Source of the DNA: Thermobifida cellulosilytica TB100
Lineage (GTDB): Bacteria; Actinomycetota; Actinomycetes; Streptosporangiales; Streptosporangiaceae
Direction of reading: 5' to 3'
Length of the DNA: 64,000 nucleotides
Assembly: GCF_001517975.1 (NCBI RefSeq)
Contig: NZ_KQ950180.1
Span: forward strand, 131,722 to 195,721
Shown here: positions 1 to 64,000 of the stretch, one piece after another
Layout of the letters: each line of letters starts with the position of its first letter
Position numbering within the stretch: position 1 is the first letter of the stretch
The notes under the pieces: model-generated
What the model saw: the letters and a program-made list of their open reading frames with translations, nothing else
Told to the model about the DNA's origin: nothing
Database searches by the model: none
Made by a program: the position numbers and the translations under genes

Positions 1-195
1 ATCGACATGTCCCGGGCCTTCGCCGAACTCGGCGAGTACGACACGGCACTGCGGCGGCTGCTGTCGGCCGAGCGGATCGCGCCGCAGATGACCCGCTACC
101 ACCCCACGGCGCGCCTGGTGGTGCGCCACCTGGTGGACGTGCGCCGCACCCTGCCCGAACCGCTGCGCGGCCTGCACGCGCGGATGCGCGTCTGA
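1..195 (+). CDS. C-terminal end of an XRE-type transcriptional regulator (partial)
   Basis: The reading frame enters from the left edge, and only the last 64 residues and the TGA stop are present. The tail reads as helical hairpins (AELGEYDTALRRLLSAER, then TARLVVRHLVDV) and ends in LRGLHARMRV. I recognise this as the TPR-like C-terminus of the Streptomyces-type helix-turn-helix (XRE) regulators that carry an N-terminal DNA-binding domain. That domain lies outside the window, so target and ligand cannot be judged. Two small genes follow on the same strand behind a palindrome and may be its partners, since regulators of this class often sit beside small proteins. The family call rests only on the tail and is moderate. 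Confidence 0.55.
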   Translation: MDMSRAFAELGEYDTALRRLLSAERIAPQMTRYHPTARLVVRHLVDVRRTLPEPLRGLHARMRV

Positions 196-212
196 GCCGG
201 TGTCCCCCGGAC

Positions 213-230
213 TGTTCCAAACATGGAACA
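213..230. promoter_or_regulatory. Perfect inverted repeat, candidate operator
   Basis: TGTTCCA-AACA-TGGAACA has two perfect 7-base arms around a 4-base centre. It lies 17 nt after the stop of the XRE-type regulator and 33 nt before the first small gene. Size and placement suit a dimeric helix-turn-helix protein, most simply the regulator just upstream. Function is inferred. Confidence 0.45.
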
Positions 231-263
231 CTGCCGCGCCCGCCAGAGGTGACGCTGTGTCCT

Positions 264-503
264 ATGAGTGCGACATCCAGCGACACCACGGCGGAACTCC
301 TCGCACGCGTCCGCGCCGGCCTCCCGCTGCGGGAGGCTGCCCACTCGCCGCACCGGGGCCCGCACCACCGGTGGCGGACAGGCAGGTGCACCCCGTCCAC
401 CGCGGCCGGGGCGTATCGGGGGCGGCGGGCCGCCGCGCCGAACGCCCCCGACGCCGAGCAGGACGCCCAGGACGGCCCGGGGGCGGTGACGGCCCGTGGC
501 TGA
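264..503 (+). CDS. Small hypothetical protein
   Basis: A 79-residue ORF starts at ATG, with an in-frame GTG at 249 as an alternative and AGAGGTGA about 12 nt upstream. It opens MSATSSDTTAELLARVRAGLPLREAA and becomes Arg/Pro/Ala-rich, low-complexity and without a recognisable domain. Its stop overlaps the start of the next small gene by 8 bases, which suggests translational coupling. The poor composition of its second half means it could be a spurious frame. I do not recognise the product. Confidence 0.3.
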   Translation: MSATSSDTTAELLARVRAGLPLREAAHSPHRGPHHRWRTGRCTPSTAAGAYRGRRAAAPNAPDAEQDAQDGPGAVTARG

Positions 504-723
504 CTACCGGCTCACCGCCGAACAGGTCTCGGCTCTTGCCCGCGGCCAGGCGCGCGTCGAACCCTGCGGCGGCGGCGTGGCCCTGGTGCTGGAGGGCGAC
601 CGGATCGTCCTGCCCGAATGCCCGGACCTGCTGACCGCGCTCGTCAGGGCCGAGGGGCTGATGGGGCAGGCGTTCAACACGGTCACCGAGACACAGCGCC
701 AACGGCTGCACCAACAGCGCTGA
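496..723 (+). CDS. Small hypothetical protein
   Basis: A 75-residue protein begins at GTG, overlapping the previous small ORF by 8 bases. The sequence has balanced composition and regular secondary-structure potential: an N-terminal helix (LTAEQVSALARGQ), a short beta-rich stretch (GGVALVLEGDRIVLPE) and a long C-terminal helix ending QRQRLHQQR. It has no signal peptide, membrane segment or cysteine pair. I do not recognise the family. Its position behind an XRE-type regulator and a palindrome suggests it belongs to the regulator's small accessory set, but that is inference. Confidence 0.5.
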   Translation: MADYRLTAEQVSALARGQARVEPCGGGVALVLEGDRIVLPECPDLLTALVRAEGLMGQAFNTVTETQRQRLHQQR

Positions 724-868
724 AGCGACCGCGCCGACCCGTGCCCCGCGCGGTCGGCGCGCGGCGGGTGTGTCCGGGGTCAGGGCTGTTTGGTGGCCCC
801 ACGGCCCCGCAGGCGCGTCCCGGGGCGGTGGGGGCGTCGTCGTCGAAGGAATCGCAGGTGGGGATGGG

Positions 869-942
869 TAGGCCGGGCGGGGCTCGAACCCGCGACCCAG
901 GGATTATGAGTCCCCTGCTCTGACCTGCTGAGCTACCGGCCC
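869..942 (-). tRNA. tRNA with CAU anticodon (elongator Met or Ile2)
   Basis: On the minus strand a complete cloverleaf folds. The acceptor GGGCCGG pairs with CCGGCCT (first pair G-U) and the discriminator is A. The D arm is GCTC...GAGC, the anticodon stem GGGGA/TCCCT holds loop CTCATAA, and the T arm is GCGGG-TTCGAGC-CCCGC. The anticodon is CAU. It cannot be the initiator by simple inspection, but elongator Met and lysidine-modified Ile2 share this loop, so the amino acid is unresolved. CCA is not encoded. A -10-like TAGAAT lies about 70 nt upstream on the same strand (1012-1017). Confidence 0.93.
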
Positions 943-1165
943 GCACGGACAACCGGCCCCGAGGGGCTCCGCTCACCGGACCGGGTCTCGGCCCCGGCCA
1001 CGGTGTCCGCGATTCTAGCAGGGGCGCCCGCCCCGCCGACCGTGCCGGAAACCCCGCAGCGGCAGGGCGGTCGGCGCCGCGCCCGTCCGGCCACGCGCTC
1101 CCCGGAGGGCCCCCTTCCCCGCGGGACCGGAACGATCGGGTGCGCAGAGCGGGCAGTATGGAGGG

Positions 1166-3682
1166 GTGAGCCTCATCGATCATTTCCCCAGGGACACCGC
1201 AGACCCCGACACCCTGTTCGACGCCTTCGCGCTGTGGGCCGAGGAACGGGGGCTCACCCTCTACCCCCACCAGGAGGAGGCCCTCATCGAGGTGGTGTCG
1301 GGTTCCAACGTCATCCTCAACACGCCCACCGGTTCCGGCAAGAGCCTGGTGGCCACCGGCGCGATCTTCGCCGCGCTCGCCCGCGACGAGTGCAGCTTCT
1401 ACACCGCGCCGATCAAGGCCCTGGTCTCGGAGAAGTTCTTCGACCTGTGCGAGATCTTCGGCACCGAGAACGTCGGCATGATGACCGGCGACGCCAGTGT
1501 CAACGCCGACGCCCCCATCGTGTGCTGCACCGCCGAGGTGCTGGCCAACATCGCGCTGCGCGACGGCGCCGACGCCGACATCGGCACGGTCGTCATGGAC
1601 GAGTTCCACTTCTACGCCGACCCCGACCGGGGCTGGGCCTGGCAGGTGCCGCTGCTGGAACTGCCGCAGGCGCAGTTCCTGCTGATGTCGGCCACGCTCG
1701 GCGACGTCTCCCGCTTCGAGGAGGACCTCACCCGCCGCACCGGCCGCGCCACCAGCGTGGTCTCCTCGGCCGAGCGCCCGGTCCCGCTGTTCTACTCCTA
1801 CCGGACCACCCCGCTGCACGAGACGCTGGAGGAGCTGCTGGAGGCCCGCGAGGCCCCCGTCTACATCGTGCACTTCACCCAGGCCGCAGCGGTCGAGCGC
1901 GCCCAGTCGCTGATGAGCATCAACATGTGCTCCAAGGCGGAGAAGGAGGCCATCGCCGCGGAGATCGGCGGCTTCCGGTTCACCACCCGGTTCGGCCGCA
2001 ACCTGTCCCGCTACGTCCGGCACGGCATCGGCGTGCACCACGCGGGCATGCTCCCCAAGTACCGGCGGCTGGTGGAGCGGCTGGCGCAGCGGGGCCTGCT
2101 CAAGGTCATCTGCGGCACCGACACCCTGGGGGTCGGGGTGAACGTGCCCATCCGCACCGTGCTGTTCACCGCGCTGTCCAAGTTCGACGGCTCCCGGGTG
2201 CGCAGGCTCAGCGCCCGCGAGTTCCACCAGATCGCGGGCCGCGCCGGGCGGGCCGGGTTCGACACGGTCGGCAACGTGGTGGTGCAGGCCCCCGAGCACG
2301 TGGTGGAGAACGAGCGGGCGCTGGCCAAGGCGGGCGACGACCCCAAGAAGCGGCGCAAGGTGGTGCGCAAGAAGCCGCCGGAGGGGTTCGTCGGCTGGGA
2401 CGAGGCGGTCTTCGAGAAGCTGATCAACGCCCAGCCCGAGCCGCTGACCTCCCGGTTCAAGGTGAGCAACGCGATGCTGCTGAGCGTCATCGCCCGCCCC
2501 GGCGACTGCTTCGCGGCCATGCGCCACCTGCTCACCGACAACCACGACGACCGCAAGACCCAGCGGCGCCACATCCGCGAGGCCATCGCGATCTACCGGT
2601 CCCTGCTGGACGGCGGGATCGTGGAGCGGCTGGAGGAGCCCGACGAGGAGGGCCGCACCGCGCGGCTCACCGTGGACCTGCAACCGGACTTCGCGCTCAA
2701 CCAGCCGCTGTCCACGTTCGCGCTCGCCGCCTTCGACCTGTTGGACCCCGAGTCGCCCAGCTACGCGCTGGACGTGGTGAGCGTGGTGGAGTCCACCCTG
2801 GACGACCCGCGCCAGATCCTGGCCGCCCAGCTCAACAAGGCGCGCGGCGAGGCCGTGCAGCAGATGAAGGCCGACGGCGTCGAGTACGAGGAGCGGATGG
2901 CGCGGCTGGAGGAGATCACCTACCCCAAGCCGCTGGAGGACCTGCTCGAGCACGCCTACGAGACCTACCGGCGCGGCCACCCCTGGGTGGGGGACCATCC
3001 GCTTCAGGTCAAGTCGGTGGTGCGCGACATGTACGAGCGCGCGATGACCTTCACCGACTACATCGGCTACTACGAGCTGGCCCGCTCCGAGGGCCTGGTG
3101 CTGCGCTACCTGGCCAGCGCCTACAAGGCGCTGACCCAGACGGTTCCCGAGGACGCCAAGACCGAGGAGCTGCGCGACCTGGTGGAGTGGCTGGGCGAGA
3201 TGGTGCGCCAGGTCGACTCCAGCCTGCTGGACGAGTGGGAGCAGCTCACCAACCCGACTCCGGAGCAGGACGAGGACGCCCCCGTGGAGTCCAAGCCCAA
3301 GCCGGTCACCGCCAACCAGCGCGCCTTCCGGGTGCTGGTGCGCAACGAGATGTTCCGCCGGGTGGAGCTGGCCGCACTGCACCGCTACCGGGAGCTGGGC
3401 GAGCTGGACGGCGAGGACGGCTGGGACGCCGAGGCGTGGGAGGAGGCGATGGCCGCCTACTACGCCGAGCACGAGACGCTGGGCACCGGCCCGGACGCGC
3501 GCGGCCCGCACCTGCTGCTCATCGAGGAGCGGGAGGGCGCCTGGGAGGTCCGGCAGATCTTCGACGACCCGGAGGGCAACCACGACTGGGGCATCAGCGC
3601 CCGCGTGGACCTGGCCGCCTCCGACGCCGAGGGCCGCGCGGTCGTGCACGTGGTGGCGGTGGACCGCAAGGACTCCTTCTGA
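1166..3682 (+). CDS. DEAD/DEAH-box helicase, Ski2-like with DUF3516 C-terminus
   Basis: This 838-residue superfamily 2 helicase probably remodels or unwinds RNA in the cytoplasm. Motif I TPTGSGKS is at residues 53-60, motif II is MDEFHF near 147, motif III is SATLG near 176, and the C-terminal RecA domain carries GTDTLGVGVNVP and the HQIAGRAGRAGFD motif VI. The remaining 350 residues are the actinobacterial DUF3516-type extension (YHPTYPKPLEDLL-like region, then GEDGWDAEAWEEAM). The GTG start is chosen because the N-terminus MSLIDHFP...LFDAF fits the family; the GGAGGG before it sits unusually close. It stands alone and converges with the RibD-like pair, the stops only 22 bases apart. Substrate is unknown. 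Confidence 0.9.
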   Translation: MSLIDHFPRDTADPDTLFDAFALWAEERGLTLYPHQEEALIEVVSGSNVILNTPTGSGKSLVATGAIFAALARDECSFYTAPIKALVSEKFFDLCEIFGTENVGMMTGDASVNADAPIVCCTAEVLANIALRDGADADIGTVVMDEFHFYADPDRGWAWQVPLLELPQAQFLLMSATLGDVSRFEEDLTRRTGRATSVVSSAERPVPLFYSYRTTPLHETLEELLEAREAPVYIVHFTQAAAVERAQSLMSINMCSKAEKEAIAAEIGGFRFTTRFGRNLSRYVRHGIGVHHAGMLPKYRRLVERLAQRGLLKVICGTDTLGVGVNVPIRTVLFTALSKFDGSRVRRLSAREFHQIAGRAGRAGFDTVGNVVVQAPEHVVENERALAKAGDDPKKRRKVVRKKPPEGFVGWDEAVFEKLINAQPEPLTSRFKVSNAMLLSVIARPGDCFAAMRHLLTDNHDDRKTQRRHIREAIAIYRSLLDGGIVERLEEPDEEGRTARLTVDLQPDFALNQPLSTFALAAFDLLDPESPSYALDVVSVVESTLDDPRQILAAQLNKARGEAVQQMKADGVEYEERMARLEEITYPKPLEDLLEHAYETYRRGHPWVGDHPLQVKSVVRDMYERAMTFTDYIGYYELARSEGLVLRYLASAYKALTQTVPEDAKTEELRDLVEWLGEMVRQVDSSLLDEWEQLTNPTPEQDEDAPVESKPKPVTANQRAFRVLVRNEMFRRVELAALHRYRELGELDGEDGWDAEAWEEAMAAYYAEHETLGTGPDARGPHLLLIEEREGAWEVRQIFDDPEGNHDWGISARVDLAASDAEGRAVVHVVAVDRKDSF

Positions 3683-3704
3683 CCGGCCCGCCGCCCCGGA
3701 GCGC

Positions 3705-4166
3705 TCAGCGCGGCCCGAGCAGGTGGGCGTTGACCTCCCGCACCAGCGGGGCCAGCCCGGGGACCTCCACGACCTCGCGGCCGGCGGCGCGCAGCAGTTC
3801 GGCGCCCTCGCAGTCGACGAACAGGTCGGGCTCCCGCCAGGCGAACACCACGCGGGGGATCGGGGTGCCCAGGATCAGCGCGGTGCACGAGCGGGGCCGG
3901 GAGGCGCGGGTGCTGCACGGCTCCAGCGAGCTGTAGAGGGTGGCCGTGGCCAGGCGCGGGTCGTCGGCGGCCAGTGCCCGCAGCGCCGCCTCCTCGGCGT
4001 GGTCGTGCGGGTCGTCGCGGCGGGAGTAGCCGTCGGCGAGGACCGTGCCGTCCGCGGCGACCACGAGCGCGCCCACGGAGAACGCGGTGCGCGAGGGCGG
4101 GCAGGAGCGGGACAGCTCCACGGCCTCCCGCAGCAGGCGCAGGTCCCGGTCGGTGGCCCGGCTCAC
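3705..4166 (-). CDS. RibD-type pyrimidine deaminase domain, stand-alone
   Basis: This 153-residue zinc deaminase has the cytidine-deaminase fold. HAEEAAL supplies the zinc ligand and the proton-shuttling Glu, and LEPCSTRASRPRSC supplies the paired cysteines, in the RibD spacing rather than the short CDA spacing. RibD deaminases act on the 2,5-diamino-6-ribosylamino-pyrimidinone phosphate intermediate of riboflavin synthesis. The start is GTG, overlapping the stop of the upstream reductase gene by 4 bases (GTGA), so the two are co-translated. Most bacterial RibD enzymes are a single deaminase-reductase fusion, whereas here the halves are separate and in reversed order. It may instead serve a specialised pyrimidine or secondary-metabolite pathway. 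Confidence 0.8.
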   Translation of the reverse strand: MSRATDRDLRLLREAVELSRSCPPSRTAFSVGALVVAADGTVLADGYSRRDDPHDHAEEAALRALAADDPRLATATLYSSLEPCSTRASRPRSCTALILGTPIPRVVFAWREPDLFVDCEGAELLRAAGREVVEVPGLAPLVREVNAHLLGPR

Positions 4167-4855
4167 CGCTCCTCCCCCGCCACGTAGTGCAGTACCGCGG
4201 TCCCGCCCACGTCGCGGGCGGACACCAGCCGCAGCGGCCGGTCGGGGCGCTGCGGGAACGCCCCGGGGTGGACGAAGCGGGGCGCGTCGGCGTCGCCGAC
4301 GAAGAACGGCGCGACCGCCAGGCGCAGCTCGTCGGCGAGGTCCTGAGTGAGGAACGCGGTGTGCACCGCTCCCCCGCCCTCTACCAGGAGTCGGCGCACC
4401 CCGCGGCGGGCCAGGTCGGCCAGGACGGTGTCGAGCCGCACCGGCTGCCCCGCCGCCACCACCTCGACGCCGTCGAGTCCGCCGAGGCGCCGCTCGGCGG
4501 CGGCCCGCGCACCGTCGGCCACGTACACCAGGCATCCGGCGTCGCCGGTGGTGAAGACCCGCGCCGCGGGGTCCAGGTCGCCGCTGCTGCTCAGCACCAC
4601 CTTGCGCAGGTGGGCGGTGCGGCCCTCGGCGCGCCTGCGCCGCTGCCGTTCGGGGGAGCGCACCAGCAGCCGCGGGTTGTCGGCGCGCACGGTGCCCGCG
4701 CCCACGAGAATCGCGTCGCAGGACGCGCGCAGTTCGTCGACCTCGTCGAAGTCGGCCTCGCTGGACAGGCGCAGCCGGTCGGGGGAGGCGTCGTCGATGC
4801 GGCCGTCCAGCGACACGGCGCAACTGAGGATGACTCGGGGGCGTTCGGCGGTCAT
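4163..4855 (-). CDS. RibD C-terminal-like pyrimidine reductase
   Basis: This 230-residue protein matches the NAD(P)H-dependent reductase half of RibD (dihydrofolate-reductase-like fold). It has CAVSLDGRIDD near the N-terminus, the SCDAILVGAGTVRADNPRL motif and the LLVEGGGAVHTAFL motif typical of the family. The predicted reaction is reduction of the ribosyl side chain of the deaminated pyrimidine in riboflavin synthesis. I chose ATG 4855 because the extension upstream is low-complexity. It heads a two-gene operon whose second gene is the deaminase half. No other rib genes are nearby. Confidence 0.82.
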   Translation of the reverse strand: MTAERPRVILSCAVSLDGRIDDASPDRLRLSSEADFDEVDELRASCDAILVGAGTVRADNPRLLVRSPERQRRRRAEGRTAHLRKVVLSSSGDLDPAARVFTTGDAGCLVYVADGARAAAERRLGGLDGVEVVAAGQPVRLDTVLADLARRGVRRLLVEGGGAVHTAFLTQDLADELRLAVAPFFVGDADAPRFVHPGAFPQRPDRPLRLVSARDVGGTAVLHYVAGEER

Positions 4856-5001
4856 GGCGACCAGGCTAGCGGCCCGCGCCCGGCTCCCCCGCGCCGCTGC
4901 AAGCCGCGCCGTTCGGAAGGCCCCCTGCGCCGCACCACACAAACTGACCGGACGGTATGTTGCTGACCGTCCCCGGTCGACTGCGAGTCAGGAGTGACCC
5001 C

Positions 5002-6177
5002 ATGACCGACGTGTACGTCCTCGACGCGGTACGCACCCCCTTCGGCCGCTACGGCGGCGCCCTGTCCGGAATCCGGCCCGACGACCTGGCCGCGCACGTG
5101 CTGCGCGCGCTCGCCGCACGCTCCCCCGGCCTGGACCCCGCCGCCGTGGACGACGTCTACCTCGGCGACGCCAACGGCGCCGGGGAGGACAACCGCAACG
5201 TGGCCCGCATGGCGGCGCTGCTGGCGGGCTGGCCCACCTCGGTCCCCGGAGCCACCCTCAACCGGCTGTGCGGCTCCGGCATGGAGGCCGTGATCGCCGC
5301 CAACCGCGCGATCGCGGTGGGCGACGCCTCCCTGGTGGTGGCCGGCGGCGTGGAGTCGATGAGCCGCGCACCGTGGGTGCTGCCCAAGCCCGCCCGGGGC
5401 TTCCCGGCGGGGCACGAGACCCTGCACTCCACCACCCTGGGCTGGCGCATGGTCAACCCGGCCATGCCGGAGCGGTGGACCGTGTCCCTGGGCGAGAGCA
5501 CCGAACAGGTCGCCGCCCGCTACGGCATCGGCCGCGCCGAGCAGGACGCCTTCGCGCTGCGCAGCCACGAGCGCGCGGCCCGCGCCTGGGCCGCCGGGGT
5601 CTTCGACGCCGAGATCGCCCAGGTGCCGGGCGCGGAACTGGAGCGGGACGAGAGCATCCGCGAGACCTCCGCCGAGCAACTGGCCACCCTCAAGCCCGCG
5701 TTCCGCCCCGACGGCACCATCACCGCGGGCAACGCCTCCCCCCTCAACGACGGCGCGGCCGCCCTGCTCGTCGGGGACGCCGCGGCGGCCGAGCGGATCG
5801 GCCGCGACCCCCTGGCCCGGATCGTCAGCCGCGGGGTGGCCGCCGTGGACCCCGACGTCTTCGGCATCGGCCCGGTCCAGGCGGCCGAGACCGCCCTGCG
5901 CCGGGCCGGGATCGGCTGGGACGACCTGTCCGTGGTGGAGCTCAACGAGGCGTTCGCCGCCCAGTCGCTGGCCTGTCTGAAGCTGTGGCCGGACCTGGAC
6001 CCCAAGATCGTCAACCCCAACGGCGGGGCCATCGCCATCGGCCACCCGCTGGGCGCCTCCGGTGCCCGCATCGTCGGCACGCTCGCGCACGAGCTGCGCC
6101 GCCGCGGCGGCGGGTGGGGGCTGGCCGCCCTCTGCATCGGCGTGGGCCAGGGGCTCGCCGTGGTGCTGCACGCCTGA
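5002..6177 (+). CDS. Acetyl-CoA acyltransferase (thiolase, beta-ketoadipyl-CoA type)
   Basis: This 391-residue degradative thiolase has the nucleophile Cys90 in LNRLCGSGMEA, the histidine in NPNGGAIAIGHPLGASG near residue 350, and the second catalytic Cys in LCIGVGQG near the C-terminus. Length matches the family. PcaF/PaaJ-like proteins, which cleave 3-oxoadipyl-CoA to succinyl-CoA and acetyl-CoA, look closest because of the DDVYLGDANGAGEDNRNVARMAALLAG stretch and the next gene, a PcaD-like lactonase. General acetoacetyl-CoA thiolase activity cannot be excluded. The start has GGAG about 8 nt upstream. No other pca genes are present in the window. Confidence 0.85.
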   Translation: MTDVYVLDAVRTPFGRYGGALSGIRPDDLAAHVLRALAARSPGLDPAAVDDVYLGDANGAGEDNRNVARMAALLAGWPTSVPGATLNRLCGSGMEAVIAANRAIAVGDASLVVAGGVESMSRAPWVLPKPARGFPAGHETLHSTTLGWRMVNPAMPERWTVSLGESTEQVAARYGIGRAEQDAFALRSHERAARAWAAGVFDAEIAQVPGAELERDESIRETSAEQLATLKPAFRPDGTITAGNASPLNDGAAALLVGDAAAAERIGRDPLARIVSRGVAAVDPDVFGIGPVQAAETALRRAGIGWDDLSVVELNEAFAAQSLACLKLWPDLDPKIVNPNGGAIAIGHPLGASGARIVGTLAHELRRRGGGWGLAALCIGVGQGLAVVLHA

Positions 6178-6504
6178 CCCCGCCCGGCCGGGGAGGACGC
6201 GGGCGGGGGGACGGCCGGGTGCGGCGCTCGGCGGCCCGGGACCTGCGGACGCCGCGCCGCCCGGAGATTCCGCCCGGGCATGTCCCCTCCGCTCCCCTCG
6301 TGGGTAGCGGCGAAGGGGGTGGGCGTCCCGCCGGGTGTACGAGGAGAGCAGCACCCCGTGCCGCAGACCGCGGGCCGGTCCCGGAGCGCGGCGCCGCGGA
6401 CGGCCGCGCGTGTACCGCAGCGCCCGATGCGTCATGATCAGACAGCGCGAGGCAGCGCCGAGCCCGCTTTCCGCCCCGGCCGACAGACGTGATGAGGAGA
6501 GACG
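6178..6504. other. 327-base intergenic region between thiolase and lactonase genes
   Basis: No convincing gene is seen on either strand; long open frames here are GC-rich shadows with Arg/Pro/Gly-rich translations. A short CCCCG-CCCGGC-CGGGG hairpin directly follows the thiolase stop (6178-6193) and may be a weak terminator. Near the far end, CATGAT (around 6433) could be a -10 element and AGGAGA lies about 4 nt before the next start. Confidence 0.4.
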
Positions 6505-7272
6505 ATGAGTGTTGACGTGCACTACACCGTGGACGGTCCCGAGGACGCGCCGCTGGTGGTGCTCAGCGGCGCGCTGGGCAGCCGTCTCGACATGTGGGAC
6601 CCGCAGATGGCGGGGCTCACCGGGCAGTTCCGGGTGGTCCGCTACGACATGCGCGGGCACGGCAGCTCCCCGGTCCCGCCCGCGCCCTACTCCCTCGCCG
6701 ACCTGGGCTCCGACGTGCTGCGCCTGCTCGACCGGCTGAAGGTGGAGCGCGCGCACTTCGCGGGCCTGTCGATCGGCGGCATGATCGGCATGTGGCTGGC
6801 GGCGCACGCCCCCGAGCGGATCGACCGGCTGGCGCTGCTGTGCACCTCCCCGAAGCCTCCGGGCACTCCGGAGGGGTGGGCCGAGCGCATCGACACGGTG
6901 CGCTCCGGGGGGACGGCCGCGGTGGCCCCGACCGTGGTGGGCCGCTGGTTCACCCCCGCCTACGCCGCGCGCGAGCCCGAGACCGTGGCGCTGTTCGTCG
7001 ACATGATCTCGGCCACCTCCGACGAGGGGTACGCGGGCTGCTGCGCCGCCATCCAGCAGATGGACCTGCGGCCGGACCTGCCCTCGATCAGCGCGCCCAC
7101 CCTCGTCGTGGCGGCCGAGCAGGACACCTCCATCCCTCCGGAGCTGGCCGACCTGATCGTCGCGGGGATTCCCGACTCCCGCCTGGAGGTCGTGCCCGAC
7201 GCCGCCCACCTGGTGTCGTGGGAGCAGGCCACCCTCGTCAACGAACTGCTCGTGGAGCACTTCGGCAAGTAG
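6505..7272 (+). CDS. pcaD: Alpha/beta hydrolase, 3-oxoadipate enol-lactonase-like
   Basis: This 255-residue alpha/beta hydrolase has nucleophile Ser89 in GLSIGG, an acid in the AAEQDTSIPP turn, His in VPDAAHL, and the oxyanion segment LSGALGSRLDMWD. The overall pattern (DMRGHGSS, then GMIGMWLAAHAPERIDRLALLCTS) is that of PcaD, which hydrolyses 3-oxoadipate enol-lactone to 3-oxoadipate in the beta-ketoadipate pathway. The thiolase upstream on the same strand fits the same pathway, though 327 bases separate them. Unlike many actinobacterial forms it has no fused PcaC decarboxylase domain. Strong RBS AGGAGA. Function within the hydrolase family remains an inference. Confidence 0.72.
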   Translation: MSVDVHYTVDGPEDAPLVVLSGALGSRLDMWDPQMAGLTGQFRVVRYDMRGHGSSPVPPAPYSLADLGSDVLRLLDRLKVERAHFAGLSIGGMIGMWLAAHAPERIDRLALLCTSPKPPGTPEGWAERIDTVRSGGTAAVAPTVVGRWFTPAYAAREPETVALFVDMISATSDEGYAGCCAAIQQMDLRPDLPSISAPTLVVAAEQDTSIPPELADLIVAGIPDSRLEVVPDAAHLVSWEQATLVNELLVEHFGK

Positions 7273-7279
7273 CCCGCGC

Positions 7280-7315
7280 AGCGGCCCGGGCGGCGACCGC
7301 GCCGCCCGGGCCGCT
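7280..7315. terminator. Bidirectional hairpin terminator
   Basis: Perfect 16-base arms (AGCGGCCCGGGCGGCG and its complement) flank the loop ACCG. It lies between the convergent hydrolase (+) and SulP (-) genes, 7 nt after the hydrolase stop. There is no T tract, as usual for high-GC actinobacterial terminators. Confidence 0.7.
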
Positions 7316-7341
7316 CTCCGGAAGGCCGTGTCCGGGGCCGT

Positions 7342-9111
7342 TCACCCCGCCCCGCCGGCGCCGACGCGGTCGGCCGCCTCCTCGGCCCGCGCGCCGCGCC
7401 CCGCCCGCGAAAGCACCCCGGTGCGGTGCAGCATGGCCAGGGCCGCGTCGATGGCCTCGGGGGTGGTGTCGAAGACGCAGCCCGCCTCCCGCAGCCTGGG
7501 CAGGGTGCCCAGCGACTCCAGGGGGCGCAGTTGGCCGGGGCGCAGACCGGACACCATGACGGTGACGCCGCGCGCCTGGAGCCGGTCCACGGCGTCGCCG
7601 AGGACCTGCGCCCCGGTGGCGTCGATGGTGCTGACCCGGGCCATGCGCAGGATGACCACCCTGGCGTCGGCGACCTCGGTGAGTTCCAGCAGGAACCGGT
7701 GGGCGGCGGCGAAGAACAGCGGCCCGTCGATCCGGTAGGCGACGATGTGCTCGGCCAGCAGGGCGCGCTCGGCCTCGGTGTGGTCGCCCGGGGGCAGGTG
7801 CCGCGTCAGCTCCTCCTGGTCGAGGCTGGCGTTGCGGGCCAGCGAGACCAGGGCGAGGGCGCCCGCGACGAGCATGCCGACCAGGACCGCGACCACCAGG
7901 TCCACGGCGAGGGTGGCCACCGCGGTGAGCACCAGCACGAAGGCGTCGGAGCGGGTGGCGCGGAGCATGGCGCGCACCGACCCGACCTCCACCATGCGCA
8001 CCGCCGTGGCCAGCAGCACTCCGGCCAGCGCGGCCAGCGGGATGCGCTCCACCAGGGGCGCGGCCGTGTAGACGATCACGGCGAGGATGAGGGCGTGGCT
8101 GAGCGCCGCCAGCCGGGAGCTCGCCCCGGAGCGCACGTTGACGGCGGTGCGCGCGATGGCCGCGGTCGCCGGGACCCCGCCGAACAGCGGGGTGGCGATG
8201 TTGGCCAGTCCCTGGCCGAACAGCTCCCGGTCGGGGTCGTGGCGCTGGTTGACGCTCATGCCGTCGGCGACCGTGGCCGACAGCAGCGACTCCAGCGCGG
8301 CCAGGGCCGCCACCGCGGCGGCGGGCGCCGCCAGCGCGCTCACCTGGGAGAGGTCGAGGAAGTCGAGGGAGGGCGCGGGCAGTCCCGCCGGGAGGTCGCC
8401 GATCCGCTCCGCCTCCAGGGGCGTGGTCTCCACGAGCAGGGTGGCCGCCGCGACGGCCAGCAGCGAGAACGGGACCGTGGGCCGCCACCGGGCGCCGACC
8501 AGCATCACCACGGCCACGCCGACGGCGAGGCCCGGTGCGCTCCACTGCGGGTGGGCGGCGAAGTCGCGCACCGCCTCCCACGCCACCAGGAGCACCTTCT
8601 CCCCCTCCGGGGTGGGCACGCCGAGCGCGGCGGGCACCTGTTGCAGGGCGATGACGGCGGCGATGCCGACGGTGAAGCCCTCCACCACGGAGGCGGGGAT
8701 GTAGCGGACGTAGCGGCCCGCGCGCAGCAGGGCCATCAGGACGAGCAGCACGCCCGCGAGCAGGCCGACGGTGAGCACCCCGGACGGGCCGTGCTGGGCG
8801 ACGATGGGCACCAGGACCACGGTCATCGCGCCGGTGGGCCCCGACACCTGGAGGTTGGAGCCCCCGAAGAACGCGGCGAGCGCGCCCGCGACGATCGCGG
8901 TAACCAGTCCGGCCTGGGCGCCCAGCCCCGAGGAGATGCCGAAGCCGAGGGCGAGCGGGAGTGCGACGACGGCGACGGTCAGCCCGGCCAGCAGGTTGCG
9001 TCCGGGGGCGTGCCGCATGCGCGCCAGGTCGGCGCGGGCCGGGAGCAGTCCGGTGACCCGGTGCAGGGCGGCGCGCAGGGTGCCGCCGCGGGGAGAGGAG
9101 GGGGTGCTCAC
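7342..9111 (-). CDS. SulP-family anion transporter with C-terminal STAS domain
   Basis: This 589-residue SLC26/SulP permease has an N-terminal hydrophobic core with family motifs ALPLALGFGISSG and GGSNLQVSGPTGAM, many membrane helices to about residue 430, and a cytoplasmic STAS domain (YRIDGPLFFAAAHRF, then VVILRMARVSTIDATG). SulP proteins move sulfate, bicarbonate or similar anions across the cytoplasmic membrane, and substrate cannot be read from sequence. The GTG start overlaps the stop of the ArsR-type regulator gene by 4 bases (GTGA), so the transporter is co-translated with the regulator and very likely controlled by it. Most SulP genes do not travel with an ArsR protein. Confidence 0.88.
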   Translation of the reverse strand: MSTPSSPRGGTLRAALHRVTGLLPARADLARMRHAPGRNLLAGLTVAVVALPLALGFGISSGLGAQAGLVTAIVAGALAAFFGGSNLQVSGPTGAMTVVLVPIVAQHGPSGVLTVGLLAGVLLVLMALLRAGRYVRYIPASVVEGFTVGIAAVIALQQVPAALGVPTPEGEKVLLVAWEAVRDFAAHPQWSAPGLAVGVAVVMLVGARWRPTVPFSLLAVAAATLLVETTPLEAERIGDLPAGLPAPSLDFLDLSQVSALAAPAAAVAALAALESLLSATVADGMSVNQRHDPDRELFGQGLANIATPLFGGVPATAAIARTAVNVRSGASSRLAALSHALILAVIVYTAAPLVERIPLAALAGVLLATAVRMVEVGSVRAMLRATRSDAFVLVLTAVATLAVDLVVAVLVGMLVAGALALVSLARNASLDQEELTRHLPPGDHTEAERALLAEHIVAYRIDGPLFFAAAHRFLLELTEVADARVVILRMARVSTIDATGAQVLGDAVDRLQARGVTVMVSGLRPGQLRPLESLGTLPRLREAGCVFDTTPEAIDAALAMLHRTGVLSRAGRGARAEEAADRVGAGGAG

Positions 9112-9452
9112 CGCTGCTCCTCCCGCTCGGCCTCGCGCAGTTCGGCCAGGAGTTCGCCCTGGTCGACGAGCATGCTGGTGAGGATGGTGCGAGCGGCCCG
9201 CAGCAGGTCCACCACCTGGGGGGTGCTCAGTTCGTAGCGCACGGCGTTGCCCTCGCGCCGGGAGACCACCAGGCCGGTGCGGCGCAGCACCGCCAGTTGC
9301 TGGGAGAGGTTGGAGGCCTCGACTCCGATGTCGGCGAGCAGTTCGTGGACGGGACGCGGTCCGTCCTGGAGCAGTTCGAGGACCCGGATGCGGACGGGAT
9401 GGCCGAGCGCGCGGAAGAACTCGGCCTTGGCCTGATAGAGCGGCACAGGCAC
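9108..9452 (-). CDS. ArsR-family winged-helix regulator
   Basis: This 114-residue regulator has the compact ArsR fold. KAEFFRALGHPVRIRVLELLQDG opens the domain, the recognition region is VEASNLSQQLAVLRRTGLV, and the beta-wing is SRREGNAVRYEL. It contains no cysteine, so the classic ArsR/SmtB thiol metal sites are absent. Redox sensing through cysteines (as in BigR) is also excluded, and the ligand is unknown. The GTG at 9452 is chosen over the longer frame because homologues I recall begin (M)xVPLYQAKAEFF and AAAAGAGAG precedes it. It forms an operon with the SulP transporter. A palindrome at 9512-9531 is a likely operator. Confidence 0.85.
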   Translation of the reverse strand: MPVPLYQAKAEFFRALGHPVRIRVLELLQDGPRPVHELLADIGVEASNLSQQLAVLRRTGLVVSRREGNAVRYELSTPQVVDLLRAARTILTSMLVDQGELLAELREAEREEQR

Positions 9453-9511
9453 AGATGACTCTCTTTTCACTTTTTGGGATGCACTGGGAGGTTTGCCGGG
9501 ATAAGAATGTC

Positions 9512-9531
9512 TGAACATGAAGAATTGTTCA
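9512..9531. promoter_or_regulatory. Candidate ArsR operator upstream of arsR-sulP
   Basis: TGAACA and TGTTCA form perfect 6-base arms around an 8-base AT-rich spacer, in an AT-rich patch about 60 nt upstream of the regulator start. Arm length, spacing and AT content resemble ArsR/SmtB-type operators. Binding is inferred. Confidence 0.5.
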
Positions 9532-9599
9532 AATCAGAAAATCCTCAGGTGACCGCAGTCACACCTGGGGAGACGTCCGGATGCGGGCACCACGGAGGA

Positions 9600-9634
9600 G
9601 CGGTCCGCCGGACCGGATCGCTCCGGCGGACCGC
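9600..9634 (-). terminator. Hairpin terminator after the PIN-domain gene
   Basis: Perfect 13-base arms (GCGGTCCGCCGGA and complement) surround a 9-base loop. It begins 57 nt beyond the PIN gene stop, reading on the minus strand, and insulates the arsR promoter region from that operon. Confidence 0.6.
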
Positions 9635-9691
9635 TGACAAAGGAAGCGCAGAGGAGTCCCTCCCCCGGAGAGGAGCACAGGCCCCGGTCTG

Positions 9692-10231
9692 CTAACCGAG
9701 CAGCCTCTTCTCCCTGGCCCAGGACTCAAACCCGCCCCGGGGGAAGGGAAGCCGCATCCCCGTGGCAGGGAGGTCGTCCACGAGGACCGACGCGTTCGTG
9801 ACCGTGCGCCTTCCCCGTCGGCAGGCGTCGGCGATCAGGCCCACGGTGCCGCGGACGGCCAGGCCGTGCCGCTCCGCCACCCTGCGTGCCGCGAGGTCGT
9901 CGAGCACCAGTGTGCCGCCGTTGACCTCAGCGTAGGCGCACAGCGTTGTCTCTCCGACGTTGTAGCCGTGAGTCGCTCCTAGGCGTTCGCTCCACGCACC
10001 GAAGGCCTTAAGCAATTCCAACGAGTCAGTGTTGACCACCGAGATCCACGAGGCGTTGAGGACCGCCGCCCGCGCCTCCGCGTGTTTGCTGCCGACCTCG
10101 TCGACCACTGCTCTGGTGGTCACCGCGTCGAGTCCGCTGATGAGGTCTCCGAGCACGTCGAGGCGGTCCGCCTTGGCCGAGTGCAGCAGTGGAGGGGTGT
10201 CGAACAGCAGTCGGTTACCAGAGGGGGTCAA
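9692..10231 (-). CDS. PIN-like domain protein, putative toxin/nuclease
   Basis: This 179-residue protein shows the PIN-like nuclease layout: Asp11 in LLFDTPPLL, a VVDEVGS acidic position, GETTLCAYAEVNGGTLVLDDLAARRVAERHGL carrying the Glu and Asp of the active site, then VRGTVGLIADACRRG. This matches the DUF3368/COG2405-like PIN families, which cut RNA with Mg2+ and commonly act as toxins. It starts at TTG, overlapping the stop of the XRE/ImmA gene by 4 bases (TTGA), so the two are tightly coupled, antitoxin or regulator first. Function as a toxin is inferred from family and context. Confidence 0.75.
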   Translation of the reverse strand: MTPSGNRLLFDTPPLLHSAKADRLDVLGDLISGLDAVTTRAVVDEVGSKHAEARAAVLNASWISVVNTDSLELLKAFGAWSERLGATHGYNVGETTLCAYAEVNGGTLVLDDLAARRVAERHGLAVRGTVGLIADACRRGRRTVTNASVLVDDLPATGMRLPFPRGGFESWAREKRLLG

Positions 10232-11325
10232 TCAGCCGCTTCCTCAGTGAGTTCCTCGATCGAGACTTGGCCGCGCATCAGTTCCACAGCGCGTACAGGG
10301 GTAATGCGCTCCTCGCGCAGCGCCGCCATCACCGCCGAGGCGAAGCGAGGGGAGACGCGCACCGAAGCGAGGTCCGGCTGCGGCTTCCAGCCCACCGCGT
10401 CCCGGAACTCGGCATCCGTTGGCTTGCGTCCCCGCAACTCGCGCAGCTCCTCCGCGTCCACCAGCCCGGTGCGTTTGAGCTGGGCGACAGCAAGGCCCCA
10501 GGAGACCCGGTAGACCGCTGCCAGGCGTACCAGGGCATAGCGGCGCGCCAGCGCGTCGTCCTCCTCCGCGACGTCCCGCACCCTGGCCCTGGGGAGCAGG
10601 AACTCGGCGGTGAACGCCTCCACCACCCGTTCGCGCTCCTCCCGGGAGGCGTGCACCCCGAGATCGCTGGAGAACTCGTCGCCCAGAACCAGATGACCGA
10701 GTTCGTGCGCGGCCGTACTGCGCCGCCGTCCCGGATCCTGCTGTGCACCGACGACGGCGACCGCAATCTCGCCGTCCACGAGAGACGCACCGTCTGAGGG
10801 GAGCTGGACGACCGCGACGAACTGGCCTGCCCGCTCGCACACGTCGGCCACCGAGTCGATCGGCTCCTCCCCCAGCCCGAGCTCCCCCCGCAGCCACCGG
10901 GCGGCCTGTTCGGCCTCCTCCGCACTGGTTACCCGTCCGGGGTAACGCCGCAGCGGTTCCGGTCTGAGGACACCAACACGGACGAGCTGGCGCACGTCCC
11001 GCAGCCACTCGGAGAGCAGAGCCTCGGTGCGGTAGGCATTCCGTGCGGCCTCGCTGCCTCCGATCTCGCTGCTGTCGGCAATGGCCGCACGCCGAGACAC
11101 CACCTCCGGCGGCGGGTGCAGGAAGTGCGACAGTGGAAAGCCGAGAGTGCGGGCGATCTGGGTGAGCTCCATCGCGTCGATACGGCGGTCGCCCTTCTCC
11201 AGCTTGGAGATCATGCTGCGCTCCAAGCCGATCTCGTCGGCAAGAGCCTGTTGGGTGAGACCGGCGGCCGCCCGGCTCTCCCGGATCCGCTCGCCGATAC
11301 TCGCCCAGCTCAGCTCCTCAACCAT
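10228..11325 (-). CDS. XRE helix-turn-helix regulator fused to ImmA/IrrE-type metallopeptidase
   Basis: This 365-residue protein has an N-terminal XRE domain (residues 10-70, TQQALADEIGLERSMISKLEKGDRR) and a COG2856 zinc peptidase domain with HELGH at 207-211 and a downstream acidic residue in the ERERVVEAFTAEFLLP segment. Proteins of this design repress a partner operon and can be inactivated or can cleave on a signal, as ImmA does with ImmR and IrrE with DdrO. ATG 11325 is used because a -10 element and palindrome lie just upstream, and the longer frame would run through them. It is followed by, and overlaps, a PIN-like gene. Together they resemble a toxin-antitoxin or stress-response pair. 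Confidence 0.85.
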   Translation of the reverse strand: MVEELSWASIGERIRESRAAAGLTQQALADEIGLERSMISKLEKGDRRIDAMELTQIARTLGFPLSHFLHPPPEVVSRRAAIADSSEIGGSEAARNAYRTEALLSEWLRDVRQLVRVGVLRPEPLRRYPGRVTSAEEAEQAARWLRGELGLGEEPIDSVADVCERAGQFVAVVQLPSDGASLVDGEIAVAVVGAQQDPGRRRSTAAHELGHLVLGDEFSSDLGVHASREERERVVEAFTAEFLLPRARVRDVAEEDDALARRYALVRLAAVYRVSWGLAVAQLKRTGLVDAEELRELRGRKPTDAEFRDAVGWKPQPDLASVRVSPRFASAVMAALREERITPVRAVELMRGQVSIEELTEEAAD

Positions 11326-11327
11326 GT

Positions 11328-11361
11328 GTGCGATTATCGCACGGCAAAGCGGTAGGGTGAA
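11328..11361 (-). promoter_or_regulatory. Promoter with operator overlapping the -10, leaderless start
   Basis: A 15-base palindrome, GTGCGAT-T-ATCGCAC with perfect 7-base arms (11328-11342), ends 2 nt before the XRE/ImmA start codon. On the minus strand it contains GATAAT (11337-11332), a good -10, with TTCACC (11361-11356) 18 bases upstream as a -35. Six bases separate the -10 from the ATG, so the transcript should start at or next to the ATG. Binding by the encoded XRE protein would block its own promoter. Confidence 0.65.
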
Positions 11362-11478
11362 TGTCACCGACAGTAAAAATTTGGTCTGCCCCGGCATCCT
11401 GTCGCCATGTACCGGAAGACCACCGCTGGACACCGTTGGAGCAGACGGCCTGTCGAAGGACCGCGCGGAAGACCAGGT

Positions 11479-11514
11479 AAAACGAAGAAGGCCCCTCCCT
11501 CGACGGGAAGAGCC
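11479..11514 (-). terminator. Terminator downstream of tRNA-Asn
   Basis: On the minus strand GGCTCTTCCC pairs with GGGAGGGGCC (including G-U pairs) around the loop GTCGA, followed by TTCTTCGTTTT. This is one of few hairpins in the window with a real T-rich tail, and it reads away from tRNA-Asn. Confidence 0.65.
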
Positions 11515-11590
11515 CTGATACGGGGCTTTTGTCGGAACCCCGGAATCCGGTAGGAGCGCGACCCGAATCAGTGTTCCAGTCGTGCTGTGG

Positions 11591-11666
11591 TGGCTCCCGC
11601 GATTGGACTCGAACCAATAACCTGCCGGTTAACAGCCGGCTGCTCTGCCAATTGAGCTACGCGGGA
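11591..11666 (-). tRNA. tRNA-Asn (GUU anticodon), CCA encoded
   Basis: On the minus strand the acceptor TCCCGCG pairs with CGCGGGA, the discriminator is G, and CCA is encoded at 11593-11591. The D arm is GCTC...GAGC, the anticodon stem is GCCGG/CCGGC with loop CTGTTAA (anticodon GUU), and the T arm is ATTGG-TTCGAGT-CCAAT. A terminator follows about 75 nt downstream. Confidence 0.96.
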
Positions 11667-11850
11667 TCGCGTCGGCTGCCGTTCCGGGGTGTTCCCCGCA
11701 GCGACATGAATAGGTTAGCGCACTCGGCACAGTGGTCGTGACAGGTTTTCCTCCGGCCCGGCGCGGAGCGCCGTTGTCGCCTCCTGCCCTGCCGACTTCG
11801 CGGCAGGTAGCGTGGACAGCGCCACAACCCCATCGTCTCGGGAGGACCGC

Positions 11851-12153
11851 ATGCGCATGCGCTACCAGATCGCCTTCGTCGCCGGACTCGCCGTCGGCTA
11901 CGTGCTCGGGAGCAGGGCCGGACGGGAGCGCTACGAGCAGATCGCCAAGGCCGCACGCGGCATCGTCGAGAACCCGACCGTGCAGGAGACCGCCGGGCTG
12001 GTGCGGGCCCAGGTCACCAGCGCCGGCAAGACCGCCTACACCAAGATCTCCGAGAAGCTTCCCGTCTCCTCGCTGCGCGACTTCCTCTCCCGGCCCACCC
12101 CGGAGGAGGAGGCCGAGCTCGACCGGGTCGAGGCCGCCGCGCCCCGGGACTGA
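11851..12153 (+). CDS. Small YtxH-like membrane-anchored protein
   Basis: This 100-residue protein has a single N-terminal hydrophobic segment (YQIAFVAGLAVGYVLGSRAG, about residues 5-24) with the Gly-x-Gly pattern and the following charged amphipathic helix RERYEQIAKAARGIVENPTVQET, as in YtxH-domain proteins. The C-terminal half is helical and acidic. ATG 11851 follows GGGAGGA with 5 nt spacing; a second in-frame ATG lies two codons on. YtxH-like proteins are linked to envelope or general stress in other Gram-positives, but the role here is unknown. Confidence 0.7.
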   Translation: MRMRYQIAFVAGLAVGYVLGSRAGRERYEQIAKAARGIVENPTVQETAGLVRAQVTSAGKTAYTKISEKLPVSSLRDFLSRPTPEEEAELDRVEAAAPRD

Positions 12154-12199
12154 ACCGGCCCCGCGTCCTCCGCCCGCGGGCGCGGACTACGGTGGGGGC

Positions 12200-12700
12200 A
12201 TGCTGCGATGGCTGCGCCGACACTCCCTTCCCTCCGAGATCCGCGCCCGGCTCGCCCTCGAACCGGGGGAACGGGTGATCGCCCACGCGCTGACCGGGGA
12301 CCGCACGGCGGCGGTGGTGGCCACCACCGCCGCCGTGCACCTGCCCGACGGGCGGCGGGTGCCGTGGGAGCGCGTGGACCACGCCGGATGGAACGACGTC
12401 GGCCTGACGCTCACCGTCGAGGACGAGCCCGAACTGGTCGTCCCCCTCCCCGCCCCCGGGCGGCTGGCCCAGGCCGTCTACGAGCGGGTCACCGCCACCA
12501 TCCTGGTCTCCCGGCACGTGCCGCTGCTGGCGGCGGAGGAGGGCTCCCCGGGCGTGCGGCTGGTCGCGCGCCGCTCCCCCGGCGGCTCCGAGGTCACCTG
12601 GCGCCTCCGCTACGACGAGGGCGTGGACCCCGACTCCGCGGAGGTCCGGGAGCGCACCGCCTTGGCCCTGGCACGGCTGCGCGAGCAGATGGGGATCTGA
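12200..12700 (+). CDS. Hypothetical protein of conserved actinobacterial type
   Basis: This 166-residue cytoplasmic protein has no membrane segment or signal peptide. The centre is beta-rich (ERVIAHALTGDRTAAVVATTAAVHLPDGRRVPWERVDHAGW, then LTLTVEDEPELVVPLP), resembling the PH-like beta strands of small actinobacterial proteins that I cannot name. The C-terminus is an amphipathic helix (VRERTALALARLREQM). It lies 46 bases behind the YtxH-like gene and 63 before the next gene, all on the plus strand, so the three may share transcription. Function unknown. Confidence 0.7.
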   Translation: MLRWLRRHSLPSEIRARLALEPGERVIAHALTGDRTAAVVATTAAVHLPDGRRVPWERVDHAGWNDVGLTLTVEDEPELVVPLPAPGRLAQAVYERVTATILVSRHVPLLAAEEGSPGVRLVARRSPGGSEVTWRLRYDEGVDPDSAEVRERTALALARLREQMGI

Positions 12701-12763
12701 ACCGGCGACACGCGACCGGAGACTGACCGGGGCTGTCAGGTATCCCGGCGATACTTCCGTCCC

Positions 12764-13231
12764 ATGACGAACTGGGAGTCCTTCGCCGCACAGGCGCCGC
12801 GGCTCGCCGCCGCGGTGCGCGCCCGCTTCACCGCCCACCGGCACCACGTCCTGGCCACCCTGCGCCGGGACGGGTCGCCCCGGGTCAGCGGAACCGAGGT
12901 GTCCTTCCACGGCCCCGACCTCGTGATCGGGTCGATGCCCGGTTCGGTCAAGGCCCGGGACCTGCTGCGCGACGGCCGGTTCGCGCTGCACGCCAACCCC
13001 GGCGACGGCTCGATGACGGGCGGCGACGCCAAGGTATCGGGGACCGCCGTGGAGGTGACCGCCCCCGAGGAGCTGGAGTCCTTCCGCCGCCGCACCGACG
13101 TCCCGCCCGGGCCGTTCCACCTGTTCCGGCTGGAGCTGCGCGACGCCGTACTGACCTCGGTGGAGGGCGACGCCCTGGTCGTCGACCTGTGGCAGGCGGG
13201 ATCGGGGGTGCGCCGCTTCACCCGGAGGTGA
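12764..13231 (+). CDS. Pyridoxamine 5'-phosphate oxidase-family protein
   Basis: This 155-residue split-barrel flavin-binding protein has RHHVLATLRRDGSPRVSGTEVSF as the first beta-hairpin, DLVIGSMPGSVKARDLLRDGRFALHANP as the phosphate-binding region, and a C-terminal HLFRLELRDAVLTSV strand. Such proteins bind FMN or F420 and act as small oxidoreductases or sensors; this subgroup has no assigned substrate. It is too short and divergent for true PdxH. The stop lies 10 bases from the convergent chitinase gene. Confidence 0.75.
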   Translation: MTNWESFAAQAPRLAAAVRARFTAHRHHVLATLRRDGSPRVSGTEVSFHGPDLVIGSMPGSVKARDLLRDGRFALHANPGDGSMTGGDAKVSGTAVEVTAPEELESFRRRTDVPPGPFHLFRLELRDAVLTSVEGDALVVDLWQAGSGVRRFTRR

Positions 13232-13241
13232 CGGGCCGCGC

Positions 13242-14582
13242 TCACCCCAGCGCCTCGGCCATCGCGGCCACCAGCTCGCCCTCCGGGTCCATGTCGAGGT
13301 TCCACAGGACCATACCGCGCAGGCCGTGCTCGACGACGTAGCCGCCCTTGAGGCGGACCACCTCGGGAGTGTCGTAGGACCACCACTCGTCGCCGTCGTA
13401 GACCCACTGGGCGCCGGTCTCCCGGTCGAAGAAGCGCTCGCCGGGGAGCTGTTCCAGGGTCTCGTAGGCGTCGGTCGACTGCCCGTAGTCGCCGTCGGCG
13501 CCCGCCTCGGCCGGGGAGAGCCAGCCGTCCCCGTCCGGTCCGGGGTCCACGCCGCTCCAGCCGCGCCCGTAGCCGGGGATGCCCAGGACCAGCTTGTCGG
13601 CGGGCAGCCCGTGGTCGAGGTAGGCGCGCACCGCCCGGTCGACGCTGGGCTGGTCGGGTTCCTGCTCGGGCGCGTACAACTGCGCGTGGTGCCCGGTGGT
13701 CCCCCGCCACGCACCGGTCAGGTCGTACCCCTGGACCGTCGCGAAGTCCAGGTAGGCGAAGACCTCGGGTTCGTAGCTGTCGCGCATGGTCTGCGGGTCG
13801 TTGCTCAGCGACGCCGAGAGGGTGTACTCCCGGCCGGTCTCGCGTTCCAGGGCGTCCAACTGCTCGCGGAACTCGATCACCGCGAGCGTGAAGTTGCGCC
13901 TGTCGTCGGGGTGCTCCACGTTGTCGGGGTGCCCGCGGCCGCCCGGCCACTCCCAGTCCAGGTCGATGCCGTCGAAGATGCCCGCGGCCACGCCCTCGCC
14001 GCCCTGCGGCTCCCCCGCCAGCTTCGGCAGGTTGCCGCGCAGCCACAGGTCGATGCAGGAGGCGACGAAGCGTTCGCGCGACTCCTCGGTGCGCACCGCC
14101 TCCGAGAAGTACCTCGACCAGTTCCAGCCGCCCAGCGAGATGCTGGTCCGCAGGTGGGGGTGCTTCTCCCTGAGCTTGCGCAGTTGGTTGAGGCTTCCGG
14201 CGAGCGGCTGCTCGTAGCGGTCGGCCCTGCCGTCCACGCTCTGCTCGGCCGTGTAGCGGCGCTGGAAGATCTGCCACGGCTGGTCGGCACCGGGCGGGAC
14301 GTGGCACAGCCCGTCCTCGCTGACGTCCCCGAACGCCCAGATCAGCCGGTCCAGATGCGCCGCTGCGCCGCTGGTGTCGACGTCCTTGACGGTGTAGCCC
14401 CGGTTGGCGGTGTTCCAGTCCGCGAAGTAGGCCATGCGCTCCCCCGCGGAGTCCGGCGGCCCCGCCCGCACGACCGCGACGACCCCGGCCAGGACCGCGA
14501 CTGCGACGGCTGCCGCGAGGGCGGCCCACACGACCGCCGACGGGCGCCGCCGCGCTGGATGGATCCGGTGCTGCCCCGTCAT
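13242..14582 (-). CDS. GH18 chitinase, membrane-anchored or secreted
   Basis: This 446-residue glycoside hydrolase family 18 enzyme hydrolyses beta-1,4-GlcNAc chains. The active-site motif DGIDLDWEWP lies at residues 204-213 with acid Glu211. Other family segments are AYFADWN (strand 1), SISLGGWNWS (strand 3), MVLWNLDMDP near the C-terminus, and a Tyr/Trp-rich insertion (EWWSYDTPEVV). The N-terminus has a basic start and one hydrophobic helix (about 17-40) without an obvious Ala-x-Ala cleavage, so it may remain anchored or be processed after VVRA. There is no separate chitin-binding domain. It appears monocistronic. Confidence 0.93.
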   Translation of the reverse strand: MTGQHRIHPARRRPSAVVWAALAAAVAVAVLAGVVAVVRAGPPDSAGERMAYFADWNTANRGYTVKDVDTSGAAAHLDRLIWAFGDVSEDGLCHVPPGADQPWQIFQRRYTAEQSVDGRADRYEQPLAGSLNQLRKLREKHPHLRTSISLGGWNWSRYFSEAVRTEESRERFVASCIDLWLRGNLPKLAGEPQGGEGVAAGIFDGIDLDWEWPGGRGHPDNVEHPDDRRNFTLAVIEFREQLDALERETGREYTLSASLSNDPQTMRDSYEPEVFAYLDFATVQGYDLTGAWRGTTGHHAQLYAPEQEPDQPSVDRAVRAYLDHGLPADKLVLGIPGYGRGWSGVDPGPDGDGWLSPAEAGADGDYGQSTDAYETLEQLPGERFFDRETGAQWVYDGDEWWSYDTPEVVRLKGGYVVEHGLRGMVLWNLDMDPEGELVAAMAEALG

Positions 14583-14682
14583 GGCCCCAAGGTATCCGTG
14601 TCCGCGGCGCGGCCGGCGTCAGCGGAGCACACCGGGGGCGTCCCCGCCGGACGGCCGCGGCGCAACCGCCGTCGCGGAGGAC

Positions 14683-15807
<1,125 letters not shown>

Positions 15808-15815
15808 CCTTACAG

Positions 15816-15840
15816 TCTGCCTGTGTTTTCCCCAGGCAGA
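15816..15840 (-). promoter_or_regulatory. Hairpin just upstream of the sigma-factor start
   Basis: Perfect 8-base arms TCTGCCTG/CAGGCAGA enclose a 9-base loop in the 58-base gap between dnaG and the sigma gene, ending 8 nt before GTG 15807. There is no T tract. It could be a processing site, a partial attenuator or a translational control element separating dnaG and sigma expression. Confidence 0.5.
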
Positions 15841-15865
15841 GAGATCGAATTTTGTCACCTTTGTG

Positions 15866-17725
15866 TCACACAGTACCCCCAAAACGCTCCCGCATCATAC
15901 GTTTATGCTGCTCAACCGCCATGAGATCGGCGAACACACGCTGGTATTCCTCGGCGTCGGAGATCGGGTCGAGCCTGCCCAGCCGCGATTTGAGGTTTGT
16001 GATCCTCCGGTTGACGGAATGAATTCTTATTGTGCTGATGATCTCCTGGGCGCGGTGTTCGTCGAGTTCTCCGTAGACCTCGATCGGCTCCACCGCCAAC
16101 TGGGTGAGGAAGGTGCGCTGCGCGTCGGTGCGGGCGGCCTCGCGCAGTTGTCCGGCCCACCGCGCCGGGTCCTCCGCCGCGGCCGTGCCGCCCTGCTCCT
16201 GGATCAGGGCGAACACCTGGCGGTGCTGCTCGACGGTGAACGCCTCGGGTTCGAGCTCGTCGAACCCGGTGCACAACTGGGGGTGCTGCACCGCGAGCTT
16301 GAGCACCTGCCGCTCCCGCCGCACCGACGGGTCGCGCAGGTCGTAGTCGGGCGCGGGCGGCGCGGGCCGCCGCTCCGGGCGCCCGCCCTGCCGGGCGCGC
16401 CGCATGTGCTCGCGGACCCGCCTGGCGACGAACTCCTCGTCCATGATGCCGAGCCAGCGGTCCAGGCTGACGCCGTAGAGCTTGCGCACCCCGGCGTTGC
16501 GGATGCTCGCCACGATGGGGGCCGCCGCGTCCAGCGCGGCCAGCCGCCCTTCGGGGGTGTCGAGGTTGTGGCCCTCGAACTTGCTGCGGATCATGAACTC
16601 GTACAGCGGCTGCTTGGCCGCGATCAGGTCGCGCACCGCGGCGTCGCCGCGCTGCACGCGCAGGTCGCACGGGTCGAGCCCGTCGGGCTGCACGGCGACG
16701 AAGGTCTCCGAGGCGAACCCGTGCTCCTCGGCGAAGGCGCGCAGGGCCGCGTTGCGTCCGGCCTGGTCCCCGTCGAAGGTGAAGACCACCTCGCCGCCGA
16801 ACTCCGAGCGGCCCAGCAGCAGCCGCCGCAGGATCTTCAGGTGCTCCTCGCCGAAGGAGGTGCCGCAGGTGGCGATGGCGGTGGTGACCCCGGCCAGGTG
16901 GCAGGCCATCACGTCGGTGTAGCCCTCGACGACCACCGCCTGGCGCTGCCGGGCGATCTCCTTCTTGGCCAGGTCCAGCCCGTAGAGCAGGCTGCCCTTC
17001 TTGAACAGCGGGGTCTCGGGGGTGTTGAGGTACTTGGGCCCGTCGTCGTCGGGGTCGAGCTTGCGCGCGCCGAAGCCGACGACCTCTCCGGCGACGTCGC
17101 GCACCGGCCACACCAGGCGGCCGCGGAACCGGTCGTAGAGGCCGCGCCGCCCCTGGCTGGCCAGGCCGCCGCGGAGGATCTCGGCGTCGGTGAAGCCCTT
17201 CTTGCGCAGGTGGGTGGTGAGCGCCTCCCAGGAGGCCGGGGCGTAGCCGACCCCGAAGCGCTCGGCGTCGGCCCGGGTGAAGCCGCGCTCGGCGAGGAAG
17301 CGGCGGCCCGCCTGCGCCTGCGGGCTGAGCAGTTGCTCGGCGTAGAACTCCGCGGCGACGCGGTGCGCCTCGACCAGCCGCTGCCGCTGCCCCTGCTCGT
17401 TGCGGGGCACGTAGCCGCCCTGCTCGTAGCGGAGCTGGATGCCCGCCGCGCGCGCCAGGTGCTCGACGGCCTCCACGAACCCCAGGTGCTCGATCCGCTG
17501 GATGAAGGCGATGACGTCGCCGCCCTCGCCGCAGCCGAAGCAGTACCAGAGGTTGCGCGCCGGGGTGACGTTGAACGAGGGGGTCTTCTCGTCGTGGAAG
17601 GGGCACAGGCCCTTCAGGGAGCCGCCGCCTGCGTTGCGGAGCTGGAGGTACTCGCCGACCACGTCGGCGATGGGGGACCGTTCCCTCACCAGGGCGACGT
17701 CTTCGTCTCTGATTCGACCTGCCAC
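15866..17725 (-). CDS. dnaG: DNA primase
   Basis: This 619-residue primase makes RNA primers for DNA replication. The N-terminal zinc-binding domain has [13 protein letters not shown] and [11 protein letters not shown] (residues 41-70). The catalytic Toprim core has [18 protein letters not shown] and [14 protein letters not shown] with the metal-binding acids. The C-terminal helical region ([20 protein letters not shown]) is the helicase-interacting part. Length is normal. It lies downstream of dgt and upstream of a primary-type sigma gene on the same strand, an actinobacterial version of the dnaG-rpoD pairing. Confidence 0.97.
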
Positions 17726-17779
17726 GAGAGTTCAGGGTAGTTCCTCCCCGCGGCCGTGCGGCGCCGCGGGACGGCCGCC

Positions 17780-19012
17780 TCAGCACAGGCGGTCGTGCCA
17801 GGCCAGGGCGGAGGTGTCGGTGAGCGAGGCCACCTGGTCGACGACCACCCGCAGCGCGGCGGCGTCGTCGCGGGCCGCCGCGTAGTCGGCCCGGAACCGC
17901 GGCTCCAGGGTGTGGGGCGCCCCCGCGGCGACCGCCTCGACCAGTTCGGCGACCACCCTGCGCTCCCGCGCGTAGCGGCTGCTGTCGTCCTCGGGGAAGA
18001 CGTAGTGCGCGGTCACCGCCTTGAGCAGCGCGCACTCCAGCCGCTGGCGGCGCGGCACCACCAGTTCGGCGGAGTAGCGGGTCAGCCGCGCCGTCCCGTA
18101 GGCGGCCCGGGTGGCCTGCTCGGCCGCGCGGCAGAACCGCCCGATCAGCTCGCTGGTGAGGTTCTTCAGCGCCGCGAGCGAGGGCAGGTCCCCGGTGAGC
18201 GCGTCGGGCCAGCAGTCCTGGGCCACCAGGCCTTCGAAGACCTCCTCCAGCTCGGCCGGTTCGGCGTCGCAGTAGCGCGCCGCCGCGGTCGTGCACACCC
18301 GGGCCCGTTCGACCGGGCTGCGCAGCGCGGCCAGCCGGATCTGCCCGGAGTACAGCCCGTCCTCCAGGTCGTGCACCGAGTAGGCCACGTCGTCGGACCA
18401 GTCCATGACCTGGGCCTCGAAGCAGGGGCGCCGCTCGGGCGCGCCCTGGCGCACCCAGGCGAAGACGTCGGCGTCGTCGGCGTAGGCGTTGAACTTGCGG
18501 GTGTCCCCTCCGGCGCCGCGCGGCCACGGGTACTTGAGGGTGGCGTCCAGGGTGGCGCGGGTCAGGTTGAGCCCGGCGCTGCGCCCTCCCGGCGCGCTGA
18601 CCTTGGCCTCCAGGCGGGTGAGCAGGCGCAGGCTCTGTGCGTTGCCCTCGAAGCCCCCGCAGGGGCGCGCCGCCGCGTCCAGGGCGGCCTCGCCGTTGTG
18701 CCCGAACGGCGGATGCCCCAGGTCGTGCGCCAGGCAGGCCGCCTCCACGAGATCCGGGTCGCAGCCGAGGGCGGCGCCGAGCTCCCGGCCGATCTGGGCG
18801 CACTCCAGCGAGTGGGTGAGCCGGGTGCGCGGGAAGTCGCTGGCCCCCGGCTGGGCCACCTGGGTCTTGGCGGCGAGCCTGCGCAGCGCGAAGCTGTGCA
18901 GGACGCGGGCGCGGTCCCGCTCGAAGTCGCCCCGGGACCGCCTCTTGGGCGGTTCGGCGACCCACCTGCTCCGGTCGTGGTCGCCGTAACCGCTGTCCGG
19001 GGTCTCGACCAT
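17780..19012 (-). CDS. dgt: Deoxyguanosinetriphosphate triphosphohydrolase-like protein
   Basis: This 410-residue HD-domain phosphohydrolase cleaves dNTPs to nucleosides and triphosphate. The family N-terminus [21 protein letters not shown] and [18 protein letters not shown] supply the first His, [17 protein letters not shown] is the HD motif, and [16 protein letters not shown] carries the last metal-binding Asp. Length fits the type-2 dGTPase-like group, many of which act on several dNTPs. It sits 54 bases before dnaG, as in Mycobacterium and Streptomyces, suggesting shared transcription linking dNTP pools to priming. Confidence 0.93.
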
Positions 19013-19106
19013 GGGTGTCCCAACGACGCGCCAGTACCTTCTGCCCCACTTTATGGAGATTTGTGAGGGAAGTTCGGTGTTTCCCGGGCGCGCCGCGGCC
19101 GCCGGA

Positions 19107-20081
19107 TCAGAGCGCGTCGACGCGGACCGTGGCGCTCTCGCCGAAGACCCAGTAGTGCCACAGCGAGGCGGTCTCGCGGGTGATGTACCAGAGCTGGGTC
19201 TCGCGTTCCCGCACGGCGGGGCCCGAGCGGGCGGGGGACGTGGCGGCCTCGATCCCGAAGTCCTCGGCGATCTCCCGGGAGCGCAGCGAGTGCCAGGGGT
19301 CGCTGACGATCACGGCGCTGCGCCAGCCCTGCTCCTCGAAGACCCGCGCGACCAGCTCCAGGCTCTCCAGGGTGTCGCTGCCCTCCCCGATGGGGACGAC
19401 GCTGTCCTCGGGCAGCCCCTGCTCGACCAGCCAGCGGGCGCCGCTGTCGCCCTCGGTGTAGTTGTCGCCCGGCTGGCTGCCGCCGACGGTGACCACGACG
19501 GGCGCCACCCCCTCCGCGTACAGTTCGGCGGCGTGGCTCAGCCGGGCCTCGAAGACCGGGGAGGGGCGGCCGTTGTACTGGCTGGCGCCCAGCACCACGA
19601 TCGCGTCGGAGGGCGGGCGCTGGTCCTGGCGGGCGGTGTACCAGACCCAGCCCCAGGTGGCGACGGGCAGCAGGACCGCGACGAGCACGAGCAGGGCGAG
19701 GGCGCGCAGCACCAGCCGCCCCGGGCGGATCCTGCGGGAGCCCTCGCGGGCGGGACGGCGCAGGGTGCGGGTGTCGCCGGGGTCCCCGGCGCCGAAGGGG
19801 TCCTCGGGAACGGCTTCCCGGGGCTCGGGGCGGCGCGGTGCGGGCTCCTCGTCGCGGGCGAACCGCCGGGTGGCCTCGTCCGCGGGGCCGCCGGGGCGGG
19901 CGGCCCCGAAGCCGTCCGCGGGCCGGACGAACGTCCTGGCCCGGTCGTCGTGGCCGTCCCGCTCGAACCGGGCGGTGGGCTCGGCGGCGGGGGCGGGCCT
20001 GGGGAACACCCGGGTGGCCTCGTCGTCAGGCTCCCCCCGGTTCCCCCTCTCAGGTCCGTCGCCGGTCGCGCGCACTTTCAC
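19107..20081 (-). CDS. DUF218 (YdcF/ElyC-like) membrane protein with charged N-terminal extension
   Basis: The C-terminal 200 residues are a DUF218 domain: [67 protein letters not shown] and [16 protein letters not shown]. Proteins of this fold (YdcF, SanA, ElyC) affect envelope integrity. One membrane helix precedes the domain ([21 protein letters not shown]), so the domain faces outside. About 130 residues of Arg/Pro/acidic, repeat-like sequence (DEATRVF, DEATRRF) form a cytoplasmic tail. Start is uncertain: GTG 20081 is used; GTG 20075 and a longer frame to 20243 are possible. Confidence 0.8.
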
Positions 20082-20298
20082 CCCCTGGCCGATCGAGCAC
20101 GGTCGTGCGGTACCGCTCCCCGGGGCACGGGCAGGGTCCCTGCCGCGGGTACGGGCGGCCACGGTGCGCCCGTGCGGTCGGCGCCGCCCTGACCGGGGCC
20201 GCGCACCGCCGGGACCGGCCCGGATCACGCTTCCCGAGGTCAATGCTATGAGAGGGACACGATCACCACGGCGGTATGTCCACTATCAGCCATTGGCG

Positions 20299-20324
20299 GG
20301 GTTCGGACCCCGGGGGGCGAACCC
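20299..20324 (-). terminator. Hairpin downstream of ppdK
   Basis: GGGTTCG and CGAACCC form perfect 7-base arms around a 12-base loop that can itself pair CCCC with GGGG. It lies 40 nt after the ppdK stop on the minus strand. There is no T tract. Confidence 0.5.
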
Positions 20325-20364
20325 GGGGCCCGGACGGAGCGTCTAAGCGTCCCCCTGCCGCGGG

Positions 20365-23040
<2,676 letters not shown>

Positions 23041-23433
23041 GGGAACTCCTTTTGTCACGGCCGGGCGACCTGGGATGGCGCGACTTTACCCGACACCGTC
23101 CAGCAACTTTGCTCAGCACACCCCCCATTCTAGTGTTTACGCAGGTCAGAAGCTGTTGAGTGGTTTAAACCAATGGTCTGTCTGTTCTGTACTGATTCAT
23201 ACCCCGAACCCCTCCGCCAGCCGTCGCCAGTGACCCTCAGAACCAGAGGTCAGAGCAGATCTAGACCACTCACCCCCGCAGCTACCCCCGGAACTGGTCC
23301 ACAACACCACCCGACACCCCCGGAATGTGCCCAGCGCCACAGTTGTACCAATGAGTAACCTACGTAGGCGTAAGTTACTCTCCAGACAGAAGGCCCACGG
23401 GCGTCCGGAGATTCAGAGGCGGCGAAGAAGAGC
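23041..23433. other. 393-base divergent promoter region between ppdK and the hemolysin III gene
   Basis: This is clearly less GC-rich than its surroundings and has no credible ORF. On the minus side it holds the ppdK ribosome-binding site (complement of 23045-23051) and a TAGAAT -10. On the plus side it holds a long palindromic operator (23353-23380). The middle 200 bases are CA-rich and show no structure I can name. Confidence 0.6.
23353..23380. promoter_or_regulatory. 28-base palindromic operator (TetR-like)
   Basis: GAGTAACCTACG-TAGG-CGTAAGTTACTC has 12-base arms matching at 11 of 12 positions around a 4-base centre. It lies 53 nt upstream of the hemolysin III start. The core (AACCTACG...CGTAAGTT) resembles TetR-family sites found before lipid and membrane genes in actinobacteria, from memory. 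No TetR gene is in the window, so the regulator is elsewhere. Confidence 0.65.
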
Positions 23434-24177
23434 GTGACCGTGCAGTCTGAGGACCGATCCAGAGCAGAGAACCCGCACGTCTCCCCCGACACCACCGGGC
23501 CGCTGGACCGGGTCGAGGCGGCAGCGTCCGACCTGCTGCACGCGGCCAAGCCCCGCCTGCGCGGCTGGCTGCACCTGGGCACCGCCCCCCTGGCCCTGGC
23601 GGCGGGGATCGTCCTGGTCTGCTTCGCGCCCACCGCCGCCGCCCGGTTCGCCAGCGCGGTCTACGGCCTCAGCGCGGTCCTGCTGTTCGCCACCTCGGCC
23701 ACCTACCACGTGGGCCGCTGGTCGCCGCGGACCGCGGCCGCGCTGCGCCGGATGGACCACTCCAACATCTACCTGATCATCGCCGGCACCTACACGCCGT
23801 TCGTGCTGCTGGTGCTGGAGGGCTCGCTGCGCACCGCGATGCTCGCGCTGATCTGGGGCTGCGCCGCCGCCGGGGTGCTGTTCACGATGTTCTGGCTCAA
23901 CGCCCCGCGCTGGCTGTCCACCGCGCTGTACCTGGCCCTGGGCTGGGTGGCGCTGCTGTTCCTCGGCGACCTGGTCCGGGGGGTCGACACCGCCCCGCTG
24001 GTGCTGGTCCTCGCCGGCGGCATCCTCTACAGCCTGGGCGCGCTGGTCTACGCCCTGAAGCGCCCCGACCCCGCGCCGCGCTGGTTCGGCTTCCACGAGA
24101 TCTTCCACGTGCTGACCATCGCGGCCTTCGTCTGCCAGTACGTCGCGGTGTTCCTCGTTGTCCACGCGGCGGGCTGA
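23434..24177 (+). CDS. Hemolysin III / PAQR-family membrane protein
   Basis: This 247-residue seven-helix membrane protein has the PAQR signatures SATYHVGRWSPRTAAALRRMDHSNIYLIIAGTYTPF, with the His and Asp that form the zinc site, and GFHEIFHVLTIAAF, with the C-terminal His pair. The first 40 residues are hydrophilic and cytoplasmic. Relatives are called hemolysin III in bacteria and adiponectin/progestin receptors in eukaryotes, and a ceramidase-like hydrolase activity is proposed for the fold. GTG start with a GAAGAAG sequence upstream. It is monocistronic, behind a strong palindrome and ended by a long hairpin. Confidence 0.9.
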   Translation: MTVQSEDRSRAENPHVSPDTTGPLDRVEAAASDLLHAAKPRLRGWLHLGTAPLALAAGIVLVCFAPTAAARFASAVYGLSAVLLFATSATYHVGRWSPRTAAALRRMDHSNIYLIIAGTYTPFVLLVLEGSLRTAMLALIWGCAAAGVLFTMFWLNAPRWLSTALYLALGWVALLFLGDLVRGVDTAPLVLVLAGGILYSLGALVYALKRPDPAPRWFGFHEIFHVLTIAAFVCQYVAVFLVVHAAG

Positions 24178-24192
24178 GGCGGCCCGGAACAG

Positions 24193-24230
24193 GGGAGGGG
24201 CCCCGGACCGCGCGGTCCGGGGCCCCTCCC
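24193..24230. terminator. Bidirectional hairpin terminator
   Basis: Perfect 18-base arms (GGGAGGGGCCCCGGACCG and complement) are separated by only CG. It sits between the convergent hemolysin III and glyS genes, 15 nt from each stop. Confidence 0.8.
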
Positions 24231-24245
24231 GTGCCGGTCTGCGGG

Positions 24246-25634
24246 TCAGCAGCCGGGCAGCCGCTCCCACAGGTACTGCTCGACCCGGTCCAGGGAGATG
24301 CGCTCCTGGGCCATGGAGTCGCGCTCGCGCACGGTGACCGCGTTGTCCTCCAGGGTCTCGAAGTCGATCGTCACGCAGAACGGGGTGCCGATCTCGTCCT
24401 GGCGGCGGTAGCGGCGGCCGATCGCGCCGGCGTCGTCGAACTCCACGTTCCACCGCTTGCGCAACTGCGCGGCCAGGTCGCGGGCCTTGGGCGACAGGTC
24501 GGCGTTGCGCGACAGCGGCAGCACCGCCGCCTTGACCGGGGCCAGGCGCGGGTCGAGCCGCATGACGACGCGCTTCTCCATCTTGCCCTTGGCGTTGGGC
24601 GCCTCGTCCTCGGAGTAGGCGTCCAGCATGAAGGTGAGCATCGCCCGGTCGACACCCGCCGCGGGCTCGATGACGTAGGGGACGAACCGCTCGTTGTTCT
24701 CCTGGTCGAAGTAGGACAGGTCGGTGCCCGACTTCTCCGAGTGCGTGGACAGGTCGAAGTTGGTGCGGTTGGCGATGCCCTCCAGCTCGCCCCACTCGCT
24801 GCCGACGAAGTTGAACCGGTACTCGATGTCGACGGTGCGCTTGGAGTAGTGGGACAGCTTCTCCTTCGGGTGCTCGTACAGCCGCAGGTTGTCCTTGTTG
24901 ATGCCCAGGTCGACGTACCACTGCATGCGGGCGTCGATCCAGTACTCGTGCCACTCCTCGTCGGTGCCGGGCCGGACGAAGAACTCCATCTCCATCTGCT
25001 CGAACTCGCGGGTCCGGAAGATGAAGTTGCCCGGGGTGATCTCGTTGCGGAACGACTTGCCGATCTGGCCGATACCGAACGGGATCTTGCGGCGGGCCGA
25101 CTGCTCGACGTTCTTGTAGTTGATGAAGATGCCCTGGGCGGTCTCGGGGCGCAGGAACGCCAGCCCGCTCTCGTCCTGCACGGGGCCCAGGTAGGTGCGG
25201 AGCAGGCCGTTGAACATGCGCGGCTCGGTGAAGGCGCCCTTGGCCCCGCAGTTGGGGCAGTTCAGGTCGGCCAGGCCCCCGGCGGGCTCGCGGCCGTGCT
25301 TGGCCTCGTACGCCTCGGCGAGGTGGTCGGCGCGGAAGCGCTTGTGGCAGGACTGGCACTCGGTGAGGGGGTCGACGAACGCCTCGACGTGCCCGGACGC
25401 CTCCCAGACCTCACGGGCCAGGATGACACTGGAGTCGATGCCGACGACGTCCTCGCGCTCCTGGACCATCGCGCGCCACCACTGGCGCTTGATGTTGTTC
25501 TTCAGCTCCACGCCCAGCGGGCCGTAGTCCCATGAGGCACGCAGACCTCCGTAGATCTCGCTGGACGGGTAGACCAGTCCACGACGCTTGGCGAGACTGA
25601 CGAGGGTGTCCATTGCCTCTGACTTGGCGGCCAT
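24246..25634 (-). CDS. glyS: Glycyl-tRNA synthetase (alpha2 type)
   Basis: This 462-residue class II synthetase charges tRNA-Gly. Motif 1 region is [29 protein letters not shown], zinc-like pairs CQSCHK and CPNCGA lie in the insertion, motif 2 is [25 protein letters not shown], and motif 3 is [11 protein letters not shown]. The anticodon-binding domain closes the protein ([18 protein letters not shown], then [12 protein letters not shown]). It is the eukaryote-like homodimeric form usual in actinobacteria. ATG 25634 has GGAG 9 nt upstream. It is monocistronic. Confidence 0.96.
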
Positions 25635-25806
25635 AGTTGTTGTCTCCATCCATCCGGCTGGCGGTCGGCGGATCGCGGGAAGGCGCGACGCTCGAAGTGG
25701 ATACAGCTCCCCAAGCCTATTGGACCCGCAGACGTCTTCGCTCATCCGGTGATGTGACCGTTTTCCGCGGTCACCGGGGTGCGGGCCGCCGGGCCGCCCC
25801 GGGGCC

Positions 25807-26106
25807 TCAGCCCGCCGCGGGGGGCTGCTCCGCCAGGACCTCGAAGGCGCTGGCCTCGTCGTGGGCGGTGGACAGCAGCGGCACCGCGGAGACCTTGACG
25901 TCGAAGTCCGACAGCGCCCGGCGGTAGAAGCCCGGCCCCTCCCACTCGGTGACGAGCGTCCACAGGGCGGGGTCGTCCACGGCGCGCGCCAGCGACCCCC
26001 GGCGGTAGCCGGGCCTGCGGGCCAGGGCCTCCAGCGCGGTCGCGGCGCGGACGGCGAAGTCGTCGGCGTCCTCGGGGGGAACGGTGTGCCTGGTGATGAC
26101 GATCAC
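25807..26106 (-). CDS. Antibiotic biosynthesis monooxygenase (ABM)-fold protein
   Basis: This 99-residue dimeric alpha/beta ferredoxin-like protein runs [57 protein letters not shown], the standard ABM core of two beta-alpha-beta units. Such proteins oxidise small aromatics, degrade heme, or have no known reaction. It starts 57 bases after the glycosyltransferase gene on the same strand, so it may be the last gene of the RiPP transcript, or an unrelated neighbour. No cofactor-binding residue is diagnostic. Confidence 0.75.
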
Positions 26107-26163
26107 CCGGCCATGCTGCCACAGCGGCGGCGCAGGCGGGCACCCGCCGGCCTTCCGGGGCCC

Positions 26164-26997
26164 TCATCCGCCGTCGACGGCGGCGCGCCACAGGGGGGCG
26201 CAGTCGGGGTGTTCGGCCGGCTCGGGCCAGCGCTCGGGAACCGGAGGGCACGGGCGCAGCGGCGGGTTGCGCCACCGCAGCGCCCCGGGGGTGACCGTGG
26301 TCCCCCGCTCGTCCCACCCGGTGTGCTCGCACAGGGAGTGCGGGGGGCGCAGGCACAGTCCCCCCGACAGCATGTGGTGGTACCACCAGCCGACCGCCCA
26401 GAGGTTGCGCGGACCGGCCTCGGCCGCCATCTTGGGCATGTCGCTGCCGTAGCGTTCGATGTCGACGCCCCGGGCCGCGCACCGCTCCATGGTCTCCACG
26501 GCGGGGCGGTCCATCCCCTCCCAGGCGCGCCGCCAGGTCCCCCAGACCCAGCACTCGGCCTTGCCGTCGAAGTAGGGGCGTCCGTCCAGACCGTCGGGGG
26601 TGATCCGCGGGTGGGTCCACGCGGTCACGCTCATCACCCGCGGGTCGTCGGCGTAGTGCTCGAGCGCGGCGGTCAGGTAGGTGTAGGCGCCCTGCTGGCA
26701 CACCAGGTCGTCCTCGACGAAGATCGCGGCCTCGTACCGGTCCAGCACCCGGCTCGCCCCGTCCACCACGGAACGCCCCAGCCCCAGGTTGACGGGGCGC
26801 TCGTGGACCTCCACCGGGCACCACGACACCTCACGCAGCAGGCGCCGGACCTGCGTGACACCGGGGACGTCCCCGGTGTCGCGCGGACCGTCGCTGAAGG
26901 CGATGAGGAGCGGGACCCCGTCGGCCCGCAGCGCCGCCAGGGTCTGCTCCAGCAGGTCCGGGCGGCGGAAGGCGAAGACGACGACGGGGACGGTCAC
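26164..26997 (-). CDS. GT-A-fold glycosyltransferase in RiPP locus
   Basis: This 277-residue protein begins VTVPVVVFAFRRPDLLEQTLAALRADG, a nucleotide-sugar-binding beta-alpha unit. It has the metal-binding motif IFVEDDLVCQQGAYTYL and an acceptor-side segment FDGKAECWVWGTWRRAWEGMD rich in aromatics. The pattern is that of the GNT-I-like (GT13-like) or hypothetical GT2-related transferases found in actinobacterial and cyanobacterial clusters. The start GTG overlaps the radical SAM stop by 4 bases (GTGA), so it is co-translated with the maturase. A natural role would be glycosylation of the matured peptide or a carrier. Donor and acceptor are unknown. Confidence 0.78.
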   Translation of the reverse strand: MTVPVVVFAFRRPDLLEQTLAALRADGVPLLIAFSDGPRDTGDVPGVTQVRRLLREVSWCPVEVHERPVNLGLGRSVVDGASRVLDRYEAAIFVEDDLVCQQGAYTYLTAALEHYADDPRVMSVTAWTHPRITPDGLDGRPYFDGKAECWVWGTWRRAWEGMDRPAVETMERCAARGVDIERYGSDMPKMAAEAGPRNLWAVGWWYHHMLSGGLCLRPPHSLCEHTGWDERGTTVTPGALRWRNPPLRPCPPVPERWPEPAEHPDCAPLWRAAVDGG

Positions 26998-28187
26998 GGT
27001 GCGAGGGCCGATCCGGTGCGCCGTTGCAGGTGCCGCAGCAGCACGTCGACGGTGGCTTTCTTGTGCACCCGGCAGGTCCGCGTCTCGGCGACGTCGAAGC
27101 GGCCGGTCTCGAAGAACTTGTTCGACGGGGACCCGCCCCCGCAGAACGCCCAGTAGTCGCACGTCTCCCGGCACTTCTGGACGCCGGCCGCGATCTCGTC
27201 GCGGACCCCCCGGAAGGTGGGGTGCTCGAGCATCTCGTCCAGGGGCCGGTCCACCAGGTTCCCCATCGCGAACCCCGCACCGTCGGCCGCACGCGCGGTG
27301 ACCAGTTCGGGGCAGAAGGTGCTGACGTTGCCCAGGTGGTCCACGTTGAAGATGTGAAAGGGCTGGTTGGTGGTGTTCACCGGGTCCGCGCCGCCGTAGG
27401 CCAGTGCGGCGGTGTTCGTCCACACCTCGCGGATCTTGACGGCTCCCCGGTGGTGCTCCGCACGCTCCAGCAGGCGGGCGAGGAACTCCTCGTAGCGTTC
27501 GGTGGAGTCGGCGGAGCCCAGTGACGAGGTGCGGTTGACCCCCTCGATCTCGTCGATGTTGAACCCGACCTCCCTGATCCCGTGGTCGACGAAGAAGTCG
27601 TAGAACTCCTCGGGGTGGTCCAGGGTGAAGTCGGTCAGGACGCTGATCGCGCCGAACCCGATCCCCGCCTCCTGGAGCAGCCCGACCCCCCGCATCACCG
27701 CGGCGTGCGTGGGACCGCCCCTGCGGGTGGTGCGGACCCGGTCGTGGATGAACGCCGGGCCGTCCACGCTCACTCCCATGCCGACCCGGTGCCGCCGGAT
27801 GAGATCCACCCAGGCGCCGTCGAGCAGTGTGGCGTTGGTCTGGAAACCGTGCTGGACCCGCCGCCCGTGGCGCTCGGCGGCACGGGCGGCGGTCTCGAAA
27901 GCCTCCTCGTAGAATTCCCGCGGCATCGCCAGGGGTTCACCGAGGTGCCACAGGAACACCACTGAATCCCCGACCAGTGAACTGGAGAGAATTCCCGAAC
28001 ACACGGCGCGCAGTACTTCCGGGCGCATTTTCACGGTCCGGTGGCGTTCGGGAAGATAGCAGTACGAACAGTCGAGATTGCAGAAGGTCGTCGGCTGGAG
28101 GACGACCAGCGTCCGCCGGGGTTCCGCCGCGGGCGCGTCAGGGGTTTCTACTCGTACCACTGCGTGAACTGCACCCAGTCCGACCAT
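26994..28187 (-). CDS. Radical SAM/SPASM peptide maturase, GrrM-like (cyclophane-forming type predicted)
   Basis: The protein has the CX3CX2C cluster motif at Cys36, Cys40 and Cys43 in TTFCNLDCSYCYLPER. A SAM-binding GEP-like segment is WHLGEPLAMP. The C-terminal SPASM region (about residues 290-375) contains STFCPEL, KCRETCDYWAFCGGGSPSNKFFE and TRTCRVH, for auxiliary 4Fe-4S clusters. The LQPTTFCNLDCSYCYLPER opening is characteristic of GrrM/OscB-type maturases that crosslink aromatic residues. Its 5' end overlaps the precursor gene (stop at 28148). Start 28187 or GTG 28160 are both possible, and neither has a clear RBS, consistent with translational coupling. It is followed by an overlapping glycosyltransferase. 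Confidence 0.88.
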   Translation of the reverse strand: MVGLGAVHAVVRVETPDAPAAEPRRTLVVLQPTTFCNLDCSYCYLPERHRTVKMRPEVLRAVCSGILSSSLVGDSVVFLWHLGEPLAMPREFYEEAFETAARAAERHGRRVQHGFQTNATLLDGAWVDLIRRHRVGMGVSVDGPAFIHDRVRTTRRGGPTHAAVMRGVGLLQEAGIGFGAISVLTDFTLDHPEEFYDFFVDHGIREVGFNIDEIEGVNRTSSLGSADSTERYEEFLARLLERAEHHRGAVKIREVWTNTAALAYGGADPVNTTNQPFHIFNVDHLGNVSTFCPELVTARAADGAGFAMGNLVDRPLDEMLEHPTFRGVRDEIAAGVQKCRETCDYWAFCGGGSPSNKFFETGRFDVAETRTCRVHKKATVDVLLRHLQRRTGSALAP

Positions 28188-28375
28188 TCCTGGACCGCCG
28201 TCTCGCCGGTCGGGGAGACGCGCGCGGGAAGCAGTTCGGCGAGCAGTCCGGAGTTTTCGGGGGCGCCCAGCGCCTCCCGCAGTTGACCGATTCGTGCGGC
28301 CATCGGCAGAGGGGAGCCTTTGGGCTCAGGGAACACAGCCATCGGGGTCTCACAATTCTCCGGTTCCGGGGACAC
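28148..28375 (-). CDS. RiPP precursor peptide with four tandem aromatic-X-X motifs
   Basis: This is a 75-residue peptide (GTG start), or 64 residues if translation begins at ATG 28342. The leader contains a helical, leucine-rich stretch (MAARIGQLREALGAPENSG, then LLAELLPARV). After PTGETAVQE the last 12 residues are exactly WSD-WVQ-FTQ-WYE: four consecutive aromatic-X-X triplets, with Asp, Gln, Gln, Glu as third residues, ending at the stop. That is the motif modified by three-residue-cyclophane-forming radical SAM enzymes. Its stop lies inside the start region of the radical SAM gene. TAGACT 5 nt before GTG 28375 would give a leaderless mRNA. Cys8 of the long form is the only cysteine. Confidence 0.8.
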   Translation of the reverse strand: MSPEPENCETPMAVFPEPKGSPLPMAARIGQLREALGAPENSGLLAELLPARVSPTGETAVQEWSDWVQFTQWYE

Positions 28376-28593
28376 CGTTCAGTCTAGGTCCCGGTGCCGC
28401 AGCGCAGAAGGTCAAGGCCCGAAGAAATTTTCTCCAGAGGATTTTTCATTCTTTTTGATGAAGATCTCCGAGGACGCGCCGGGGCGCGGGCCCCGGCGGA
28501 GGGGCGGGGACGGCGGCCCGCACGGCCGGGGCGGGCGGCGCCGGACTCAGTACTCTTGGACCGTCGCCCCGAACGCCGTGGAGGAGAGCCGGG

Positions 28594-28950
28594 TTGTCCC
28601 CCGAACAGCACCGTCCCGAGCCCGCCGACCGCCGCTCCCCGGCGGGGGAGCCGTCCGCCCCCGGAGCGTCCCGTCTGCGCCGCACGGTCGAGGAGCGCAG
28701 CGCGGTCCCGCTGCTGGTCCTGCACAACGCACCCAGGTGGGTGCTGCCGGTGGCGGTGGTCGGGGTGTTCTTCTCCGGCCTGCTGCTGCCCGGGATCGCG
28801 GGCGCGCTGCTGCTGGTGCTGCTGGCCGCCTTCTTCGCCTGGCTGGGCTACCTGGCCTGGCCCCGGCTGTCGGGGGCCGAGCGGGCCATGCGGTGCGCGG
28901 TGGTGGCGGTGCTGCTCGGCCTCGGGGTGCTCCAGTCCGGGATGTTTTGA
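28594..28950 (+). CDS. Small membrane protein of unknown function
   Basis: This 118-residue protein has a hydrophilic Pro/Arg-rich N-terminus (about 40 residues) followed by closely packed hydrophobic helices (VLPVAVVGVFFSGLLLPGIAGALLLVLLAAFFAWLGYLAW, then CAVVAVLLGLGVLQSG). TTG start with a strong GGAGGAG 6 nt upstream. Small proteins of this form are conserved beside zinc-uptake genes in some actinomycetes, as I recall, but I cannot assign a function. Its 3' end overlaps the Zur box by three bases. Confidence 0.7.
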   Translation: MSPEQHRPEPADRRSPAGEPSAPGASRLRRTVEERSAVPLLVLHNAPRWVLPVAVVGVFFSGLLLPGIAGALLLVLLAAFFAWLGYLAWPRLSGAERAMRCAVVAVLLGLGVLQSGMF

Positions 28951-28962
28951 CAATCATTTTCG
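28948..28962. promoter_or_regulatory. Zur box in front of znuC
   Basis: TGACAAT-C-ATTTTCG fits the actinobacterial Zur consensus (TGAAAATGATTTTCA-like), with 5 of 7 arm positions symmetrical. TTGACA (28947-28952) inside it serves as a -35, and GACACT 17 bases on is a weak -10, 6 nt before the znuC start. Zinc-bound Zur, encoded in the same operon, would block the promoter. Confidence 0.7.
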
Positions 28963-28981
28963 TTTTCGCGACACTGGAGTA

Positions 28982-29803
28982 GTGTCGTCATCCACACAGC
29001 CCGCCGCACCCGCCGCACCCGTCGTTCCCGCCTTCGCCGCGCACGACGTCGTCGTGTCCTACGACCGCAGACCCGTGGTGCGCGGCGTCTCCTTCGAGAT
29101 CGCCCCGGGCGAGACCGTCGCCGTCATGGGCCCCAACGGGTCGGGCAAGTCCACCCTGACCCGCGCCCTGCTCGGCCTGGTCCCGCTCACCTCCGGCCGG
29201 GTCTCGATCTGCGGCACCCCGCTGCGCCGCTTCCGCGACTGGGCGCGCATCGGGTACGTGCCGCAGCGGCTGTCCGTGGGCGGCGGCGTCCCCGCGACCG
29301 TGCGCGAGGTGGTGGCCTCCGGCCGGATCAACCGGCGCCGCCGGTTCCGTCCCGCCTCCGCGCGGGACCGCGCGGCCGTCTCCGACGCCCTGGCCGCCGT
29401 GGGCCTGCTCGACCGCGCCGACGACTCCGTGTACGGCCTCTCCGGCGGCCAGCAGCAGCGCGTGCTCATCGCGCGCGCCCTGGCCGGGGAGCCCGACATC
29501 TTCGTCATGGACGAGCCCATGGCCGGCGTCGACGCCGCCAACCAGCAGGCGCTGGCCCGCACCCTGGAGGCGCTGTCGCAGCGGGGGGCCACCGTCCTGC
29601 TGGTCCTGCACGAACTCGGCCCGCTCCAGCCGCTGATCGGCCGCGCGCTCACCCTGGACAACGGCACGCTGGTCGGCGACGGCGCGCCGCACTCCCCCGA
29701 GGGCGACTGCGCCGCTCCCGGCCACGACCACGTCCACCCGCACGCCGACGCCGACCGGAGGCCGTCGGCCCTCCCCGTCGTCGAGGTCCCCCGCAGTGCC
29801 TGA
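28982..29803 (+). CDS. znuC: Zinc ABC transporter ATP-binding protein
   Basis: This 273-residue ABC ATPase energises zinc import. It has Walker A GPNGSGKST, Q-loop YVPQRLS, signature LSGGQQQR, Walker B IFVMDEP and the switch His in LLVLHELG. The C-terminal 40 residues are His/Asp-rich (HDHVHPHADAD), a plausible zinc-binding tail. GTG start; the -10 lies about 6 nt upstream, so the mRNA may be leaderless. It is followed by an overlapping permease gene and by zur, and preceded by a Zur box. The metal specificity is inferred from this context. Confidence 0.92.
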   Translation: MSSSTQPAAPAAPVVPAFAAHDVVVSYDRRPVVRGVSFEIAPGETVAVMGPNGSGKSTLTRALLGLVPLTSGRVSICGTPLRRFRDWARIGYVPQRLSVGGGVPATVREVVASGRINRRRRFRPASARDRAAVSDALAAVGLLDRADDSVYGLSGGQQQRVLIARALAGEPDIFVMDEPMAGVDAANQQALARTLEALSQRGATVLLVLHELGPLQPLIGRALTLDNGTLVGDGAPHSPEGDCAAPGHDHVHPHADADRRPSALPVVEVPRSA

Positions 29804-30689
29804 GATCCTCCAACTCGACTTCATGGTCCGCGCCCTCGTGGCCTCCGCGCTGGTGGGCCTGACCGCCCCGGTCATCGGGGTCTTCCTGGTGCAGCGCCGC
29901 CTGGCCCTGCTGGGCGACGGGATCGGGCACGTCGCCCTGACCGGCGTGGGCCTGGGGTTCCTCACGGGCAACTCCCCGGTGCTGACCGCACTGGTCGTCT
30001 CCGCCCTCGGGGCGGTCCTCATCGAGCTGGTGCGCACCCACACCCGCACCAGCGGCGACCTCGCCCTGGCGCTGCTGTTCTACGGCGGCATCGCCGGGGG
30101 TGTGTTCCTGACCGGGCTGGCCCCGGGGGTCAACAGCGCCGATCTCACGTCCTTCCTGTTCGGCTCGGTCAGCACGGTGAGCGAGGAGGACGTGCTCGTG
30201 GTCGCCCTCCTGGCCGCGGCCGTCCTCGCGGTGATGGGCTACTTCGGGCGGGAGCTGTTCGTCCTGTGCCAGGACGAGGAGGTGGCCCGCGCGCACGGGC
30301 TCCCGGTGCGCCTGCTGAGCACGGTGATCGCGGTCGTCGCGGCGGTCACCGTGGTCCTGGCCATGCGGGTCGTGGGGGTGCTGCTGGTCAGCGCCCTGAT
30401 GGTGGTGCCGGTGGCCGCGGCCCAGCAGCTCGCCCGCAGCTTCCGGGCCACCGTGTGCCTGTCCGTGCTGCTCGGCGTGCTCGCCGCCCTGACCGGGCTG
30501 TCCACCGCGTTCTACACCGACACCGCCCCGGGCGCCGCCATCGTGCTGGTCGCGATCGCGGTGTTCGTCGCGGCCGCGGGAGGCGGGATCCTGCTGCGCG
30601 GCAGGCGGTCCCGCATCACCCCGGAGGAGGTTTCCCCGCCCGCGGTGGGTACCATTTCCGGGACCGATCCCGGGAGCGTTTCGTCATGA
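29796..30689 (+). CDS. znuB: Zinc ABC transporter permease
   Basis: This 297-residue ABC-3 family permease has about eight membrane helices. Its start GTG overlaps the znuC stop by 8 bases, and its stop overlaps the zur start (ATGA). Family features are QRRLALLGDGIGHVALTGVGLGF, the cytoplasmic coupling helix that contacts the ATPase, and the later VLLVSALMVVPVAAAQQLARSF segment. The C-terminal tail is cytoplasmic and Arg-rich. It forms the membrane channel of the zinc importer with ZnuC. No substrate-binding protein gene (znuA) is adjacent. Confidence 0.93.
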   Translation: MPEILQLDFMVRALVASALVGLTAPVIGVFLVQRRLALLGDGIGHVALTGVGLGFLTGNSPVLTALVVSALGAVLIELVRTHTRTSGDLALALLFYGGIAGGVFLTGLAPGVNSADLTSFLFGSVSTVSEEDVLVVALLAAAVLAVMGYFGRELFVLCQDEEVARAHGLPVRLLSTVIAVVAAVTVVLAMRVVGVLLVSALMVVPVAAAQQLARSFRATVCLSVLLGVLAALTGLSTAFYTDTAPGAAIVLVAIAVFVAAAGGGILLRGRRSRITPEEVSPPAVGTISGTDPGSVSS

Positions 30690-31075
30690 GTACACGTCGC
30701 GAGACCGTCCGTCAGGCGCTGCACCGGAGCAGCGGCTTCCGCAGCGCCCAGGATCTCTACGCCACTCTGCGGGCCGACGGCGCCAAGATCGGACTGACCA
30801 CCGTCTACCGGGCCCTACAGGCTCTCACCGACGCGGGCGAGGTCGACGTCCTGATGACCGACGAGGGCGAGGCCGTCTACCGGGCCTGCGCCACCCCGAC
30901 CCACCACCACCACCTGGTCTGCCGCTCCTGCGGCAAGGCCGTGGAGATCGAGGGGCCGGCGGTGGAGAGCTGGGCGGACGAACTGGCCGCCCAGCACGGC
31001 TTCGTCGACCTCACCCACACGCTGGAGCTGTTCGGCACCTGCTCCGACTGCGCGGCCTCCCGGTCGCAGGACTGA
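30686..31075 (+). CDS. zur: Fur-family regulator, zinc uptake regulator Zur
   Basis: This 129-residue Fur-family repressor has the N-terminal winged helix TRRETVRQALHRSSGFRSAQDLYATLRADGAKIGLTTVYRALQALTDAG. The dimerisation domain holds PTHHHHLVCRSCGKAVE (His cluster and first CxxC) and ELFGTCSDCAAS (second CxxC of the structural zinc site). Linkage to znuCB and to a Zur box, rather than iron or peroxide genes, makes it Zur. ATG overlaps the znuB stop by 4 bases, so it is autoregulated as the third gene of its own operon. Confidence 0.92.
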   Translation: MSTRRETVRQALHRSSGFRSAQDLYATLRADGAKIGLTTVYRALQALTDAGEVDVLMTDEGEAVYRACATPTHHHHLVCRSCGKAVEIEGPAVESWADELAAQHGFVDLTHTLELFGTCSDCAASRSQD

Positions 31076-31087
31076 CCCGGCGGCGCC

Positions 31088-31891
31088 TCAGCGCCGGACG
31101 AGCGGCTCCAGGTGGGGACGCTTGGGCTGGAGCCCGTCGCCCGAGGAGCGGCCGGTCAGCCGCCGGTGGATCCACGGCACCAGGTGCTGGCGCGCCCACA
31201 CCAGGTCCTCCTGGCGGGCCCGCCGCCAGGGCTGCGGCGGCTCCGGGGGCCAGGGCTCGTCCCAGTTCCCCTCGGCCGGCACACCGAGCACCTCGCACAC
31301 CCGCAGCGCCAGCCTGCGGTGCGCCTCCGCGGACAGGTGCAGCCGGTCGCTGCTCCAGGCCCGGCGGTCCTGGAAGATCTTCATGCTCCACAGGTCCACC
31401 ACCGCGCAGCCGTAGCGGTCGGCGATGGCGCGCAGGTGCATGTTGTAGGTCGCGACCTTGCCCCGCAGGTGCTTCATGACCGGCTGGAACCCGGTGTCGA
31501 ACCCGGTGAAGACCACCACGTCCGCCCCTGCGTCGCGGAGTCTGCGCACCCCCGTCTCGAAGGCGTCGGCGAGCGCGTCGGGGTCCGATCCGGGGCGCAG
31601 GATGTCGTTGCCGCCCCCGCAGAGGGTGACCAGGTCCGGGCGGAGTTCCACCGCGCGGGGCAACTGCTCGGTGAGGATCTGGCGCAGCAGCTTGCCGCGC
31701 ACGGCCAGGTTGGCGTAGCGCAGCTCGCCCGTGTGCTGGGCCAGGTGTTCGGCGAAGCGGTCCGCCCAGCCGCGGTAGCGGCCGCGGGGGGTGTCCGCGC
31801 TGTCCGGGTAGGGGTCGTCGAGGCCCTCGGTGAAGCTGTCGCCGAGGGCCACGTAGGAGAGGATGTCCTTCCCGATCTGAAAGCCGCTCAT
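31088..31891 (-). CDS. SGNH/GDSL-family hydrolase (copy 1)
   Basis: This 267-residue esterase/lipase-fold enzyme has block I YVALGDSFTEGLDDPYP with the nucleophile Ser, block III LCGGGNDILRPG with the oxyanion Asn, and block V SDRLHLSAEAHRRLA with the Asp-x-x-His pair. There is no signal peptide, so it acts in the cytoplasm. It is paralogous to the gene 117 bases upstream on the same strand, sharing RYANLAVRGKLLRQ and a C-terminal WIHRRLTGRSSGD. It has its own start region with AT-rich sequence upstream. The substrate is unknown; actinobacterial relatives are annotated as lipases. Confidence 0.88.
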   Translation of the reverse strand: MSGFQIGKDILSYVALGDSFTEGLDDPYPDSADTPRGRYRGWADRFAEHLAQHTGELRYANLAVRGKLLRQILTEQLPRAVELRPDLVTLCGGGNDILRPGSDPDALADAFETGVRRLRDAGADVVVFTGFDTGFQPVMKHLRGKVATYNMHLRAIADRYGCAVVDLWSMKIFQDRRAWSSDRLHLSAEAHRRLALRVCEVLGVPAEGNWDEPWPPEPPQPWRRARQEDLVWARQHLVPWIHRRLTGRSSGDGLQPKRPHLEPLVRR

Positions 31892-32008
31892 GGTAGACGA
31901 TGATGCATCGCGAATCCATGGTTACGCGACAGTAAGTTTCGGGACCGCCGACTCTTGTCGGACTCCTCACACCGTTCCCGGCGGGCCGCGGTGCGGCGCG
32001 GACCCGGC

Positions 32009-32809
32009 TCAGCCGCTCGCTTCGAACTGCTCCTCGGGCCGGTACTTCTCCAGGTCGGGGCGCTTGGCGGTGACCGAGTCGCCGGAGGAGCGGCCGGTCA
32101 GCCGCCGGTGGACCCACGGCGCCAGGTGCTCGCGCACCCAGCGCGCGTCCTCGCGCAGCGCCCGCGACCGCGGCAGCGGCTCCGCCTCGGGCCAGGGCTC
32201 GTCCCAGCGCTCCTGTGTGGGCACGCCGAGCACCTCGCACACCCGCAGCGCCAGCCTGCGGTGGCCCTCCGCGGACAGGTGCAGCCGGTCGGCGTCCCAG
32301 GCCCGCGGATCGGTCAGCACCGCCATGGACCACTGGTCGACCAGGTGGCAGCCGTGCCGGTCGGCGATGGCGCGGATGTTGAGGTAGTAGCGGGCGAACC
32401 GGCCGATGAGCCCCCGCATGTACCCGGTGGAGATGTTGACGCCGGTGAACAGCACCACCTCGGCGCCGACCGCGCGCAGCCTGCGCACCCCGATCTCCAG
32501 GGCGCGCGCCAGCCGGTCGGGGTCGCCGCCCGGCCGCAGCAGGTCGTTGCCGCCCGCGCTCAGCGTCGCCAGGGTGGGGCGCAGCTCCACCGCGCGGGGC
32601 AACTGCTCCTCCATCACCTGGCGCAGCAGCTTGCCGCGCACGGCCAGGTTGGCGTAGCGCACCTGGCCCGAGTACCGCGCCAGGTGCGCGGCGAAGCGGT
32701 CCGCCCAGCCGCGCGGCGTGCCGTCGGGGTACCAGTCGCCCACGCCCTCGGTGAAGCTGTCGCCGACGGCCACGTAGTCGACCGGGATCCCGGGGCCGAT
32801 CGCGCCCAT
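32009..32809 (-). CDS. SGNH/GDSL-family hydrolase (copy 2)
   Basis: This 266-residue paralogue of the neighbouring hydrolase has block I YVAVGDSFTEGVGDWYP, block III LSAGGNDLLRPGGD and block V ADRLHLSAEGHRRLA. It is cytoplasmic, without a signal peptide. Its ATG overlaps the uppS stop by one base (TGATG), making it the third gene of a recO-uppS-hydrolase operon. Copy 1 lies downstream with its own probable promoter, so the pair looks like a tandem duplication later separated in regulation. A weak CCGAC-TCTT-GTCGG hairpin (31948-31961) lies in the gap. Substrate unknown. Confidence 0.88.
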   Translation of the reverse strand: MGAIGPGIPVDYVAVGDSFTEGVGDWYPDGTPRGWADRFAAHLARYSGQVRYANLAVRGKLLRQVMEEQLPRAVELRPTLATLSAGGNDLLRPGGDPDRLARALEIGVRRLRAVGAEVVLFTGVNISTGYMRGLIGRFARYYLNIRAIADRHGCHLVDQWSMAVLTDPRAWDADRLHLSAEGHRRLALRVCEVLGVPTQERWDEPWPEAEPLPRSRALREDARWVREHLAPWVHRRLTGRSSGDSVTAKRPDLEKYRPEEQFEASG

Positions 32810-33657
32810 CAGCGCTCCCCCGCGTCCGCGGAGGACGGCGGCGGTTCCACCGGGTTGGGTTCGGCTCCCCCGTAGCGGCGGTCCCGGCTGGCGTAGATCT
32901 CGCAGGCGTGCCAGAAGTGCCGCCGGTCGAAGTCGGGCCAGAGCGTGTCGAGGAACACGAACTCCGCGTAGGAGGACTGCCAGAGCAGGAAGTTGGAGAA
33001 GCGCTGCTCGCCCGAGGAGCGCACGAACAGGTCCACGTCGGGGATGTCCGGCTGGTACAGGTAGCGGGCGAGCGTGGCCTCGGTGACCCGCTTCGGGTCG
33101 AGGCGGCCCGCGGCGACGTCGCGGGCCAGCGCGGCGGCGGCGTCGGCGATCTCGGCGCGGCCCCCGTAGTTGACGCAGAACTGAAGGGTGAGCTTGGTGT
33201 TGTGCTTGGTCAGCTCCTCGGCGTCGGCGAGCTCCTTGATGACGCTCTTCCACAGCCGCCCCTGCCGGCCCGCCCAGCGCACCCGGACGCCGCGCGCGTG
33301 CAGTTCGTCGCGGCGGCGGCGGATCACGTCGCGGTTGAAGCCCATGAGGAAGCGCACCTCGTCGGGCGAGCGCTTCCAGTTCTCGGTGGAGAAGGCGTAG
33401 GCGGACAGGTAGGGCACGCCCAGCTCCAGCGCCCCCTCGATCACGTCGAAGAGGGAGGACTCGCCCGCCTTGTGGCCCTCGGTGCGGGGCAGCCCGCGCT
33501 GCTTGGCCCACCGGCCGTTGCCGTCCATGACGATGGCCACGTGGCGGGGGATCAGCTCCCGGGGCAGTTCGGGGGGCCGGGCGCCGCTGGGGTGCGGTCG
33601 CGGCGGGACCGGCTCCTGTCGGGCGGTCCGGGACGAGAAGGCGGTGTTGGGACTCAC
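32809..33657 (-). CDS. uppS: Isoprenyl transferase (undecaprenyl diphosphate synthase family)
   Basis: This 282-residue cis-prenyltransferase builds long-chain polyprenyl diphosphates for cell-wall lipid carriers. It has [24 protein letters not shown] with catalytic Asp45, [34 protein letters not shown], and the substrate/metal-binding [30 protein letters not shown]. The first 35 residues are a Pro/Arg-rich extension common in actinobacteria. GTG 33657 overlaps the recO stop by 4 bases. Actinobacteria often have two or more paralogues of differing chain length, so undecaprenyl versus decaprenyl output is not settled. Confidence 0.94.
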
Positions 33658-34385
33658 GCACGCTCCACAAGGCGCAAAGATCGGATTCCGTTCTCCAGGT
33701 GCCACTGGAGGTAGGCGGCCACCAGGCCGCTGCACTCGGTGCGGTCGCGCTCGGCACTGGCCTCGGCGGTCTCCCAGTCGCCCCGCAGCAGCGCGGCCAT
33801 CAGCGCCACCGCCGCGGGGGACGGTTTCACCGTGCCTGCGGGACGGCACAGCGAGCACACCATACCCCCGGCGTGCACCGCGAAGTCCCGGTGCGGGCCC
33901 TGCGAGCCGCAGCGGGCACATTCTTCCAAAGCCGGGGCATACCCGGCGACAGCGAGGGAGCGCAGCAGGTAGGCGTCGAGGACCAGGCGGGGCTCCCGGA
34001 CCCCCTCGGCGAGCGTGCGCAGCCCGCCCCACAGCAGCAGGAACTGCCGCAGCGACGGGTCCTTCTCCACGCTCACGATCTTCTCCGCCGTCTCCAGCAT
34101 CGCGGTTCCGGCGGTGTAGCGCGGATAGTCGGCGACCAGGACGCCGCCGTAGGCGTGCAGGGTGTCGGCCTGGGTGACCACGTCCAGGTTCCTGCCGGTG
34201 TAGAGCTGCAAGTCGACGTGGCTGAACGGCTCCAGGCGCGCACCGAAGCGGGACTTGGTACGGCGGACTCCCTTGCCGACCGCGCGGACCAGCCCGGTAC
34301 GCCGGGTGAGCAGGGTCACAATGCGGTCGGCCTCACCCAGTTTCTGGGTGCGCAGGACGATGCCCTCGTCGCGGTAGAGGCTCAC
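33654..34385 (-). CDS. recO: DNA repair protein RecO
   Basis: This 243-residue recombination mediator helps load RecA at gaps in the RecFOR pathway. The N-terminal OB-fold is [48 protein letters not shown]. The helical core follows, with a zinc finger [29 protein letters not shown] 34385 gives the family-typical N-terminus, while the longer frame to 34454 is unlikely. It overlaps uppS by 4 bases, as in other actinobacteria. Confidence 0.94.
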
Positions 34386-34512
34386 TCTCCCATTGTCGCC
34401 GACGCCCTCCACCAGGGCGACCCCGACACCTTTCCCGGATCCGGTCATCGACAACCATGGAACGGATATCGACTGAGTAACACTTTAAGCGCTATTTTCG
34501 TCTACGATCATC

Positions 34513-34549
34513 CCCCAAGGCAGGAGAATCCGACATCCGACCCTTGGGG
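34513..34549 (+). promoter_or_regulatory. 5'-leader stem-loop before the CAP-domain gene
   Basis: CCCCAAGG and CCTTGGGG form perfect 8-base arms around a 21-base loop. It lies between a -10-like TACGAT (34503-34508) and the CAP gene start at 34576, so it would be in the leader RNA. I do not recognise a known riboswitch fold. Function is speculative. Confidence 0.3.
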
Positions 34550-34575
34550 TCCCGCACACGAACGGAGGCAGGCGA

Positions 34576-35424
34576 ATGCCCGAGGACGAGCTGCCCTCAC
34601 GCAGCTCCCGGTCGCATCGGCGCCGCGCCCACTCCCGGAAACGACGCGCTTCCCGTCCCCGCCGCCGCTGGCGCGGCCCACTGATCGCCGCCGTGGTCTC
34701 CGTCCCCGTGGGGCTGGCCCTGGCCGCCGTCCTGCTGCTCGGCTCGGTGACGCTGCCCAACGGCGACCCGCTCGCCCACGCGCCCGACTCACTGCTCCCC
34801 AACGACGCCCTGCCCACCGAGTTCTTCCCCGCGACCGAACCGTCGCAGGGGGCCGCGGAGCCCTCCGCCGCGCCCTCTCCGACCGTCCGGGCCGAGCAGC
34901 GGCTCGACGGGGTGGAGACCCGGGCCGAGGTGAGCAACTCCGGCGGCGAGGGCTCGTCCTCCGGGGGCGGCTCCGGCTCCGGTTCCGGCGGCTCCGGGGG
35001 AGGCCGCGGCGGGTCGGGCGGCGAGGGCTCGTCGTCCTCCGGCGGCTCCACCGGGTCCATGACCACGTTGAGCGCCCAGGTCTTCCAGCTGGTCAACGAG
35101 GAGCGTGCGGAGGCGGGCTGTCCTCCGGTCCGCGCGGACGACCGGCTGACCGCCGCCGCCCAGTTGCACAGCGAGGACATGGACCGCAACAACTACATGT
35201 CCCACACGAGCCTGGACGGCCGCTCCCCCGCCGACCGCGCCCGGGCCCAGGGCTACACCGCCTGGTCCGGTGAGAACGTCGCCAAGGGCCAGCGCGCCGA
35301 AGAGGTCATGCGCGACTGGATGAACAGCCCTGGCCACCGCCAGAACATCCTCAACTGCAACAACCGCGCCCTGGGCGTGGGCGAGTCCAACGGCGCCTGG
35401 ACCCAGATGTTCGGCCGGGAGTGA
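34576..35424 (+). CDS. CAP-domain (SCP/YkwD-like) extracellular protein
   Basis: This 282-residue protein has an Arg-rich cytoplasmic N-terminus, one membrane or signal helix (about 35-57, LIAAVVSVPVGLALAAVLLLGSV), a Ser/Gly-rich linker (about 120-160) and a C-terminal CAP domain. The CAP motifs are FQLVNEERAEAGCPPV, AAAQLHSEDMDRNNYMSHTSLDGRSPADRARAQGY, WSGENVAKG, and MNSPGHRQNILN with the paired His/Glu site. The bacterial CAP domain is extracellular and its function is poorly defined. It is transcribed divergently from recO and ended by a 20-base-arm hairpin. Confidence 0.9.
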   Translation: MPEDELPSRSSRSHRRRAHSRKRRASRPRRRWRGPLIAAVVSVPVGLALAAVLLLGSVTLPNGDPLAHAPDSLLPNDALPTEFFPATEPSQGAAEPSAAPSPTVRAEQRLDGVETRAEVSNSGGEGSSSGGGSGSGSGGSGGGRGGSGGEGSSSSGGSTGSMTTLSAQVFQLVNEERAEAGCPPVRADDRLTAAAQLHSEDMDRNNYMSHTSLDGRSPADRARAQGYTAWSGENVAKGQRAEEVMRDWMNSPGHRQNILNCNNRALGVGESNGAWTQMFGRE

Positions 35425-35466
35425 CCGCCGCCGCGTCCGGCGGCGCCACCGGTCCGGTGAACGCGA

Positions 35467-35510
35467 ACGGCCGGGCGCGGTGCGGGAAGCCCCGCACCGC
35501 GCCCGGCCGT
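35467..35510. terminator. Bidirectional hairpin terminator
   Basis: Perfect 20-base arms surround the tetraloop AAGC. It sits between the convergent CAP-domain and leuA genes, 10 nt before the leuA stop. Confidence 0.82.
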
Positions 35511-35520
35511 CGTCGTGGGA

Positions 35521-37738
<2,218 letters not shown>

Positions 37739-38569
37739 TTGACCACGTCACAGACAGCTACCGGTGGCGCCGGACTCGACGACATGAACGGGACCCCCGT
37801 CGCCCCGGCCAAGCGGGAGCGCGGCGGGGTGCAGTCTCTGGACCGTGCGTTCGCCCTGCTGGAGATCATGGCCGAGGCGGGCGGGGAGACCTCGCTCAGC
37901 GAGCTCGCGCACTCCTCGGGGCTGCCGCTGCCCACGATCCACCGCATCGTCCGCTCCCTGGTGGGCAACGGCTACGTGCGCCAGTTGCCGTCGCGCCGCT
38001 ACGCCCTGGGGCCGCGCCTGATCGGCCTGGGCGAGAGCGCCTCCCGCCTCCTGGGCGCCTGGGCGCGCCCGCACCTGGCGCACCTGGTGGACGAGCTCGG
38101 CGAGACCGCCAACCTGGCCATCCTCGACGGCGACCGGGTCGTCTACGTGGCGCAGGTGCCCTCGGCCCATGCGATGCGCATGTTCACCGAGGTCGGCCGC
38201 AGGGTGCTGCCGCACTCGGCGGGGGTGGGCAAGGCGCTGCTCGCGCAACTGCCCGAGGAGGAGGCGCTGGCCGTGGTGCGCCGCACCGGGATGCCCGCGG
38301 CCACCGACCGCACCATCACCACCCCGGAGGAGTTCGCCGCCGAACTGGCCCGCGTGCGCAGCCGCGGCTACGCCATCGACGACGGGGAGCAGGAGGTGGG
38401 CGTGCGTTGCCTGGCCGTGCCGATCCTGGGCGGCCCGGCGATGATGGCGATCTCCATCTCCGGCCCGGAATCCCGGATGACCTGGGATTTCGTGGCCAAG
38501 GCCGCACCCGTGGTGCGCCGGGTGGCCCAGGAGCTGGCCGACGACCTCAACCAGCAGTCCTCCGGCTGA
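37739..38569 (+). CDS. IclR-family transcriptional regulator, AllR-like
   Basis: This 276-residue regulator has an N-terminal winged helix (GGVQSLDRAFALLEIMAEAGGETSLSELAHSSGLPLPTIHRIVRSLVGNGYV) and a C-terminal IclR effector domain (ETANLAILDGDRVVYVAQVPSAHAMRMFTEVGRRVLPHSAGVGKALLA, then GYAIDDGEQEVGVRCLAVPI). The sequence style is that of Streptomyces AllR, which controls allantoin/glyoxylate metabolism. No allantoin genes are nearby, so the target is unknown. Start TTG 37739 has GGGAG at 9 nt; ATG 37784 is an alternative. It converges with era, 4 bases apart. Confidence 0.85.
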   Translation: MTTSQTATGGAGLDDMNGTPVAPAKRERGGVQSLDRAFALLEIMAEAGGETSLSELAHSSGLPLPTIHRIVRSLVGNGYVRQLPSRRYALGPRLIGLGESASRLLGAWARPHLAHLVDELGETANLAILDGDRVVYVAQVPSAHAMRMFTEVGRRVLPHSAGVGKALLAQLPEEEALAVVRRTGMPAATDRTITTPEEFAAELARVRSRGYAIDDGEQEVGVRCLAVPILGGPAMMAISISGPESRMTWDFVAKAAPVVRRVAQELADDLNQQSSG

Positions 38570-38573
38570 CCGC

Positions 38574-39533
38574 TCAGACCTGCTGGTCGAAGCCGAGGCG
38601 GCGCAGTTGCTTGGGGTCGCTCTGCCAGTCCTTGGCGACCTTCACCCGCAGGTCCAGGTAGACGCGGCTGCCCAGCAGCGCCTCGATCTGCCTGCGCGCC
38701 CGGGTGCCGACCTCACGCAGCCGGGAGCCCTTCGCGCCGATGACGATCGCCTTCTGGCTGGGGCGCTCCACGTACAGCGAGGCGTGGATGTCGATGAGCT
38801 CGCGTCCGGGCTTGGTGCCCGCGCGCGGCGCCATCTCGTCGACCACCACCGCGATGGAGTGCGGCAGCTCGTCGCGCACCCCCTCCAGGGCGGCCTCCCG
38901 GACCAGTTCGGCCACCAGCATCTCGTCGGGCTCGTCGGTGAGGTCGCCGTCGGGGTACAGCGGCGGCCCCTCCGGCAGGTGGCCGCAGAGCACGTCGGTG
39001 AGCTCGCCCAGTTGGAAGCCGCTCTCGGCGGAGACCGGCACGATGTCGGCCCAGTCCCCCAGCCGGGAGACCGCCAGCAACTGCTCGACGATCTGCGCCC
39101 GCTCGGCCTTGTCGGTCTTGGTGACGATCGCGACGACCGGGGTCTCCTTCTGCTGGGCGAGTTCCCGGGCGATGTAGGTGTCGCCGCGTCCGATGGGCTC
39201 GTCGGCGGGGATGCAGAACCCGATCACGTCGACCTCGACCAGGGTGGAGCGCACCAGGCTGTCCAGCCGCTCCCCCAGCAGGGTGCGCGGCTTGTGCAGG
39301 CCCGGGGTGTCCACGATGATCAACTGCGCGTCCGGGCGGTGCACGATGCCGCGCACGGTGCGCCGGGTGGTCTGCGGCCGGTTGCTGGTGATCGCCACCT
39401 TCTGCCCGACGAGGGCGTTCATCAGCGTCGACTTGCCCACGTTGGGGCGTCCGACGAAGCAGACGAAACCGCTGCGGTAGCCCTCCTTGCCGGTGGGCAT
39501 CGGAAGCGGCGGGGTGCTGTCGAGATCGTCCAT
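38574..39533 (-). CDS. era: GTPase Era
   Basis: This 319-residue GTPase binds 16S rRNA and assists 30S assembly. G1 is GRPNVGKST, G2 region NRPQTTRRTVRG, G3 DTPGLHKPR, G4 TKTDKAER, and G5 SAESGF. The C-terminal KH domain has DIHASLYVERPSQKAIVIGAKGSRLREVGTRARRQIE. ATG 39533 is chosen for GGAG nearby; GTG 39548 would add five residues. It ends the run phoH-ybeY-CNNM-deaminase-like-era, the standard actinobacterial ribosome-maturation neighbourhood. Confidence 0.95.
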   Translation of the reverse strand: MDDLDSTPPLPMPTGKEGYRSGFVCFVGRPNVGKSTLMNALVGQKVAITSNRPQTTRRTVRGIVHRPDAQLIIVDTPGLHKPRTLLGERLDSLVRSTLVEVDVIGFCIPADEPIGRGDTYIARELAQQKETPVVAIVTKTDKAERAQIVEQLLAVSRLGDWADIVPVSAESGFQLGELTDVLCGHLPEGPPLYPDGDLTDEPDEMLVAELVREAALEGVRDELPHSIAVVVDEMAPRAGTKPGRELIDIHASLYVERPSQKAIVIGAKGSRLREVGTRARRQIEALLGSRVYLDLRVKVAKDWQSDPKQLRRLGFDQQV

Positions 39534-39564
39534 GGTCTCCAGTCTCACCGGTTCACGCGACCGT

Positions 39565-39915
39565 TCACGCCTGCTCCACCTGGACGGGGGTGCCGTCGGG
39601 CGCGGCCAGCAGCAGGGTCGCGGCGCCGAGGTCGGCCGCCACCGCGCGGTCGGCCGCCGTCCACTCCGCGGCCTCGCCCACCACCGCGGCCGCCTCCAGG
39701 CGCTGCGCGCCGCTGGAGACCGCGGCCGCCACGGCGGCCTGTAGGGCGCTGAGCTGAAGCGACGGCAGGGCGACGGTCGTGGCCACGTAGGTGCGGCCCG
39801 TCTCGTCGCGCACCGCCGCGCCCTCGGCCGCGCCGTTGCGGGCGCGCGAGGAGCGGGCCAGGGTGATCAGCTTGGCGTCCTCGGGGTCCTGGATGTCGTG
39901 GGTGGTCTCGCTCAC
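39565..39915 (-). CDS. Cytidine-deaminase-fold protein lacking zinc ligands
   Basis: This 116-residue protein is in the position, between a CNNM gene and era, where actinobacteria carry a cdd-like gene. It keeps the fold pattern (KLITLARSSRARNGAAEGAAVRDETGRTYVATTVALPSLQLSALQAAVAAAVSSGAQ, then VVGEAAEWTAADRAVAADLGAATLLLAAPDG). The HAE and PCxxC motifs of active deaminases are missing: SLQLSALQ stands where CAE/HAE would be, and there is no cysteine at all. It is therefore predicted to be catalytically inactive, perhaps structural or a binding partner. GTG start, 19 bases after the CNNM gene. Confidence 0.75.
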   Translation of the reverse strand: MSETTHDIQDPEDAKLITLARSSRARNGAAEGAAVRDETGRTYVATTVALPSLQLSALQAAVAAAVSSGAQRLEAAAVVGEAAEWTAADRAVAADLGAATLLLAAPDGTPVQVEQA

Positions 39916-39934
39916 GGAAAACTGCCTCCTGTGG

Positions 39935-41254
39935 TCAGGTCTGCTCTGGCTCCGCCGGCTCCGCGGGAGCGGGCAGCCGCTCCACCAGGACCGTGGCGGT
40001 CTTGCGGCGGCGGCGTGCGGGGTCCTCCGCCACCAGGCGCAGCCCTGCGTAGTCGGCCTGGGAGCCGGGGACCGGGACCCGGCCGAGCGCGTAGGCGAGC
40101 AGGCCGCCGACGGTGTCCACGTCCGGCGCGTCGATCGCCACGGCGAACAGTTCGGCGAGCTCCCCCACCGGGAGCCGCGCGGTGACCCGCGCGCGGTCCT
40201 CGCCCAGGCGTTCGATCGGCGGAACCTCGTCATCGTACTCGTCGGTGATCTCCCCGACGATCTCCTCCACGATGTCCTCGATCGTGACGATTCCCGCGGT
40301 GCCGCCGTACTCGTCGATCACCACCGCCAGGTGGATGCGCTGCTGCTGCATCTCCCGCAGCAGTTCGTCGACCGGTTTGGAGTCGGGCACGTAGGTGGGC
40401 TCGCGCATGATGTCGCGGACCGTGCGCCCCGGGTCGGGGGACCCGCCGTCGGCCCGCCAGGCGTCGTGCATGCGCGCCACGACGTCCTTGAGGTAGACGA
40501 TGCCGACGATGTCGTCGAGGCTCTCCCCGATCACCGGGATGCGGGAGTAGCCGCTGCTCAGCGCCTTCTCCAGGGCATCGGTGACGGAGACGTCGGCGTC
40601 CAGGAAGACGATGTCGGTGCGCGGGATCATCACCTCGCGCACGGTGGTGTCGTCGAGCTGGAACACCGAGTGGATCATCTGGCGCTCCTCGGGGTCGATG
40701 ACGTGCCCCCGTTCGGCCAGGTCCACCAGGTGGCGCAGCTCCTCCTCGCTGGAGAAGGGACCCTCGCGGTCGGCGCCGCCGCCCGGCACGAGGAGCTGCC
40801 CGGCGGCCACCAGGAGCCGGGCCAGCGGTCCCAGCACCGCCGCCGCGGGGCGCACCACGGCCGCGCCGAGCCCGGCCACCAGGACCGGGAAGCGCCGCGC
40901 CAGGAGCCTCGGGACCACTCCGACCAGCACGTAGTCGGCGACCACCGCCACCGCCGCGGTCAGGACGGCCACGGGCCAGGTCAGGCCGAGCCAGCCGAAG
41001 AAGCCGACCGCCAGCGCCAGGGCGGCCGTGACCTCGCAGCCGCCCCGCAGCAGCAGCACCGTGTTGAGGTGCTGGGCGGGCTCGGCGGTGATCCGCGCCA
41101 GGCGGCGCGCGCCCGGGCGGTCGCGGTCCACCGGGTCCGTGCCCAGCCGGATGGCCCGGCTGAGTGCGGTCTCGGCCGCGACGAAGAAAGCCGCTCCGAC
41201 GGTGAGCAGGACCGCCAGGCCGAAGGCGATCCCCGTGCCGGCGGCCCCGCTCAC
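39935..41254 (-). CDS. CNNM/CorC-family transporter-associated protein (DUF21-CBS-CorC)
   Basis: This 439-residue membrane protein has an N-terminal DUF21 domain with several helices ([24 protein letters not shown], then [28 protein letters not shown]). A CBS pair begins at [37 protein letters not shown] and [60 protein letters not shown]-terminal CorC/HlyC domain contains [18 protein letters not shown]. The family is linked to Mg2+/Co2+ handling; the older name is hemolysin-like. GTG overlaps the ybeY stop (GTGA). Confidence 0.92.
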
Positions 41255-41715
41255 TGGTTCTCTTCCAGACTCCGGCGCCAGCCCGCGAGGAGTTCGTTCT
41301 GGAGGCCGAACATCTCCCGGTGCTCGTCGGGTTCGGCGTGGTCGTAGCCGAGCAGGTGCAGGATCCCGTGGGTGCACAGCAGGTCGATCTCGTCCTGCAT
41401 GCTGTGCCCGGCCTGCTCCGCCTGGCGGGCGGCGACCTGCGGGCAGATGATCACGTCTCCGAGGATTCCCGGCTCGGAGGTCCGCCCGGGCGCTCCGGGG
41501 CGCAGCTCGTCCATGGGGAAGGAGAGCACGTCGGTGGGACCGGGCTCGTTCATCCACCGGACGTGCAGATCCGTCATGGGCTCCTCGTCGACGAGGAGCA
41601 CCGACAGCTCCGCGAGGGGGTGGACCCGCATGGCGTCCAGCACGTACTGCGCCAGGCGGGCCAGCCGCTCCTCGTCGGCGGGGACGCCGGACTCGTTCGC
41701 GACGTCGATACTCAT
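41251..41715 (-). CDS. ybeY: Endoribonuclease YbeY
   Basis: This 154-residue metal-dependent RNase takes part in 16S rRNA 3' maturation and ribosome quality control. The zinc motif [21 protein letters not shown] (H3xH5xH type) is near the C-terminus, and [34 protein letters not shown] is the conserved N-terminal half. ATG 41715 gives the family length; the upstream extension is low-complexity. It is coupled to the CNNM gene by a 4-base overlap and lies 68 bases after phoH. Confidence 0.95.
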
Positions 41716-41783
41716 AGCTGTTACCGGCCTCAATTCCGTTGGGGTCAGCAGGATGCTCCCGCGGCGCGGGCCGCGCCGCGGGG

Positions 41784-42833
41784 TCAACCAGCTCCGGGGC
41801 CCGTCCCGTCGGAGCGGTTCGCCCTGCGTCCCGTGGAACCGTTGCCCTGTCTCTGGAGCTGTTGCGCCTCGTGCCTGCCGTAGGCGTCCACGATCTTTCC
41901 GACCAGCTTGTGCCGGACCACGTCGTTGCTGGTGAGCCGGCAGAAGCAGATGTCCTCGATGCCGTCGAGGATGGTCTCGACGGTCCTCAGTCCGCTCGAC
42001 TGGCCGCTGGGCAGGTCGACCTGGGTGATGTCACCGGTGACCACGATCTTGGAGCCGAAGCCGAGCCGGGTGAGGAACATCTTCATCTGCTCCGGAGAGG
42101 TGTTCTGCGCCTCGTCCAGGATGATGAAGGCGTCGTTGAGGGTGCGTCCGCGCATGTAGGCCAGCGGTGCGACCTCGATCGTCCCCGCCGACATCAGCTT
42201 GGGGATGGAGTCGGGGTCGATCATGTCGTGCAGCGCGTCGTAGAGCGGACGCAGGTAGGGGTCGATCTTCTCGTAGAGGGTGCCCGGCAGGAAGCCCAGC
42301 CGCTCGCCCGCCTCGACTGCGGGGCGGGTGAGGATGATCCGGTTGACCTCCTTGGCCTGCAACGCCTTGACGGCCTTGGCCATGGCCAGGTAGGTCTTGC
42401 CGGTTCCCGCGGGACCGATCCCGAAGACGATGGTGTGCCTGTCGATCGCGTCGACATAGCGCTTCTGGTTCAGCGTCTTGGGCCGGATGGTGCGCCCGCG
42501 GGCCGACAGGATGTTCATCGTCAGCACGTCGGCGGGTCGCTCACCGTCGGAGGGAGAGCGGAGCATGGCCAGGACCCGCTCGATCGCGTCGGGAGTGATC
42601 TGGGTCCCGTTCTCCACGAACCGGAGGAGCTCCTCGATGAGCCGCACCACCTGGGCGTTGTCCTCGGGCCGACCGCTGATCGTGATCTCGTTGCCCCGGA
42701 CGTGGATGTCGCTGTCGAAGGAGTTCTCGACCACCCGGAGCAGTTCGTCTCCGGAGCCCAGCAGGTGGATCATCATCTGCTCTTCGGGGACGACGACCTT
42801 GACCTGGGTGTTTGCGTACGTTGACTCGACCAT
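41784..42833 (-). CDS. PhoH-family ATPase (PhoH-like)
   Basis: This 349-residue P-loop ATPase has Walker [15 protein letters not shown], Walker [17 protein letters not shown], and [32 protein letters not shown] typical of PhoH/YbeZ. An N-terminal KH-like region ([27 protein letters not shown]) precedes the ATPase domain. YbeZ-type PhoH works with YbeY in RNA metabolism, and ybeY is the next gene. ATG 42833 has AAGG 7 nt upstream. The C-terminal 25 residues are a Gly/Arg-rich tail. Confidence 0.93.
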
Positions 42834-42989
42834 GATGGGGCCTTGCGGCCGTCTCGCCCCTGCCTTTCGCGTCTCCGGAGGCCATGTCACAGAGGCCACT
42901 ACGGCCTCTCCGTTCCAACTGCGATTCTACCAACCGGCACCGCAGTCCCCGAGGGGTTTTCTCCGGCCCCGGAGCCGCCCGCCGGACGG

Positions 42990-43009
42990 GGGCGGCCCCG
43001 GGGCCGCCC
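42990..43009 (-). terminator. GC palindrome after the HIT gene
   Basis: GGGCGGCCCC directly abuts its complement GGGGCCGCCC, 2 nt beyond the HIT-protein stop on the minus strand. It would form a hairpin with a small loop. There is no T tract. Confidence 0.4.
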
Positions 43010-43011
43010 GC

Positions 43012-43368
43012 TCACCCGGGAGGCCACTGTAGACCGCGTCCGCCCAGCAGGTGGCCGTGGACGTGGAACACGGTCTGCCCGGCCCCGGGGCCGGTGTTGA
43101 AGACCAGGCGGTACCCGCTCTCCGCGATGCCCTCGGCCCGGGCGACCTCCCGCGCCTCGCGGGCGATCTCGTCGACGACGCCGACCCCGGCGGCCCCGGC
43201 GCTGGCCACGTCGGGGTAGTGCTCGCGCGGAACGATCAGCACGTGCGTGGGCGCCTGCGGGTTGATGTCGCGGAAGGCGAGCGTGCGCTCTCCCTCCCGG
43301 ACGACCTCGGCGGGCACCTCCCCCGTGACGATCTTGCAGAACAGGCAGTCGGACCGACTGTCGGTCAC
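43012..43368 (-). CDS. Histidine-triad (HIT/HinT) nucleotide-binding protein
   Basis: This 118-residue HinT-type purine nucleoside phosphoramidase has CLFCKIVTGEVPAEVVREGERTLAFRDINPQAPTHVLIVPREHYPD as the N-terminal half and the catalytic triad motif QTVFHVHGHLLGGR near the end. It hydrolyses AMP-lysine-type or aminoacyl-AMP substrates. GTG 43368 is supported by AAGGGAGGAG just upstream. In actinobacteria it commonly lies next to phoH, as here. Confidence 0.93.
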   Translation of the reverse strand: MTDSRSDCLFCKIVTGEVPAEVVREGERTLAFRDINPQAPTHVLIVPREHYPDVASAGAAGVGVVDEIAREAREVARAEGIAESGYRLVFNTGPGAGQTVFHVHGHLLGGRGLQWPPG

Positions 43369-43583
43369 CGCTCCTCCCTTCTCCGAAGAGCGCGGGGCGC
43401 TCTTCCGGCTCCCCATCATGCCGGAGTCCCGCACCGGGGGCGGCGGTGAGGGCCGCCCGCCCTCGGATCGCGCAACCGGGCCTGCGGTACCGCCTCCGCC
43501 ACTATCCTGGTAGTTCGCGCGGCCCCCGACTGCCACGGAGGGGGCCGGCGCGCCGACCGCGCCCCCGGACACCGAAGGAGGTC

Positions 43584-43649
43584 ATGGGCGCCTTCTCCAG
43601 CAAACACCAGTCTCCGACCGAGCGAGAAGAACGGCATGGCCTTTCGTAA
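43584..43649 (+). CDS. 21-codon upstream ORF overlapping the ECF sigma gene
   Basis: ATG 43584 follows GAAGGAGGT, the best Shine-Dalgarno in this stretch, at 2-4 nt spacing. It encodes MGAFSSKHQSPTEREERHGLS and stops at TAA 43647-43649, which is 14 bases inside the ECF sigma ORF (ATG 43636). The sigma gene's own start has only AGAAGA upstream. Ribosomes finishing this peptide could re-initiate on the sigma gene, making it a translational coupling device. Alternatively it is chance. Confidence 0.5.
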   Translation: MGAFSSKHQSPTEREERHGLS

Positions 43650-44223
43650 ACCCGGCGAGAAGGGGCCGCGTCCTAACCACGTGACTGAAACCATGGTGGC
43701 GGGAGCGCCCGCAGCGACGGTGTCGGTCAGGTGGGACGCCGACCAAGCGGTGACGCAGCTCTACTCGGCCCACTACCGTCCCCTCGTGCGGCTCGCCGCC
43801 CTCCTCGTCCGCGATGTCGCCACCGCCGAAGAAGTCGTACAGGACGCGTTCGTCGCCATGCACGGAGCCTGGCGGCGGCTGCGCGATCCCAACAAGGCGC
43901 TCTCCTATCTGCGCCAGTCGGTGGTCAACAAGGCCCGGTCCGTCCTGCGGCACCGGGCCGTCGTCGAGAAGCACGCCCCCAAAGCGCTTCCCGACGCCCC
44001 CAGCGCCGAGCACGGGGCCCTCGGTGAACTGGAGCGCGCCGACGTGGTCAACGCCCTGCGCGCCCTGCCGACACGGCAACGGGAAGCCATCGTCCTGCGG
44101 TACTACGGGGACCTCTCCGAGGCCCAGATCGCCGACGCCATGGGTATCAGCCGCGGTGCGGTCAAGAGCCACACGGCGCGCGGCATCTCCACGCTCCGCA
44201 AGCTCCTGGAGCAGACGACATGA
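43636..44223 (+). CDS. ECF-type sigma factor
   Basis: This 195-residue extracytoplasmic-function sigma factor has region 2 (AVTQLYSAHYRPLVRLAALLVRDVATAEEVVQDAFVAMHGAWRRLRDPNKALSYLRQSVVNKARSVLRH) and region 4 (ALRALPTRQREAIVLRYYGDLSEAQIADAMGISRGAVKSHTARGISTLRKLLEQ). The first 30 residues are a variable extension, so the true start could be later. The stop overlaps the next gene (ATGA), which encodes a membrane protein likely to be its anti-sigma. An upstream 21-codon ORF overlaps its start. Confidence 0.92.
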   Translation: MAFRKPGEKGPRPNHVTETMVAGAPAATVSVRWDADQAVTQLYSAHYRPLVRLAALLVRDVATAEEVVQDAFVAMHGAWRRLRDPNKALSYLRQSVVNKARSVLRHRAVVEKHAPKALPDAPSAEHGALGELERADVVNALRALPTRQREAIVLRYYGDLSEAQIADAMGISRGAVKSHTARGISTLRKLLEQTT

Positions 44224-44897
44224 CCGAAGAATTCGACGACTTCGAAGAGCGGCTTCGGGCGGCCCTGCGCGCCGAGGCCGACAGCATCCCCATCTCCCAC
44301 GACGCGCTGGAGCGCATCCGGGCCCGCACCGAACGCAGGCGCCTGTTCCCCTGGTCCGGGCTGGTGTGGTTCCGTCCCGTCGTCGCCGTCTGCGCGGCCG
44401 TGCTGATCGCCGGATCGGTCCTGCTGGGCACTCCGCAGATCCGCGACCACGTGCTGCCCGGGTCGTTCGTCTCCGCCTCGGACAGCCGACAGGCCGAGGA
44501 CCCTCCGCCGAGCCTGGGCCAGGAGCCCCACGACGGGGACGGCGCGGTGGCCCCCCCGGCCGGCGGCGTGCCCTTCCAGCCCGTCCCGCCCCACTCCGAA
44601 GCGTCGCCGTCCGTTCCGGAGGCGACCAGCTCCCCGGAGGAGTCCCAGCAGCCCTCCTGCACGGCGACCCCCAGGAGCCGGGACGACGACGCGCACCGCG
44701 CCGAGAGCAGCCGTTCCGACGACACCCGTCCCTGCCCCTCGGGCTCTCCCGCTGCCGAGGAGGGCGAGGAGACGCCGTCCTCCCCGCCCTCCGCAGACGA
44801 CGAGCAGGACGGCGTCTCCTCGTCCCCGCGTCCCAGCGACCCGGGGGAGACGCCGTCCTCCTCGCCCACGCTCTCCGGGGATGGCAGCACCCGGTGA
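44220..44897 (+). CDS. Putative membrane anti-sigma factor
   Basis: This 225-residue protein is co-translated with the ECF sigma gene. A short acidic N-terminal cytoplasmic domain (TEEFDDFEERLRAALRAEADSIPISHDALERIRARTERRRLFPW) precedes one membrane helix (VVAVCAAVLIAGSVLLG, about 62-78). About 145 outer residues follow, rich in Ser, Pro, Asp and Glu, low-complexity and wall-spanning in character. It has no HxxxCxxC zinc anti-sigma motif. Position and topology make an anti-sigma role likely, but only by context. Confidence 0.75.
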   Translation: MTEEFDDFEERLRAALRAEADSIPISHDALERIRARTERRRLFPWSGLVWFRPVVAVCAAVLIAGSVLLGTPQIRDHVLPGSFVSASDSRQAEDPPPSLGQEPHDGDGAVAPPAGGVPFQPVPPHSEASPSVPEATSSPEESQQPSCTATPRSRDDDAHRAESSRSDDTRPCPSGSPAAEEGEETPSSPPSADDEQDGVSSSPRPSDPGETPSSSPTLSGDGSTR

Positions 44898-44939
44898 CCC
44901 CCTCGCCGGGGAGGGCTCCCCGGCAGCGGTCCGGCCGGG

Positions 44940-45689
44940 CTACCAGCGGTCGCACCGGGCCTGGAGGACGGCCAGCGCCGCCACTCCCGCCGTGGAGGTG
45001 CGCAGCACGGTGGGGCCGAGCAGCGCCCGCACCGCCCCGACCGCCTCGAAGGCCGCCAGCTCCGCGTCGGTGAAGCCCCCCTCGGGGCCGACGACCAGGA
45101 CCACGTGCCCCCCGGGGGCGGACAGCTTCTCGGGCAGTTCCAGCTCCGACAGCCGCACCGCGCCCTCCTCGTGCAGCACGATCCCCAGCGAGGCGGACGC
45201 GAGCAGCTCCGCGACCTCCTCCGCCCGGCCCGCCGGCTCGGCGATCTCGGGGATGCGGCTGCGGCGGGCCTGCTTGGCCGCGGCTCGGGCCGCAGAACGC
45301 CACTTGGCCAGCGCCTTGGCGGCGCGGTCGCCCCGCCACCGGGTGACGCAGCGCTCCGCCTGCCAGGGCACCACGGCGTCGACGCCCGCCTCGGTCATGA
45401 CCTCCACGGCCAGCTCCCCGCGGTCGCCTTTGGGCAGCGCCTGGACGACGGTGATGCGCGGCACGGGCGCCTCCTCGTGGACGCGCTCGCGCACCGCGCA
45501 GGTGACCGTGTCCCTGCCGACCGCGGTGACCACGCAGTGCGCCCGGTTGCCCGCGCCGTCGACCAGGTGCACGGTCTCACCCACGCCGATCCTGCGCACG
45601 GTGGCGGCGTGCCGTCCCTCGGCGCCCGTCACCAGCACGGGGTCGGTGTCCAGGTCCGCGGGGTCGACCAGGAAGACCGGGGCCGTCAC
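44940..45689 (-). CDS. rsmE: 16S rRNA (uracil-1498-N3)-methyltransferase
   Basis: This 249-residue SPOUT methyltransferase modifies U1498 of 16S rRNA. The N-terminal PUA-like domain is APVFLVDP...[28 protein letters not shown]. The SPOUT knot has [60 protein letters not shown] and [23 protein letters not shown] overlaps the dnaJ stop by 4 bases. hrcA-dnaJ-rsmE is a common actinobacterial order. Confidence 0.95.
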
Positions 45690-46831
45690 CGCGCGCCGAA
45701 AGCGTCGCGGATGCGGGAGAAGAGGTTGCCGTGTCCGGGGCTGAACTTGCCGGGCGGGCGGTCCTCGCCGCGCAGCTCGGCGAGCTTGCGCAGCAGCGCC
45801 TCCTGCTCCTCGTCGAGGCGGCTGGGCGTCTCCACCGTGACGTGGATCAGCAGGTCGCCGCGGCCCGCCGCGTTGAGGTGGTGGCAGCCCTTGGACTCCA
45901 GGGTGATGATCTGCCCGGAGTTGGTGCCGGGACGCAGGTCGATCTCCTCGGGGCCGTCGAGGGTGTCGATGGTCAGCGACGCGCCCAGCGCCGCCGCCGT
46001 CATCGGCACCGTGACCGTGCAGTGCAGGTCGTCGCCGCGCCGCTCGAAGATCGGGTGCGGGCGCTGCACGATCTCCAGGAAGATGTCGCCGCGCGGGCCG
46101 CCGTTCGGACCGACCTCGCCCTCGCCCGCCAACTGGATCTGGGTGCCGTCCTCGACGCCCGCGGGGATCTGGACCTTGCGGGTGACGCGCTCGCGCACCC
46201 GGCCCTCCCCGGCGCAGTCGGGGCAGGGGTTGCGGATGACGGTGCCCTGCCCGGCGCACTGCGGACACGGCCGGGTGGTCATGACCTGGCCGAGGAAGGA
46301 GCGGGTGACCTGGGAGACCTCGCCGCGGCCGCCGCACATGTCGCAGGTCTCGGGGTGGCTGCCCCGCGCCGTCCCCTCGCCCTGGCAGGTGTCGCACACG
46401 ACCGCGGTGGGGAAGGTGATGTCCTTGGTGACGCCGAACGCGGTCTCGGCCAGGTCCAGCTCGACCCGCACCTTGATGCTGCGTCCCCGGCGCATCCGCT
46501 CGCGCGCCGTGCGGGGGCCGCCCGCAGCGCCCCCGAAGAACGCGTTCATCAGGTCGTCGAACGGGAAGCCCGCCCCGCCGAAGCCGCCCGCTCCGCCGCC
46601 CGCGGCGCCGCCGCGGGCGAAGGGGTCGACGCCCATGTCGAACATGCGGCGCTTCTCCGGGTTGGAGAGCACCTCGTAGGCCTGGGCGACCTCCTTGAAC
46701 CGCTCCTGCGTCTCCGGATTGGGGTTGACGTCCGGATGGAGTTCACGCGCGAGACGGCGATATGCCTTCTTGATCTCGTCCTGGGTCGCGTCACGGCGGA
46801 CGCCGAGAATCTCGTAATAGTCCCTGGCCAC
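45686..46831 (-). CDS. dnaJ: Chaperone protein DnaJ
   Basis: This 381-residue type I J-protein has the J domain with HPD (residues 3-66), a Gly/Phe-rich segment ([23 protein letters not shown]), a zinc domain of four CxxCxGxG-like repeats ([32 protein letters not shown]) and the C-terminal substrate domain. It starts GTG immediately after the hrcA stop with no gap. It is the second, HrcA-linked DnaJ of actinobacteria, separate from the dnaK operon copy. Under CIRCE/HrcA control through the shared promoter. Confidence 0.96.
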
Positions 46832-47845
46832 TTACTGCCCCGCCAAGATCTGACCGACGTACCTTGCCACTGCGCGCACCGCTCCCATCGTTCCTGGGTA
46901 GTCCATCCGGGTGGGGCCGACGACCCCGAGTTTGGCCAGCGTCTGGTCGCCGATCCCGTATCCGGCGGCGACCACCGACGTGGCCTGTAGGCCCTCGTGG
47001 GCGTTCTCCGTCCCGATGCGCACCGTCAGCATCGAGGCGTCGCCCATCTCACCCAGCAAACGGATGAGCACGACGTTTTCTTCCAGTGCTTCGAGGACGT
47101 CGCGGAGTCCGGCCGAGAACCCCATCGCGGCGAGGTTCGACGTGCCCCCGAAGACGACCTTCTCCTCGTGCTTCTCGACGAGGCTCTCCATCAGGACCGA
47201 CAGGACCGACTCGGCCATCGGACGGTCGTCCACCGGGAGCTGGGAGGTGACCCCCGCCAGCGCCTGGGGCGCCTCGGTGAGCCACTTCCCGGCGAGCGCC
47301 CGGTTGAGCACCCTGCGCAGGTTCTCGACCACGTCGTCGGAGACCTCTGCGAGGCCGTCGATGACGCGCTGCTCGACCCGCCCGGTGTTGGTGATCAGCA
47401 CCATCATGACACGCTGCGGCGCCAGCGGCACGAGTTCGATGTGCTGCACGCACGACCGGGTCAGCGACGGGTACTGCATGATCGCCACCTGGCGGGTCAG
47501 GTGGGCCAGCAGTCGCACCGTGCGGGAGACGATCTCGTCGAGGTCCAGCGCCCCGCTCAGGAACGTCTCGATGGCCCGCCGCTCGGCCTTGGACAGCGGT
47601 TTGACCGTGGAGAGCCGGTCCACGAAGAGCCGGTATCCCTTGTCCGTGGGCACCCGGCCCGCGCTGGTGTGCGGCTGGGCGATGTATCCCTGTTCCTCCA
47701 ACGCCACCATGTCGTTGCGGATGGTAGCCGGGGACACCCCCAGCTTGTGCCGCTCGACCAGTGCTTTGGATCCCACGGGCTCGTTCGTGGACACGTAGTC
47801 TTCGACGATGGCACGCAGCACCGCGAGTTTACGGTCGTCGAGCAC
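46832..47845 (-). CDS. hrcA: Heat-inducible transcriptional repressor HrcA
   Basis: This 337-residue repressor binds CIRCE elements and releases them on heat stress. The N-terminal winged helix is [54 protein letters not shown], followed by [18 protein letters not shown]. The GAF-like and dimerisation regions follow ([26 protein letters not shown]). GTG 47845 has AGGAGGTGAG just upstream, partly inside a CIRCE-like repeat at 47857-47883. It heads the hrcA-dnaJ-rsmE operon. Confidence 0.96.
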
Positions 47846-47856
47846 GCGCTCACCTC

Positions 47857-47883
47857 CTGGCACTCCGTGGTCTCAAGTGCTAA
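47857..47883. promoter_or_regulatory. CIRCE element in the hrcA leader
   Basis: CTGGCACTC-9 nt-AAGTGCTAA matches the CIRCE consensus TTAGCACTC-N9-GAGTGCTAA at 7 of 9 and 8 of 9 positions. It touches the hrcA ribosome-binding site on one side and a -10-like TAGAAT (47888-47883, minus strand) on the other, so HrcA binding would block transcription start. Confidence 0.8.
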
Positions 47884-48040
47884 TTCTACGCGGCGGAGCC
47901 AAGAGGCGTTATGTCCGTTCGGGGACGGTATCAACCAGTAACCGCCGCGGTCAGGCCCCACCCGTCCGCCAGGGGATTCTGCCGCGCCGCCGCGCGGCGT
48001 CCGCGTCCTCCCCGGCGGCGCGGCCACTACAATCCGCACC

Positions 48041-48877
48041 ATGCCTCCCCACCCCAGGCGCTACGGCGACGACGTCCTCTCCGGCGACCGGCGGCGCCGG
48101 GACCGGCGCAGCGTCCCGACCGTCCCCGCCGAGCTCGGGCTGGTCGTGGAGGTCGCCGACGACGGCTTCTGCGGTGCGGTGGTGGCCTGGGACCGTACCA
48201 CGCTCACCCTGGAGGACCGGCACGGCCGGCGCCGGGTGTTCGAGATGGCCCCCGCGTCCTTCCTGATCGACGGGCGTCCGGTGACCGTGGTGCGCCCGCC
48301 CTCGGCGCCCTCCGGACCGCTGCGCAGCGCCTCGGGCTCGGTCCTGGTGCCCGGCCTGCGGGCGCGGACCGCGCGGGAGAGCCGGATCTTCGTCGAGGGC
48401 GTCCAGGACGCCGAGCTCGTGGAGCGGATCTGGGGCCACGACCTGCGGGTGGAGGGCATCGTCGTGGAGTGCCTGGAGGGGGTGGACCGCCTGGAGGAGG
48501 CGGTCGCGGCGTTCGCGCCCGGCCCGCAGCGGCGGCTCGGCGTGCTCCTGGACCACCTCGTCCCCGGCTCCAAGGAGAGCCGGATCGCCGAACGGGTCTC
48601 CTCCCCGCACGTCCTGGTCGTGGGGCACCCCTTCGTCGACGTCTGGCAGGCGGTGCGGCCCTCGGTCCTCGGCATCCCCGCCTGGCCCTCCGTCCCGCAG
48701 GGGACCCCCTGGAAGGAGGGGGTGCTGGCCGCGCTGGGCTGGCGCACGGACCCCCAGGAGGCGTGGCGGCGCATCCTGGGCTCGGTGCGCTCCTACGCCG
48801 ACCTGGAGCCGGAACTGCTCGGCCGGGTCGAAGAAGTCATCGACTTCTTGACCGCTCCGTGCTCTTCCCCTGCCTAG
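48041..48877 (+). CDS. DUF3097 family protein
   Basis: This 278-residue protein recognised as DUF3097 occurs next to hrcA and hemW across actinobacteria. It has VPAELGLVVEVADDGFCGAVVAWDRTTLTLEDRHG as an N-terminal beta-rich domain, and RIFVEGVQDAELVERIWGHDLRVEGIVVECLEGVDRL, which has a Toprim-like look. Ending features are VGHPFVDVWQAVRPSVLGIPAWPSVPQGTPWKEGVLAALGW. Cytoplasmic; function unknown. It is divergent from hrcA. Confidence 0.85.
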   Translation: MPPHPRRYGDDVLSGDRRRRDRRSVPTVPAELGLVVEVADDGFCGAVVAWDRTTLTLEDRHGRRRVFEMAPASFLIDGRPVTVVRPPSAPSGPLRSASGSVLVPGLRARTARESRIFVEGVQDAELVERIWGHDLRVEGIVVECLEGVDRLEEAVAAFAPGPQRRLGVLLDHLVPGSKESRIAERVSSPHVLVVGHPFVDVWQAVRPSVLGIPAWPSVPQGTPWKEGVLAALGWRTDPQEAWRRILGSVRSYADLEPELLGRVEEVIDFLTAPCSSPA

Positions 48878-48933
48878 GCTGCGTCTGTGGACCCGTGTCC
48901 CCGTCCGCACCACGGCACGGCCAAGGGAAGAGC

Positions 48934-49533
48934 ATGAGCGAGACACCGCCCCACCCCCCGTCCCACGGCTGGGACCCGCCCCAGAGCCCCCCGGACCCCC
49001 GGTCGGCCCCGCCCGGGCCGCAGCAGCAGCCGCGGCGCCCGCCGAGGTTCGCCCCGCCGCACCCCCCGCAGTCCGCCTCGGAGCCGCAGTCCGTCCCGCC
49101 CCCGCCGGGGCGCCCCTCCGCGCTCCCCGGCCCGTACCAGGCCCCCGCGGGCCACGGCCCGTGGCCCGCGGGGGCCCCGGGCTCCGACGGGAGCACCTGG
49201 GCGATGGTCGCGCACCTGGTCGGCGTGGTCTTCGCCTGCACCGCCTGGCTGCCGTCTCTGGTCGTCTACCTGGTGGCGAAGGGCCGTTCGCCGTTCGTGC
49301 GCCACCACGCCGCCGAGGCGCTCAACCTCCAGTTGACCCTGTTCTTCCCGTACGTCGTCGGTGCCGGCCTCTTCGTCGGGCTGGGGTTCTCCTCCCCCGA
49401 CCTGGCGTGGATCGGGACGGCGGTGACGGTCGCCGTGTGGCTGGTCTGTCTCGTCTTCGGGACGCTGGCCGCCACGGCCGCGGCACGGGATTCCTGGTAC
49501 CGCTACCCGATCGCTTTTCATCTGGTCAAATGA
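48934..49533 (+). CDS. DUF4870-type membrane protein with Pro-rich N-terminus (copy 1)
   Basis: This 199-residue protein has about 85 residues of Pro/Gln/Ser-rich disordered sequence, then a DUF4870 domain with three hydrophobic segments (TWAMVAHLVGVVFACTAWLPSLVVYLVAK, LNLQLTLFFPYVVGAGLFVGLGF, WIGTAVTVAVWLVCLVFGTLAATAAARDSWYRYPIAFHLVK). The FVRHHAAEALNLQLT motif between helices is the family signature. ATG has AAGGGAAG upstream. The next gene is a paralogue. The family is conserved in Gram-positives without known function. Confidence 0.82.
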   Translation: MSETPPHPPSHGWDPPQSPPDPRSAPPGPQQQPRRPPRFAPPHPPQSASEPQSVPPPPGRPSALPGPYQAPAGHGPWPAGAPGSDGSTWAMVAHLVGVVFACTAWLPSLVVYLVAKGRSPFVRHHAAEALNLQLTLFFPYVVGAGLFVGLGFSSPDLAWIGTAVTVAVWLVCLVFGTLAATAAARDSWYRYPIAFHLVK

Positions 49534-49637
49534 CGGGAACCTCCCCTACGGTAATTCCGTCGGAGTTGTCGAACGGCGCCCCGCCGGACCGTGGCGGATC
49601 TGCCCGCATCTCCCGAAGAACGAACACGAGGATGAAC

Positions 49638-50129
49638 ATGAGCAACCCCTACCCGCCCCCCGGCCCCGAGAACTACGGTCAGGGCGGCTACGGCCCCGAC
49701 CCCTCCGCGACGGGCGGTCAGCCCGGCTACGGCCAGCCCGGGTACGGCGCTCCGCAGCCCGGCTACCCCCCGCAGCCCGGCTACGGCCAGCAGCCCGCCG
49801 CCAGCGGCGACGACAACACGTTCGCGCTCCTGACGCACCTGCTGGGCATCGTCACCATGTTCGTCGGTGCGCTCGTGATGTACCTGGTGAAGAAGGACAC
49901 CGCCTCCCCCTACCTCAGGCACCACCTGCTGGAGGCGCTGAACTTCCAGATCACGGTCACCATCGCCTACGTGGTCTCCTGGGTCCTGGCGGTGGTCACC
50001 CTCGGGATCCTGTCCTTCGTCCCGGCGATTGTCTGGATCTTCGGCCTGGTCTTCTCCATCCTCGCCACGGTGGCCGCCAACAAGGGCGAGTGGTACCGCT
50101 ACCCGGTCACCATCCGCATGATCAAGTAG
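49638..50129 (+). CDS. DUF4870-type membrane protein with Tyr/Gly-rich repeats (copy 2)
   Basis: This 163-residue paralogue of the upstream gene has an N-terminus of imperfect Gly-Tyr-Gly-Gln-Pro repeats (GQPGYGQPGYGAPQPGYPPQPGYGQQP) ahead of a DUF4870 domain (TFALLTHLLGIVTMFVGALVMYLVKK, YLRHHLLEALNFQITVTIAYVVSWVL, and a final KGEWYRYPVTIRMIK). The ATG at 49638 is preferred over 49632 because GAGG then lies 6 nt away. It ends in a classic terminator. Function unknown; the repeats may drive surface or condensate-like association, which is speculation. Confidence 0.82.
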   Translation: MSNPYPPPGPENYGQGGYGPDPSATGGQPGYGQPGYGAPQPGYPPQPGYGQQPAASGDDNTFALLTHLLGIVTMFVGALVMYLVKKDTASPYLRHHLLEALNFQITVTIAYVVSWVLAVVTLGILSFVPAIVWIFGLVFSILATVAANKGEWYRYPVTIRMIK

Positions 50130-50145
50130 TCGTCCCGCACGGCTC

Positions 50146-50171
50146 GGGGATCCGGTCACCGGATCCCCTTT
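50146..50171 (+). terminator. Rho-independent terminator
   Basis: GGGGATCCGG and CCGGATCCCC form perfect 10-base arms around TCA, followed by TTTCTC. It lies 17 nt after the copy-2 DUF4870 stop and can also serve the convergent hemW gene. Confidence 0.85.
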
Positions 50172-50185
50172 CTCGTGTCCCGGGC

Positions 50186-51418
50186 TCAGGACAGGTCGAG
50201 CACCAGCGCGTCGGCGAGCAGCCGCCCCCGCAGGGTGAGCACCGCGCGCCCCCGGGCGTGCGCGGCGGCGTCCAGCAGTCCGTCCGCGGCGGCGCGGGCC
50301 GCGGCGGCGCGTCCGGAGTCGTCGAGCAGGTCCAGCGGACACCCCTGAGCGAGGCGCAGCTCCAGCAGGATGCGCTCGAAGCGGCGGTCCTCGGCGGAGA
50401 GGAGTTCGCGGGCCTGCGCCGGGGTGCGCCCCGCGGCCAGGCGCGCGGCGTAGGCGGCGGGGTGCTTGACGTTCCACCAGCGCACTCCCCCGACGTGGCT
50501 GTGCGCGCCGGGACCGATCCCCCACCAGTCGCCGCCGGTCCAGTACAGCAGGTTGTGGGCGCTGCGCGCGGAGGGGCCGGCCGCCCAGTTGGACACCTCG
50601 TACCAGTGCAGTCCCGCGGCGGACAGCAGTTCGTCGGCCATCAGGTAGCGGTCGGCCATGACGTCGTCGTCGGGCGGGGCGAGCTCGCCGCGGCGCACCC
50701 GCGCGGCCAGCCGGGTGCCCTCCTCCACGATGAGCGAGTAGGCGGAGACGTGGTCGGGCCCGGCCGCGAGCGCGGCGGTGAGGGACTCCTTCCAGTCGGC
50801 GTCGCTCTCCCCGGGCGTGCCGTAGATGAGGTCCAGGTTGACGTGCTCGAACCCGGCCTCGCGGGCCCAGGCCACGCACTGCTGGGGCCGCCCCGGGGTG
50901 TGCGTGCGCTCCAGGACCGCCAGCACGTGCTCCCGGGCGCTCTGCATGCCGAAGGAGATCCGGGTGAACCCGGCGTCGCGCAGCCGCAGCAGCACGTCGC
51001 GGTCGACGGTCTCGGGGTTGGCCTCGGTGGTGACCTCCGCGCCGGGGGCGAGGCCGAACCGGTCGTCGATCGCGGCGAGGATCCGCCCCAGCTCCTCGGG
51101 GGAGAGCAGCGTGGGGGTGCCGCCGCCGAAGAAGACGGTGCGCACCGGGACCTCGCGGTCGCCCAGCACCCGCCGGGCCAGGTCCACCTCGGCCACGGCC
51201 TGGTCGGCGTAGGTGCGCGGGGAGGCGACCGCCGAACCGTCCCGGGAGCGCAGCTCGGCGGCGGTGTAGGTGTTGAAGTCGCAGTAGCCGCAGCGGGTGG
51301 CGCAGAACGGCACGTGCACGTAGACCCCGAACGGCCGCGAGCCGACGCCCGCCAGCGCGGACGCGGGCAGGGAGCCGTCGTCGGGGACGGGGACGCCGTC
51401 GAGCGGGACTGAGGGCAT
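50186..51418 (-). CDS. hemW: Radical SAM family heme chaperone HemW
   Basis: This 410-residue radical SAM protein of the HemN/HemW group has CX3CX2C in VPFCATRCGYCDF, followed by VRTVFFGGGTPTLLSPEELGRIL, TTEANPETVD and RISFGMQS. The C-terminal HemW domain has NWAAGPSARSAHNLLYWTGGDWWGIGPGAHS. HemW inserts heme into apo-proteins; it lacks the extra N-terminal residues needed for coproporphyrinogen oxidase activity. ATG 51418 has GGAG close upstream. It belongs to the lepA-hemW-hrcA-dnaJ neighbourhood. Confidence 0.93.
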   Translation of the reverse strand: MPSVPLDGVPVPDDGSLPASALAGVGSRPFGVYVHVPFCATRCGYCDFNTYTAAELRSRDGSAVASPRTYADQAVAEVDLARRVLGDREVPVRTVFFGGGTPTLLSPEELGRILAAIDDRFGLAPGAEVTTEANPETVDRDVLLRLRDAGFTRISFGMQSAREHVLAVLERTHTPGRPQQCVAWAREAGFEHVNLDLIYGTPGESDADWKESLTAALAAGPDHVSAYSLIVEEGTRLAARVRRGELAPPDDDVMADRYLMADELLSAAGLHWYEVSNWAAGPSARSAHNLLYWTGGDWWGIGPGAHSHVGGVRWWNVKHPAAYAARLAAGRTPAQARELLSAEDRRFERILLELRLAQGCPLDLLDDSGRAAAARAAADGLLDAAAHARGRAVLTLRGRLLADALVLDLS

Positions 51419-51477
51419 GTCTCCAGTGTCGGCGATGCCGGGCGGTGCCCGCGCCCGCCGGGGCGCGGGCGCCCCGG

Positions 51478-52134
51478 TCACCTCGGCGCGGTGCCGAGCT
51501 GCTCTTCGACGGCGGCCAGTTGGGCCCGCCACTTGGCGGCGCTGCCGGGGATCTCCACGACACGGCGCAGCAGGGCCGCGTCGCGTCCGTGGCGGGCGCG
51601 GAAGGCGGTGGCGAGGTCGATGCCGTGGTCGGGGCGGTACTCCACGACCACGGGGTCGCCGGCGGCCACCTCGCCCTCCTCGAGCACCCTCAGGTAGGCG
51701 CCGGTGCGCGCCTCCTGGGTGAAGCGCTTGACCCAGCCGCGCTCCCCCAGCCAGTTCTGGAAGGTGCCGCACGGCGTGCGCGGCAGCGTCACCTCCAGCA
51801 GCGCGCTGCCGACCCGCCACCGCTCGCCGATGAGCGCACGGCTGACCTCGACCCCGCGGGTGGTGAGGTTCTCGCCGAACATCCCGTCACGCAGCGGCCT
51901 GCCCAGCCGCTCCTGCCACAGGTCCAGCTCCTCCCGGGCGTAGGCGTAGACGGCCTGGTCGCGGCCGCCGTGGTTGACGGTGTCGGCCTGGACGTCCCCC
52001 TCCAGCCCCAGGGAGTGGACGCGCACCCGGCCCGCGGCCGGGCGTTTGTCGATGGCGGTGTGCTTGAGTCTGCCCGCCCACTCGGCGGAGACGGGCAGGC
52101 CGGTGTTGACTGACAGCACGATCCCGGTGTCCAT
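51478..52134 (-). CDS. MOSC-domain protein
   Basis: This 218-residue MOSC protein resembles YiiM. It has SVNTGLPVSAEWAGRLKHTAIDKRP, LGLEGDVQADTVNHGGRDQAVYAYAREEL, MFGENLTTRGVEVSRALIGERWRVG, and LLEVTLPRTPCGTFQNWLG with the conserved cysteine, then the alpha-helical 3-alpha tail. MOSC proteins transfer or reduce using molybdenum cofactor, as YiiM reduces N-hydroxylated compounds. No Moco gene is adjacent. It lies 10 bases after the lacI-type gene on the same strand. Confidence 0.9.
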   Translation of the reverse strand: MDTGIVLSVNTGLPVSAEWAGRLKHTAIDKRPAAGRVRVHSLGLEGDVQADTVNHGGRDQAVYAYAREELDLWQERLGRPLRDGMFGENLTTRGVEVSRALIGERWRVGSALLEVTLPRTPCGTFQNWLGERGWVKRFTQEARTGAYLRVLEEGEVAAGDPVVVEYRPDHGIDLATAFRARHGRDAALLRRVVEIPGSAAKWRAQLAAVEEQLGTAPR

Positions 52135-52144
52135 GGGCCGTACG

Positions 52145-53188
52145 CTACCTGCCCGCCCGGACGACCCGCTCCCCCATTTCCGCCCGGTGCACCCCGGTGG
52201 AGCCGCGGACGACGAGCTCCGGCTCGAACACGTACTCGGTGCGCGCCGGGGCGTGCCCGGCGATCTCGTCGCACAGCGCCCGGACCGCCGCCAGCGCCAT
52301 GGCCTGGACCGGCTGGCGCACCGTGGTCAGCGGCGGGTCGGTGAACGCGATGAGCTGGGAGTCGTCGTAGCCGACCACCGACAGGTCGCCGGGGACCGAC
52401 AGCCCTCGCTGGCGGGCCGCGCGGACCGCGCCCAGCGCCATCAGGTCGGAGCCGCACACGATGGCGGTGACGCCGCGGTCGAGCAGCCTGCTGGCCGCCG
52501 CGTGCCCGCCCTCGACCCCGAACAGGGACAGCTCCACGAGGTCGTCGTGGAACTCCAGGCCGTTGCGGTCGAGCGCGGCCTTGAAGCCCTCCAGCTTGCG
52601 CTGGACCGGGACGTAGCGGTAGGGGCCGCTGGCGAACCCGATGCGGGTGTGGCCCAGGGCCGCCAGGTGGTCGACCGCGAGCCGGGCCGCGGCCCGGTCG
52701 TCGGGGGAGACGAACACCGCGGGCAGCCCCTCGACGTAGCCGTTGACCAGGACGATGGGCAGGCGGCGGGCCAGCAGGGCGCGGTAGCGGTCGTGGTTGG
52801 CGGTGGTGTCGGCGTGCAGGCCGGAGACGAAGATGATGCCGGAGACGTTGCGCTCCAGCAGCATCTCGACGTACTCGTCCTCCACGATCCCGCCCGGCGT
52901 CTGGGTGCACAGCACCGGGGTGTAGCCGTGCTGGGCGAGCACCCCCTCGGCCGCCTGCGCGAACATGGGGAATATCGGGTTCTCCAGCTCCGGCACGACC
53001 ATGCCGACCAGCCCGGCCGAGCGCTGTCTCAGGCGGGCCGGGCGCTCGTAGCCGAGCACGTCGAGCGCGGTCAGCACGGCCTTGCGCGTGGCCGGACCCA
53101 CTCCCGGTTTGTCGTTGAGCACCCGGGAGACCGTCGCCTCACTCACGCCCGCCTGGCGGGCGATGTCGGCCAATCGTGGTGGACCCAT
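52145..53188 (-). CDS. LacI-family regulator, MalR-like
   Basis: This 347-residue regulator has an N-terminal LacI helix-turn-helix (MGPPRLADIARQAGVSEATVSRVLNDKPGVGPATRKAVLTALDVLGYE) and a periplasmic-binding-like effector domain (VGMVVPELENPIFPMFAQAAEGVLAQHGY, GIIFVSGLHADTTA, FASGPYRYVPVQRKLEGFKAAL, AIVCGSDLMALGAVRAARQRG). It is divergent from a GH13 glucosidase and adjacent to malEFG, with CTTGCAG-type sites before both. A maltose/maltodextrin-responsive repressor role is strongly suggested. TAGAGT (53200-53195, minus strand) 6 nt before the ATG suggests a leaderless mRNA. Confidence 0.9.
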   Translation of the reverse strand: MGPPRLADIARQAGVSEATVSRVLNDKPGVGPATRKAVLTALDVLGYERPARLRQRSAGLVGMVVPELENPIFPMFAQAAEGVLAQHGYTPVLCTQTPGGIVEDEYVEMLLERNVSGIIFVSGLHADTTANHDRYRALLARRLPIVLVNGYVEGLPAVFVSPDDRAAARLAVDHLAALGHTRIGFASGPYRYVPVQRKLEGFKAALDRNGLEFHDDLVELSLFGVEGGHAAASRLLDRGVTAIVCGSDLMALGAVRAARQRGLSVPGDLSVVGYDDSQLIAFTDPPLTTVRQPVQAMALAAVRALCDEIAGHAPARTEYVFEPELVVRGSTGVHRAEMGERVVRAGR

Positions 53189-53221
53189 GCCAGCACTCTA
53201 ATCCAAAACCCGCTTCCCCCG

Positions 53222-53258
53222 CTGCAAGAAATCGGTAACCTTGCGCAAGCGATTGCAG
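53222..53258. promoter_or_regulatory. MalR-type operator cluster between lacI-like and GH13 genes
   Basis: Three related elements lie in 37 bases: CTGCAAG (inverse CTTGCAG) at 53222, the palindrome CTTGCGCAAG at 53240-53249, and ATTGCAG at 53252. CTTGCAG is, as I recall, the repeat controlling amylase and malE promoters in Streptomyces. One site cluster could serve both divergent promoters. Confidence 0.65.
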
Positions 53259-53291
53259 TCCCCGTTACCCCCAGGTTCTCTGGAGACCTCC

Positions 53292-54926
53292 ATGCAGCAG
53301 ACTCCTGACAGCGCCCGCCCCGCGGCAGCGGCCGCACCCTCCCGCTGGTGGCGGCACGCGGTCATCTACCAGGTCTACGTCCGCAGCTTCGCCGACTCCA
53401 ACGGCGACGGCGAGGGCGACCTGAACGGCATCCGGGAACGCCTGCCCGCACTGTCCGACCTCGGCGTGGACGCGGTCTGGCTCACCCCCTTCTACGTCTC
53501 CCCGCTGGCCGACGGCGGCTACGACGTCGCCGACTACCGCGACGTCGACCCCCGGTTCGGCACCCTGGACGACTTCGACGCGCTGCTGGCCGCAGCCCAC
53601 GACCTGGGCATCCGGGTCATCATCGACATCGTCCCCAACCACACCTCCTCGGCGCACCGCTGGTTCCGCGAGGCGCTGGCCGCCGGGCCGGGCAGCCCCG
53701 AACGCGACCGGTACGTCTTCCGGCCGGGCCGGGGCAGGGACGGCGAGCTGCCGCCGAACAACTGGCAGTCGATCTTCGGCGGCCCCGCCTGGACCCGGGT
53801 CAAGGCGCCCGGGGGGCAGCCCGAGGAGTGGTACCTGCACCTGTTCGACGTCGAGCAGCCCGACCTGAACTGGGAGAACCCGGAGGTGAGGGCGGAGTTC
53901 GCCGACATCCTCCGGTTCTGGCTGGACCGCGGCGTGGACGGGTTCCGCATCGACGTGGCGCACGGAATGATCAAGGACCCCGCGCTGCCCGACATCGCCG
54001 AGGGGCAGAAGGCCGACCTGCTGGACGGCCACACCCGGCTGCCCTACTTCGACCAGGACGGCGTGCACGAGATCTACCGGGAGTGGCGGGCCATCGTCGA
54101 CAGCTACCCGGGCGAGCGCGCCCTGGTGGCGGAGGCCTGGGTGGAGGACGCCGACCGGGTGGCCCGCTACCTGCGCCCCGACGAGCTGCACCAGGCGTTC
54201 AACTTCGAGTACCTCACCTCCCCGTGGGACGCCGCGGCGCTGCGCTCGGTCGTGGACCGCTCCCTGGCCGCCAACGGCGCGGTCGGCGCACCCACCACCT
54301 GGGTGCTGTCCAACCACGACGTGACCCGGCACGTCACGCGGTTCGGCGGGGGCGCGCAGGGCCTGGCCCGGGCCCGGGCCGCCGCCCTGCTGATGCTGGC
54401 CCTGCCCGGGTCCGTCTACCTCTACCAGGGCGAGGAGCTGGGCCTTCCCGAGGTCACCGACCTGCCGGAGGAGGCGTTGCAGGACCCCACCTGGGAGCGC
54501 TCCGGGCACACCGAGCGGGGACGCGACGGCTGCCGCGTGCCGCTGCCGTGGGAGGGCGAGGAGCCGCCGTTCGGCTTCGGCTGCACCGCCGAGCGCGCCT
54601 GGCTGCCGGTACCCGCGCAGTGGCGCTCGCTCACCCGGCAGGCCCAGGAGGGCGACCCCGGCTCCACCCTGTCGCTGTACAAGGCGGCCCTGCGGCTGCG
54701 CCGGGAGCTGCCGGCCCTCGGCGACGGCTCGCTGACCTGGCAGGACGCTCCCGAGAACGTGCTGGTGCTGGCGCGTGACCCGGGCTTCTGCTGCGCGGTC
54801 AACCTCGGCTCCGCTCCCGTTGGGCTCTCCCTGGAGGGCGAGGTGCTGCTGTCCAGCGGTCCGGTGGAGCGGTCCGGGACGGAGCTGGTGCTGCCCGCGG
54901 ACACCGCGGTGTGGCTGCGACGCTGA
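53292..54926 (+). CDS. GH13 alpha-glucosidase/oligosaccharide hydrolase
   Basis: This 544-residue cytoplasmic enzyme (no signal peptide) has nucleophile Asp221 in GFRIDVAHG, acid/base Glu281 in LVAEAW, and the third carboxylate Asp343 in LSNHD. Region I is IDIVPNHT and the domain starts WWRHAVIYQVYVRSFADSNGDGEGDLNG, as in oligo-1,6-glucosidase/alpha-glucosidase subfamilies. It probably hydrolyses imported maltose and maltodextrins to glucose. ATG 53292 has GGAG 6 nt upstream. The long C-terminal domain ends DTAVWLRR. It is followed by a strong terminator, so malEFG is a separate unit. Confidence 0.92.
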   Translation: MQQTPDSARPAAAAAPSRWWRHAVIYQVYVRSFADSNGDGEGDLNGIRERLPALSDLGVDAVWLTPFYVSPLADGGYDVADYRDVDPRFGTLDDFDALLAAAHDLGIRVIIDIVPNHTSSAHRWFREALAAGPGSPERDRYVFRPGRGRDGELPPNNWQSIFGGPAWTRVKAPGGQPEEWYLHLFDVEQPDLNWENPEVRAEFADILRFWLDRGVDGFRIDVAHGMIKDPALPDIAEGQKADLLDGHTRLPYFDQDGVHEIYREWRAIVDSYPGERALVAEAWVEDADRVARYLRPDELHQAFNFEYLTSPWDAAALRSVVDRSLAANGAVGAPTTWVLSNHDVTRHVTRFGGGAQGLARARAAALLMLALPGSVYLYQGEELGLPEVTDLPEEALQDPTWERSGHTERGRDGCRVPLPWEGEEPPFGFGCTAERAWLPVPAQWRSLTRQAQEGDPGSTLSLYKAALRLRRELPALGDGSLTWQDAPENVLVLARDPGFCCAVNLGSAPVGLSLEGEVLLSSGPVERSGTELVLPADTAVWLRR

Positions 54927-54968
54927 CGCGCGGACGGCTCCCCGGGGTGCGGGATGCCAGTCACGGAG

Positions 54969-55008
54969 AGCGGGGGTCCGGGCGCACGGGGGCGCCCGGA
55001 CCCCCGCT
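54969..55008 (+). terminator. Hairpin terminator after the GH13 gene
   Basis: Perfect 17-base arms (AGCGGGGGTCCGGGCGC and complement) surround the loop ACGGGG, 42 nt after the GH13 stop. It separates the GH13 gene from malEFG. Confidence 0.75.
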
Positions 55009-55042
55009 GCTGTCAACCGGACATTTCACTTGGATTACGTAT

Positions 55043-55089
55043 CTTGCAGCAAGAGACCGAAAACTCTTCCAAAGTTTGCAAGATCTTGC
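55043..55089. promoter_or_regulatory. Two operators upstream of malE
   Basis: CTTGC-A-GCAAG (55043-55053, containing CTTGCAG) and the perfect 12-base palindrome GCAAGATCTTGC (55078-55089) lie with centres about 35 bases apart, ahead of the malE start at 55165. They share the CTTGC/GCAAG half-site with the GH13 upstream region, which points to one MalR-like regulator for both. Confidence 0.7.
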
Positions 55090-55164
55090 TAACGTCTCAC
55101 GCCACCGCACTGGAAGCCGCGCGGTGCCGGGGGACGCCGCAGCGGCATGCTCGAAGGAGAATCC

Positions 55165-56415
55165 ATGAAGTTCCGCAGCTTCAGCGTGCTGTCGGGCGCG
55201 GCGGTCCTCGCGCTGCTCGCGACCTCGTGCGGCGGCGGAGGCGACGAGACCGCGTCCTCAGAGGAGCCCGCAGACGGCACCATGGTCATCTGGGCCGACC
55301 CCAACCGAACCGACGTACTGATCCCCTACGCGGAGAAGTTCGGCGACGCGCACGGCGTCACCGTGGAGGTCGAGTCCGTCCCCAACGAGGACCTCCAGGA
55401 CAACTTCGTCACCGCCCACCAGGCGGGCTCTCCCCCCGACCTGGTGGTCGGCGCCCACGACTGGACGGGCAACCTGGTCCGCAACGGCGCCGTCGACCCG
55501 ATCCAGCTCCCCCAGGAGACGGCCGACGGCTTCGAGCAGGTCGCCCTCGACGCGGTGACCTTCGACGGCCAGCTCTACGGCGTGCCCTACGCCATGGAGA
55601 ACCTGGTGCTGTTCCGCAACACCGACCTGGCCCCCGACGCCCCCGAGAGCATCGAGGACCTCGTCGAGCAGGGCAGGAAGCTCAAGGACGACGGCAAAGT
55701 CGAGGAGATCCTGAGCCTCCAGGTGGGCTCGGAGGGCGACGCCTACCACATCTACCCGCTGTACACCTCCGCGGGCGGCTACCTGTTCGGCAGGGACGGC
55801 GAGGGCAGCCTCGACCCCTCCGACCTGGGCGTGGGCACCGACTCGTCCATCGAGGCGTTCGAGAAGATCGCCGAGCTCGGCGAGAAGGGCGAGGGCGTGC
55901 TCAAGCGCTCCATCGACAGCCAGAACGCCGGCCCGCTGTTCCACGAGGGCAGGACCGCCTTCCTCATCTCCGGCCCCTGGGCCATCGCGGACATGAAGGA
56001 GGCGGGCATCCCCTACGAGATCAGCCCCGTCCCCGGATTCGCCGACGGCGAGGAGGCCCGGCCCTTCATCGGCGTCCAGGCGTTCTTCGTCGCCTCCGGA
56101 GGCGCCAACAAGCTCCTCGCCCAGGAGTTCGTCACCAACTACGTGGCCGACCCGCAACTGGCCGTGGCGCTGTACCAGGCCGACCCCCGTCCCCCGGCGC
56201 TGACCTCGGCCCTGGACGCCGTCGCCGAGAGCAACCCCGACCTGGCCAAGATCGTCGAGGCCGGCGCGAACGGCGACCCGCTGCCCGCCATCCCCGAGAT
56301 GGCCGCCGTGTGGGGGCCGTTCGGACAGGCCGAGGCCGCCGTCATCGCCGGTGAGGACGTGGCCGAGGCCGTGAAGGCCGCGGGCGCCGCGATCTCCGAG
56401 CAGATCGGCGGCTGA
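55165..56415 (+). CDS. malE: Maltose/maltodextrin-binding lipoprotein
   Basis: This 416-residue ABC substrate-binding protein has a signal peptide with lipobox ATSC (cysteine about residue 23) followed by Gly-rich sequence, so it is anchored outside the membrane. Family segments are TMVIWADPNRTDVLIPYAEKFGDAHGVTVEVESVP, SPPDLVVGAHDWTGNLVRNGAVDPI, YGVPYAMENLVLFRNTDL, and HEGRTAFLISGPWAIADMKEAGIPYEISPVP. ATG 55165 has GAAGGAG upstream and gives the best signal peptide. Sugar specificity is inferred from MalE-like sequence, MalF/MalG partners and the GH13 neighbour. Confidence 0.92.
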   Translation: MKFRSFSVLSGAAVLALLATSCGGGGDETASSEEPADGTMVIWADPNRTDVLIPYAEKFGDAHGVTVEVESVPNEDLQDNFVTAHQAGSPPDLVVGAHDWTGNLVRNGAVDPIQLPQETADGFEQVALDAVTFDGQLYGVPYAMENLVLFRNTDLAPDAPESIEDLVEQGRKLKDDGKVEEILSLQVGSEGDAYHIYPLYTSAGGYLFGRDGEGSLDPSDLGVGTDSSIEAFEKIAELGEKGEGVLKRSIDSQNAGPLFHEGRTAFLISGPWAIADMKEAGIPYEISPVPGFADGEEARPFIGVQAFFVASGGANKLLAQEFVTNYVADPQLAVALYQADPRPPALTSALDAVAESNPDLAKIVEAGANGDPLPAIPEMAAVWGPFGQAEAAVIAGEDVAEAVKAAGAAISEQIGG

Positions 56416-56420
56416 CCGCG

Positions 56421-58031
56421 GTGGCCCGCAACGCCGCAGCGGGCGCCCCGGAAAGGGCGCCCGCTCCCACGTCCCGCGTCCGCGGAGCGCCCTCCGCCTC
56501 GGTGGCCGGGCTGGCCCTCAAGATCGGCGCGCTGGGCCTGGCCTCCGCCCTGGCGATCTGGGCGGCCGTCCCGCTCGTCGGCGCGGCCAACTGGATCGGG
56601 GTGGGGATCGTCGCCGCGGTGACGGCCCTCGTCTTCTACGTCTACCTGTCGCCCCGCCACGTGCCGCTGAAGTACCTGCTGCCCGGCACGCTGCTGCTCA
56701 TCGCCTTCCAGATCCTGCCGGTGCTGTACACCGTCAGCACCTCGGTGACGAACTTCGGCGACGGGCACCGCGGCGACAAGGAGCAGGCCATCGCGGCGAT
56801 CGAGGCCTACTCCGTGGTGCGCTCCCCCGACTCGCCCAGCTACACCCTCACCGTGGCGGCCGACGGCGACCCGGCGACCGGAGACCTGGTGTTCCTGCTG
56901 ACCGCCGCCGACGGAACCGTCTACGCGGGCGACGCCGAAGGGCTCACCGAGCTCGACGCCGACGACGTCGCCGTCGACCCCTCGGGCAAGGTCACCGAGG
57001 CCGAGGACTACACCGTCCTCACCACCGCCGAGATCAACGAGCGCGGCAACGAGATCGCCGACTTCGCGGTCCCCACCGGCGACGGCACCGGCATCCGCTC
57101 CAGCGGGCTGTCCATGGCCTACGAGGGCCGGGCCACCCGCACCTACCAGGAGGACTGCGACTGCGTCGTGGACTCCGCCACCGGGGTGGAGTACGTCGCC
57201 GACGACGCCGCGGGCGCCTTCGTCTCCGCCGACGGGCAGCGGCTGCTCCAGGGCTGGCAGGTCGGCGTCGGCTTCGACAACTTCCTGCGGTTCGTCACCG
57301 ACCCGACCACCGCCTCCTCGTTCCTGTCCATCCTCACCTGGAACATCGGCTTCGCCGCGGGCACCACGCTGCTGGTCTTCGCCCTGGGGCTGGGCCTGGC
57401 CCTGCTCATGCACACCCGCACGCCCCTGCGCGGCCGCACCCTCTACCGGATCCTGCTGGTCCTGCCCTACGCGATGCCCTCGTTCGCGATGCTGCTGCTG
57501 TGGCGCGACATGTTCAACACCGACTTCGGGCTGATCAACCGGGTGCTGGGACTGGACGTGAACTGGCTGGGCAACGCCTGGACCGCGCGCGGCTCGATCC
57601 TGCTGGTCAACACCTGGCTCGGCTTCCCGTACATGTTCCTGGTGGCCACCGGGGCGTTGCAGTCGATCCCCCGGGAGCTGGGGCAGGCCGCCCGGATCGA
57701 CGGCGCGGGCGCCTGGCAGGCGTTCCGCCACGTCACCCTGCCGCTGCTGATGGTCGCCATGACCCCCATCCTGGTCTCCACCTTCGCGTTCAACTTCAAC
57801 AACTTCAACGCGGTGTGGCTGACCACCGCGGGCGGGCCGTTCCGTCCCGACAACCCGCTGGCCGGCGCCACCGACCTGCTCATCACCTACACCTTCCGGC
57901 TGGCCTTCGGCGGCCAGGGCGCCCAGTACGGGTTCGCCTCGGCGGTGTCGGTCCTCATCTTCCTGATCGTGGCGCTGCTGTCCGTGGTGAGCCTGCGGCA
58001 GAGCCGCTCCCTGGAGGAGGTGAACCGGTGA
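56421..58031 (+). CDS. malF: Maltose ABC transporter permease MalF
   Basis: This 536-residue permease has an unusually long outer loop (about residues 110-290), as in the P2 domain of MalF, between an early helix (YLLPGTLLLIAFQILPVLYTVSTSVTNF) and the transmembrane core (FLSILTWNIGFAAGTTLLVFALGLGLALLMHT). The EAA coupling loop is ELGQAARIDGAGAWQAFRHVTLPLL. GTG starts 5 bases after the malE stop. The stop overlaps malG (GTGA). It pairs with MalG to form the pore. Confidence 0.93.
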   Translation: MARNAAAGAPERAPAPTSRVRGAPSASVAGLALKIGALGLASALAIWAAVPLVGAANWIGVGIVAAVTALVFYVYLSPRHVPLKYLLPGTLLLIAFQILPVLYTVSTSVTNFGDGHRGDKEQAIAAIEAYSVVRSPDSPSYTLTVAADGDPATGDLVFLLTAADGTVYAGDAEGLTELDADDVAVDPSGKVTEAEDYTVLTTAEINERGNEIADFAVPTGDGTGIRSSGLSMAYEGRATRTYQEDCDCVVDSATGVEYVADDAAGAFVSADGQRLLQGWQVGVGFDNFLRFVTDPTTASSFLSILTWNIGFAAGTTLLVFALGLGLALLMHTRTPLRGRTLYRILLVLPYAMPSFAMLLLWRDMFNTDFGLINRVLGLDVNWLGNAWTARGSILLVNTWLGFPYMFLVATGALQSIPRELGQAARIDGAGAWQAFRHVTLPLLMVAMTPILVSTFAFNFNNFNAVWLTTAGGPFRPDNPLAGATDLLITYTFRLAFGGQGAQYGFASAVSVLIFLIVALLSVVSLRQSRSLEEVNR

Positions 58032-58903
58032 CGACCGCCGCGACACGCAACCGGCGCGCCCTGCGGTGGCTGCGGGAGAACTCCTGGCGGCACCTGCTGC
58101 TGTGGTTCGCGCTGGCCTTCGCGCTGTTCCCGATCCTGTTCGTGGTCTCGGCCGCGCTCAACCCGCTGGGCACGCTCAGCTCCAGCCACCTGCTGCCCAG
58201 CGGGGCGTCCCTGGACAACGCGCGGGAGCTGTTCGCGACCACCCCGTTCGGGTCCTGGTACGTCAACTCCATGGTGCTGGCGCTGTGCAACGCCGCGGTC
58301 ACGGTGTTCCTGTCCGCGCTGGCCGCCTACGCCTTCAGCCGCTTCCGGTTCACCGGACGGCGCCTCGGCCTGCTCGGCATCCTGCTGATCCAGATGTTCC
58401 CGCAGTTCCTGGCGATCGTGGCGATCTACCTGATATTCAACACGGTCACCGACTACTGGCCCGCGTTCGGCTTCGACACCCGCTGGGGCCTGCTGCTGGT
58501 CTACCTGGGCGGCGCGCTGAGCGTGAACACCTGGCTGATGAAGGGCTTCTTCGACACCGTTCCGGCGGAGCTCGACGAGTCCGCCAAGGTCGACGGCGCC
58601 AGCCACGCCCAGGCGTTCTTCCGCATCATGCTGCCGCTGGTGACCCCGGTGCTGGCGATCGTCGGACTGCTGGTGTTCATCAACACCGTCAACGAGTTCC
58701 TCATCGCCACCGTGTTCCTGCGCGACCCGGAGGCCAAGACGGTCGCGCTGGGCCTGTACTCGCTGGTGGCCGACGAACGCAACGCCAACTTCGGCCTGTT
58801 CGCGGTGGGCACCCTGCTCGTCGCGCTGCCGACCATGGCGGTCTTCTGGTTCCTGCAACGCTACATCGTCGAGGGGCTGACCTCGGGCGCGGTCAAGGGA
58901 TGA
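58028..58903 (+). CDS. malG: Maltose ABC transporter permease MalG
   Basis: This 291-residue permease has six membrane helices (LLWFALAFALFPILFVVSAALNPLG first, LFAVGTLLVALPTMAVFWFL last) and the EAA loop ELDESAKVDGASHAQAFFRIMLPLVTP. The C-terminus is VEGLTSGAVKG, as in MalG proteins. The GTG start overlaps the malF stop. There is no ATPase gene after it, so a shared ATPase elsewhere (MsiK-type in Streptomyces) presumably powers it. A strong hairpin ends the operon. Confidence 0.94.
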   Translation: MTTAATRNRRALRWLRENSWRHLLLWFALAFALFPILFVVSAALNPLGTLSSSHLLPSGASLDNARELFATTPFGSWYVNSMVLALCNAAVTVFLSALAAYAFSRFRFTGRRLGLLGILLIQMFPQFLAIVAIYLIFNTVTDYWPAFGFDTRWGLLLVYLGGALSVNTWLMKGFFDTVPAELDESAKVDGASHAQAFFRIMLPLVTPVLAIVGLLVFINTVNEFLIATVFLRDPEAKTVALGLYSLVADERNANFGLFAVGTLLVALPTMAVFWFLQRYIVEGLTSGAVKG

Positions 58904-58954
58904 GCCCCGGGCCGGTGCGACCGCCCTCTCCCCGGCCCGCACCGGCCCCTCCGC

Positions 58955-58990
58955 GACGCGCTCCCCGGTGTGCGGGCCGGGGAGCGCGTC
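58955..58990. terminator. Bidirectional hairpin terminator
   Basis: Perfect 14-base arms (GACGCGCTCCCCGG and complement) surround an 8-base loop. It lies between the convergent malG and lepA genes and ends 2 nt before the lepA stop. Confidence 0.75.
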
Positions 58991-58991
58991 C

Positions 58992-60836
58992 CTACTTCTT
59001 CTTGCCGTCCTTGCCCTCGCCGGAGCTCTCGGTGGACAGCGCCGAGATGAACGCCTCCTGCGGCACCTCGACCCGGCCCACCATCTTCATGCGCTTCTTG
59101 CCCTCCTTCTGCTTCTCCAGCAGCTTGCGCTTGCGGCTGATGTCGCCGCCGTAGCACTTGGAGAGCACGTCCTTGCGCAGGGCGCGGATGTTCTCGCGGG
59201 CGATCACCCGGGAGCCGATGGCGGCCTGGATGGGCACCTCGAACTGCTGCCGGGGGATGAGCTCCCGCAGCTTCTTGGTCATCTCCACGCCGTAGGAGTA
59301 GGCGTTGTCGCGGTGCACGATCGCGGAGAAGGCGTCGACCACCTGGCCCTGCAACAGGATGTCGACCTTGACCAGGTCGGCGGCCTGCTCCCCGGACGGC
59401 TCGTAGTCCAGCGAGGCGTACCCCTTGGTGCGGGACTTGAGCTGGTCGAAGAAGTCGAAGACGATCTCGGCGAGCGGCAGCGTGTAACGCATCTCCACCC
59501 GGTCCTCGGACAGGTAGTCCATGCCCTCCAGCGAACCGCGCCGCCCCTGGCACAGCTCCATGATCGGTCCGACGTAGTCGGCGGGCGTCAGCACGGTGGC
59601 CTTCACCACCGGCTCGCGGACCTCGGCGATCTTGCCCTCGGGGAACTCGCTGGGGTTGGTCACCGTGTGCTCGGCGCCGTTCTCCATGCGGACGCGGTAG
59701 ACCACGTTGGGCGCGGTGGAGATGAGCGCCAGGTCGAACTCGCGCTCCAGCCGGTCCCGGGTGATCTCCAGGTGCAGCAGCCCCAGGAACCCGCAGCGGA
59801 ACCCGAATCCCAGCGCCGCGGAGGTCTCCGGCTCGAACACCAGGGCCGCGTCGTTGAGCTGCAACTTCTCCAGGGCGTCGCGCAGCACCGGGTAGTCGGT
59901 GCCCTCGATCGGGTACAGCCCGGAGAACACCATCGGCTTGGGGTCGCGGTAGCCGGGCAGCCCCTCCGCGGCGGGGGAGGCGGCGGAGGTGACGGTGTCG
60001 CCGACCTTGGACTGGCGCACGTCCTTGACGCCGGTGATGATGTAGCCGACCTCGCCCACGCCCAGGGACTCCACCCTGGTGGGCTCGGGCGAGCTCACCC
60101 CGATCTCCAGCGTCTCGTGGGTGGCCTTGGTCGACATCATCTGGATGCGCTCGCGGGTGTTGAGCTGCCCGTCGACGACCCGCACGTAGGTGACCACGCC
60201 CCGGTAGGTGTCGTAGACCGAGTCGAAGATCATGGCGCGCGCGGGCGCGTCCGCGTCGCCGACCGGCGGCGGGATGCGGGTGACGATCTCGTTGAGCAGC
60301 TCCTCCACGCCCTCGCCGGTCTTGGCGCTGACCCGGAGCACGTCCGACGGCTCGCAGCCGATGATGCCCGCCAGCTCGGCCGCGTACTTCTCGGGCTGGG
60401 CCGCGGGCAGGTCGATCTTGTTGAGCACCGGGATGATCGTCAGGTCGTTCTCCAGCGCCAGGTACAGGTTGGCCAGCGTCTGGGCCTCGATGCCCTGCGC
60501 CGCGTCGACCAGCAGGACCGCGCCCTCGCAGGCGGCCAGCGACCGGGAGACCTCGTAGCTGAAGTCCACGTGGCCAGGCGTGTCGATGAGGTTGAGCACG
60601 TAGGTCACGTCGTCGAGCGCGGTGAAGGGCAGCCGCACCGCCTGCGACTTGATCGTGATGCCACGCTCGCGTTCGATGTCCATGCGGTCGAGGTACTGGG
60701 CACGCATCTGGCGTTCCTCGACCACACCGGTCAGTTGCAGCATGCGGTCGGCCAGTGTCGACTTGCCATGGTCGATGTGCGCGATGATGCAGAAGTTCCG
60801 GATCAGCGCGGGATCGGTCCGAGTTGGCTGTGGCAC
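58992..60836 (-). CDS. lepA: Elongation factor 4 (LepA)
   Basis: This 614-residue translational GTPase can back-translocate ribosomes and aid initiation. G1 is [10 protein letters not shown]2/G3 RGITIKSQ and [12 protein letters not shown]4 NKIDLP, and G5 [12 protein letters not shown]. Domain signatures include the LepA-specific C-terminal region ([46 protein letters not shown]). GTG 60836 gives the family N-terminus [24 protein letters not shown]. It is usually near rpsT in actinobacteria, as here. Confidence 0.97.
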
Positions 60837-61016
60837 CGTGGTCCGTTCACATTCTTCGAGGTCGGATGGGCACGACGCGGCGGGAGCGCACGCGCGGCCC
60901 CGGATTCGGGCGGTGTCCCCATGGTCCCACGGGTGCGACATCGGGCGGTACCACGGGCCAGAATGGGACACACGGCCCCCACCAGGCTATGCGACGACAC
61001 GAACCGGGAGACCCAC

Positions 61017-61976
61017 GTGCGCTGGCTACTCACACGTCTTCTCGCGGGACTGGCCGCGGTACTGGTGGTGGCGGTGGGCGCGGGCGTGCTGCTGGCCGCG
61101 CAGTTCTCCGGCGAGAAGGCGGAGTGGGCGGTCTCCACGGGCGCGGACGCGGCGTGGCTGGACGCCTCCTGGCTCGACGGGGAGGCCGACCTCGCCGCCG
61201 CGCTGCCCCGGCTGCGCTCCTTCTCCGAGGTGTACGTGCACGTGGGGGAGATCGCCGAGGACGGGTCGGTGGACCCCGACGGCTACGCGCAGGCCGGCGC
61301 CTTCCTGGAGCGGATGGGGCGGGAACTGCCCGAGGTGCGCGTCCTGGGCTGGCTGAGCAGCACCGCCGACGGCTCGTCGCTGCTGGAGGACCGCGTGCCC
61401 AAGGAGGCCCGTGCCCGCCTGGTGGAGGCGGCCGCCGCGGTGGTGGACGCCGGCTTCGACGGGGTGCACTACGACATCACCCCGGTCACCGTCAACGACC
61501 CGGGCTTCGTCGCCCTGCTGGAGGAGACCCGCGAGGCGGTCGGCGAGGAGGCGGTGCTGTCGGTGCTCGCGCTGCCGGTGGAGCCGCTGCCCGGGGTGCG
61601 GCTGCCGGTGTTCCTCGCCGAACGGGGGGAGCGCTACTGGTCCACCGGCTTCCTGCAACGGGTCGCGGAGCCGGCCGACGTGGTCGTGGTCTCCGGCGGC
61701 GGCACCGGCATGCCGGGCGGCTCCCTGTACGGCGGCTTCATGGCGCGCCAGACCGAGCTGGCCCTGCGCGCGGTCCCCGAGGAGACGGGGCTGCGGATCG
61801 GCACGCCGCGCGACGCCGCCCCCGACGACCTGGCGACCGCGGCGGAGGCGGTGCGCATCGCGCTGACCGGGCACGGCGAACGCGACGGCTTCGGGATGGC
61901 GGTGCACGCGCCGGAGGCCATGGCCGAGGAGGAGTGGGCGGCGTTCGAGGAGGGCTGGCTGGCGCCCAGCCGCTGA
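61017..61976 (+). CDS. Membrane-anchored GH18-like barrel protein, degenerate active site
   Basis: This 319-residue protein starts with a hydrophobic helix (about 4-25, LLTRLLAGLAAVLVVAVGAGVLLAA) and continues as a TIM-barrel-like outer domain. FDGVHYDITPVTVNDPGFVALLEETREAVG is the strand-4 region comparable with GH18 DGxDxDxE, but the second Asp is His and the catalytic Glu position is Thr. GFGMAVHAPEAMAEEEWAAF lies near the end. GTG 61017 has GGGAG 6 nt upstream. It may be a sugar-binding or otherwise repurposed hydrolase-like protein. Function unknown. Confidence 0.72.
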   Translation: MRWLLTRLLAGLAAVLVVAVGAGVLLAAQFSGEKAEWAVSTGADAAWLDASWLDGEADLAAALPRLRSFSEVYVHVGEIAEDGSVDPDGYAQAGAFLERMGRELPEVRVLGWLSSTADGSSLLEDRVPKEARARLVEAAAAVVDAGFDGVHYDITPVTVNDPGFVALLEETREAVGEEAVLSVLALPVEPLPGVRLPVFLAERGERYWSTGFLQRVAEPADVVVVSGGGTGMPGGSLYGGFMARQTELALRAVPEETGLRIGTPRDAAPDDLATAAEAVRIALTGHGERDGFGMAVHAPEAMAEEEWAAFEEGWLAPSR

Positions 61977-62012
61977 ACAGGCGTCGCGGTGCGAGCAGCC
62001 CGGGTGACGGGG

Positions 62013-62018
62013 CATAAT
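62013..62018 (+). promoter_or_regulatory. -10 element upstream of rpsT
   Basis: CATAAT is the best -10 in the 196-base region before rpsT; TGCGAG 17 bases upstream is a poor -35. It would give a leader of about 150 nt, room for feedback control by S20. No known leader fold is recognised. Confidence 0.35.
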
Positions 62019-62172
62019 GGAAGTCCGTGTCTCGGACGTTCCACGTTCGATTGAGCCCTTGGTCTCAGCACTCGCGTCGGCCTCCGCGGACCTCCTTGTG
62101 GATCGGCTGCCCACAACCGCGGTCCGGGTGTCCCCGGCGCGCACCCTGACAGCAACTGGAGCATGTTTTCGC

Positions 62173-62442
62173 ATGGCGAACATCAAGTCGCAGAAGAAGC
62201 GCAACCGGCAGAACGAGAAGGCCCGTCTGCGCAACCGGGCGGTCAAGTCCTCGCTCAAGACCGCCATCCGCAAGTTCCGTGAAGCTGCCGAGGCCGGGAA
62301 CGTCGAAGAGGCGGTCGTCCTCCAGCGCGCCGCCGCGCGCCTGCTGGACAAGGCCGTCAGCAAGGGTGTCATCCACAAGAACCAGGCCGCGAACCGCAAG
62401 AGCGCGATCGCGAAGCGGCTCAACCAGTTGCAGAACGCCTAG
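62173..62442 (+). CDS. rpsT: 30S ribosomal protein S20
   Basis: This 89-residue protein is highly basic and helical: [35 protein letters not shown], then [19 protein letters not shown]. It is a primary 16S rRNA-binding protein of the small subunit. Length and sequence match the family exactly. GGAG lies 11 nt upstream. It is transcribed away from lepA and ended by a strong terminator. Confidence 0.98.
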
Positions 62443-62457
62443 TTCTCGCACAGACGC

Positions 62458-62495
62458 CGGAGGCCGGACCCCCAGGGTCCGGCCTCCGCTCTTTT
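62458..62495 (+). terminator. Rho-independent terminator of rpsT
   Basis: CGGAGGCCGGACCC and GGGTCCGGCCTCCG form perfect 14-base arms around CCA, followed by CTCTTTT. It starts 15 nt after the rpsT stop. Confidence 0.88.
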
Positions 62496-62607
62496 CGCTC
62501 CCGGGAGGCCGCCGGGAGCGGCACGGCCGACCGGGCCGGTCCGGGTTGTCCACAGGCGGGGGTTCTTGTGCGGCGACGCCCCGGCGCCGCGCCCTAGCGT
62601 CGACGCC

Positions 62608-63813
62608 ATGGCATCTCGACACCCCTCGTCCGTTCCCTCCGCCACCCCGGAGCAGCGGCTGCGGGCCCTGGTCCGGCCCGTCCGCTGCGCCCCCGCTCCC
62701 GAAGCCGCGGCCGACGACGGCGCCGACCTTCCCGCGCCTCCTCCCGTCCCCGACGGCGACGACGGCTCGGAGCCGCCGCTCATACCGCCGCCGCCACCGC
62801 CCTACGCCGTGGTCGACCCGCCCGACCGGCACGCCCCGGAGTCGGCACCAAAGCCCGTTCCGCCGTCCGCCGCGTCTGCCGACGGCGGCGCACTCGGGCC
62901 GTCCGCGACTCCGGACGACGCCTCCGGGCGCGACGGCCCCCACGTCCTGCCCCCGCCCGCCGCCCCCGTGTTCTGGGAGGAGCCCCGGGACGCGGGCAGC
63001 GGCGGCGCGGAGCCGCCTCCTGCGCCGGCCCGGTCCCCGGGCGGCCGCGGGCGGGACCGACGGCGCGGGGACGGCGGCGGGGTCCGCCTGCCCCCGCCGG
63101 AGGAGCCGCCTCCCGGATACGTGCGGCTGCTGCCCTCCGGCCCCGCCGAGCGGCGGCTTCCGGCACCGCTCGCGGCACTGCTGGAGCGGCTGCCGTTCCC
63201 GGGTGGGGAGGACCGTCCCCGCCTGGGCGCCTCCGGGGTCTTCGCGCTGGCCGCGGTGTGCCTGCTGGCGGCGGGGGCCACCGGGTGGTTCATGGTCGCC
63301 GCCCGTCCCGCCTCCGCCCCGGCCCCGCCCGTGCCCTCCCCCGCCGCCTCCCCGTCCGCCGCCGGCGCGGGGGGCACGGTGGTCGTCCACGTCGGCGGCG
63401 AGGTCGAGTCGCCCGGTGTGGTCACCCTGCCCGCCGGTTCCCGGGTGGCCGACGCCATCGAGGCCGCGGGCGGGCTGCTGCCCGACGCCGACCCCGGGCT
63501 GCTCAACCTGGCCCGCCCGCTCGTCGACGGCGAGCAGGTGCTCGTGGGCGTCACTCCGCCGCCCGCGCCCTCCCCCGGCCAGGCGGCCCCGGGCGGCGGT
63601 GTCGGCGGCGGAACGATCGACCTCAACACCGCGACCGCCGAGCAGTTGCAGACCCTGCCGGGAATCGGCCCGGTACTGGCCCGGCGCATCGTCGACTACC
63701 GCACCTCCCACGGCGGCTTCACCTCGGTGGAGCAGTTGCGCGACGTCACCGGCATCGGCGACCGCCGCTTCGAGGAGCTGCGCGGCCTGGTCCACGTGGG
63801 CGGGGTGTCGTGA
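62608..63813 (+). CDS. comEA: ComEA-like DNA-binding protein with long Pro-rich N-terminus
   Basis: This 401-residue protein has about 200 residues of Pro/Ala/acidic disordered cytoplasmic sequence, one membrane helix (about 212-232, SGVFALAAVCLLAAGATGWFMVA), an SLBB domain (GTVVVHVGGEVESPGVVTLPAGSRVADAIEAAGGL) and the helix-hairpin-helix DNA-binding pair (IDLNTATAEQLQTLPGIGPVLARRIVDYR, FTSVEQLRDVTGIGDRRFEEL). ComEA binds incoming DNA in competent bacteria. The stop overlaps comEC (GTGA). Whether it works in competence in actinobacteria is unproven. Confidence 0.9.
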   Translation: MASRHPSSVPSATPEQRLRALVRPVRCAPAPEAAADDGADLPAPPPVPDGDDGSEPPLIPPPPPPYAVVDPPDRHAPESAPKPVPPSAASADGGALGPSATPDDASGRDGPHVLPPPAAPVFWEEPRDAGSGGAEPPPAPARSPGGRGRDRRRGDGGGVRLPPPEEPPPGYVRLLPSGPAERRLPAPLAALLERLPFPGGEDRPRLGASGVFALAAVCLLAAGATGWFMVAARPASAPAPPVPSPAASPSAAGAGGTVVVHVGGEVESPGVVTLPAGSRVADAIEAAGGLLPDADPGLLNLARPLVDGEQVLVGVTPPPAPSPGQAAPGGGVGGGTIDLNTATAEQLQTLPGIGPVLARRIVDYRTSHGGFTSVEQLRDVTGIGDRRFEELRGLVHVGGVS

Positions 63814-64000
63814 CCGCGCCCGCCCCGCTCCTCCCATCCGGCGGGCACGCCCCGCTGGACCTGCGTCTGGCCGCTCCCGCGGTGGGGCTGTGGCTGACCG
63901 TGCTGGCGCTGCTGGACGCCGCTCCGCGCACCGCCTTCCTGGTCGCGGCGGCGGCCGGGGGCGCGGCAGCGGCGGTGCTGCCGCTGCTGCGCCGTCCCCG
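63810..64000 (+). CDS. comEC: ComEC-like competence channel protein (5' part only)
   Basis: The first 63 codons run off the right edge. GTG 63810 overlaps the comEA stop by 4 bases. After a short hydrophilic start the sequence enters hydrophobic helices (AAPAVGLWLTVLALLDAAPRTAFLVAAAAGGAAAAVLPLL), as in the N-terminal membrane region of ComEC. Assignment rests on this and on the comEA neighbour. Confidence 0.75.
   Translation, partial: MTAPAPLLPSGGHAPLDLRLAAPAVGLWLTVLALLDAAPRTAFLVAAAAGGAAAAVLPLLRRP

Follow-up and report, generated by a model that had tools for sequence, protein, structure and literature searches.

The window analysed here, 64,000 nt of the Thermobifida cellulosilytica TB100 genome, contains three overlapping genes on the minus strand: a short gene for a precursor peptide (28148–28342), a gene for a radical SAM/SPASM maturase of the GrrM/OscB family (26994–28187) and a gene for a predicted GT-A-type, GnT-I/POMGnT1-like glycosyltransferase (GT; 26164–26997). 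Both overlaps given in the initial annotation were found on this strand: the maturase gene overlaps the precursor gene with its own start or with an alternative GTG start at 28160, and the GT gene, which has a GTG start, overlaps the maturase stop codon by 4 bases (GTGA). The cassette is bordered at one end by ABM-domain and GlyRS genes and at the opposite end by a DUF6703 gene and an operon for a zinc-type ABC transporter, in agreement with the earlier remark that no protease or exporter gene is adjacent. A scan for promoters and terminators found no element. Elsewhere in the window, two adjacent and similar SGNH-hydrolase-like ORFs (31088–31891 and about 32010–32830, minus strand) are apparently a tandem duplication.

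At its full extent the precursor ORF spans 28148–28375 (minus strand), with GTG at 28375, and its C-terminal end reads AVQEWSDWVQFTQWYE. The in-frame ATG at 28342, which yields a peptide of 64 aa (MAVFPEPKGSPLPMAARIGQLREALGAPENSGLLAELLPARVSPTGETAVQEWSDWVQFTQWYE), is the more likely start judging from the homologous precursors in genomes G672 and G198; it is preferred because the G672 homologue also begins with MAV...MPERVRDLR and runs into the same leader. The leader carries a helix motif R-h-x-x-h-R-x-x-h (RIGQLREAL, 28268–28294, minus strand), and the motif is present in 10 of 13 precursors compared. Since the motif is common to most precursors located beside GrrM maturases, it supports recognition by this maturase family. 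Direct reading of the ORF confirmed the core, four tandem triplets WSD-WVQ-FTQ-WYE (28151–28186, minus strand) that extend up to the stop codon. The precursor had no family match in NCBIfam (E ≤ 1) or Pfam, and the precursors of G198 and L019 (see below) matched no NCBIfam family at E ≤ 0.1. Comparison with curated families, suggested in the initial annotation, thus placed the maturase with GrrM/OscB but left the precursor without a curated precursor family.

The GT was searched for in all 343 genomes of the family and detected only in the window genome and in two genomes of one other genus, G198 and G672. In both of the latter the precursor gene is upstream and the GT gene downstream of the maturase gene, and the maturase frame of G672 appears interrupted (the assembly is fragmented). 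A scan with the maturase led to one more set in an Acidobacteriota MAG (L019), where genes for the GT, a class I methyltransferase, the precursor and a GrrM maturase form one tight run. The GTs of G198, G672 and L019 are, respectively, 71%, 69% and about 62–63% identical to the window GT; maturase identity is 68% for G198 and 41% for L019. In total, we have four examples of the precursor, maturase and GT set, two of them from one genus.

A short ORF in GC-rich DNA with no HMM match might not encode the maturase substrate at all, its aromatic tail being produced by a chance frame. We consider this extremely improbable, given that leader, core and position are conserved at three other loci, one of them in another phylum. 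The precursor with its triplet register recurs beside a homologous maturase and GT in each of the three other genomes, and is therefore more than a chance ORF.

Two side observations concern the surroundings of these homologous sets. In L019 the methyltransferase gene lies between the GT and precursor genes (L019:4967–5632), and a downstream fragment (L019:7976–8608) is similar to the C-terminal part of another GrrM-like maturase. The cassettes of G198 and G672 have STAND-type genes at their flanks, which that of the window does not (L053:6069–7988, minus strand; L053:10905–13526, plus strand; L054:4493–6406, minus strand): a divergent HTH and NB-ARC gene is located upstream in both genomes, and an NB-ARC-TPR gene downstream in G198. 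These flanks recall the conflict systems that carry FxSxx peptides (PMC7159879).

The cores of the four GT-linked precursors can be aligned triplet by triplet. The window core WSD WVQ FTQ WYE corresponds to WSD WRQ FDQ WPQ (SY) in G198, WSD WTQ WNQ WPQ (SY) in G672 and FCD WQQ FSN FNQ (AV) in L019. All four follow the register Ar-[S/C]-D, W-x-Q, Ar-x-[Q/N], Ar-x-[Q/E]. The first position of a triplet is W or F throughout; the third is D in triplet 1, Q in triplet 2, Q or N in triplet 3 and Q or E in triplet 4. The middle residue of triplet 1 is Ser in three cores and Cys in L019, while the middle residues of triplets 2–4 are variable. Homologues with varying numbers of triplets, which had been anticipated initially, were not seen; all homologues found carry four, a constancy within this subgroup.

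The initial annotation laid emphasis on the tandem aromatic-x-x array. The array alone is nothing new, as arrays covering the core are ordinary beside other GrrM maturases: the L010 precursor has eleven triplets and L023 carries the uninterrupted run WYN WGN WPN WNN WRN WFN WLN. The features that differ here are thus the GT and the Gln register. Two positions after W or F, 20 other GrrM/AmcB precursor tails have Asn in 108 of 136 cases and Gln in one, compared with Gln in 10 of the 16 triplets of GT-linked precursors. The Fisher test of this enrichment (10 of 15 triplets, the FCD triplet of L019 left out) gives p of about 3e-11, a value that is only indicative because triplets within one peptide are not independent.

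Assignment of the maturase to a group of enzymes that form cyclophanes, proposed initially, was borne out by a curated cut-off. The protein scores 409.9 bits against TIGR04261 (GrrM/OscB; cut-off 310, residues 30–388) and 307.7 bits against NF041718 (AmcB), below the cut-off of 425; it is therefore filed as GrrM/OscB and not as AmcB. It also matches PF04055, and its relatives from G198 and L019 score 374.5 and 434.3 bits, respectively, against TIGR04261. The CX3CX2C radical SAM cluster motif described earlier was located as C36-x3-C40-x2-C43 (CNLDCSYC; 28059–28082, minus strand). Together with C339, C343, C349 and C372 (27072–27173, minus strand), these make seven Cys that are invariant in the window maturase and 17 relatives; other invariant residues of the family are retained as well in this 18-sequence comparison. 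As to the ‘Cys-rich SPASM’ C-terminus, the four invariant Cys fit one auxiliary-cluster set, but the Pfam SPASM score of 16.6 bits is below the cut-off of 21.5. Separately, residue C292 (about 27312–27314, minus strand) is Cys in the window and G198 maturases (TFCPEL) and Ser (TFSPELL) in 16 other aligned relatives; the G672 maturase also has TFCPEL. This is an extra Cys near the SPASM region, specific to the clade.

Cross-linking by the window maturase is predicted from its family membership and the substrate pattern. OscB is reported to bond Trp C7 with the beta carbon of Asn or Asp, and Phe C4 with the Asn beta carbon; the position-3 partners listed in the review that describes this are Arg, Asn, Asp, Ser and Ala (PMC11002830). 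As Gln and Glu are missing from these partners, only triplet 1, with Asp, has a documented one. It is conceivable, then, that a cross-link forms only in W-S-D or in a subset of triplets, with W-x-Q, F-x-Q and W-x-E serving in recognition or structure and a mono- or bicyclic peptide as the product; the identity of the triplet 1 Asp in 4/4 precursors and the restriction of the OscB chemistry in PMC11002830 to Asn and Asp speak for it. Still, an aromatic residue and Q, N or E at position 3 are kept in register in all four triplets in two phyla while the middle residues vary, as in a substrate, and we hold this alternative to be a minority possibility.

The maturase might also form another linkage, such as a Trp ether or overlapping Trp-Trp/Trp-Lys bonds as in darobactin and dynobactin, since the models of DynA, DarW and DarE detect it as a remote relative (146, 117 and 83 bits). 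These scores are far below the respective cut-offs (450, 650 and 650), whereas that of GrrM/OscB is passed, and the triplet register agrees with GrrM substrates; such a linkage seems quite improbable to us.

Several other GrrM-like loci showed features of their own. Upstream of a remote GrrM-like maturase, two contigs from Rickettsiales MAGs have in common an ORF (L033 around 4791–5063, L034 around 4743–4991) that ends in a tail rich in Cys, Asp and His (CYCDGG...HHSDCHSDCYSDK), a possible RiPP precursor of a different kind. On a plasmid of Streptomyces sp. ADI95-16 (L082), a GrrM maturase gene is located among genes of lanthionine synthetase C, lantibiotic dehydratase and thiopeptide-type biosynthesis, possibly a hybrid cluster. 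An ORF upstream of another GrrM-like maturase gene (L042:656–1480) contains the run DSFYDSFSDSFSDQFGDGFTD, in part of which an aromatic residue occurs every four residues, unlike the triplet spacing.

Among solved proteins, profile comparison places the GT13 enzymes GnT-I and POMGnT1 nearest to the GT, though both are remote. Profile search gave E-values of 2.6e-4 for POMGnT1 and 0.05 for GnT-I, with only the N-terminal nucleotide-binding half aligned, and the Pfam GNT-I score (15.6 bits) is below the 25.4 cut-off. An AlphaFold model built from the window and L019 sequences has a mean pLDDT of 50 and is good only over about the first 70 residues; the best PDB fold match of this low-confidence model is GnT-I. 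We take the N-terminal half to have a GT-A fold, a prediction to which the structure matches lend weak support. The acidic motif, predicted to bind metal, is EDD in the GTs of the window and L019 and EED in those of G198 and G672. Where distant bacterial relatives have DSWAxRW, the RiPP-linked GTs have N[L/T]WAxGW (D to N, R to G), a change that could mean altered catalysis or donor; the D to N replacement makes activity or donor handling uncertain.

Linkage of a glycosyltransferase to the maturase, noted initially as unusual, was confirmed and proved to be rare. Samples of Actinomycetes, Acidobacteriota, Myxococcota and Planctomycetota yielded no further close GT, and one Acidobacteriota sample yielded a close GT only in the genome of L019 itself; the set of precursor, maturase and GT is thus rare at this sampling depth. 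The window GT homologue was absent from the other GrrM loci fetched, except L019, and no GT was listed near the GrrM plasmid loci of Streptomyces, Nostoc and Phaeobacter, whose gene tables are incomplete. Viral contigs, considered as a source for a larger GT alignment, contained no relatives, and phage records had no GT match. Three matches of the DNA pattern for WSDWxQ[F/W]xQW in viral contigs were rejected as chance: all frames have stop codons, two are repetitive, and neither maturase nor GT accompanies them.

Distant GT relatives (25–37% identity) were found in many genomes; for two of these, an exopolysaccharide GT model gives a weak match. These relatives would fit a GT that makes surface glycans, was co-transferred with the RiPP genes and merely adjoins them, with no action on the peptide. 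We regard such a bystander role as unlikely. The GT gene is translationally coupled to the maturase gene through the 4-base overlap and is carried within a three-gene insertion (see below), its homologue occurs among the 343 family genomes only with the cassette, and in Acidobacteriota the same GT subtype accompanies the same core type beside a maturase of a different lineage.

This last point is seen in the maturase tree. In it, the maturases of the window, G198 and G672 group together as a clade (100/99) whose sister is a Nitrospirota maturase (96/97). The maturase of L019 is placed outside this clade, and the starred branches require the GT label to change at least twice. Since the 63% GT identity between the window and L019 is far above the 41% identity of the maturases, the GT appears to follow the core peptide and not the maturase lineage, a pattern suggested by a single distant case.

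In three congeners (G112, G087 and G040) the ABM and DUF6703 genes adjoin; the ends of the alignments are 12 to about 160 bases apart. The window has about 2.4 kb between these two genes (roughly 26128–28501), containing exactly the three cassette genes. Because the locus is absent and its flanks adjoin in all three congeners, the segment was probably gained by the window lineage, which is the simplest reading of the comparison; the three congeners may instead have lost it. The cassette is probably mobile. No repeats, target-site duplication or transposase were seen at the insertion edges.

Taken together, we consider it probable that the locus is a self-contained three-gene RiPP cassette of the triceptide kind, in which a leader-guided maturase would install up to four cyclophanes, the GT would add a sugar and the host would carry out trimming and export. 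The maturase is predicted to recognise the helical leader motif R-h-x-x-h-R-x-x-h; 5'-deoxyadenosyl radical chemistry would then form a bond from each aromatic ring to the beta carbon of residue i+2, producing up to four consecutive three-residue cyclophanes. W53-D55 would most likely be the most secure of them, followed by W56-Q58, F59-Q61 and W62-E64. Next, the GT would glycosylate the peptide, either cross-linked or still bearing its leader; the most plausible acceptor is the Ser in the middle of triplet 1 (Cys in the L019 homologue). Leader removal and export would depend on host functions encoded elsewhere. We observed directly the gene order, the overlaps, the maturase family, the triplet register and GT linkage across two phyla and the absence of the locus in congeners; from sequence comparison we infer each chemical step, the order of steps and the acceptor, including the number of cyclophanes, Trp-Gln bonding and glycosylation of the peptide. 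That the product is a secreted antagonistic or signalling peptide is a guess made with low confidence.

The closest known systems are the OscA/OscB triceptides (TIGR04261), which share with this locus the maturase family, a small precursor directly upstream, the leader helix motif and tandem aromatic-x-x triplets. They differ in position 3, mostly Asn as opposed to D/Q/Q(N)/Q(E) here; the loci of the window type have a GT and only four triplets, and the Acidobacteriota run has a methyltransferase in addition. AmcA/AmcB (NF041718) is likewise actinobacterial with a related maturase. However, precursors of the AmcA type follow the maturase and carry W/F-D-N motifs, and AmcB occupies a separate branch of the tree.

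Mycofactocin, an actinobacterial RiPP whose product is made by the radical SAM enzyme MftC and glycosylated by the linked GT MftF (PMC7491314), is an earlier example of a radical SAM RiPP pathway that includes a GT. It differs in chemistry (Val-Tyr decarboxylation and cyclisation), in its GT (a GT2 of 470 aa) and in its larger gene set. SunS was a weak fold match of the low-confidence model of the window GT. SunS-type S-glycosyltransferases act in the biosynthesis of glycocins, RiPPs glycosylated on Cys or Ser by a GT-A enzyme; to our knowledge, glycocins are made with no radical SAM maturase, have a disulfide scaffold and use a GT of a different family.

Our search of the open literature, which did not extend to the primary triceptide papers, turned up neither a GT-linked GrrM locus nor a case of Gln at position 3, so novelty is provisional. 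With this proviso, the GrrM/OscB kind of maturase and the tandem triplet arrays are known, and the predicted Gln bond partner and the linked GT are apparently new. Tentatively, the four loci may define a family of glycosylated triceptides, with an aryl-Gln/Glu cyclophane array made by a GrrM-type maturase, a sugar on the Ser or Cys of the first ring, and a minimal cassette, spread between phyla, that keeps GT and core together as its maturases are replaced.

The proposed pathway, with three genes in about 2.3 kb, is amenable to testing by co-expression. If the proposal is true, it would add glutamine to the residues that radical SAM enzymes forming cyclophanes can use as bond partners, and provide the first glycosylated triceptide found in this literature search; it would also mean that accessory enzymes can follow the core and not the lineage of the maturase.
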